From Candidatus Sulfotelmatobacter sp. (lineage in GTDB: Bacteria; Acidobacteriota; Terriglobia; Terriglobales; Acidobacteriaceae): 33,250 nucleotides of DNA. Location of the stretch: the NCBI GenBank assembly GCA_030040965.1, contig JASHOT010000034.1, positions 1 to 33,250 of the forward strand, written 5' to 3'. Numbering within the stretch: the stretch's first letter is position 1; every line of letters begins with the position of its first letter. The notes beneath the pieces are model-generated. The model was not told the origin of the DNA and ran no database searches. It saw only the letters and a list, made by a program, of their open reading frames with translations. Shown piece by piece: positions 1 through 33,250 of this stretch. The position numbers and the translations under genes are program-made.

Positions 1-1422
1 GACGTACTGCAATCGATTCCCGTGCTCAGCTTTCTGCCCAGCGTCATGCTGGCCATGGTCGCGCTGTTTCCGGGCCGTCAACTGGGCGTGGAAGCTGGCG
101 CCATCCTTTTGATCTTTACCGGTCAGGTCTGGAATATGGCGTTCAGTTTTTACGCTTCGCTCAAGGGCATTCCGAGTGAAATGCGCGAGGCGGCAAAGGT
201 CTACCGCTTCAGCTGGTGGCAGCGCTTCATTCAGATGGAGTTGCCTTATGCCGCCATCGGCCTGGTCTGGAACTCGATGATGTCGGTTGCCGGCGGCTGG
301 TTTTTTCTCATGGCCTGCGAAATGTTCGTGCTGGGTTCGCGCGATTTTCGTTTGCCGGGACTCGGTTCCTATCTGCAGACCGCTGCCAACGCCGGCGACA
401 CGCGCTCCATTCTCTGGGGCGTGATCACCATGATTGCCGTCATCGTGCTGCTCGATCAATTCGTCTGGCGACCTGTGATTGCCTGGGCGGAAAAATTCAA
501 GTTTGAACAGGTCGAAAGCGCCGACACACCTCACTCGTGGGTCCTCAACGTCTTTGGACGCGCGCGCACGCTGGCGAAACTCCGAGCAAAAACGGTTAAC
601 CCGATCGGCGAGCGCCTCATGCTCTATTTCGCCCGCGGACACAGCTCCGAGACCAACGAACCGCCGAGGCCATGGCAGTTGTGGATTGCTCGTGCACTCG
701 GCGTTGCGGCTCTCGCAGGCATCAGCTACGCCGTTGGTCGCGTCATCATCATTCTCGCAGGATTGCAGCATGCCGAGCTTCGCGAAGCGGGCATCGGTTT
801 GGGAGTCACCTTCCTGCGCGTGAATCTTACGCTGCTGCTGGGTGCGCTATGGACGATTCCAGCCGGCGTGGCCATCGGATTCAGTCCTCGCCTGGCGCGC
901 ATTGCCCAACCGCTGGCGCAGATCGCCGCCTCCGTTCCCGCAACGGCGTTGTTTCCTGTGGTCCTGCTATTGCTCATTCGCGTCGGTGGCGGGCTCGGTG
1001 TGGGTTCCATCGTTCTTCTTCTACTCGGAACCCAGTGGTACATCCTCTTCAATGTGATCGCGGGGGCAATGGCGATCCCATCGGACCTAAAGGAGGCCTG
1101 TTCCGTCTTCGGTTTGAAGGGAATCGCAAAATGGAAGACGCTGGTTCTTCCGGGAATCTTTCCCTATCTCGTCACCGGCATGGTCACCGCCTCCGGTGGG
1201 GCATGGAACGCGAGCATTGTCGCGGAATATTTTCATTTCAAGGGTCAGATCTATACCACCGTTGGACTGGGCGCGACTATTTCGCAGGCAACCGACAGCG
1301 GAAATTTCCATTTACTTCTCGCCGCCACCATCATGATGGCCGCGGCTGTCGTAACCATCAACCGCCTTGTCTGGCGCAGATTGTACAGGCTCGCCGAAAC
1401 GCGCTTCCGCCTGGAAGCGTGA
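1..1422 (+). CDS. ABC transporter permease, two fused permease domains (5' end outside window)
   Basis: Inner-membrane permease of the NitT/TauT (nitrate, sulfonate, taurine) importer type. The frame is open from base 1 and already encodes permease sequence (DVLQSIPVLSFLPS), so the gene starts upstream and the GTG at 22 is internal. Two permease units are visible. The first ends in an EAA-type cytoplasmic loop near 170-245 (EMREAAKVYRFSWWQRF, then ELP). A hydrophilic linker follows (about 500-660). The second unit has its own EAA-like loop near 1075-1150 (IPSDLKEACSVFGL, then VLPGIFPY). Each half is rich in hydrophobic helices. A single chain with two permease units would form the whole channel with a separate ATPase, expected upstream but not in view. 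The substrate cannot be read from the sequence. Confident as to family, not substrate. Confidence 0.88.
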   Translation, partial: DVLQSIPVLSFLPSVMLAMVALFPGRQLGVEAGAILLIFTGQVWNMAFSFYASLKGIPSEMREAAKVYRFSWWQRFIQMELPYAAIGLVWNSMMSVAGGWFFLMACEMFVLGSRDFRLPGLGSYLQTAANAGDTRSILWGVITMIAVIVLLDQFVWRPVIAWAEKFKFEQVESADTPHSWVLNVFGRARTLAKLRAKTVNPIGERLMLYFARGHSSETNEPPRPWQLWIARALGVAALAGISYAVGRVIIILAGLQHAELREAGIGLGVTFLRVNLTLLLGALWTIPAGVAIGFSPRLARIAQPLAQIAASVPATALFPVVLLLLIRVGGGLGVGSIVLLLLGTQWYILFNVIAGAMAIPSDLKEACSVFGLKGIAKWKTLVLPGIFPYLVTGMVTASGGAWNASIVAEYFHFKGQIYTTVGLGATISQATDSGNFHLLLAATIMMAAAVVTINRLVWRRLYRLAETRFRLEA

Positions 1423-1519
1423 GGGCATGAGGTTACTTTCGTGCTTCCCCTCCTCACCTTTCATCAGCTTTTAACCTGCATTTCACGCGGCTGAAAACAG
1501 ATTTTGGTACTCGTTTAAT

Positions 1520-3346
1520 ATGCCGTCGGACTCAGCACCCTCGGACCAAAGGATCGATCAGGTCAATCCTGAAGTATTGTCGCGCGTGGCTGATTTCACG
1601 GGGCTTGCGGCCAGGTTCGCTCCTGTCGGCAAGGTGCGCGACCTCTACCGGCGTGTTCAGCAATCCCCGCAGGGCTTTCGGCTGGAGAATCTTCTTGCCA
1701 CCATGCGGATTGGTCTGCGTTTTGAGGCAGCCGATCAGCGGCGCATTCCCGCCACTGGGCCCGTGGTCGTCGTGGCCAACCATCCGTACGGAATCCTCGA
1801 CGGCGCCATCCTCACGGTTTTGCTAACCCGCGTACGGACCGACGTGAAAGTGCTCACCAACTTTCTCCTCGGCGATGTGCCTGAGTTGCAACAGCATTGC
1901 ATCTTTGTCGACCCCTTTCACACCGAGCGCTCCGTCGAGTCCAATCGTCACGCATTGCGCCAGGCATTGGAGTGGCTGGGTGGAGGCGGCATGTTGGCCA
2001 TCTTTCCTGCCGGCGAAGTTTCGCAATGGCAGATGCCGATAGCGCAAGTCGCCGACCCCGCGTGGAGCGGCACGGCGGTTCGCCTGATGCGAAAAAGCGG
2101 AGCCTCCGCATTGCCGGTATATGTCTGCGGACATAACAACGTTGGCTTTCAGCTGCTCGGCTTGATTCATCCCAAATTGCGCTCGACTCTACTCTTGCAG
2201 GAATTCTTGCAACAGGAGGGCAAGACTGTGGAAGTCCGCGTCGGCAGTGTGATCTCGCACGATGCGGTTGCCGGGATTGCCGCGGATGATGAGGCCACAG
2301 ACTATCTCCGCTGGCGCACCTATTTATTAGCTCGCCGCATGCAGCGCGAGACGTCGTGGCCTGCGGCGCTGCGAACGAAAATCACGACCACGATTGTGAA
2401 CAGAATTTACGGGCCGCTCGCACCTGCCGAGGACGCTGCGACTCTCGCTGAGGAGCTTGGTCAACTGTCACCGGACCGTTGCCTCGCGCAGAATGGCGAT
2501 CTTGCAGTTTATCTCGGAACTGCCCGCGAAACGCCGCATCTGTTGCGGGAAGTGGGGCGTTTGCGCGAACTGACTTTCCGCCAGGCGGGTGAAGGCACGG
2601 GCAAAGGCCTTGATCTCGACCGCTTCGACGACTATTACTGGCACCTGCTTCTTTGGAATCGCGGCAAGGGCGAATTGGTTGGCGCCTATCGCGCCGGCAG
2701 CACCGCTGAAATTCTCGCGGAACACGGACTCAACGGCCTTTACACCAGCTCGTTATTCCGCTACGACGAGAAACTTTTCCAAACACTTGGACCTGCGCTG
2801 GGGCTGGGACGCTCTTTCGTGCGACCCGAATATCAGCGTCAGTATGCTCCGCTGCTGCTTTTATGGAAGGGAATTGCCGGCCTGATCGCAAGGCATCCGG
2901 AGATTCCTGTGCTCTTCGGAGCGGTCAGCATTTCCAATGATTACAACCGTGCCTCGCGGGAAATGATCTATCGCTTTTTTGAATCACGAATTCAGGAAGA
3001 TGCACTTTCGGAATTCGTCGCGCCCCGCAATCCCTTTCGCCCTGCGCCTTTTCAAAATATCAATTACCCGGGAATCGATCGCGCGCTCCGCGATCTCGAC
3101 GAACTTTCCGAACCGATCGCGGATATTGAATCCGACGGCAAAGGGCTGCCAATTCTCCTGCGGCAATATGCCAAAATTGGCGGAAAGTTGCTCGGTTTCA
3201 ACGTAGACCGGAAGTTTTCCAACGTTCTCGATGGTCTCGTGGTGGTTGATCTTCGCCAGACCGATCCCAATGTCCTCGAGCGCTATATGGGTCGAGACAA
3301 CGCAGTTCGATTTAGGCGTCTGCACGCCCCGGCCACGTTCTGCTGA
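1520..3346 (+). CDS. Two-domain lipid acyltransferase, OlsF-like (PlsC-type domain + hemolysin/OlsB-type N-acyltransferase domain)
   Basis: The 608-residue protein has two acyltransferase domains. Residues about 60-270 are a lysophospholipid-acyltransferase (PlsC-like) domain. It has an N87-H88-P-Y-G-I-L-D94 motif, whose His-to-Asp spacing is one residue longer than the usual HX4D, as in the hemolysin-associated subgroup, plus the FPAGEVS motif near 162-168. Residues about 330-590 resemble the GNAT-like OlsB/putative hemolysin family (REVGRLRELTFRQAGEGTGKG, then SSLFRYDEKLF and GLGRSFVRPEYQ). In OlsF-type enzymes such fusions make ornithine or related amino-acid lipids by N- then O-acylation; that role here is inferred. 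The ATG at 1520 has no obvious Shine-Dalgarno sequence. It is separated by 97 bp from the permease gene and is convergent with the hemerythrin gene. Confidence 0.8.
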   Translation: MPSDSAPSDQRIDQVNPEVLSRVADFTGLAARFAPVGKVRDLYRRVQQSPQGFRLENLLATMRIGLRFEAADQRRIPATGPVVVVANHPYGILDGAILTVLLTRVRTDVKVLTNFLLGDVPELQQHCIFVDPFHTERSVESNRHALRQALEWLGGGGMLAIFPAGEVSQWQMPIAQVADPAWSGTAVRLMRKSGASALPVYVCGHNNVGFQLLGLIHPKLRSTLLLQEFLQQEGKTVEVRVGSVISHDAVAGIAADDEATDYLRWRTYLLARRMQRETSWPAALRTKITTTIVNRIYGPLAPAEDAATLAEELGQLSPDRCLAQNGDLAVYLGTARETPHLLREVGRLRELTFRQAGEGTGKGLDLDRFDDYYWHLLLWNRGKGELVGAYRAGSTAEILAEHGLNGLYTSSLFRYDEKLFQTLGPALGLGRSFVRPEYQRQYAPLLLLWKGIAGLIARHPEIPVLFGAVSISNDYNRASREMIYRFFESRIQEDALSEFVAPRNPFRPAPFQNINYPGIDRALRDLDELSEPIADIESDGKGLPILLRQYAKIGGKLLGFNVDRKFSNVLDGLVVVDLRQTDPNVLERYMGRDNAVRFRRLHAPATFC

Positions 3347-3359
3347 GAAAGCAAGCCGC

Positions 3360-3872
3360 TCACGCTTTTCGTCCTTTAGCGGGCCGTAGCTTTGTTTTTG
3401 CGCTGACAACAGCGCAAGCTCGCTCCTCATCCTTCAGCGCCTCGCTCAACCGTTGACCGATTGCGTCCAGCTGCTCGCCGCCCATCAACGCCTGCATCTG
3501 CTCGAAAAGTTGCCGCTCTTCCTTCCGGATGTGCGCGGAAAGCTCTCGCGCAAATGCCGACACATCGGACGAAGACATGATTTGCTCTTCCGCCTTGGCG
3601 AATCTTGTTCGCAGTACGCGATGCTCGGCGAGCAACTCCTCGATCAGAGGACGCAACGCGGAGTATGCACGAGCCGCCGGGAAGACTTCCTGCTCCTCGG
3701 CAGAAAAATGCGCCGTGATCTCAGTGCGCCCGAGTTCGACAATTTCCGTTTGCCATGCGCTCAAGTCGCTATCGGCAATGGGCGAGGCACGCTCAATTCG
3801 AACACAGAGCGCCAGCGCATGTTGATGTTGGTGCGACAACGGAACCAGATTCTTGTTCCTCAGCATCTGCAC
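3360..3872 (-). CDS. Hemerythrin-like HHE domain protein
   Basis: Small 170-residue helical protein of the hemerythrin HHE cation-binding family, expected to hold a di-iron centre in a four-helix bundle. Candidate ligands are the clustered histidines near residues 14-18 (SHQHQHA), H54 with E58 in HFSAEEQEVF, the His in LLAEHRVL, and the HIRKEE motif about residue 112, which follows the HxxxE pattern. The C-terminal 35 residues are basic and unlike the fold. It lies 16 bp downstream of the HAD phosphatase gene on the same strand, so the two are probably co-transcribed. Family members take part in oxygen, NO or iron sensing or storage; none of these can be chosen from the sequence. Confidence 0.85.
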   Translation of the reverse strand: MQMLRNKNLVPLSHQHQHALALCVRIERASPIADSDLSAWQTEIVELGRTEITAHFSAEEQEVFPAARAYSALRPLIEELLAEHRVLRTRFAKAEEQIMSSSDVSAFARELSAHIRKEERQLFEQMQALMGGEQLDAIGQRLSEALKDEERACAVVSAKTKLRPAKGRKA

Positions 3873-3888
3873 TCGGCGGTCGTACGAT

Positions 3889-4731
3889 TTATCTGACCTG
3901 TATCTCTGGATCTTTTTCCGTCGGACCTTCTGCGGTCGCGCGTAACGTCAGCCAATCGGTGCGCACGCGCTCCCATTCCTGAATGAGCATCCCGTTTGCC
4001 TCAAAAAAGCTTCGAATGCGGTATCGCTCCCACCCGGCGACTTCTTCGAGAATCGGCGCCAGCACAGCCATGGCGCTTGTGCTCAACACCGTGCGCTTCG
4101 CGATCTGCGAAACATCCCGCGACTCCGAGACCGCGATCGTCAATCCATCGCGCGCGTTGATGTGCAGCATGACGTGAATATCCGAGCTGCCATCGCCGGT
4201 GTAAATTACGTGATCCGGCCCCGCTACCTGTTGTTCGATTAACTGGTCGAGCACGGCAACTTTTCCGTAGCCGGCTGTTGCCCGCACGATCGTGTCAATT
4301 TCTCCTGACGGCTTGTAGCGGAACTCGGTTCCGAAAATATGATCGACCGGCACGATGTCTTCGAGCGCAGACTGAATCACTTCCACCGGCGCTGCCGACA
4401 GCACATAAAAGTCAAATTCATGTGCGTCGATTCCGTTCTTGAGAATCTGATACAGCAGTTTAATGTCGCCCTTCAGGCGAATGCGTTTTCCAACTTCCCG
4501 CAAATGCTCTTTGCGCACCTTCGACTGAAATTCAGGATCGTGCAGCAGAAGATAAGCCAACTCCGCGCCTTGCTGCACCAGGTTGATCTTCGCCATTCCC
4601 TTCGCTTTGCGCTCGAACTCCTCGGTCGGAATTCCGACCAGCTCGGAAAGGACATATCCGGAATCGTTGAACGTAAGCGTCTTGTCAAAATCGCTGGCAA
4701 AAATGTAGCGTCTCAAAGGGTAATCTGCCAT
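3889..4731 (-). CDS. HAD-superfamily phosphatase, phosphoserine phosphatase-like
   Basis: HAD hydrolase of about 280 residues. Motif I is DFDKTLT with the nucleophile D14 and D16. Motif II is a Ser in FYVLSAAP, and motif IV is TGDGSSDIHVM, which supplies the Mg-binding acidic residues. A helical cap lies between motifs I and II. The fold resembles SerB-type phosphatases, but the substrate is unknown. The frame is open up to an ATG at 4815, but I chose the ATG at 4731 (MADYPLRR). A perfect TATAAT on this strand (4784-4789) would lie inside the longer version, and an AGGAG sits upstream of 4731. It heads a two-gene unit with the hemerythrin-like gene and is divergent from the AAA_28 gene. Confidence 0.82.
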   Translation of the reverse strand: MADYPLRRYIFASDFDKTLTFNDSGYVLSELVGIPTEEFERKAKGMAKINLVQQGAELAYLLLHDPEFQSKVRKEHLREVGKRIRLKGDIKLLYQILKNGIDAHEFDFYVLSAAPVEVIQSALEDIVPVDHIFGTEFRYKPSGEIDTIVRATAGYGKVAVLDQLIEQQVAGPDHVIYTGDGSSDIHVMLHINARDGLTIAVSESRDVSQIAKRTVLSTSAMAVLAPILEEVAGWERYRIRSFFEANGMLIQEWERVRTDWLTLRATAEGPTEKDPEIQVR

Positions 4732-4783
4732 AAGGATTGGATTCTCCTCGCACCCTCGCGCCCCATAAAAAGATTTGATTGCG

Positions 4784-4789
4784 ATTATA
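4784..4789 (-). promoter_or_regulatory. Candidate -10 box for the HAD/hemerythrin unit
   Basis: A perfect TATAAT is read on the minus strand, about 53 bp before the ATG at 4731. Upstream of it a TTGAAG lies 20 bp away, a long and imperfect -35 spacing. It is seen by eye only. It argues for the shorter HAD start. Confidence 0.4.
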
Positions 4790-4863
4790 GGCGCGATCAA
4801 TCTGTTGCACTTCAACTTTCCACGAATAAGCGCGACTTTTAACTCAATTCACAGGAGCTCAAA

Positions 4864-5415
4864 ATGCAATCTCATTCCGACCGCTTCTTCGTGATCACAG
4901 GCGGGCCCGGTTCGGGCAAAAGTTCTCTGATCCATGCGCTTCGCCAACAAGGCTATGCATCTTCGATTGAGGCTGGACGAGCGATCATCCGAGATCAGGT
5001 CTCTATCTCCGGCCGCGCCCTGCCGTGGGACGATCGCGCCTTGTTTGCAGAACTCATGCTCTGCTGGGAAATGCGCAACTATCACCTGGCTGAGGAATCA
5101 AACGGCATCGTGTTTTTCGATCGCGGTGTTCCCGATGTTCTCGGTTATCTGCGGCTGACCGGTCTCGCTATTTCCGAACATATGCAAAACGCCGTCGCAA
5201 GCTTTCGTTACAATCACCGCGCCTTTATCGCCCCGGCATGGCCCGAGATTTTTACTGGCGATCTGGAACGGAAGCAGAGTCTCGACGAGGCAGTTCGAAC
5301 CTATCAGTCCATGGCTTCTACTTATACCGAATTAGGTTATGAGCTGATCGAGCTTCCCCGCGTTACCATCGACGAACGGGCTGCTTTCGTCCTCGAAATG
5401 ATCCGTCAGCTGTGA
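4864..5415 (+). CDS. AAA_28-type P-loop NTPase
   Basis: 183-residue soluble ATPase with an N-terminal Walker A (GGPGSGKSS, residues 13-21). A hydrophobic strand ends in FFDRGVPD (Walker B-like, followed by the RG..D motif common in nucleoside/phospho-kinase-like members). The length and this DRG(V/I)PD signature match the AAA_28 family, which includes predicted NTPases related to the NadR kinase domain. A good Shine-Dalgarno (AGGAG) lies 7 bp upstream of the ATG. It is divergent from the HAD phosphatase across a 132-bp intergenic region, which suggests shared control. The phosphoryl acceptor, if any, cannot be determined. Confidence 0.82.
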   Translation: MQSHSDRFFVITGGPGSGKSSLIHALRQQGYASSIEAGRAIIRDQVSISGRALPWDDRALFAELMLCWEMRNYHLAEESNGIVFFDRGVPDVLGYLRLTGLAISEHMQNAVASFRYNHRAFIAPAWPEIFTGDLERKQSLDEAVRTYQSMASTYTELGYELIELPRVTIDERAAFVLEMIRQL

Positions 5416-5551
5416 TTCGGCAGCTCTCGCCTTTACTAAATCCGCTGCCGCGTCCAGAATAGAAAGTTCGGTTTGGGCCGGTAACGATTCCCGGGTCGAT
5501 AGTAATTAAGTTGCGACCCACTCCGAAGATAATCACCGAACAGGAGCACTC

Positions 5552-5740
5552 ATGGTGGCGACTGGCGAACTGATTCGCGCAATGAATTACGTTGACGATA
5601 TGACTGCAACCCTCCGTCGCATCGCGATCTACATCCCGAACATGAACGCTGAGGAGCGCAAGCGTCTGGCCGAAGCCCTGAAGGGTGCCCAGGCGCAGAT
5701 CGGCTCCGCGATCGCCGATCTGGAAAAGGCGGAGAAGTAG
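5552..5740 (+). CDS. Small conserved-looking helical protein, 62 aa
   Basis: Not recognised. The 62-residue product is almost entirely predicted helix: an N-terminal MVATGELIRAMNYVDDMTATL, a short IPNMN break, then a charged amphipathic helix rich in Ala, Glu and Lys. It has no signal peptide or Cys. A strong Shine-Dalgarno (CAGGAG) lies 6 bp before the ATG. Its TAG stop is immediately followed by the GTG start of the 3-hydroxyacyl-CoA dehydrogenase gene with zero spacing, a layout typical of translational coupling. It is therefore probably a real gene made together with the dehydrogenase. Its function is unknown. Confidence 0.7.
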   Translation: MVATGELIRAMNYVDDMTATLRRIAIYIPNMNAEERKRLAEALKGAQAQIGSAIADLEKAEK

Positions 5741-6616
5741 GTGCCGCCGGTCGAGACCATCGCCGTCATCGGCGCCGGCATCATGGGACGCGGCATCGCT
5801 CACGCGGCCGCTCTCGGCGGTTATCGCACCATCCTTGAAGATCTGCTTCCCGCCGCACTGCGCAAGGCGGAAACGGAAATTCGCTCCAATCTCGATAAGG
5901 CCGTCGAACTCGGCAAAGTCACCGCCGACGATGCCGACTCAGCTTTCCGCCGCATCGAATTTGCCGCCTCCGTGGAAGAGGCGGCGCGCGAAGCCGATCT
6001 GGTCATCGAGGCCGTTCCGGAAGAGATGGAGTCGAAGATCGAGATTTTCACGTTGCTCGACAAAATCTGCCGGCCAACCACGCTTCTGGCATCGAATACC
6101 TCGTCGCTCAGTGTGACGGAAATTGCCAGCGTGACCTATCGCGCGAAGAAATGTGTGGGCATGCACTTCTTCAATCCCGTCCACAAAATGAAGTTGCTCG
6201 AAATCGTGCGCGCCCTCGAAACCGACGACGACACGCTCTCCACCGCCGTCGAAGTCGGCAAACGCATGGGTAAAGAAGTCGTCGTCATCAGGGAATCGCC
6301 GGGATTCATCACCAGCCGCATCAATGCCATGATCGGCAACGAAGCCTTCCACATGCTGCAGGAGGGAATCGCCTCAGCCGCCGACATCGACAAAGCACTC
6401 AAACTTGGCCTGAACCATCCCATGGGCCCGTTCGAGCTGGTCGACCTCGTCGGCCTCGATACGCGCCTGAGCATCCTTGAATATCTCCACAAATCTCTCG
6501 GCGAGAAATATCGTCCCGCCCCGCTGCTGGTGCAGTACGTGAAAGCAGGACGGCTGGGAAGGAAGTCTGGGCGTGGCGTGTTCGAATACCCGGAAACAGA
6601 GACTTCCGCTCGGTAG
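5741..6616 (+). CDS. hbd: 3-hydroxyacyl-CoA (3-hydroxybutyryl-CoA) dehydrogenase
   Basis: 291-residue NAD-dependent enzyme, the usual length of the stand-alone Hbd/PaaH type. It oxidises L-3-hydroxyacyl-CoA to 3-ketoacyl-CoA, or reduces in the reverse direction. The N-terminal Rossmann motif is IGAGIMG (residues 10-16). The catalytic region has SNTSSLSVTEIA and MHFFNPVHKM, with the family catalytic His. The linker ESPGFITSRINAMIGNEAF and the C-terminal domain motif GLNHPMGPFELVDLVGLDT complete the family pattern. The GTG start directly follows the preceding stop codon, which indicates coupling to the 62-residue gene. Likely roles are beta-oxidation or butyrate-type metabolism, consistent with the acyl-CoA dehydrogenase elsewhere in the window. 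Confidence 0.93.
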   Translation: MPPVETIAVIGAGIMGRGIAHAAALGGYRTILEDLLPAALRKAETEIRSNLDKAVELGKVTADDADSAFRRIEFAASVEEAAREADLVIEAVPEEMESKIEIFTLLDKICRPTTLLASNTSSLSVTEIASVTYRAKKCVGMHFFNPVHKMKLLEIVRALETDDDTLSTAVEVGKRMGKEVVVIRESPGFITSRINAMIGNEAFHMLQEGIASAADIDKALKLGLNHPMGPFELVDLVGLDTRLSILEYLHKSLGEKYRPAPLLVQYVKAGRLGRKSGRGVFEYPETETSAR

Positions 6617-6619
6617 TTA

Positions 6620-7141
6620 ATGGCACCTATGGAATTTCGCTACGAGATCACAGCCGACGAATATGCCGCCGGCCAGAAGCTCTATTGGAAGCTGAGTGCA
6701 CGCAGCAAGATCGCCCGCAACACAGCCGCGTTTATTTTGCTTGGATTGTTATTCTTCATCGTGGCTCGCAGTGAGCCCATCTTCGGGTGGCCATCCTTCA
6801 TACTGAGCTTTGTTGGTATCTATTTGCTTTACGTTGGTTTTCTGAATCTTTTCCCTGGGAGGTATCTCCGAAGAGCCTTCGGCAAGTCGGGACTGGATGG
6901 AAAATCCTATGTCGCCGAGATTGACTCGCAGGGAATGAATGTCACCGGCGACGATTGTGGATGGAAAGTACTTTGGAAGGGCGTGAATGTCAAAGGAGAG
7001 GATAAGCTGGTATTTGTCGTTTTTGCTGCGAACACGATTTTTATATTCGGCAAGAAATACTTGACCCAGGATCAGCAGGATGAGTTCCGAGGTCTGGCGG
7101 GCCTCGCCAGCAATTCGCCGGAGGCACTCACAACCAAGTGA
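6620..7141 (+). CDS. YcxB-like membrane protein
   Basis: 173-residue protein with a short N-terminal soluble stretch (FRYEITADEYAAGQKLYW), two close transmembrane helices at about 33-52 and 57-76, and a C-terminal soluble beta-rich domain. The C-terminal domain has the pattern GWKVLWKGVNVKGEDKLVFVVF, then IFGKKYLTQDQQDEFRGL, as in YcxB-family proteins. Its function is unknown. It follows the dehydrogenase stop by 3 bp, so it is probably the last gene of that operon. It ends 3 bp from the convergent methyltransferase stop. An alternative start is the ATG at 6629. Confidence 0.7.
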   Translation: MAPMEFRYEITADEYAAGQKLYWKLSARSKIARNTAAFILLGLLFFIVARSEPIFGWPSFILSFVGIYLLYVGFLNLFPGRYLRRAFGKSGLDGKSYVAEIDSQGMNVTGDDCGWKVLWKGVNVKGEDKLVFVVFAANTIFIFGKKYLTQDQQDEFRGLAGLASNSPEALTTK

Positions 7142-7144
7142 AGA

Positions 7145-8275
7145 TTATGTGCGAGGGATATTTCCGAAGCACAGGCCTGCCAGGGTGGCGACTCTTGTTT
7201 GCTCCACTCCCTTGCTCGCCACCAGCAGATGAAAGCTCTCGCCCATGCCGGCGGGCGTGACCAGATACTTGAGTTGCAACGCAACTTTGGCGCGCTCCTG
7301 CGGCAGGCGGCAATCCTCGAAGGCATCAGCGAACTGATTCGCCTCACCAATTCCCATCAGGAACTGCGATTGCGTGATGACTTTTTCTGCACGCCAGCCA
7401 TGCTTCGCGGCCGCGGCCGCCAACGCCGTGAGGTTGACATCCGCCGTGATGTCCTGCTCCCCTGGCGCTTCGTACGGATTGCCGCTCACCGAATGCTGGC
7501 GAATCGCCTTCACCGTTCCGCGATGCCGCCCTGCTAGTTGCTCCTCGCGCGTGTAGCCGTAATCGATGGCGACGAAAAATCCGCATTGGATCGCGCGCAG
7601 CGCTGCTTCCACGCATTGTTGCATTGCGAGCGGAACTTCGATGCGTTCGTCACCTTCAGGCTGCACCGAATGGCGATCCAGAAACTCGAGCTCAGCGGAA
7701 GACGCCGGAACCCAGGTTTCGATAAAGCGACCATCACGAGAGTCAATGCGAAGCGAGCCTTGCGAACTCACAATTTCGACCGGAAGCGCGTCAAAGAATT
7801 CATTGGCAAAGATGATCGTCGGAGATCCGCCGGCTTCGGCTGCGTCCTTGGCCAGCATCACCTTTCCCGATTCGATGTGCCGCTTCAGCGTATGCTCAAT
7901 CCGCGCGCGCAGTGCTGGCGAGCGCTCTACCAGAACATATTTCATGGCGCGAAAGAATTCGGGAAACTTTTTCTCCGACCAGTCCAGCACATCCTGCGCA
8001 AAAAGCCCGCGCCCCGGGCCGAGTTCCACCAGTCGGATCGAATCAGGACATCCGAGAACTCGCCACATCTCGTCAAATTGGCGTGCCATCAGACGGCCGA
8101 AAACAGCGTGGACGTCGCTCGAGGTGTAGAAATCTCCGGCTTTGCCAAATTGCGCTGCATTTCGCGAGTAGTAGCCGAATTCCGCGTCGTAGAGGCACAT
8201 CTCCATATAACGAGAGAAGGGAATTGGGCCACGCTCACTGATCTCGCGTTCAATTTTCCGGCGCAGTTCGTTCAC
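7145..8275 (-). CDS. MidA/NDUFAF7-family SAM-dependent methyltransferase
   Basis: 376-residue class I methyltransferase of the COG1565 (DUF185, MidA) family. The N-terminal region has the family pattern PIPFSRYMEMCLYDAEFGYYS, then GDFYTSSDVHAVFGRL. The SAM-binding motif is LVELGPGRGLFAQDVL. Further signatures are FANEFFDALPVE and the C-terminal AIDYGYTREEQ and GTVKAIRQH. Eukaryotic homologues methylate an arginine of a respiratory complex I subunit; the bacterial target is not established. The gene overlaps the end of the upstream 121-residue gene by 4 bp (8272-8275), which suggests translational coupling. Confidence 0.9.
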   Translation of the reverse strand: MNELRRKIEREISERGPIPFSRYMEMCLYDAEFGYYSRNAAQFGKAGDFYTSSDVHAVFGRLMARQFDEMWRVLGCPDSIRLVELGPGRGLFAQDVLDWSEKKFPEFFRAMKYVLVERSPALRARIEHTLKRHIESGKVMLAKDAAEAGGSPTIIFANEFFDALPVEIVSSQGSLRIDSRDGRFIETWVPASSAELEFLDRHSVQPEGDERIEVPLAMQQCVEAALRAIQCGFFVAIDYGYTREEQLAGRHRGTVKAIRQHSVSGNPYEAPGEQDITADVNLTALAAAAAKHGWRAEKVITQSQFLMGIGEANQFADAFEDCRLPQERAKVALQLKYLVTPAGMGESFHLLVASKGVEQTRVATLAGLCFGNIPRT

Positions 8276-8637
8276 AAATCCTTCTTCTCGGTGTTTTGCG
8301 TTTGCGAACCTGCGCGATCTTCGTCTTGAAGTGACCTTCGACCTTCCTCTTGTCGCAACTTTCGGTCCTGCGGTGTGCGGATGAACATCTCGACGAAGTA
8401 ATCATGCAGCGCGTCGTAAAGCTGGCGCTGGAATCCCCACTCAAACTGAGGATCGTCGAGGTCGCGCGGATGCAGTTCGAAATAATAGGTGTGGACAGGG
8501 ATCGTTGAGTCCTTAAACTGGATGATGACTTCCACGCCGTCGCCCTTGGCGCGTGCCGAAAAATTCAGCAGCGGATGCTCATAGAGCCGTAACTGGGCGA
8601 GCACGCGGTCCAGTCGGGAGTTGATCGCTTCCGCCAC
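8272..8637 (-). CDS. Conserved-type hypothetical protein, 121 aa
   Basis: Not recognised. Residues 1-85 look like a compact alpha/beta domain (RLDRVLAQLRLYEHPLLNF, then GVEVIIQFKD, HTYYFELHPRDL and a Trp/Phe-rich helix). The last 30 residues are a charged, low-complexity tail (RQEEGRRSLQDEDRAG). There is no signal peptide or membrane helix. It is the first gene of a two-gene unit with the MidA-like methyltransferase, overlapping it by 4 bp. A related role is plausible but not shown. Confidence 0.6.
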   Translation of the reverse strand: MAEAINSRLDRVLAQLRLYEHPLLNFSARAKGDGVEVIIQFKDSTIPVHTYYFELHPRDLDDPQFEWGFQRQLYDALHDYFVEMFIRTPQDRKLRQEEGRRSLQDEDRAGSQTQNTEKKDL

Positions 8638-8701
8638 ACCGCGATTCTAGCCGAATAACGAAAACGTTCACCACAAGGGCCACAGCGGATCTCTCAGAAA
8701 A

Positions 8702-8737
8702 TAATGCCCCCACGCCTCCGGGGAGGAGCGTGGGGGC
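8702..8737 (-). terminator. Strong Rho-independent terminator hairpin
   Basis: A perfect 10-bp inverted repeat, GCCCCCACGC / GCGTGGGGGC (8706-8715 and 8728-8737), has a 12-nt loop. On the minus strand it is followed by ATTATTTTCT, so it should terminate transcripts coming from the M1-like gene. The rest of the 304-bp gap (8638-8941) shows no convincing gene. Confidence 0.7.
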
Positions 8738-8941
8738 ACCCGGGTAACGTTCAGGCGAGGGGTCTCAAGTCCCGCCTTACATCTGATCAGAAATACGCAG
8801 AAGGGTCCCGAAAAGTTCCCCACTGGCATATATCACGTTAGACCCTGCGAACGCGAAAAAGGTTAGCTGCAGGCAACGCAGGTTGCACCGTGCTGCTTTC
8901 CGCGCGTTGACAAAGTTTGACCTGCAGAATTGTTATTGTTT

Positions 8942-10993
8942 TTACTGCGCGGGTTTTTCCTTCGGTCGCTCGTAGGCCTTTTGCAGATATCGCCGCGCTT
9001 CTTCGAGAGCGTTGAAAGTATTGTCGTTGGTCTGCAACGCCTGCCGATATTCGTTGATCGCGCGCTCGCGCTGGCCGGTGATATCGAAAATCTTGCCCAA
9101 CTGGATGCGGCTCCAGACTTCGGTCCAACGCGGGTCGCCATCGCCATTGAGCGAGGCTCGATAGGCGTTCGCGGCCGACTGATAATTCCGCTGGAGATAA
9201 AACACCTCGGCAATGCGATAGTGGGCCAGCGAACTGTTCTTGTTGAGATCGAGCGCCTTGTTGAATTCACTTAACGCGCCGGTAAGATCACCCTGTTGCT
9301 GCAATGCCTGGCCGCGCAGCACCGAAGCGCGCAGCTTTATATCGCTGGTGTTGGTCAGTACATGATGATCGGGATCGATCGAGATGCGGCGCGGACGTCC
9401 GAAGGTTTCGACCGAAAATGGCGAAGTCGTTCCCACCACCTCAATCGATTTGTTCTCCGTTTTTCCATCAGTATCGACGCGTAAATCCACGGGCATGCGG
9501 AACAGATCCAGATCCTGCGAAATTTCTCCCGTGACACGGAATCCGGGAGTCTTGGCTTCCTTGGGATTCTGCGCCGCTACTCCTCCCAGCCGATACGTCG
9601 TGTACTTAAGCTTGAATTCGGGTGCTCCCGTCGAGTCCAGCCATTGTGAGAAGAACCAGGTCAGCTGGTCACCATAATTCTTCTCGGCAATTTCACGGAA
9701 ATCATCGGTCGTCGCCGATTTCCCGGCATATTGCGAAGCAAACTCCCGCATGGTCTTGTTGTATTTGTCTTCGCCCATCACATAGCGCAGCATGTGCAGG
9801 ATCATTCCTCCCTTGTCGGTCGCCAGCGACTGAAATTCGGTGGAGTAAAGATCGAGCTTGGCTGAACTCGAAAGAGGAACGGTATCATAGGCCAGCGCGC
9901 CCACAGACATATCCTTGACCGCTTCTTCCAGTCCTGCGACGCCAGCGGCGTTTTCAATGTACATCGCCTCCGAATAGCGCGAGAATCCATCGCTCAACCA
10001 CCAGTCATCTTTCGCCGCGGGGCTCACCGAAACTCCCCACCATTGATGGGCCAGGGCATTGGCCAGCAACTGATAATTGGTTTTCTCCGTGATCGAAGCC
10101 GAGCGCAGCCCAGCAATTTCGGGAGCCCAGGCGTACGGGACCGTATCGTCGGGCAATTCCACCACATTCAGTTTCTGCGAAGGCGGCAATCCGTAAAGCG
10201 TGATGAAAAACGTAAACTCCTGCACGGCCGTCGTGGTATATGTCGGCGCCAGGCTCTGATGCGACGGCTTGAAGTACACATGCAAATCCAGGCCCGCATC
10301 GTCGCTCTTGTACTCCTGAAACACTCCGGCAACAATCGTGCCAGGGAAGCTCGGCTTGTCAGCGACGAACGTGTACGTCTTCGTCGGCAGCGGACTCGCG
10401 TTGGGTTTGTTAGAAGCGGGGTGCTCCGTCGAGGTTTCTGTGCCGCTCCCGATCACGATCATGTGCGCCGGCAGCGTGATGCTGATCGTCGATGTAAATC
10501 GATTCAGTCCGAAGCCGCTCACCGGAAACCAGCGACCGGCATAGAGAAGATAGCTCGTATCGTCACCGATGTAAGCCAGCTTCAGTCCCGGAACAGGGCT
10601 GTTGTCCGCATTTTCCAGTTGACCTTCGTATTCGAAGATCAGCGTGGTTTGCGAGTCTTTCGAAAGTCCCTCGGGAAGGGGCACGCGCACAGTCGAATCC
10701 TGCGTAACCCGCTCGGCTGAAAGCATCTGCCCCTTGTCGTCGGTCACCTTGGTGACGCGCAAGTCGTTATGCAGTTCGAACACGGCAACGCTCAGGTCCT
10801 GCAAGGCCGTAAACTTCACCTTGGCGCGAGCCGTAATCTGGTGGAGATGTGGGTCAAGTTCGGCGTCAATCTGGTAGTCGTCGACGCGCAGATGTGCCTT
10901 TTCCGCGGCCTGGGCCGGCCGCGCAAAGGTACACAACAGGGTGAGGGCGAAAAAACTCGCCAGGACGCAACGAGCGCGCCGGTCAGTGGGCAT
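8942..10993 (-). CDS. Secreted M1-aminopeptidase-like protein with C-terminal TPR repeats; catalytic site degenerate
   Basis: About 683 residues from the ATG at 10993. An upstream in-frame ATG at 11023 is possible, but GGAG precedes 10993 and the shorter form gives a clean signal peptide ending near AQAAEK. The order is a beta-rich N-terminal M1 domain, a gluzincin-like domain and C-terminal TPR-like repeats from about 540. M1 enzymes need HEXXH-X18-E. Here the site reads N312-A-L-A-H316, with D335 exactly where the third ligand should be. The GXMEN substrate motif is absent (APEIAG), and the YxKG tyrosine is T in TDKGGMILHML. This looks like a pseudo-peptidase, perhaps a periplasmic binding or scaffold protein. 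It is followed by a strong terminator. Confidence 0.82.
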   Translation of the reverse strand: MPTDRRARCVLASFFALTLLCTFARPAQAAEKAHLRVDDYQIDAELDPHLHQITARAKVKFTALQDLSVAVFELHNDLRVTKVTDDKGQMLSAERVTQDSTVRVPLPEGLSKDSQTTLIFEYEGQLENADNSPVPGLKLAYIGDDTSYLLYAGRWFPVSGFGLNRFTSTISITLPAHMIVIGSGTETSTEHPASNKPNASPLPTKTYTFVADKPSFPGTIVAGVFQEYKSDDAGLDLHVYFKPSHQSLAPTYTTTAVQEFTFFITLYGLPPSQKLNVVELPDDTVPYAWAPEIAGLRSASITEKTNYQLLANALAHQWWGVSVSPAAKDDWWLSDGFSRYSEAMYIENAAGVAGLEEAVKDMSVGALAYDTVPLSSSAKLDLYSTEFQSLATDKGGMILHMLRYVMGEDKYNKTMREFASQYAGKSATTDDFREIAEKNYGDQLTWFFSQWLDSTGAPEFKLKYTTYRLGGVAAQNPKEAKTPGFRVTGEISQDLDLFRMPVDLRVDTDGKTENKSIEVVGTTSPFSVETFGRPRRISIDPDHHVLTNTSDIKLRASVLRGQALQQQGDLTGALSEFNKALDLNKNSSLAHYRIAEVFYLQRNYQSAANAYRASLNGDGDPRWTEVWSRIQLGKIFDITGQRERAINEYRQALQTNDNTFNALEEARRYLQKAYERPKEKPAQ

Positions 10994-11023
10994 GCGGGAG
11001 GACTCCAGGAAATGATAACCCAT

Positions 11024-11308
11024 TTTCTATGATGAAGATTCTGACGCAAAAGATGTAGGGAACACAAGGTTTCGCGGCACTTGTCAGGATTCTGTCACTT
11101 CGAGCAACCTGAGCCGGGAGCAAGAAATTCGGACGGTGGTGCGGTTTCGCCCGGGCACGAGGGCCGGATGCCTCCGTAATCCCGTTGTGCTCCATGAGCA
11201 CAGGCTCGCTGGCACGTTTTGGCGAGTTGGCTGGCCTTTCGGTACGGCCAAATCGCGCCCAGTGTCAGGATCGGCGCTGCAGGCGATTTTCGCCCGACGT
11301 GAGCTCGG
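11024..11308. other. Intergenic region without a recognisable gene
   Basis: This 285-bp stretch lies between the end of lpxB and the start of the M1-like gene, both on the minus strand. I see no convincing coding frame, tRNA or terminator. The part nearest 11023 probably carries the M1-like gene's promoter. The rest is GC-rich and unassigned. Confidence 0.5.
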
Positions 11309-12496
11309 TCACAATGCCTGACGCCCATGAAGCATGCCGAGGATGATTTCTGCTGCCCGGTCGGCCGGATGTTGCGCGGCCCCGGCCAGCCCCTCCCCGC
11401 GCAGCCGGGCTTTCACGCGGCCCAGCCCCGCAAGCATACGAGCCCGCACCGGGCCGTCGGGCAGGATTTCGTTGAGCTTCAAGACCACGTTCTGCGCCGT
11501 GAAGTTGTGCTGCACGAGTTCCGGAACGACTTCTTCGCTTTCGTTTTCAAATCCGGCAATCAGATTCACCATGGCAAATCGCGGAACCTTTACCCGCGGC
11601 TTGCCCAGTAGATATGTCAGCGGGGAAACGCGATAGACCATCACAAACGGAAGATTCATCATCGCCGCTTCAACCGTCGCCGTGCCGCTGGCGATGATTC
11701 CGGCGCGGGAGTGGTAGAGCGCAGGAAGGGATTCGGGAACGAGATGGATGTTGGGGATCTCGCTTCTGTCGTCGCCCCATTTGTCCAGGGATATTTGATT
11801 GTAGAGAAATTGGGAATCAAGTGTGGGAGCAACCGGCAGGACATACTCACAGTCGCTCCGCAGCAGTGCTGCGTCAACCATCGTAGCCAGGTTCATCCGC
11901 ACTTCTTTCACGCGGCTTCCGGGCATCAGGGTGATCCATTGTTTTGATGGATTCAGGTTGAATTGTTTGGCATAGTCTTCGCGATTGATCGTGGGATACG
12001 GTAATTCCGCCAGGGGATGGCCGACGAAGGTCGCATCCACGCCGCGGTCGCGGTAGAACTTTTCTTCGAATGGAAAAATCACCAAAGCTTTGTCGATGCA
12101 ATCGCGAATCAGGCGGACGCGGCCTTGCCGCCACGCCCAGAATTGCGGCGCAACATAATACACAGTTGGAATCTCGCGCTTCTTCATCTCACGCGCCACG
12201 CGCCAGTTGAACGCAGGCGAGTCGATCACGATGGCGAGATCGGGCTTGCGACGGTCGGCTTCGCGGATCAAGTGCTGGTAAAGTCCCCAGATTTTTGGCA
12301 GATGACTGAGGATTTCCGTAATTCCAACGACAGCAAGATCTTTGGCGTCCGCAACAGTGTCGCATCCCGCGGCACGCATGCGCTCACCGCCGACGCCGAA
12401 GAATTGGATTGAAGGGTCGAGGCGGCGCAGGGCGTCGATGAGTTCAGCGCCATACATTTCGCCAGAGGCTTCCCCGGCCGAGATCAGGATCCTCAC
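11309..12496 (-). CDS. lpxB: Lipid-A-disaccharide synthase
   Basis: 395-residue GT19 glycosyltransferase. It joins UDP-2,3-diacylglucosamine and 2,3-diacylglucosamine-1-phosphate to form the lipid A disaccharide at the inner membrane. Recognised by the N-terminal ISAGEASGEMYGAELIDAL, then FGVGGERMRAAGC, the IDSPAFNWRVA and YYVAPQFWAWRQGR segments, PFEEKFYRD, FVGHPLAE and MPGSRVKEV. The donor-binding region is ASGTATVEAAMMNLPFVMVYRVSPLTY. The length is normal. It shows that the organism makes LPS-type lipid A, consistent with lptE and the MsbA-like exporter in the same window. It lies 58 bp downstream of the GH3 gene on the same strand but is functionally unrelated to it. Confidence 0.96.
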   Translation of the reverse strand: MRILISAGEASGEMYGAELIDALRRLDPSIQFFGVGGERMRAAGCDTVADAKDLAVVGITEILSHLPKIWGLYQHLIREADRRKPDLAIVIDSPAFNWRVAREMKKREIPTVYYVAPQFWAWRQGRVRLIRDCIDKALVIFPFEEKFYRDRGVDATFVGHPLAELPYPTINREDYAKQFNLNPSKQWITLMPGSRVKEVRMNLATMVDAALLRSDCEYVLPVAPTLDSQFLYNQISLDKWGDDRSEIPNIHLVPESLPALYHSRAGIIASGTATVEAAMMNLPFVMVYRVSPLTYLLGKPRVKVPRFAMVNLIAGFENESEEVVPELVQHNFTAQNVVLKLNEILPDGPVRARMLAGLGRVKARLRGEGLAGAAQHPADRAAEIILGMLHGRQAL

Positions 12497-12554
12497 CGTG
12501 AAATCCCTCGCGATGCCCGGGATTTCTGCAGCGAGTCACATTTTCTGCAAGCCG

Positions 12555-15455
12555 TCACTTGATTTCCACTTGGTCGATTTCGAAATCAAACTTGCGCGGC
12601 GTTTGAGCGGAAACGAAGGCGAGTCCGGACAGGTCTTCGCCACTGGTCTCGAACGTTGTGAACGGGAAAGAATATTGCTTCCACTCTGTGCCGGCAACGA
12701 ATGTCGTCATGGCGGGCATTCCATTTTGACCGGATCGTGCTTGGGTCAGCACAACGAGCGTATAGGTCTGTCCGTCTCCTTTGGCCCAGAAGCTGATTTG
12801 TTTCTTGCTCGATAGATTTGCCGGTTCCATCGGCGCTGATCCTGGGGAGAACATCGCTCCAGCCCAGGGAAACTGCGCACCGGAAACAACTTCGCCGGTG
12901 ACGTGCAACGCTCCCTTGGACCCATTCGCGCCAGGTTCCGCAACTTCCATGTAAGCCTTCGATTTGCCACCATTCATGGCGTCGCTGCTGACCATCCAGG
13001 AGCCATAATTGGCCGCGACTTTGCCATCGTCGAAGGTGCTCACAATGCCAGACTCCGATCCCGCCGGCGGCGGAGGCAAGGGTGGTTTCGCCGCGTCGCC
13101 GGACGCGCCAACCACCGTGAGCGCGACCGTGCTGGTCTGATCCGAACTTGGCCCGACCATAAGATCAAACACTCCGGGTTCGACCACTCGATGCATATCA
13201 ACGTTCAGCATCGAGACCATGTTCGGAGTCACGGTAAACTCGACCGTCTTTTTTTCGCCTGGCTTCAAAGTGATGCGCTCAAATCCCTTCAACTGCATGA
13301 CCGGACGCGTGACTGAAGCGACGCGCTGATGAATGTAGAGCTCCGGAACTTCGTCGCCTTCACGCGAGCCCGAGTTGCTGACGTCGATGCTGACTTTAGC
13401 CGTTCCGCCCGACTGAATTTGTGCGGGCTCGACGCGCAGATTCTCGAAACGGAATGACGTGTAGCTCAATCCATAGCCGAAAGGATAAAGCGGCTTGCGC
13501 GTGCTGAACGCGTACGTGCGATTGGCCGACGGCTTGTGATTGTAGAAGTCCGGTAGATCGCCCACGGAGTGCGGAAACGTAATCGGCAACTTTCCACCCG
13601 GATTGACATCGCCGAAAAGAACACTGGCCGCGGCCGTACCGCCTTCCTGGCCGAGATACCATCCTTCGAGAATCGCCGGAACATGCTCTGCAATGTAGTT
13701 GATGGAGAGCGGTCGGCCGTTGATCAGCAACACGACGGTGGGCGTGCCGGTTTCGACTACGCCCTTGACCAGATCGTTCTGCGCTCCGAGAAGATCGAGA
13801 GAGTCGCGGTCTCCAAGGTGATTTTCAGCCCAGGCTTCGCGATTCGTGGATTCGTTTTCGCCGACCACAAGGATAGCCACGTCAGCCTTGCGGGCAACCT
13901 CCACCGCGGCCTTTACACTTTCTTGCTGCGTAGCGGGATCGATCAGCTTCACATTGTTGGCGAACCATCCATGCCAGTCGGGCTTGGCATCGGTAATTTG
14001 GCAGCCTTCGGCATAAACCACGTTCGCCTTATTCCCCACGCGATCCTTGATGCCCTGCAAAATGCTGATTGAGTGTGAGGGCATGCGGCTATAGCCGCCG
14101 AGATGAATGCCTTCGGCATTCGGCCCGATCACGGCAATAGTCTTGAGTTTCGTCAAATCGAGCGGAAGAAGATTCTTATCGTTCTTCAGCAGCACGATCG
14201 CCTTCTGCGCGGTCTTCAGAGCTAAGGCACGATGCTCCGCACTGTTGGTGACCTTTTCGGCGTAGTCCGGATCGACATAAGGATTGTCAAAAAGGCCGAG
14301 GCGGAACTTGGTAGCCAGAACACGCGCGACGGCCCGGTTCAATTCAGATTCCGGAACGTTGCCCTGTTTCACCTGCCAGAGCAGCGTGCGGTACACGGAA
14401 CCGTCGGAGAGGTCGTAGTCCACGCCGGCCGAGAGCGCCAGGCGGGCGGCGTCGGCGTTGTTGGCCGCGACATGGTGCGTATTGACCAGCATCTGCAGTC
14501 CGTCGCCATCGGATGTGACGTAGCCCCTGAATCCCCACTCCTGGCGCAGCACGCGGTCGAGCAGCCAGTGGTTGATGTGGGAAGGAATGCCGTCGATTTC
14601 GTTGTACGAGGCCATGACGCTGCCGGCCCTCGCCTCCTCGACGGCAGCCTGAAACGGGACCAGAAAATTCTCGCGAATGATGCGCTCGGAATAATTTCCG
14701 GGAGCGGTATTCGTGCCGCCTTCCGGTTGCCCGTGAACTGCGAAGTGCTTCGCGGTCGCGACCACATGATGGCGGTCGATGAAGAACGTATCGCCTTGCA
14801 GTCCGGTGATGGCGGCCACGCCCATGCGCGAAGCCAGAAACGGATCTTCGCCGTAAGTTTCTTCCGTGCGTCCCCAGCGCGGATCGCGGGCGATGTCGAG
14901 TACTGGAGTAAAAACCTGGCCCGCGCCGGCCGAACCCGCCTCTTCGCCGGCAGCGGTGAATACCTGGTGAACGAGTTCCGGATCCCACGTGCTGGCCAGA
15001 CTCAGCGCCTGCGGAAAGCTGGTGCTGCCATATTCCATGTAACCGTGGAGCGCCTCGCCCATAATCAGCGCCGGAACGCCGAGGCGCGTCTTCTCATGCA
15101 GATAGCGCTGAATACCGTTGCGCAGGATAGCGGCCTTACGCGGCGGGAATTCGAGGTCCGGGTCCCACCAGCGATTCAGCACTGCGCGTGCGGATTCGGT
15201 GGTGTAAGTTCCGGTGGAATCGATGATCTCGGTTTCGCGCCGTCCGCCGCCGCAAATCTGCTCGACTTTTTCTTCCAGCGTCATGCGCGAGAGCAGGTCA
15301 GCGACGCGGTCGTCAATGGAGAGCGCAGGATTTTTATACTTCGGAGTGTTCTCTTGCGCTGCCGCCTTCGCTGTCTTGTCTTGTGAGGTTGTGGGAAGGG
15401 AAACGAGCGTGATGAGACCAATAACCGTGCAGAGGAGAATATCGATTTTTTTCAT
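12555..15455 (-). CDS. Secreted GH3 beta-glycosidase with Fn3-like and extra C-terminal beta-domain
   Basis: 966-residue glycoside hydrolase family 3 enzyme with an N-terminal hydrophobic signal segment (residues 7-22). The TIM-barrel domain (about 40-390) has HGYMEYGSTSFPQALSLAST, KHFAVHG and the nucleophile region GYVTSDGDG with D316. The second alpha/beta domain (about 405-650) has VVGENESTNREAWAE, with a candidate acid/base near E544. The Fn3-like domain covers about 665-780. A Pro-rich linker (PPLPPPP, 791-797) leads to a C-terminal 165-residue beta-rich domain resembling CIA30/CBM-type modules (FDDGKVAANYGSW, then KKQISFWAKGDGQTYTL). The overall pattern is that of BglX-type beta-glucosidases or xylosidases; specificity is not certain. 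It probably acts outside the inner membrane on plant-type oligosaccharides. Confidence 0.92.
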   Translation of the reverse strand: MKKIDILLCTVIGLITLVSLPTTSQDKTAKAAAQENTPKYKNPALSIDDRVADLLSRMTLEEKVEQICGGGRRETEIIDSTGTYTTESARAVLNRWWDPDLEFPPRKAAILRNGIQRYLHEKTRLGVPALIMGEALHGYMEYGSTSFPQALSLASTWDPELVHQVFTAAGEEAGSAGAGQVFTPVLDIARDPRWGRTEETYGEDPFLASRMGVAAITGLQGDTFFIDRHHVVATAKHFAVHGQPEGGTNTAPGNYSERIIRENFLVPFQAAVEEARAGSVMASYNEIDGIPSHINHWLLDRVLRQEWGFRGYVTSDGDGLQMLVNTHHVAANNADAARLALSAGVDYDLSDGSVYRTLLWQVKQGNVPESELNRAVARVLATKFRLGLFDNPYVDPDYAEKVTNSAEHRALALKTAQKAIVLLKNDKNLLPLDLTKLKTIAVIGPNAEGIHLGGYSRMPSHSISILQGIKDRVGNKANVVYAEGCQITDAKPDWHGWFANNVKLIDPATQQESVKAAVEVARKADVAILVVGENESTNREAWAENHLGDRDSLDLLGAQNDLVKGVVETGTPTVVLLINGRPLSINYIAEHVPAILEGWYLGQEGGTAAASVLFGDVNPGGKLPITFPHSVGDLPDFYNHKPSANRTYAFSTRKPLYPFGYGLSYTSFRFENLRVEPAQIQSGGTAKVSIDVSNSGSREGDEVPELYIHQRVASVTRPVMQLKGFERITLKPGEKKTVEFTVTPNMVSMLNVDMHRVVEPGVFDLMVGPSSDQTSTVALTVVGASGDAAKPPLPPPPAGSESGIVSTFDDGKVAANYGSWMVSSDAMNGGKSKAYMEVAEPGANGSKGALHVTGEVVSGAQFPWAGAMFSPGSAPMEPANLSSKKQISFWAKGDGQTYTLVVLTQARSGQNGMPAMTTFVAGTEWKQYSFPFTTFETSGEDLSGLAFVSAQTPRKFDFEIDQVEIK

Positions 15456-15582
15456 CGGAAGAGATGTCCTCCGTGGGGATGGATCATGCTACTCCAAGAT
15501 ACGGGAACGTGTCAGCGGGAGTTCCGAGGATCGCCGCGAAACGGATGATATGTGAATCTTTTCGCGGGGATTGTCAAAGCCG

Positions 15583-16374
15583 CTAGCCGATGGGCTTCGC
15601 CAGCGGGACATGGTGCGGATTCTGCTCCAGCCAACGTCTGGAGTTCTTGAAATCGGATTTGACGTTCGGGGACAGGTGGCGGGACCAATCGGACTTGCTT
15701 TCGCCGCGCTCGGTCGCGAATTTTGCCAACGCATATCCGAAAACCGGTTCCGGCAGGTACCCAAGTCGGTTCATGGACCATCCGATTTTTTGATCGTTCT
15801 GAAATTGCTTGAATCGAGCCGCGGAGTTCGCCGTGAAGATCCCGAGACCCAGGAATACAGTGAGCAGGTCCGTCATGGGCTCGTGGTCCGTGGTTGAACT
15901 CATGAGGTTCCCACCAAGCAGGATCACATGCCCGAGCTCGTGCGCCGCGGTTGCCACAAGCATCATGGGATCTCCCAACAAGCTGCTGCGGAGAGCTACA
16001 TGCATGCGCGCATCTGACTCGTCGCCGGACTCGTCGGAACGGTGTGCGTGCAGGTAGAGACCCGCGGCCCGCGGCCCGCCGTCACTACTCCAGTGTGGGA
16101 GCATCTCACGAAGTTCATCCGTCTCGTCGGGAAATATCCGCAGCTCTATCGATCTGCGGTCTACCTGCATGTAGGCACAAACTCGGGTGAAAAGATGCTC
16201 TACGGCCTCAGGAGATTTGTCATAGCGGTCGGGGAAATCCTCGGCGGTTGGTTCGACAACTTTGGCTTCGAGCATGCGGCGGCGGCCCAGGGATTTCTCC
16301 AGCCGGCGGAACCCATTGTTGACCCATCGACACTCTTCCTCGCTGATAGGTAGTTTTGCAGAAAAGCCGAACAT
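15583..16374 (-). CDS. Predicted zincin metalloprotease-like protein (HELGH), unknown family
   Basis: 263 residues, with no family recognised. There is no signal peptide and the protein looks cytoplasmic. A clear HEXXH zinc motif (H145-E-L-G-H149) lies in a helix preceded by LLGDPMMLVATA. It is followed by DHEPMTDLLTVFLGLGIF, where E165 or D169 would be the natural third zinc ligand of a gluzincin. That downstream helix type (E/D, then TDLL..FLG.G) is common in small domesticated zincins. The N-terminal third (residues 1-100) is charged, with LEKSLGRRRML and PEAVEHLFTRVCAYM. It lies between the GH3 gene and the ABC exporter on the same strand with gaps above 100 bp, so it is likely transcribed separately. 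Its role is unknown. Confidence 0.65.
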   Translation of the reverse strand: MFGFSAKLPISEEECRWVNNGFRRLEKSLGRRRMLEAKVVEPTAEDFPDRYDKSPEAVEHLFTRVCAYMQVDRRSIELRIFPDETDELREMLPHWSSDGGPRAAGLYLHAHRSDESGDESDARMHVALRSSLLGDPMMLVATAAHELGHVILLGGNLMSSTTDHEPMTDLLTVFLGLGIFTANSAARFKQFQNDQKIGWSMNRLGYLPEPVFGYALAKFATERGESKSDWSRHLSPNVKSDFKNSRRWLEQNPHHVPLAKPIG

Positions 16375-16488
16375 GTTGGTCTTGCATACTACTCTAAGGC
16401 TGGCTACGGGGCGAGACTTCTTGGCGACTGCCTTGACTTTCCTCCAGCGAGCTAAACGTCTGGTGGCGAGTTAGGGCATGGTCACCGT

Positions 16489-18552
16489 CTAATCATCCGC
16501 GCTGACGGTCGACTCGCCGGCATTGGCGGGCGAGGGCGCCCGCCCCACATTCTCGATCTCCTGATCTTTGTATTGCAGTTGATACAGCTTGTAGTAAATG
16601 CCGCGCTGGGCAAGGAGCTCCTGGTGCGTGCCCATTTCGCGCACCTTGCCCTTGTGCATCACGATAATTTTGTCGGCGCGCTGGATGGTCGACAGGCGAT
16701 GCGCAATGATCAGCGACGTGCGCCCTTCGACCATGTGCGCCAGCGCATCGCGCACGCGGAATTCGGTCTCCGTATCGACGCTCGACGTGGCTTCGTCGAG
16801 GATCAGAATTTTCGGCTCGTGTGCCAGCGCGCGGGCAAACGAAATGAGCTGCTTCTGGCCGGTGGAAAGCGTCGATCCGCGCTCCCGAACATCTTCGTCG
16901 AATCCTTTGGGCAACGCGCGGATGAAATCCGCCAGATTCACATCTTCGGCTGCGCGCTGGATGTGTTCGTCGCGAATGCGATCGGTGCCGAGCCGGATAT
17001 TTCCACCAATCGTTCCTGTGAACAGGAACGGATCCTGCAGCACCACGCCAAAGCGGCCGCGCAAGTCGGCGAGATCCATGTCTTTGACGTCCACGCCGTC
17101 GATGCGCACCGCGCCCTTCTGCACGTCATAGAACCGGAGCAGAAGCGAGATAAGCGTTGTCTTGCCCGCGCCGGTGTGTCCGACGATGGCAACCGTCTCG
17201 CCGGGCTCAATCGTGAATGTGACGTCGCGCAGGACCCAGTCGGGAGTCGGTTGAGTTTCATTGCCGTTGGTGGAGGAATGCGCTGCCGACCCTTCGGGTC
17301 GGCTTGGACGGCCGAGGGCGGACGTCCCTACATGGCTCTTGCCGTCTCCATCCGTCGTGCCGTCCTTCGCCATATCTCGATACGCGAACCACACGTGGTC
17401 GAACTCGATGCGGCCGGGGCCGGATGGGGTCTTGATCACGGCTGGCGTTACTACATCGACCGGAGTATCCAGCAGCTTGAAGATGCGTTCGCTCGCCGCC
17501 ATCGCCGACTGCAGAATGTTGTACTTCTCGCTGAAGTCCATGATGGGGCGGAAGAATCGCATCGCATATTGCGTGAATGCGATGAGCACACCGAGCGATG
17601 CGACCGCGGCCACGCGATGAATTCCAAAATGAGGATGAAACGTGAAAGCCAGCGACGTCGACGAGATCTTGCGAATCACGTCCTGCCCGCCAAACCAGAA
17701 CACGCTGGCAATGGCGATTGCAGAAAAGAAATCAACCACGGGGTAATAAACCGCGTAAGCGAGAATCGCGTCCTTGTAGGCGTCCATGTGAGCGCGATTG
17801 ATCTCAGAAAATCGCTGGTAGGCCTTGCGCTCGCGGTTGAAAAGCTGCAACACGACCATTCCGCTCACGTGCTCCTGCAGATAGGAATTAATGCGCGCGA
17901 TCGCAATGCGGATGCGGCGGTAAGAGTCGCGAACCTTGTCGCGAAAAATCTTGGTCGCCACCACAATCAGCGGCAGCACGGCGAAAGTGATCAGCGCCAG
18001 CTTCCAGTTCATCGCTAGCATGACGCCGAGAATCCCGGCGAGCACGAAGAAGTCCTCAAAGATGGAGACGACGCCGGACGTAAACATTTCGTTCAAGGCG
18101 TCGACGTCGGTGGTGACGCGCGTGACCAGCCGTCCCACAGGATTCCTGTCGTAAAAAGCGACGTGCATGCGCTGCAGGTGGCGGAAAATCTGGCTGCGCA
18201 GATCGAACATGACCTTTTGTCCGGTCCACTGCATGAAATAGGTCTGCAGAAACTCCAGGATGAAAGTGAATACGAGCAGCGCGAAATAGATGGCGGCAAG
18301 CTGGACCATACCGTGCATCGGGCGCGGATCGAGCCAGCTCCATAAGCCCGACTGCGCGGCGGGAACAGGAGCAAGATAGCGGTCGACCGCAACCTTGATA
18401 AGGTACGGGCCGAGCACATCAGCAAATGATTTCAGGATGATCGAAGCGATGGCAATTCCCACCTGCCATCGATATGGGCGCAGGTAAGTCAGCAGCCGCC
18501 GCATCAGGCGGCTGTCATACGCCTTACCTAATACTTCTTCGTCCTGAGCCAT
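16489..18552 (-). CDS. MsbA-type ABC exporter half-transporter with in-frame repeat insertions
   Basis: 687-residue TMD-NBD fusion of the lipid/multidrug exporter type. The N-terminal membrane domain has about six helices (residues 25-330). The NBD has Walker A GHTGAGKTT, Q-loop VLQDPFLF, signature LSTGQKQLISFARAL, Walker B ILILDEATSSVD and H-loop IIAHRLST. Between the A-loop strand (VWFAYRD) and the next strand (WVLRDVTF) there is an insertion of about 45 residues. It includes HVGTSALGRPSRPEGSAAHS and is encoded by palindromic repeat DNA at 17285-17333. The extreme C-terminus (NVGRAPSPANAGES) is encoded by a related palindrome at 16525-16550. The family normally has neither. It acts as a dimer; the substrate is unknown, though a lipid A flippase role is possible given lpxB and lptE nearby. 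Confidence 0.9.
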   Translation of the reverse strand: MAQDEEVLGKAYDSRLMRRLLTYLRPYRWQVGIAIASIILKSFADVLGPYLIKVAVDRYLAPVPAAQSGLWSWLDPRPMHGMVQLAAIYFALLVFTFILEFLQTYFMQWTGQKVMFDLRSQIFRHLQRMHVAFYDRNPVGRLVTRVTTDVDALNEMFTSGVVSIFEDFFVLAGILGVMLAMNWKLALITFAVLPLIVVATKIFRDKVRDSYRRIRIAIARINSYLQEHVSGMVVLQLFNRERKAYQRFSEINRAHMDAYKDAILAYAVYYPVVDFFSAIAIASVFWFGGQDVIRKISSTSLAFTFHPHFGIHRVAAVASLGVLIAFTQYAMRFFRPIMDFSEKYNILQSAMAASERIFKLLDTPVDVVTPAVIKTPSGPGRIEFDHVWFAYRDMAKDGTTDGDGKSHVGTSALGRPSRPEGSAAHSSTNGNETQPTPDWVLRDVTFTIEPGETVAIVGHTGAGKTTLISLLLRFYDVQKGAVRIDGVDVKDMDLADLRGRFGVVLQDPFLFTGTIGGNIRLGTDRIRDEHIQRAAEDVNLADFIRALPKGFDEDVRERGSTLSTGQKQLISFARALAHEPKILILDEATSSVDTETEFRVRDALAHMVEGRTSLIIAHRLSTIQRADKIIVMHKGKVREMGTHQELLAQRGIYYKLYQLQYKDQEIENVGRAPSPANAGESTVSADD
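16525..16550 (-). repeat. Palindromic repeat element copy B, translated in frame at exporter C-terminus
   Basis: Inverted repeat GGCGGGCG / CGCCCGCC (16525-16532 and 16537-16544) with a 4-nt loop, then CCACAT on the plus strand. Read on the minus strand it starts TGTGGGG and carries the core CGCCCTCG.CCG.CC shared with copy A at 17306-17333. It encodes VGRAPSPAN. Confidence 0.65.
17285..17333 (-). repeat. Palindromic repeat element copy A plus adjoining hairpin, translated in frame inside exporter NBD
   Basis: Two palindromes lie side by side. GCCGACCC / GGGTCGGC (17285-17292 and 17296-17303) has a 3-nt loop. GGACG / CGTCC (17306-17310 and 17323-17327) encloses CCGAGGG. Read on the minus strand the second starts TGTAGGGACG and contains CGCCCTCGGCCG, matching copy B. 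It encodes VGTSALGRPSRPEGSA within the ATPase domain. Confidence 0.65.
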
Positions 18553-18727
18553 CTTTTCGAATCGGCAATACCTGCGCCGTGTGATGCAGAGCTCAAACAG
18601 CGCACGGAGCCCTCGAACAGGGTACCTTAAATAGATGGCGAACGCGTCGTGGAGGATGGAAAAGCTTTGTAACTACGAACGAAACAGCCTTTGTAATAAT
18701 GATCTTCGTCGATGATCAGGGAGGGAA

Positions 18728-19912
18728 TTGGTTTCCGTGCCGCTCGGGATTTACATTTCCGTGCCGTTCTGCAAAACCAAGTGCAGCTATTGCAACTTCG
18801 CGTCTGACGTGTTTTCGCGTGCCGTATTTGACCGCTATGTCGATCGCGTCTGTGCGGACATTGCCAATGGGCGTGAGACTGGCGCGAAGATGGGCGGAGT
18901 CATCGAGAGCGGAGTGGATTCGATTTATCTTGGCGGCGGAACGCCAACCGTACTCGCGCCCGATCAGCTGAAGAGAATGTTTGCCGCCGTGCACGCCGAG
19001 TCCGATGTGCGGCCGGACGCAGAAATCACGGTCGAGTGTGCCCCGGGAACTCTGACGCCGGAAATGCTCGACGCGCTTTTTGAGTGCGGCGTGAATCGCG
19101 TCAGCCTTGGTGTGCAGTCGTTTGTCGACGCCGAGGCCGCTGCCGTCGGCCGGCTGCACAAACGAACGCACGTGGTTGAGGACATCGCACACCTGCATGC
19201 CGCAGGGATTACAAACATCAATGTCGACCTGATCGCCGGACTTCCGCACCAGACGGCGGAAAGCTGGCACGTTTCGCTGCAAGAAGCGATCGCGACCGGC
19301 GTGCCGCATGTGAGCGTCTACATGCTTGAAGTCGACGAAGATTCCCGCCTGGGGCGCGAATTGATTGCCGGCGGCACGCGCTATCACGCGCATTTTGTCC
19401 CCGACGAAGACGCGACTGCGGATTTCTATCTTGCCGCCTGCGAAATGCTGAATGCAGCGGGAGTTCTGCAGTATGAGATTTCCAACTTTGCTCGAGCGGG
19501 ATTCGAATCGCGGCACAACCTGAAATATTGGACGCGACAACCATATCTCGGCTTCGGTGTCGACGCCCATTCCATGCTGATTTCCGTCGAGCCTGGGTTG
19601 GACGCGATCCGGCTAGCTTCCGCGGACCTTCTGGAAAACTATGTCGCTGGCGCGCCTCTGCAAAGAACCGTCGTATCTCGCGAGATGGCTCTCGAAGAAA
19701 ACTTCTTCCTTGGATTGCGTTTGAATCGCGGCGTCGACTTGCGCGACATTGCTGATAAGTTCGGTTGCGATGCGGTCGCCGAGTTATATCCCACGATCAA
19801 ACAACTGCAAGCAGATGGCTTACTGGACGCCGCGGCAAATGTCGTCCGATTGACTCCACGCGGCCGATTGCTCTCGAACGAAGTTTTTCAGTCGCTGCTG
19901 ACAACTTCCTAG
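18728..19912 (+). CDS. hemW: HemW-like radical SAM protein (heme chaperone family)
   Basis: 394-residue radical SAM enzyme of the HemN/HemW family. The cluster motif is C15-K-T-K-C19-S-Y-C22-N-F near the N-terminus (CxxxCxxC). It is followed by YLGGGTPTVLAPDQLKRMF, the ITVECAPGTLT segment, RVSLGVQSF and NVDLIAGLPHQTAESW. The C-terminal HemN-type domain has YEISNFARAGFESRHNLKYW and LGFGVDAHSM. The short N-terminus before the Cys cluster fits HemW, a heme-binding chaperone, rather than true coproporphyrinogen dehydrogenase (HemN). The start is TTG at 18728 or GTG at 18737; a GGGAGG lies at 18719-18724, awkwardly spaced for both. It is divergent from the ABC exporter. Confidence 0.9.
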   Translation: MVSVPLGIYISVPFCKTKCSYCNFASDVFSRAVFDRYVDRVCADIANGRETGAKMGGVIESGVDSIYLGGGTPTVLAPDQLKRMFAAVHAESDVRPDAEITVECAPGTLTPEMLDALFECGVNRVSLGVQSFVDAEAAAVGRLHKRTHVVEDIAHLHAAGITNINVDLIAGLPHQTAESWHVSLQEAIATGVPHVSVYMLEVDEDSRLGRELIAGGTRYHAHFVPDEDATADFYLAACEMLNAAGVLQYEISNFARAGFESRHNLKYWTRQPYLGFGVDAHSMLISVEPGLDAIRLASADLLENYVAGAPLQRTVVSREMALEENFFLGLRLNRGVDLRDIADKFGCDAVAELYPTIKQLQADGLLDAAANVVRLTPRGRLLSNEVFQSLLTTS

Positions 19913-19931
19913 GTGTTCGCAAAAACGAATT

Positions 19932-19995
19932 CACCATGGAGGAGCGCGGCGCATGTAGAAAAACGTCTCTTTGATCCTCTGTGCCCTCTGTGGTG
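19932..19995. repeat. Intergenic imperfect inverted repeat with tandem 9-mers
   Basis: Two tandem 9-mers, TCCTCTGTG and CCCTCTGTG (19975-19992), end in GTGG. The segment CCTCTGTGGTG (19985-19995) is complementary at 9 of 11 positions to CACCATGGAGG at 19932-19942, so the stretch can fold into a hairpin. It looks like a short dispersed intergenic repeat. The rest of the 278-bp gap (19913-20190) shows no gene. Confidence 0.5.
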
Positions 19996-20190
19996 GTCGG
20001 GTTTGCCGAACCATCCGGTCGGTTGGGAGATTATCGGCGATCTAACATTTCCCTAGTATTTATGCAGGGATCCGACACCTGTATATTTGTTCCGCCGGTA
20101 ACTTCTGCTCCTTCCTCAAGCTATGTTCTAATCGAATTTCAAAGTCGCGACAGCTCTGTGGGTCCGCGCGATGGGAACAGCGGAGGAACC

Positions 20191-21333
20191 TTGGACTTCC
20201 AACTCAACGAAGAACAACTGCAGTTGAAGAAGAGCGTTCGCGAGTTCGCCGAGCGTGAGATCAAACCCCACGTCATGGAGTGGGACGAGGCCGGCGAATT
20301 TCCATTGGCCACGATCAAGGAGCTGGGCAAGCTGGGCCTGATGGGAACAATTTTTCCGCAGGAGTACGGCGGCGCGGGCATGGGATACGTCGAGTACGTG
20401 ACTGCCGTCGAGGAACTTTCGCGCGTTGATGGATCGGTCGGCATCATCGTCGCCGCCCACACCTCGCTCTGCACCAATCACATTTTTCTCGCCGGTAATG
20501 AAGCACAAAAGCAAAAGTACGTCAGCAAACTCGCGACGGGTGAGTTTATCGGCGCCTGGGGCTTGACCGAACCGTCCTCTGGATCAGACGCCGGCAGCGC
20601 ACGTATGACCGCCGTTCGCCGTGGAAAAAACTGGGTGCTGAACGGCACCAAGACTTTCTGCACCAACGGCCACTACGCCGACGTGATCGTGGTGCTGGCC
20701 GTGACCGATCGCACGGCGCACACGCACGGCATCTCCGCATTCATCGTAGAAAAAGACACGAAAGGGTTTCGTCCCGGCAAGAAAGAAAACAAGCTTGGCC
20801 TTCGCGCCAGCGATACGGCCGAGTTGATCTTCGAAGACTGCGTCATCCCCGCCGAAAACCTGCTGGGCGCCGAAGGCCAGGGATTTCCTGATTCCATGCG
20901 CATCCTCGATGGCGGACGCATCTCCATTGCCGCACTTTCGCTCGGCATGGCCGAGGGCGCTTACGAAGCGGCTTTGAAGTATTCCAAGCAGCGCCGCCAA
21001 TTTGGCAAGGCCATCAGCGACTTTCAGGCCATCCAGTGGAAGCTTGCCGACATGGCGACCGAGATCGATGCCGCCATGCTGCTGACCATGCGTGCCGCGT
21101 CCATGAAAGACGCTGGCCTGAAGACCACACAGGAGTCGTCGATGGCGAAGCTCTACGCCAGCGAAGTTGCGGTCAAGTGCGCCAACGAAGGCGTACAGAT
21201 TCACGGTGGCTACGGCTTCATCAAAGATTATCCCGCGGAAAAGTTCTACCGTGATGTGAAACTGTGCACCATCGGCGAAGGGACCAGCGAAATTCAGAGA
21301 TTAGTGATTGCGCGGCAGCTGCTGAGGGATTGA
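20191..21333 (+). CDS. Acyl-CoA dehydrogenase (short-chain type)
   Basis: FAD-dependent enzyme that makes the alpha-beta double bond in acyl-CoA. I place the start at TTG 20191 ([14 protein letters not shown]). It is preceded by GGAGG at 20182-20186 and gives 380 residues, the normal length; the open frame back to 19981 encodes unrelated sequence. Motifs are [21 protein letters not shown] (FAD/substrate binding), [37 protein letters not shown] and [42 protein letters not shown] is followed by [13 protein letters not shown], where the Glu before GTS is the expected catalytic base. Together with the Hbd gene it points to fatty or short-chain acyl-CoA oxidation. Substrate length is not decidable. 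Confidence 0.92.
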
Positions 21334-21783
21334 CTATCGCTTGGCCTTGAGCCAGAGCTGCCACACGAACAATCCCCAATAACTTGTCGCCAGGCTCACA
21401 AACAGGCATGTCAGCAGGATATGGCCCAGAACGAACATTTTTCCCTTCGGCCAATCTTCGTGGGAAAAGTAGAACGCATCGACCAGAATGCGAGCGGTCC
21501 AGTAACTCGCAATAAAACAAGCCAGGCCCAGGGCAGCGCGGTCGCCGCGAAGCAATTCGCCGTGTAGCACGAACGTCAGCACGCCAAAGGCGATGATCGT
21601 GAGAACGGTGAAACTTCCCTGAACCCAAAGCAGCTTGCGGTTAAACGGCATGAGCTGCGCCAGGTCCTTCTTCCACTGCAGCCGCGAGGGCACCTGAAAG
21701 CTCGCGGCGAGAATCACAAAATGCCCGGCTCCGGCCAGCCAGAGGATGAGATCGAAACACCGTTCTACGAGCGAGTTCGTCAT
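21334..21783 (-). CDS. Four-helix integral membrane protein, unknown
   Basis: 149 residues with four predicted membrane helices: about 10-27 (LILWLAGAGHFVILAAS), 52-73, 80-100 and 117-140. A charged loop, RLQWKKDLAQLMPFNRKLLW, lies between the first two. No family was recognised. It begins inside the stop of the MBOAT-like gene (4-bp ATGA overlap, 21780-21783), so it is very probably translated together with it. It may act as a partner of that acyltransferase; this is inference only. It is convergent with the acyl-CoA dehydrogenase gene, directly abutting its stop. Confidence 0.65.
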   Translation of the reverse strand: MTNSLVERCFDLILWLAGAGHFVILAASFQVPSRLQWKKDLAQLMPFNRKLLWVQGSFTVLTIIAFGVLTFVLHGELLRGDRAALGLACFIASYWTARILVDAFYFSHEDWPKGKMFVLGHILLTCLFVSLATSYWGLFVWQLWLKAKR

Positions 21784-22700
21784 AGAGCCCCGATCGCGTG
21801 CATGAACGGCAGAATGACGCGATGCACAAACGGCGGGTGAAACAGCCAGAAGGCTGGCGCCGCTGTTACCACCACTGTGAATATCCGGGCCGGAAATTCT
21901 TTTTCCAGTCCAATTCGCTTTGCCAGTGCCGATCGCTCGAATAGAACTCCGAATCCTTGCAGCAGAAAATACGCAGTCGGAAGGCCGTATCCACCGCGTG
22001 CTGGCAACGAAATCACAAGGTCGTGGATTAGTCCGGATGCGAAGAAGACCGACAAACCGGCGATCGCGGGGCCGGCACGCCTCTGCAGCGGCCGGAAGAT
22101 GAATTCGTGAGCCACCTGGCGGAATCCGAGATTCCAGCGGCTGCCCCAGAACTCACTCAGGTTTTTCGAGACGATCGGCTTCGACATGATCGGTTCGGCA
22201 TCGATTCCCATCACTTGCCACAACAGAGCATTCAAGTGAAAGCTGCCGAAATGTAGAAGAAAGATCAGTCCTAGCAAGCCGCTCCATCCACGCAGCAAAG
22301 ATTGCCCGGCTGGAATCCGGCGCGCGACGATCCAGAACAGCGCAGCCCCGAAAAAAGTCTTGGTCGCGGCCCAGACCCACACTTGTACGCGCGGTCGCTC
22401 GACGCGCCGCGACGCATCGAGGAAGCTCTCCGCGTCCATGCCTGGCCAAGCCAGCAGATAGGCGACTGATCGCGCACTTGCGTGCGGAACTCGCTCGCGG
22501 GCTTGCCACCATGTCATCCACTTCAGGCCGGCGAAGATTGCGATCGACAGCATCCACATGAACGCCCAGGCCGGCATCTGATCGTGCATGCAGTACCGAA
22601 AGATGATTGCGAGGAAAGGAAGCGCGAGCAGCGGAAGGCGTCCGATCCATGACGTCCCCTTCGTCGTCGGTGCAACCCCGGCTTGGGTAATGGTGTTCAC
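21780..22700 (-). CDS. MBOAT-family acyltransferase, wax-synthase-like
   Basis: 306-residue polytopic membrane protein with around seven to eight hydrophobic helices. It resembles the membrane-bound O-acyltransferase group that includes plant-type wax synthases. F184-W-G-S-R-W-N190 matches the FWGRRWN-type motif. The conserved MBOAT histidine is likely H226 in ASGLIHDLVISLPARGGYG, followed by the YFLLQGFGVLFE helix. The expected reaction is transfer of an acyl chain from acyl-CoA to a hydroxyl, such as a fatty alcohol or glycolipid; the acceptor is unknown. It forms a two-gene unit with the four-helix protein (ATGA overlap). Upstream, 170 bp separate it from the divergent zinc-ribbon gene. 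Confidence 0.8.
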   Translation of the reverse strand: MNTITQAGVAPTTKGTSWIGRLPLLALPFLAIIFRYCMHDQMPAWAFMWMLSIAIFAGLKWMTWWQARERVPHASARSVAYLLAWPGMDAESFLDASRRVERPRVQVWVWAATKTFFGAALFWIVARRIPAGQSLLRGWSGLLGLIFLLHFGSFHLNALLWQVMGIDAEPIMSKPIVSKNLSEFWGSRWNLGFRQVAHEFIFRPLQRRAGPAIAGLSVFFASGLIHDLVISLPARGGYGLPTAYFLLQGFGVLFERSALAKRIGLEKEFPARIFTVVVTAAPAFWLFHPPFVHRVILPFMHAIGAL

Positions 22701-22870
22701 GGTGCCTTTCCGGTTTTCAATCTATCCCGAAGCAGAGACGCGGGCAATGAACGCAGGTAATTCGTCACGGATGGAGGTTTCGGCGCCACCGATGACTTCA
22801 GCTTGCCAGTCGGCTCTACAATACCGTTGGGTCGACAAGTTCCCGGACCCCGCTTTCAGCGCATTCACTC

Positions 22871-23383
22871 ATGTTCATCATCCACGGCGTTTATCGTTGG
22901 TGGCCCAAGCGGGTCGCATTTCGCAACGACTATTGCCGGTCGTGTGAAGCGCCGCGACGCGCCATCGCCACGCGCACCTTCGACGTGGGCCATATTTTCT
23001 GGATCCCGCTTGTCCCGGTCGGATTCTGGAAGCACTGGTCGTGTGCCACCTGCCGCCGCGATCCGCATGCTCCCACCGGCACCCGGCGTGTCTTCAAATG
23101 GATTGGGTTGGTTTGCCTGATTCTGCTGGCAATCCTGTTCTGGGCAACGCCGATCAATTCTGAATTTGGAACTACGTCCTGGGCCTTGCGCATCCTGCCC
23201 ACTGGCGGCGCGATCGCGCTTTTTATTCATTTGCTGGTTATGCCAAGTGAGCCGTCGCTGCGTGAAAGGCTCGATAGCATTCCACCCGCGAACGATACCG
23301 TTTGCCCTTTTTGTGAAACACCGCTGATGGCTGGCACAGAAATGCAATGGTCCTGTCCCGCCTGCGGCATAGTGAGGCATTAA
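22871..23383 (+). CDS. Zinc-ribbon membrane protein, unknown
   Basis: 170 residues. An N-terminal zinc ribbon has CRSC (C22, C25) and CATC (C58, C61), separated by GHIFWIPLVPVGFWKHWS, as in zinc-ribbon-15-like small proteins. Two membrane helices follow (about 75-94 and 106-124). A second C-terminal zinc ribbon has CPFC and CPACG. The two ribbons lie on the same side of the membrane if both helices span. There is no clear Shine-Dalgarno before the ATG. Function unknown. The gene stands alone between the MBOAT unit (divergent) and meaB. Confidence 0.65.
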   Translation: MFIIHGVYRWWPKRVAFRNDYCRSCEAPRRAIATRTFDVGHIFWIPLVPVGFWKHWSCATCRRDPHAPTGTRRVFKWIGLVCLILLAILFWATPINSEFGTTSWALRILPTGGAIALFIHLLVMPSEPSLRERLDSIPPANDTVCPFCETPLMAGTEMQWSCPACGIVRH

Positions 23384-23423
23384 AGCTTTGTATTAAAGCG
23401 CGGTATCAGAGTCTGCCATTAAC

Positions 23424-24539
23424 GTGCGCTGGCAGCCGCGTTCGACGGTGCATTCCATTCTTCTCCAACGAATTGGCCTGCTGCTTTACACTGTTCCTTT
23501 GAGCACCGTTCACGAAATCCATCCGTGGGTTGAATCCGTGCGCTCCGGCGACGCCCGTGCCCTCGCACGCGCTATTTCTACCGTCGAGAATCGTGCGCCC
23601 GGATGGTCGGACCTGCTGAAAGCGTTATTCCCGCACTCGGGCAGGGCTCGCGTCGTCGGTCTGACCGGCGCACCCGGAGCAGGGAAGAGCACGCTGGTCG
23701 ATCAGTTGGCGCGGCTCTATCGCAAGCAGAAGAATCCCCACTCAAGCCGCAACGAACACGTCTCGAAGGGGGCACTCGAACGCCTGGAAAAGGACGAGAA
23801 TTACACCGTCGGAATTATCGCGGTCGATCCCACCAGTCCGTACAGCGGAGGCGCGATTCTCGGTGATCGCATCCGCATGCAGGAGCATTTCGCCGACCCG
23901 GGAATCTACATACGCAGCATGGCCACTCGCGGGTCGCTCGGTGGCCTCGCCCGAGCCACAGCCGATGTCGCGACTGTCCTCGACGCTTCCGGTCGCGACG
24001 TGATTCTGATCGAGACCGTCGGCGTGGGCCAGGATGAAGTCGATATCGTGCGCCTGGCCGACATCACCGTCGTGATTCTTGTTCCTGGTATGGGCGACGA
24101 TGTGCAGTCGATCAAAGCCGGAATCATGGAGATCGCCGACATTTTCGTGATCAACAAAAGCGATCATGCCGGCGCCGAGCGCGTGGAGCGCGAGATTCGG
24201 GCGCTGCAGTCTTTGTCGGGTCAACATGATAAAAGACACGATGGATGGACTCCGCCGATTGTGAAAACGGTCGCGAGTGAAGGAAAGGGTGTGGAGGAAC
24301 TATCTGCGGCGATCGGCCAGTACGAAGCCTATCTGGGAAAAGACAATCGCGCCTTGAGAAAGAGCGTCGAGAACTGGCAGGAGCGCCTCATCGAGATGCT
24401 GCGCGACGCCATGCTCGAAAAAGCCCGAGCGCAGCTCGGCGACGGAAATCTGGGCCGGCTCGCGAAAGAAGTGGTCGAGCACAAACGCGATCCGTACACG
24501 CTGGTGGAGGAGATCACCTCGGACGCACGGAAGCGTTGA
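23424..24539 (+). CDS. meaB: Methylmalonyl-CoA mutase-associated GTPase MeaB
   Basis: G-protein chaperone of the MeaB/ArgK family that protects and reloads B12-dependent methylmalonyl-CoA mutase. Walker A is LTGAPGAGKSTLVDQL. Further motifs are AVDPTSPYSGGAILGDRIRM, SMATRGSLGGLA, LIETVGVGQDEVDI and the base-recognition NKSD. The GTG start at 23424 gives 371 residues. The TTG at 23499 (LSTVHEIHPWVE) gives 346, closer to family length, and is the more likely start, although no Shine-Dalgarno is evident. A segment of about 23 residues (PHSSRNEHVSKGALERLEKD) enlarges the loop after the first helix. The epimerase of the same pathway is encoded at 25057. The mutase itself is not in the window. Confidence 0.93.
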   Translation: MRWQPRSTVHSILLQRIGLLLYTVPLSTVHEIHPWVESVRSGDARALARAISTVENRAPGWSDLLKALFPHSGRARVVGLTGAPGAGKSTLVDQLARLYRKQKNPHSSRNEHVSKGALERLEKDENYTVGIIAVDPTSPYSGGAILGDRIRMQEHFADPGIYIRSMATRGSLGGLARATADVATVLDASGRDVILIETVGVGQDEVDIVRLADITVVILVPGMGDDVQSIKAGIMEIADIFVINKSDHAGAERVEREIRALQSLSGQHDKRHDGWTPPIVKTVASEGKGVEELSAAIGQYEAYLGKDNRALRKSVENWQERLIEMLRDAMLEKARAQLGDGNLGRLAKEVVEHKRDPYTLVEEITSDARKR

Positions 24540-24549
24540 TTCCTGGAGT

Positions 24550-25070
24550 ATGGAATTCGCCAAGATTATCGGCCTATGCATTTTGGCTGCCATCGGATAT
24601 GGAATCGTCCATGACCAGGTCACCGCGCGCATATGCGTCGAGTATTTCACGGTATTTCATGCGCCGATTCTGGGGGTGCGGAGTCGCCTCTCCTTGCTTT
24701 GGGCTGGGGAGTGATTGCGACTTGGTGGGTGGGAGCACTGCTGGGTGTCCCGTTGGCTGTTGTAGCTCGAGCGGGATCCCCGCCTCGGCTTATGGCATCC
24801 GATCTCCTGCCGATGATAAGGTCGCTTTTCATCGTGTTGGCGGCCTGAGCTTTCTGCGCCGGGATTGCTGGTTATTTTCGAGGCACCATTCCGACATATA
24901 TGGCCCTGCTACTTCCTTCTGAACTGCACCGGCGCTTTGCCGCGGATTGGTGGGCGCACAACGCGTCCTACGGCTCTGGGTTCGTGGGTGGAATGGTGCT
25001 GTGGATTGTAGCGTTCCGCAGGCGCCTTAAGGCAAGACAGGGAGAAATGGTGAACCATGTTTCAGATTGA
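24550..25070 (+). pseudogene. Broken gene for a small membrane protein (frameshift plus in-frame stop)
   Basis: From the ATG at 24550 (GGAG just upstream) the reading is MEFAKIIGLCILAAIGYGIV and on to CVEYFTVFHAPILG. Coding sense then jumps to the -1 frame: GAESPLLALGWGVIATWWVG, then ALLGVPLAVVARAG. The shift coincides with a run of five G (24672-24676); one extra G would restore the frame. The second frame hits TGA at 24846-24848, after which the same frame continues with plausible sequence (CAGIAGYFRGTIPTYM, then WWAHNASYGSGFVGGMVLWI) to TGA 25068-25070. The intact product would be about 173 residues with four membrane helices. It overlaps the epimerase start. I recall similar proteins in related genomes but cannot name a family. 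Confidence 0.7.
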
Positions 25071-25452
25071 TCATCTCGGCATTGCGGTGAAGTCGCTCGA
25101 CGCGGCGAAAGCAATTTATGAAAAGCTCGGCCTAAGCGTCTCGCCCGAAGAGACCGTCGCACACGAGCAGGTGCGGCTGGTGATGGTTCCAGTCGGCGAG
25201 AGCCGGCTCGAGCTGCTCGAAGCCACGTCGGAGAATTCCACGATTGCAAAGTTCATTGCCAAGCGCGGTGAGGGATTGCACCACGTTTGCCTGAGAGTCC
25301 CCGATCTGCCGGCCGCCGTGTCGCGACTGAAAAAAGACGGTGTACGGCTGGTGTCGGAAGATATCAAGACCGGTGCGGGCGGCCATCCGTACGTGTTCGT
25401 GCATCCGTCAAGCACCGGCGGCGTGCTGCTGGAATTGGTGCAGGCACTGTAG
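25057..25452 (+). CDS. mce: Methylmalonyl-CoA epimerase
   Basis: 131-residue VOC-fold metalloenzyme that interconverts (2S)- and (2R)-methylmalonyl-CoA. Two beta-alpha-beta-beta-beta halves are visible. The first metal His is in FQIDHLGIAVKSLDAA. The middle motif is GESRLELLEATSENSTIAKFI, and the second half has GLHHVCLRVPDL. The end is VFVHPSSTGGVLLELVQ, with the His and Glu of the metal site. The length is normal. Together with meaB it shows a propionyl-CoA/succinyl-CoA branch. Its start lies 13 bp inside the end of the broken membrane-protein gene, so it was probably coupled to that gene originally. Confidence 0.94.
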   Translation: MFQIDHLGIAVKSLDAAKAIYEKLGLSVSPEETVAHEQVRLVMVPVGESRLELLEATSENSTIAKFIAKRGEGLHHVCLRVPDLPAAVSRLKKDGVRLVSEDIKTGAGGHPYVFVHPSSTGGVLLELVQAL

Positions 25453-25464
25453 CATCTAATCAAG

Positions 25465-25896
25465 ATGAGCGTATCCAAAGGCGAACAGGAAATCATTGAA
25501 ATGGTGAACCGGGAAACGGAAGCGTGGAACCGGAAGGATGCAGACACACTGCTTTCGCTTTTCCATCCAGACATGGTGTGGCCTTGGCCCCGGACGCCGC
25601 AGTCTCACGACCCCTTGGATTGGGTCATGGTGCTGGGTCGCTATGAACGGGGACGCTGGAAACAGGTGTGGCAGGAGTTATTCGATTCGCATGAACTTGT
25701 CCATAATCGGCGGCAGATTCGAAAAATTCTGATTTCCGAACAAGGGGATGCTGCATTCGCGGTGGTGGATGTGGACACGTTTTGGCGGAGCCATAAAGGC
25801 AGCGACTTTCATTGGAAGGGTCGGGCATGCAAGGTCTACAGCAAAATTGGCAATGAATGGAAGATGACCATGCACACCGGCCTTCTTGAGTATTAG
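25465..25896 (+). CDS. NTF2-like (SnoaL/DUF4440-type) protein
   Basis: 143-residue cone-shaped alpha+beta fold protein, recognised by the opening helix GEQEIIEMVNRETEAWNRKDADTLLSLFHPDMVW. The strand pattern follows: QIRKILISEQGDAAFAVVDVDTFW, then GRACKVYSKIGNEWKMTMHTGLLEY. Members may be enzymes, ligand binders or association domains, so no function can be set. It starts 12 bp after the epimerase stop and is likely in the same transcript. Confidence 0.75.
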   Translation: MSVSKGEQEIIEMVNRETEAWNRKDADTLLSLFHPDMVWPWPRTPQSHDPLDWVMVLGRYERGRWKQVWQELFDSHELVHNRRQIRKILISEQGDAAFAVVDVDTFWRSHKGSDFHWKGRACKVYSKIGNEWKMTMHTGLLEY

Positions 25897-25935
25897 CGGC
25901 TTACCTGGCAGCATGGCGCGCATACCCTTTCTTAA

Positions 25936-26649
25936 ATGCTACTTCTCGTCACCGACACTTCGGGCAGGCACGGCAGCGTGGCGCTGGCACGCGCCGAATC
26001 CGATGCGGTGGAAGTGATGGAGTCGGTGCCGCTCGAGGGAGGAACATTCTCCGCGCAACTGGTGCCGCAGATCGCGTCGCTCCTCGCCAAGCACGGTTTC
26101 CGCAAGACCGATATCGGTGCATTCGTCGTGATATCCGGCCCCGGATCATTCACCGGACTTCGCGTCGGCCTTGCAGCCATCAAAGCGCTGGCGGAAATTC
26201 TAAAAAAGCCCATCGTGCCCGTTTCGCTTCTGGAGGTCGTCGCATTTGCGACTCGCGCGCAAGCGCCTGGCTCGCAAGAATCTCGGTCGCAGGGGCAACG
26301 AAAAGTTTTGGCTGCGCTCGACGCCGGTCGCGGCGGAGTCTATGCCGGAGAATACGAGATTTCTGACCCTTCGAGCCGGCTTGTAAGCGAGCGACTGCTT
26401 ACGCGAGACGAGTTTTTTTCTGGTGCGCGTGATCTTCAGATCGTGACTCCGGATGAGATCCTCGCCGCCACGACGAAAAATGCTGGCGTCTCCGTTATGA
26501 CAATCGCCCGTCCCGGTGCGCTTGCGATCGCGCAACTCGGATGGAGAAAACTCCAGGCCGGCCAGACCGTCACTCCGGCCGAGCTTGACGCCAACTACAT
26601 CCGTCGCTCTGACGCCGAGATTTTCGCGAAACCCGCATCAAATCGTTAG
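25936..26649 (+). CDS. tsaB: tRNA threonylcarbamoyladenosine biosynthesis protein TsaB
   Basis: 237-residue ASKHA-fold protein that, with TsaD and TsaE, transfers the threonylcarbamoyl group to A37 of ANN-decoding tRNAs. Recognised by LLLVTDTSGRHGSVALA, then FSAQLVPQIASLLAKHG, the hallmark VVISGPGSFTGLRVGLAAIKALAE and the C-terminal LDANYIRRSDAE. There is a somewhat enlarged loop around ATRAQAPGSQESRSQGQR. The gene is followed 2 bp later by rimI, a frequent pairing. Confidence 0.95.
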   Translation: MLLLVTDTSGRHGSVALARAESDAVEVMESVPLEGGTFSAQLVPQIASLLAKHGFRKTDIGAFVVISGPGSFTGLRVGLAAIKALAEILKKPIVPVSLLEVVAFATRAQAPGSQESRSQGQRKVLAALDAGRGGVYAGEYEISDPSSRLVSERLLTRDEFFSGARDLQIVTPDEILAATTKNAGVSVMTIARPGALAIAQLGWRKLQAGQTVTPAELDANYIRRSDAEIFAKPASNR

Positions 26650-26651
26650 CC

Positions 26652-27161
26652 ATGGCCAGCCAATCGCCCACTAGCATGGACGCAATTCCAATCAACATCC
26701 GCCGTGCCTCTGAAGCCGATATTCCGAGCATCCTGACTCTGGAACGGCGATGTGCGACGGCTGGGCACTGGAGCGAGCCACAATACTGGCAGTTGCTAGG
26801 CGCCCGCGATAGCTGTCAGGGAGTCGTGTTCGTCGCCGAGCGTTCCGGCGTTGAAAGTTCCCAAAACCAAGTTCTGCTTGGTTTTCTCGTCGCCCGCCAT
26901 CTTGGTCCTGAATGCGAACTCGAAAACATCGTGGTTGACCCTACCGTTCAGCGCCGCGGAGTTGGCCGCCAGCTTCTCGACGCTCTGCTGGTCCGGGCGC
27001 GCAACGCTGGCAGCGAGGCCGTGTTTCTGGAAGTGCGGGAATCCAACACTGCTGCCCGAAGGTTTTACGAACAAGCCGGATTCCAGCCAACCGCCCGTCG
27101 CAGAGGCTATTATTCCGCCCCTTCCGAAGATGCCATTCCTTACCGCCGCAACCTGCCTTAG
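26652..27161 (+). CDS. rimI: RimI-type protein N-acetyltransferase
   Basis: 169-residue GNAT acetyltransferase. It has RRASEADIPSILTLERRCATAGHWSEPQY, the acetyl-CoA loop ENIVVDPTVQRRGVGRQLLDAL (QxxGxG/A) and the end VFLEVRESNTAARRFYEQAGF. This is the RimI pattern for acetylating the ribosomal protein S18 N-terminal alanine. It is adjacent to tsaB, which supports the assignment. The first 14 residues may be extra; the Met at MDAIPINIRRA (ATG near 26676) is an alternative start. Confidence 0.9.
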   Translation: MASQSPTSMDAIPINIRRASEADIPSILTLERRCATAGHWSEPQYWQLLGARDSCQGVVFVAERSGVESSQNQVLLGFLVARHLGPECELENIVVDPTVQRRGVGRQLLDALLVRARNAGSEAVFLEVRESNTAARRFYEQAGFQPTARRRGYYSAPSEDAIPYRRNLP

Positions 27162-27218
27162 GCCGTTCTCAATCTGAGACTCCCTGCAAAATGCACCACT
27201 TTTTGGCATTGCCCACAT

Positions 27219-27248
27219 GTTACAGCTGTGTTAACGTCAGCCTATAAT
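27219..27248 (+). promoter_or_regulatory. Sigma-70-like promoter for the DUF465 gene
   Basis: A perfect TATAAT at 27243-27248 is preceded, after an 18-bp spacer, by GTTACA at 27219-27224 (4 of 6 bases of TTGACA). The coding start follows 22 bp downstream of the -10, with GGAGGT at 27257-27262. Confidence 0.55.
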
Positions 27249-27269
27249 TCAGGTTTGGAGGTCTGCTGG

Positions 27270-27500
27270 ATGCTGACTCCGAGAGACCAACTCCTGACCA
27301 GTCACGAAGAGTTCCGCAGACTGGCTCAGGAGCATTCGCAGTATTCGCAACGTCTCGATACACTTACCCAAAAAAGATACTTAAGCGAAGATGAGAAGCT
27401 GGAAGAGGTCCGGCTCAAGAAGCTGAAACTGCGCTTGAAAGACCAGATGGAGTCGATTGAGCGTGCGTTTCGGCAGCAGTACGGCGTGCACGTAGCCTAA
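27270..27500 (+). CDS. DUF465 (YdcH-like) small helical protein
   Basis: 76-residue two-helix protein with the DUF465 pattern: LTSHEEFRRLAQEHSQYSQRLDTL, then YLSEDEKLEEVRLKKLKLRLKDQMESI. The ATG at 27270 was chosen because GGAGGT sits 7 bp upstream and the TATAAT at 27243-27248 would be inside any longer version. Small cytoplasmic coiled-coil-like proteins of this family are widespread and of unknown role. The gene forms its own unit, with a promoter before it and two terminators after it. Confidence 0.85.
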   Translation: MLTPRDQLLTSHEEFRRLAQEHSQYSQRLDTLTQKRYLSEDEKLEEVRLKKLKLRLKDQMESIERAFRQQYGVHVA

Positions 27501-27513
27501 AATTCTGGCCAAG

Positions 27514-27544
27514 TCCCTTGCGGAAAATCCGCGAAGGGATTTTT
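27514..27544 (+). terminator. Rho-independent terminator after DUF465 gene
   Basis: The stem TCCCTTGCGGA pairs with TCCGC-G-AAGGGA (one bulged base, 27514-27539) and is followed by a run of T. Confidence 0.8.
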
Positions 27545-27568
27545 GTATCTATTCACATATGTGGCATG

Positions 27569-27593
27569 AGGCGCGAATGAGCGCCTTTTTTTA
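27569..27593 (+). terminator. Second tandem Rho-independent terminator
   Basis: The six-bp stem AGGCGC / GCGCCT (27569-27574 and 27581-27586) is followed by a T-rich tract. It lies about 30 bp after the first terminator and 60 bp before psd. Confidence 0.65.
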
Positions 27594-27653
27594 TTTACAC
27601 TTGCGGCCAATCGTCTGAGCCGGGTGCCTGCTCTATAATGAATAGACTCCCCT

Positions 27654-28319
27654 ATGGTTCGTGACGGATATTTCTACACGGTGCCGCTCATCGCCGCCGG
27701 CATATTGGTCGGATGGCTGACGAATCCTGCTTGGGCCATCATTCCCATCCTGCTGGCTGCTTTTTTCCTCTGGTTCTTCCGCGACCCCGAGCGCATGATT
27801 CCGCAGGATGCCGGTGCGGTGGTTTCTCCCGGCGATGGCAAGGTCACCGATGTCGCGAAAATCATCACCGGCAATCAGCAGCAGGCGCGCATCAGCATTT
27901 TTCTCAGCGTCTTCAACGTGCATGTGAATCGCGCTCCCATCGCTGGTGTGGTTCGCGACGTCCGCTACCAGCGCGGCAAGTTTCTTGATGCCCGCAGCCC
28001 GCATTGCGCCGAGCAGAATGAACAGAATATCGTCACCATGGAAGGCGATGACGGACAACGCGTCGTCTTCAAACAGATTGCCGGATTGCTGGCGCGCCGC
28101 ATCGTCTTTCACCCTAAAGTCGGCGATCGCCTGGAGCGCGGCCAGCGCGTGGGTCTGATCAAATTCGGATCGCGTGTCGACGTCGTGCTCGACGCTTCCG
28201 CCAGTGTCAACGTTAAGGTCGGGGATCATGTGAAAGGCGGCTCGACGGTGCTGGCCTGGCTCGAACCACAGCGGGAATTGGCATCGGCAGGCACTTCTGC
28301 CGCTGAAAGGGCGCATTGA
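27654..28319 (+). CDS. psd: Phosphatidylserine decarboxylase, short (archaetidylserine-type) form
   Basis: 221-residue pyruvoyl enzyme converting phosphatidylserine to phosphatidylethanolamine. N-terminal membrane-anchoring helices (about 8-42) precede [10 protein letters not shown] and [12 protein letters not shown]. The mid motif is [19 protein letters not shown]. The self-cleavage site is F-G172-S173-R-V-D, where S173 becomes the pyruvoyl group. The short length and GS site fit the PSD-A group. It opens a tightly packed operon with pssA: its stop overlaps the pssA ATG by one base. Confidence 0.94.
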
Positions 28320-29182
28320 TGGACGCTCCGCCCAAGATGCGTCGTCGCCCTAACAAGGGCATGTACGTCTTGCCCTCGCTGTTCACCACGGCAAACATGG
28401 CGTTGGGCTTCTACGCGATTCTGGAATGCATCCACGCCACGACCGCCGAGTACGTGCATCTCGACGATGCAGCCGTTGCCATCGGCTTCGCCATACTTTT
28501 TGATGGGCTCGATGGCCGTATCGCGCGCATGACCAACACCACCAGCGACTTCGGCCGCGAACTTGATTCTCTCGCCGACGCCATCACGTTCGGTGTCGCG
28601 CCAGCCCTGCTGGCGTGGACCTGGGGTTTCTACCTGATGCCGCCGATGATGCTTAGCGACTGGCATAATAACTGGCACATCAAGCTGACCCAGCTGGGCG
28701 CAATCGCCAGTTTTCTGTTCCTGATCGCCGGAGCGAGCCGTCTGGCGCGCTTCAACATTACGGTCAATCCGCAACCGTCGAATCCCGGACGACCGGGCAA
28801 GAAGTATTTTGTCGGCATGCCGATTCCCGCCGGCGCCGGCGTAATCGCCGCCGTAGTTCACTTCGCCGCCGGCGAACCGCTGGTCTCCTGGTATACCGCG
28901 CTGACTTGGCTCGCCATGGTGACCATGGTTGGTTATCTGATGGTCAGCACGTGGCGGTTCTACAGCTTCAAGGACATCGATTTCCGCACGCGCCGGCCGT
29001 TTCGCCTCATCGTATTTCTCGCTCTGTTGTTCGCCTCGATCGCGTTGTTCTCGCGCCAGGTTCTCTTTGCGGTCGCACTTCTCTACATGGTTTCGGGCGT
29101 CTTCTGGCGCTTGCAGTGGATCTTCCGCCGGCGAAGCGATCCGCCTCCACCGCCTTACAAGGAGGCATCGCAGACTTCATGA
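28319..29182 (+). CDS. pssA: CDP-diacylglycerol-serine O-phosphatidyltransferase
   Basis: About 287-residue integral membrane CDP-alcohol phosphotransferase making phosphatidylserine, the substrate of Psd encoded just upstream. The complete family signature is present: D62-x2-D65-G-x2-A69-R70-x8-G79-x3-D83-x3-D87 (from FDGLDGRIAR to DSLAD). Multiple membrane helices follow. I prefer the ATG at 28319 (MDAPPK) over TTG 28316. The stop overlaps the next gene's ATG (ATGA at 29179-29182). Confidence 0.95.
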   Translation: MDAPPKMRRRPNKGMYVLPSLFTTANMALGFYAILECIHATTAEYVHLDDAAVAIGFAILFDGLDGRIARMTNTTSDFGRELDSLADAITFGVAPALLAWTWGFYLMPPMMLSDWHNNWHIKLTQLGAIASFLFLIAGASRLARFNITVNPQPSNPGRPGKKYFVGMPIPAGAGVIAAVVHFAAGEPLVSWYTALTWLAMVTMVGYLMVSTWRFYSFKDIDFRTRRPFRLIVFLALLFASIALFSRQVLFAVALLYMVSGVFWRLQWIFRRRSDPPPPPYKEASQTS

Positions 29183-30255
29183 GCGAATCGGAAAAATCCG
29201 CAGTGGCTGCGCTTCCTGTCGCTCCGCGCGGCAAGCTCTATCGAGCCGCGATCGTCGGAGCAGCGTCGCTCAAGGGCAAGGAAATTGCCGAAATGTTGAA
29301 CGAGCGCAATTTCCCGGCTGCCGATGTTCGCCTGCTCGATGACGACGAATCCCTCGGCCAGCTCGAGGCCATGGGTGACGAGATCAGTTTCATACAGAGC
29401 GTGCGGGCCGAGCAGTTTGAGCATGTCGACTTCACGTTTTTTGCCTCCGATCCCGACTGCACGCGCAAGAACTGGAAGCGCGCGCGCGATGCCGGCAGTA
29501 CGATTGTCGACGTTTCTTCCGCCCTCGAAGAGGAAGCTGGTGCCAGCGTGCGCTCGCCCTGGGTGGAGCGGGAGCGATCGCAGATTGTCGCTCCCGACCT
29601 GCAGCCCGGCCCGTGCGTGACCGCGCATCCCGTGGCAATCTCCCTTGCGTTGCTCCTGCTGCGCGCCAAAAAAGCTGCGGCGATTCGTCGCGTCACGGCG
29701 ACGGTCTTCGAGCCGGCCTCCGAGCACGGTCAGCTCGGTATGGACGAACTGCACCAGCAGACCGTGAACCTGCTTTCGTTTCAGCCGCTGCCCAAAGAGG
29801 TTTTCGACGCGCAGGTGGCTTTCAATATGGTCGCACGCTACGGCCCGCGATCGCAGCCCGCTCTCGATTCGGTGGAAGGCCGCATCCTGCGCCACTATCG
29901 CAAGATTGCGGGCGATAACGCTCCGCTGCCCTCGCTTTTTCTGCTGCAGGCGCCGGTTTTTCACGGGCACGCCCTGGCCGTGCTGCTCGAATTCGAGCAG
30001 GCAATGGACGCAGCCACACTCGCGCAAGCGCTTACGGGCGATCACGTCTCGATTCCCGCAGCCGGCGAGGAGCCACCGAGCAATGTAAGTTCCGCCGGCC
30101 AACCAAACATTCTCATTTCCATCAAACCTGATCCCGTTCAGCCAAACAGTTTCTGGCTATGGACCGCGGCCGATAATCTCCGCATCTCCGCCTTTACCGC
30201 CGTCGAATGCGCGGAGAGCCTGACCGCTATTCGCCCGACGGGGAAAATTCAATGA
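29179..30255 (+). CDS. Aspartate-semialdehyde-dehydrogenase-like protein lacking the catalytic Cys
   Basis: 358 residues from the ATG at 29179 (MSESEK), overlapping the pssA stop by ATGA. An open frame back to 28906 is only pssA shadow. The N-terminal NAD(P)-binding domain has AAIVGAASLKGKEIAEML, then DFTFFASDPDCTRKNW and STIVDVSSALEE. The dimerisation domain has ATVFEPASEHGQLGMDEL and LLQAPVFHGHALAVLLEF. In true Asd the active-site segment reads NPNCST or similar. Here the equivalent segment is A149-H150-P151-V152-A153-I-S, so the nucleophile Cys appears to be Ala. A Cys lies seven residues earlier (C146). This resembles USG-1-type Asd homologues. Its role in a lipid/LPS operon is unknown. 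Confidence 0.82.
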   Translation: MSESEKSAVAALPVAPRGKLYRAAIVGAASLKGKEIAEMLNERNFPAADVRLLDDDESLGQLEAMGDEISFIQSVRAEQFEHVDFTFFASDPDCTRKNWKRARDAGSTIVDVSSALEEEAGASVRSPWVERERSQIVAPDLQPGPCVTAHPVAISLALLLLRAKKAAAIRRVTATVFEPASEHGQLGMDELHQQTVNLLSFQPLPKEVFDAQVAFNMVARYGPRSQPALDSVEGRILRHYRKIAGDNAPLPSLFLLQAPVFHGHALAVLLEFEQAMDAATLAQALTGDHVSIPAAGEEPPSNVSSAGQPNILISIKPDPVQPNSFWLWTAADNLRISAFTAVECAESLTAIRPTGKIQ

Positions 30256-30836
30256 GAGTACCGAGTACCGTGCACAGAATACCGAGTCGTCGTGGTTTGT
30301 TCTCGTTACTCGGTACACGCTACTCGGTACTGGTCCTGGCGCCGGTCCTGCTTCTGTTTGGAACCGCCTGCGGCTACCACACCGTCGGCCACGCCAGCCA
30401 GCTTCCGGAAAACGTCAGGACCGTCGCCATCCCCGCTTTCAAGAACGAAACCATGACGTATCGCATCGAGCAGATGCTGACGGCTTCCGTGGTCCGCGAG
30501 TTTACTACTCGCACTCACTACCACATTCTGAACGTCACCGGTGAAGACGCCGACGCCACTCTGCGCGGTACTGTTCTTTCTACCTCGCTCTCTCCGCTCA
30601 CCTATGACACCAACACCGGACGCGCTGCCAGCGTTCTCGTAGTTGTCAGCATGAAGGTTTCTCTGACCGATCGCGTGGGCAAAGTGCTCTATCAGAATCC
30701 GTCGTATCTTTTTCGCGAGCAATATGAGGTTTCGCAGGATCTGGCCAGCTTCTTCGAAGAGGACTCACCGGCCTTCCGCCGCCTGTCGCAGGACTTCGCC
30801 CGTACGCTGGTCGCCAACATCCTGGAGGGGTTCTGA
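30252..30836 (+). CDS. lptE: LPS-assembly lipoprotein LptE
   Basis: 194-residue outer-membrane lipoprotein of the LptE family, the plug partner of LptD for inserting LPS into the outer membrane. The signal peptide ends in the lipobox FGTAC, with C40 followed by GYHTVGHASQLPENVRTVAIPAFKN. Further family features are RIEQMLTASVVREFTTR, VTGEDADATLRGTV and REQYEVSQDLASFFEEDS. The ATG at 30252 overlaps the preceding stop (ATGA). Codons 2-29, the n-region and part of the hydrophobic core, are encoded by inverted heptamer repeats (30256-30332), so the signal peptide appears built from repeat DNA. In-frame GTG 30270 and later TTG codons could serve as alternative starts. Confidence 0.88.
   Translation: MRVPSTVHRIPSRRGLFSLLGTRYSVLVLAPVLLLFGTACGYHTVGHASQLPENVRTVAIPAFKNETMTYRIEQMLTASVVREFTTRTHYHILNVTGEDADATLRGTVLSTSLSPLTYDTNTGRAASVLVVVSMKVSLTDRVGKVLYQNPSYLFREQYEVSQDLASFFEEDSPAFRRLSQDFARTLVANILEGF
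30256..30332 (+). repeat. Inverted heptamer array (GAGTACC / GGTACTC units) inside lptE signal-peptide codons
   Basis: The left side is GAGTACC twice (30256-30269), then the variant GAATACC (30278-30284). The right side has four variants of the complementary heptamer GGTACTC in a row (30305-30332: GTTACTC, GGTACAC, GCTACTC, GGTACTG). GTACCGAGTA (30258-30267) is a perfect reverse complement of TACTCGGTAC at both 30307-30316 and 30321-30330. Confidence 0.8.
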
Positions 30837-30848
30837 GTGCTAAAGTAA

Positions 30849-30900
30849 GTCGTTGGTCGTTAGTCGCTGGTCGTTGGCCAAAGACCAAGGACTAACGACC
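30849..30900. repeat. Inverted heptamer array (GTCGTTR units) forming a 46-bp palindrome between lptE and holA
   Basis: Four head-to-tail heptamers GTCGTTG, GTCGTTA, GTCGCTG, GTCGTTG (30849-30876) are followed by three complementary ones, CAAAGAC, CAAGGAC, TAACGAC (30879-30899). Positions 30855-30877 pair with 30878-30900 at 20 of 23 positions, centred on TTGGCCAA. Confidence 0.85.
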
Positions 30901-30909
30901 GGTTTCTCC

Positions 30910-32034
30910 ATGCGCGCCTTTGCCCAAGCCGAGCGCTTCGTCAGCGATCTGGAGTCGCGCAAGCTGCGCCCCGCCTACGTTTTCGTGGGTGACGAAGCAT
31001 TTTTCCGCAAACGCTTTCGCGATGCCATTCTGGAACATCTCGTGCCCGCCGATCTGCGCGAGTTCAGCTTGTTTGAATTCGATCTGGCCGAAACCGACCT
31101 CGCCGAAGTTCTCGACCGCGCCCGCACTCCCTCGCTGATGGCGCCGTTTCAGGTGTTTTTCGTGCGCGGCGTGAGAAATCTCTACGGCCGCGGATCGAAC
31201 GAAGAAAAACTCGCTGCCATCGAGGAGTACTGCAACAATCACAATCCCGACGCGCTGATCGTCTTCGTCGCCAACCACATCAGCATTCCCGCCGACGTGC
31301 GCAAAATGGAGATGCAGGACCGGGACCGTTATCAGCGCATTCGCGATACTTTGGGCCAGTACTGCGGCATCGTCCAACTGGCGCGCGTGGAAGAGGGCGA
31401 AGCGGTTCGCTGGATTTCCGACTATTGTTCGGGCCGCGCGGTGAAGATCGAACCGGACGGCGCGCGCGAACTGGTCGACGCGCTCGGTGGCGACATGATG
31501 ATGATTTCGAACGAACTCGAAAAGCTCATCCTCTACGTCGGCGAGAAAAAACGCATCACGCTCGGTGATGTCGAGACCATGGTGCTCGCCGCCAAGCAGC
31601 GATCCCTCTACGAACTCACCGACGCGATCTCGAGTAAAGACCGCGTTCGCGCACTCGAAATCCTCGACGCGATTCTGGCCTCCGGCGACGGCGAAGAGGC
31701 CGCCATCGGCCACGTTTACATGCTGGCCAAAACATTCCGCCAGATGCTGGTGATCCTCGAGCGCAACGTGCGCGATCAGCGCATGCTCTGGGCAGCGTTG
31801 TGGCAGGGATTCCGCGTGCCTCCGTTTGCCGCCGACGACATCATCAAGCAGGCGCGCCGCTACAAAAACCGCCGCGAACTCACACGCGCCATCCGGCTGG
31901 TGGCCAAGGCCGATCTCGCCCTGCGCTCCAATCCGGTCAGCAAGCGACTGGTGCTCGAGCGGTTGGTGATGGACCTCACCGCCGAATCCAAGCTCGAAAC
32001 TCCCGGCTGGATGCAGGATCAGCTGCCGGTGTAG
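30910..32034 (+). CDS. holA: DNA polymerase III delta subunit
   Basis: 374-residue clamp-loader subunit that opens the sliding clamp. Recognised by the N-terminal LRPAYVFVGDEAFFRKRFRDAIL, FLAETDLAEVLDRARTPSLM-type start of domain I, VFFVRGVRN and DALIVFVAN. The middle region has ARELVDALGGDMMMISNELEKLILYVG. The C-terminal domain has LYELTDAISSKDRVRALEILDAIL, then GHVYMLAKTFRQMLVI. The frame is open back to 30853, but that part is the heptamer palindrome. I take ATG 30910 (MRAFAQAERF), which has no clear Shine-Dalgarno; the palindrome ends 10 bp before it. It follows lptE on the same strand. Confidence 0.9.
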   Translation: MRAFAQAERFVSDLESRKLRPAYVFVGDEAFFRKRFRDAILEHLVPADLREFSLFEFDLAETDLAEVLDRARTPSLMAPFQVFFVRGVRNLYGRGSNEEKLAAIEEYCNNHNPDALIVFVANHISIPADVRKMEMQDRDRYQRIRDTLGQYCGIVQLARVEEGEAVRWISDYCSGRAVKIEPDGARELVDALGGDMMMISNELEKLILYVGEKKRITLGDVETMVLAAKQRSLYELTDAISSKDRVRALEILDAILASGDGEEAAIGHVYMLAKTFRQMLVILERNVRDQRMLWAALWQGFRVPPFAADDIIKQARRYKNRRELTRAIRLVAKADLALRSNPVSKRLVLERLVMDLTAESKLETPGWMQDQLPV

Positions 32035-32063
32035 CGCGATCGAGAGTTCACAGAACTGTGACT

Positions 32064-32634
32064 ATGATTTGGGACTATCTCATCCTCAGTCCGTGGATTG
32101 TCTTCGCCGCGTACTGGACGATTGGCGCCTTCAAGACTCGGCCCACGGTAAAGCGAGAGTCCTTCGCCGCACGCTACAGCGTATTGGCACTTCTGGTCGT
32201 CTGCTTCTATTTTCTTCTGAGCAAGACATCTGCGATTGGGGTTTTCAATCGGCGCGTGCTTCCAAGAACTTTTCAACTTCGCATGACTGGGGTGGTCTTG
32301 CTGTGGGCTGGAATCGGATTGGCCCTCTGGGCGCGCTGGCATCTCGGGCAATACTGGAGTGGCCGAATCACCATCAAGGAAGGTCACAAACTGATCCGCA
32401 CCGGGCCCTACGCGCGCCTGCGCCATCATTTATTCCGGTCTTATACTCGCGGCCACGGGCATGGCGATCGAAATCGACCAGTGGCACACCATCTCTCTGG
32501 TTTGCTTCATCCTTTTAGGCTTTTGGATCAAAGCCCGCCGCGAAGAGGCACTTCTGACCCGGGAATTCGGCGCCGAATTCGAGGAACACCGCCGATCGAC
32601 AGGATTTCTGCTGCCCAAGCTGCGATCGAGCTAG
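32064..32634 (+). pseudogene. Isoprenylcysteine carboxyl methyltransferase-like membrane protein, frameshifted
   Basis: From the ATG at 32064 the reading is MIWDYLILSPWIVFAAYW, with helices, to WHLGQYWSGRITIKEGHKLIRTGPYARLRH. The family then continues with HPIYSG or similar. Here CGC CAT C is followed by ATT TAT TCC in the +1-shifted frame: IYSGLILAATGMAIEIDQWH, then FWIKARREEALLTREFG and EFEEHRRSTGFLLPKL, to TAG 32632-32634. Two bases appear to be missing at about 32427. The repaired product would be 190 residues with the usual C-terminal SAM/lipid-site motif. The unshifted frame instead runs into nonsense to 32669. It may be a true pseudogene or a sequencing/assembly error. Confidence 0.75.
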
Positions 32635-32701
32635 GAACTGAGTCAACTTTCAGCAGCAACCAAAAGTAGCCATCCTTAAAACGTATGTTTTCGCTGACGG
32701 C

Positions 32702-32965
32702 TTACTTCATCGCCACAACGTGCTTGCCCAGACGCGACTTGTAGCGGGAAGCGGTGTTCTCGTGCAGAGTGCCCTTCTGAATGGCCTTGTCGAGAGCGGA
32801 AACGGTGTTGCGGTAGATCTGTTCTGCGGCGGTCTTGTCGCCTTTGGCGATGGTTTCCCGCAGTTGGCGCAGTTGCGTGCGCAGGGCGGAAGTGTTGGCG
32901 CGGTTGCGCGTGGTGCGGCGTTCGGTCTGGCGGGCGCGCTTCAGCGCCGAAAGATGATTTGCCAT
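32702..32965 (-). CDS. rpsT: 30S ribosomal protein S20
   Basis: 87-residue basic helical protein that binds 16S rRNA. It matches S20: [21 protein letters not shown], then [18 protein letters not shown] and [18 protein letters not shown]. The ATG at 32965 was chosen since it gives the standard N-terminus and length; an upstream in-frame ATG at 33016 would add an unlikely 17-residue extension. An AAAGGTAA lies about 11 bp before the start. Single-gene unit on the minus strand, convergent with the frameshifted methyltransferase-like gene. Confidence 0.95.
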
Positions 32966-33104
32966 GTCTGGTTCGTTACCTTTACTTGGGAAATATTCGG
33001 GGTAGGTCCGAAACATTGATTATATGGGCTAAACCCTAGCCGGTCAACCAGATGGGTAACGATCTCGCCTTGTTCGGAATTCGGCACGACCCGGCACGGT
33101 GATG

Positions 33105-33250
33105 TCAAGCTGCTTGTGTAAATAGGTTGAGGGTGCGATTTTTCCATTCGAGGTTAAACCTCTGAAAAATGGAGTAAATGATCCGGTCCACGCTTTCCAC
33201 GTTCACAAAGCAAACCATGGGTCGAGTGCGGCGGCGTACTTCGACGAAGC
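33105..33250 (-). mobile_element. C-terminal end of a mutator-type (IS256-like) transposase, runs off right edge
   Basis: On the minus strand a frame open to the edge encodes 47 residues, F-V-E-V-R-R-R-T-R-P-M, then NVESVDRIIYSIFQRFNLEW, to FTQAA and TGA (33105-33107). The RRRTRPM..F.N..S..RIIY.IF pattern matches the C-terminus of IS256/mutator-family transposases. The catalytic DDE part lies beyond the window. The outer end of the element should be within 33017-33104, but a terminal inverted repeat cannot be shown without the other end. Confidence 0.6.

Follow-up and report, generated by a model that had tools for sequence, protein, structure and literature searches.

Directly behind the start codon of lptE, the gene for an LPS-assembly lipoprotein, a Candidatus Sulfotelmatobacter genome carries two opposed arrays of heptamers that can fold as a hairpin. 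What kind of sequence is this, and how did it come to lie where a signal peptide is encoded? The locus was analyzed in a stretch of 33,250 bases (the window), taken from an assembly of 5.87 Mb in 437 contigs, and in relatives identified by contig search, mainly Candidatus Sulfotelmatobacter and other Acidobacteriota MAGs. A sequence-only reading of the same DNA had proposed a possible contingency (phase-variable) site or a translation-control hairpin, an interpretation that is partly supported by the analysis below.

Anatomy of the lptE hairpin

The features of the locus are collected in Table 1. The heptamer hairpin described in the sequence-only reading is real and lies inside the open frame of lptE. 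The left array is read as GAGTACC, GAGTACC, GTGCACA, GAATACC and GAG, and the right array as CTCGTTA, CTCGGTA, CACGCTA, CTCGGTA and CT. The array is thus confirmed as such, but it spans codons 2–27 instead of the proposed 2–29, and exact units amount to only two per arm. Positions 30257–30286 and 30302–30331 form an inverted repeat in which 25/30 bases (83%) are complementary across a 15-nt loop. It is the sole inverted repeat in the window with at least 25/30 complementary bases and a loop of 3–59 nt, and no comparable structure arose when the whole window was shuffled 12 times with dinucleotide content preserved.

Through the overlap ATGA, the lptE start codon shares bases with the stop codon (TGA) of the semialdehyde dehydrogenase-family gene before it, for which every NCBIfam match falls below cut-off; an ATGA or GTGA overlap is found at the lptE start in the window and in the relatives inspected. 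As RNA, the lptE region has a predicted folding energy of −37.5 kcal/mol (z −1.70), which is only modestly unusual, as 15/200 shuffles fold equally well. A second hairpin, built from a different heptamer, occupies the gap between lptE and holA, and none of 200 shuffles folds as well as this one. The holA start was placed at an ATG, in a frame open from a TTG at 30853. No Rfam 15 family matched the window at the gathering threshold.

Table 1. Coordinates of genes and repeat features at the lptE locus in the window.
Feature	Position	Strand	Basis
Semialdehyde dehydrogenase-family gene (aspartate-semialdehyde dehydrogenase-like), upstream of lptE	29176..30255	+	PF02774/PF01118
lptE (LPS-assembly lipoprotein)	30252..30836	+	PF04390, E 2.7e-14; ATG at 30252; lipobox Cys at codon 40
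Left (5') arm, ~4.6 GAGTACC-type heptamers	30256..30287		TRF period 7, 4.6 copies; inverted repeat
Loop between arms, with in-frame TTG at 30297	30287..30301		Inverted repeat; start-codon scan
Right (3') arm, ~4.3 GGTACTC-type heptamers (TRF phase CTCGGTA)	30302..30331		TRF period 7, 4.3 copies; inverted repeat
Second heptamer hairpin, GTCGTTG/CAACGAC type, lptE-holA gap	30853..30902		Fold z −3.80; TRF 30848-30877
holA (DNA polymerase III delta subunit)	30910..32034	+	TIGR01128, 205.7 bits (cut-off 80); ORF

Translation through the array

In the window, 39 residues precede the lipobox Cys (by eye). A scan of the open frame ahead of this residue found only two start codons besides the ATG, a GTG (codon 7) and a TTG (codon 16). 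These two lie within the element and none lies between it and the lipobox Cys; the rescue by downstream in-frame GTG or TTG codons suggested earlier is not supported. Judged from the frame, at least the right arm is coding in the window, and most likely the whole array, with translation apparently beginning at the ATG. At a related locus, L018, the element also lies inside lptE; the sole start codon of the open frame there is a GTG that precedes the array, with none after it. At L033 and L063, TTG or GTG codons are present after the array, so translation could begin further down there. In none of the six reading frames do the units GAGTACC and GTCGTTG give a stop codon; because 50.4% of all heptamers are likewise stop-free on both strands, this is weak evidence, which permits translation rather than proving it.

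The lptE locus in relatives

A total of 111 lptE loci were compared, 82 of them with distinct upstream sequence, and an array was flagged where the period-7 score reached at least 14/21 within the 150 nt preceding the conserved region. Eight loci were flagged and 103/111 were not. The flagged loci are L004 and L089 (both the window's own locus), L018, L033, L063, L079, L090 and L118, of which L090 and L118 duplicate L018 and L033. By eye, L086 resembles them at a score below the threshold, and at L079 the array apparently precedes the gene rather than lying within it. Most of the 111 loci encode a short signal peptide straight after the start, e.g. MKARR...GC (by eye). The unit is GAGTACC in the window and L018, and GAGTCCN-like in L033.

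A tree of three proteins groups the window with L033, L018 and L039 with moderate support (82/70, 65/78). Within this group, L018 and L039 are sisters (support 100/100), and the array is present in L018 and absent from L039; since only one of the two carries it, gain or loss in this pair was recent. The lptE-holA gap follows a similar pattern among the 76 loci inspected by eye: several species have GTCGTTG-type hairpins, L039 has another unit, and in other relatives the gap is array-free and about 44–50 nt long. The alignment of the asd/lptE junction is too poor to place an insertion, and neither a target duplication nor an exact empty site was demonstrated there. Relatives differ by the presence, absence or replacement of the element (by eye) and not, as phase variation would have it, by the unit count at a shared array.

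A dispersed family of heptamer arrays

The sequence-only reading proposed a search for further GGTACTC heptamer arrays in the genome, and further copies do occur. In the source genome, matches to the doubled GAGTACC unit (GAGTACCGAGTACC) number 105 at up to two mismatches against 53 in a reversed control, and 34 against 7 at up to one mismatch; given these copies, the lack of any others in the genome, named in that reading as grounds for abandoning it, does not hold.

An excess of period 7 is also visible when the unit is disregarded. In 200 kb of genome G014, 44 period-7 regions were counted, against 2–6 for periods 4, 5, 8, 10, 11 and 13 and 5–18 for periods 6, 9, 12 and 15. In 80 lptE loci the count is 27, against 0–4 for periods 5, 8, 10, 11 and 13, 3–10 for periods 6, 9, 12 and 21, and 12 for period 14. 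In a 188 kb sample of the source genome, made up of contigs drawn from the GAGTACCGAGTACC-match listing, the excess is slight, with 8 regions against 0–4 (periods 4, 5, 8, 10, 11 and 13) and 9–14 (periods 6, 9, 12 and 15).

A census of unit patterns in 61 genomes, 37 from the genus (Sulfotelmatobacter-like) and 24 from outside it, detected CAGCTNT-type matches in 37/37 genus genomes versus 9/24 outside, GTCGTTN-type matches in 36/37 versus 1/24, and GAGTACC-type matches in 33/37 versus 5/24. Genus members differ greatly in their numbers of matches, some of them being barely above control. CAGCTNT arrays are abundant in G058 and G059 (52+68 and 158+145), two genomes that belong to other families of the class, which suggests independent expansions.

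The arrays lie mainly between genes. Outside the set of S10 ribosomal-protein operons described below, 72/91 period-7 segments fall between genes, in DNA of which about 80% was called coding, and so do 13/13 paired hairpins; the gene calls behind these counts are crude, with genes missed or shortened (lptE, for example, was started at the loop TTG). The 13/13 count omits the lptE copy because the detector left it unpaired, its left arm missing among the listed segments; this copy is an exception to the intergenic rule.

Some hairpins resemble one another beyond the repeated unit. Copies of the lptE hairpin over nearly its whole length occur in the same genome at C14:27894-27973 (75–76%), on C259 (74%) and on C208 (72–73%), and within G014 and within G028 hairpins match one another over arms and loop at 73–82% (in G014, overlapping stretches enter one locus twice). 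No recent identical copies were found in the part of the data examined; longer stretches are only ~72–82% alike, and hence no recent movement is seen.

Arrays in the gaps of the ribosomal-protein operon

Orthologous gaps could be compared across species in the S10/spc operon, stretches of which were obtained from 28/32 genus genomes and 12/20 outside genomes with an L2 match. Several of these contigs are short, that of the source genome having 3,519 bases, and the outside figures may be too low because the CAGCTNT-rich G059 is left out. Gaps have a median length of 80 nt in the 28 genus members against 15 nt in the 12 outside genomes, with some gap lengths made wrong by misplaced starts. Period-7 arrays are found in 201/565 genus gaps versus 6/300 outside gaps. 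Among other periods in the genus gaps, period 8 is found in 26/565 and periods 5, 6, 9, 10 and 11 in 1–3. Many of the period-8 gaps contain hairpins of 8-nt units, e.g. GTAATTNG, GTTTCAAN and GCGATTNG, which lie beside the 7-nt types in the rplN-rplX, rplR-rpsE and secY-adk gaps (L140, L141, L143, L144 and others). Arrays of differing types occupy many gaps of the operon, as in L128, L148 (the G014 operon) and L139-L178.

Ten unit types, three of them of 8 nt, were picked after viewing these same gaps, and a gap was typed if one arm fitted within 3 mismatches. Among gaps of 25–399 nt, at least one arm could be typed in 279/451 from the genus, compared with 5/451 after shuffling, a control that preserved base composition only, and 3/94 from outside. 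The typed genus gaps occur in 27/28 genomes.

The two arms of a gap usually share one unit. When the arms were typed independently from the two gap halves, both were typable in 165/417 gaps of 40–299 nt, and they were of one type in 130/165 (permuted mean 30.8, maximum 46 in 1000), or in 146/165 with the three AGCT types merged. Agreement reaches 40/40 when self-complementary types are absent from both arms (permuted mean 8.3, maximum 19), and 40/59 when only one arm or more has to be of a non-self-complementary type. Even with the AGCT types merged, 19/165 gaps have arms of different types. An origin in a single event explains neither these mixed-arm gaps nor the 40/59. The GAGTACC type was never found in both arms of an S10 gap; it was found in three gaps, all among the 19, each time with a partner arm of another type.

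The type at a given gap changes between species: rplN-rplX carries three 8-nt types, and rplW-rplB carries GTCGTT or AGCT types. The rplW-rplB gaps of G002, G008, G022 and G001 are composite, their 5' arm being of the GTCGTT type and their 3' arm of the AGCT type, and look as if two elements had been fused by deletion. In some species, other dispersed palindromes stand in place of arrays at rplF-rplR and rplW-rplB (by eye), of the types GGCGTCATCC...GAAGGATCTC, TTCCTCACCGG...CCGGTTCGGAATGACA and TAGAGACGTAGCTTGCTACGTCTC. Separately, the G014 stretch contains an Acido-Lenti-1 RNA (Rfam RF01687, 48.9 bits) at L148:742-788 on the minus strand; for the arrays themselves no Rfam match was obtained.

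Convergent orientation of the arms

The two arrays of a hairpin mostly converge. A set of 98 pairs was collected (97 distinct, 85 from S10 stretches); no opposite pairs occur in its three largest types (29, 21 and 11 pairs), TAGCTCT (6) has one, and there are single cases among minor types. In a separate count by the ten unit types, oriented pairs are convergent in 81/81 cases in seven types. The three remaining types have self-complementary cores, with 86 pairs one way and 17 the other (GAGTACC 2 and 2), and cannot decide orientation. By eye, among the matches listed, at least 9 close pairs in G000 and at least 14 in G059 run plus-then-minus.

Two apparent regularities of the unit were set aside. 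The idea that all 5'-arm units start with RGY is weak: 94/98 5' arms contain RGY, but so do 72/98 3' arms and 41% of random heptamers. The presence of one variable position per unit may partly reflect the selection rule, which admits up to two mismatches to the chosen unit.

Origin of the lptE array

The evidence above makes it probable that the lptE array belongs to a dispersed class of convergent-array hairpins, intercistronic by habit, and that this copy was absorbed into the signal peptide. A member of the class has two arrays in convergent orientation, with units of 7 nt (sometimes 8 nt), and can fold as a hairpin; the unit varies among copies and is usually common to both arms of one copy, and copies normally occupy intercistronic gaps. 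At lptE, the asd/lptE junction has no gap, the two genes overlapping at ATGA, and the element would have come to lie directly behind the ATG. Its presence in a signal peptide would be tolerated because GAGTACC is stop-free in six frames and the n-region of a lipoprotein accepts almost any sequence; selection on the array is presumably weak.

The strongest competitor, which we consider doubtful, is that the array grew in place, by slippage expansion of a 7-nt unit and inverted copying of one arm through template switching, without any dispersal. Slippage by heptamers is put forward in the literature as a property of polymerases (PMC4679880, PMC4692102), and the hairpin-free rplW-rplB gap of G005 and G025 has, by eye, a sequence like the 3' unit before the start. 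Against local growth, a small number of unit types keep returning in unrelated gaps and in many species, and at different loci of one genome some hairpins are alike in both arms and loop (about 73–82%). These observations suggest that the lptE array arrived as an element.

It is unlikely that the array is primarily a translation-control hairpin, in which a stem past the start codon limits initiation of lptE or couples it to the upstream gene. The predicted stem does begin a few nucleotides past the ATG, and in S10 gaps the 3' arm is often close to the next start (by eye). Moreover, array gaps fold better than shuffles, with a mean z of −3.33 and 87/179 below −3, against −1.78 and 39/191 for other genus gaps. 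However, the fold at lptE itself is unexceptional. Sequestration of the ribosome-binding site is also unsupported as a general role of the class: the pairing of the region before the start is only slightly higher in array gaps (0.62) than in other genus gaps (0.52) or outside (0.53), and a Shine-Dalgarno-like word is present in fewer array gaps (70/179) than other genus gaps (125/191) or outside gaps (31/41).

The contingency locus put forward by the sequence-only reading, in which gain or loss of heptamers would switch lptE on and off by frameshift, is very improbable. In its favor, a unit length of 7 is indivisible by 3, and the array lies within the first codons. Yet perfect period-7 repetition in the lptE array extends over at most 15 nt (about two units), and in the wider survey only 2/441 period-7 segments have perfect tracts of at least 28 nt; tracts so short offer slipped-strand gain or loss of units little to act on. 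Relatives, as described above, vary by presence and absence of the element. LptE is normally essential for LPS export, and an off state of the gene is therefore unlikely to be useful. Finally, that the array is ordinary lptE coding sequence, repetitive by chance, can practically be dismissed: the frame is open throughout, but shuffling the window produced nothing comparable, further arrays occur elsewhere in the genome, and the unflagged lptE loci mostly have a shorter signal peptide.

Function and movement of the class

Returning to the dispersed hairpin element, our best guess is that the class forms stable RNA spacers between the cistrons of polycistronic mRNAs and is partly self-propagating (selfish). 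The proposal is made because the evidence favors such an element over a contingency array, and hiding of ribosome-binding sites is unsupported. More speculatively, the hairpins may be a distinct kind of element with a mechanism that swaps the unit in both arms jointly and keeps unit length and position, giving one ribosomal-operon gap different unit types in different species (as in rplN-rplX with its three 8-nt units); the hairpins would be selected as intercistronic RNA spacers and the lptE copy recruited as a signal peptide.

A Y1 transposase was considered as a candidate mover. Matches to PF01797, present in 35/37 genus genomes and 17/24 others, do not clearly follow the abundance of arrays (by eye), and no match was found in the array-rich G022 and G008 (genomes 76% and 86% complete).

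Relation to known repeats

Several classes of bacterial repeats share features with these arrays. The STRR heptamers of heterocystous cyanobacteria are 7-nt tandem units, largely intergenic. ERIC-type elements are dispersed palindromes found mainly outside genes. In Rickettsia, palindromic elements lie in frame within protein-coding genes. The lptE copy is likewise in frame; unlike the Rickettsia elements, the class described here is normally intercistronic and built of heptamers, and a coding copy is exceptional.

On the published accounts available in part, the nearest known system is that of the convergent heptamer pairs of Xanthomonas. There, GGGAATC arrays are over-represented in intergenic regions, commonly have four units and contain degenerate positions (Rehm et al. 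2015, PMC4692102); two species have 70 and 75 cases of close convergent array pairs, with shared positions and variable sequence (PMC4692102). Heptamer arrays, convergent pairs and intergenic preference are thus common to both systems. In contrast, the Xanthomonas arrays use one G-rich, quadruplex-prone unit as described there, whereas ten unit types, three of them of 8 nt, were used here, and the present arrays are frequent in the ribosomal-protein operon, with at least one copy within coding sequence.

The TAACTGA arrays of Beggiatoaceae also have 7-nt tandem units and are largely intergenic, with mixtures of heptamers in some genomes (PMC4679880). The Guaymas Maribeggiatoa genome has 169 direct sets and one indirect repeat (PMC4679880). 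STRR and TAACTGA arrays, in the accounts available, are thus mainly direct, whereas those described here are convergent. In Geobacter metallireducens, families of four or five tandem heptamers are predicted regulatory elements, among them 49 elements with the consensus GGACCGG, located both inside genes and between them, and 15/16 class-3 sites of consensus MTYCTGA (PMC2700814). The binding-site classes are mostly paired, and the strand-switching layout of a legend may mean inverted pairs (PMC2700814). The units differ from ours, and the available portions of that paper make no mention of ribosomal-operon gaps (PMC2700814).

REP sequences, or GTAG- and CGTC-tagged palindromes, are dispersed and lie mainly outside genes, the GTAG class being linked to transposases (PMC3733652). 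The present hairpins are similarly dispersed palindromes, mainly outside genes; unlike those elements as described, their arms are internally periodic, and the PF01797 survey found no link to a tyrosine transposase. No description of such arrays in Acidobacteriota was found in the open-licence literature searched, including a limited word search of Hausmann 2018 (PMC6018796).

Implications

If the proposed reading is correct, a genus has filled many intercistronic gaps in the operon it conserves most with repeat hairpins that stay in place and keep their pairing as their sequence is replaced. The commonness of 7-nt repeats in bacteria would then become testable through orthologous gaps in dozens of species, where presence, absence and replacement can be followed at fixed places. 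The lptE case would be one in which such an element has been turned into protein, at a point where the coding sequence is tolerant.
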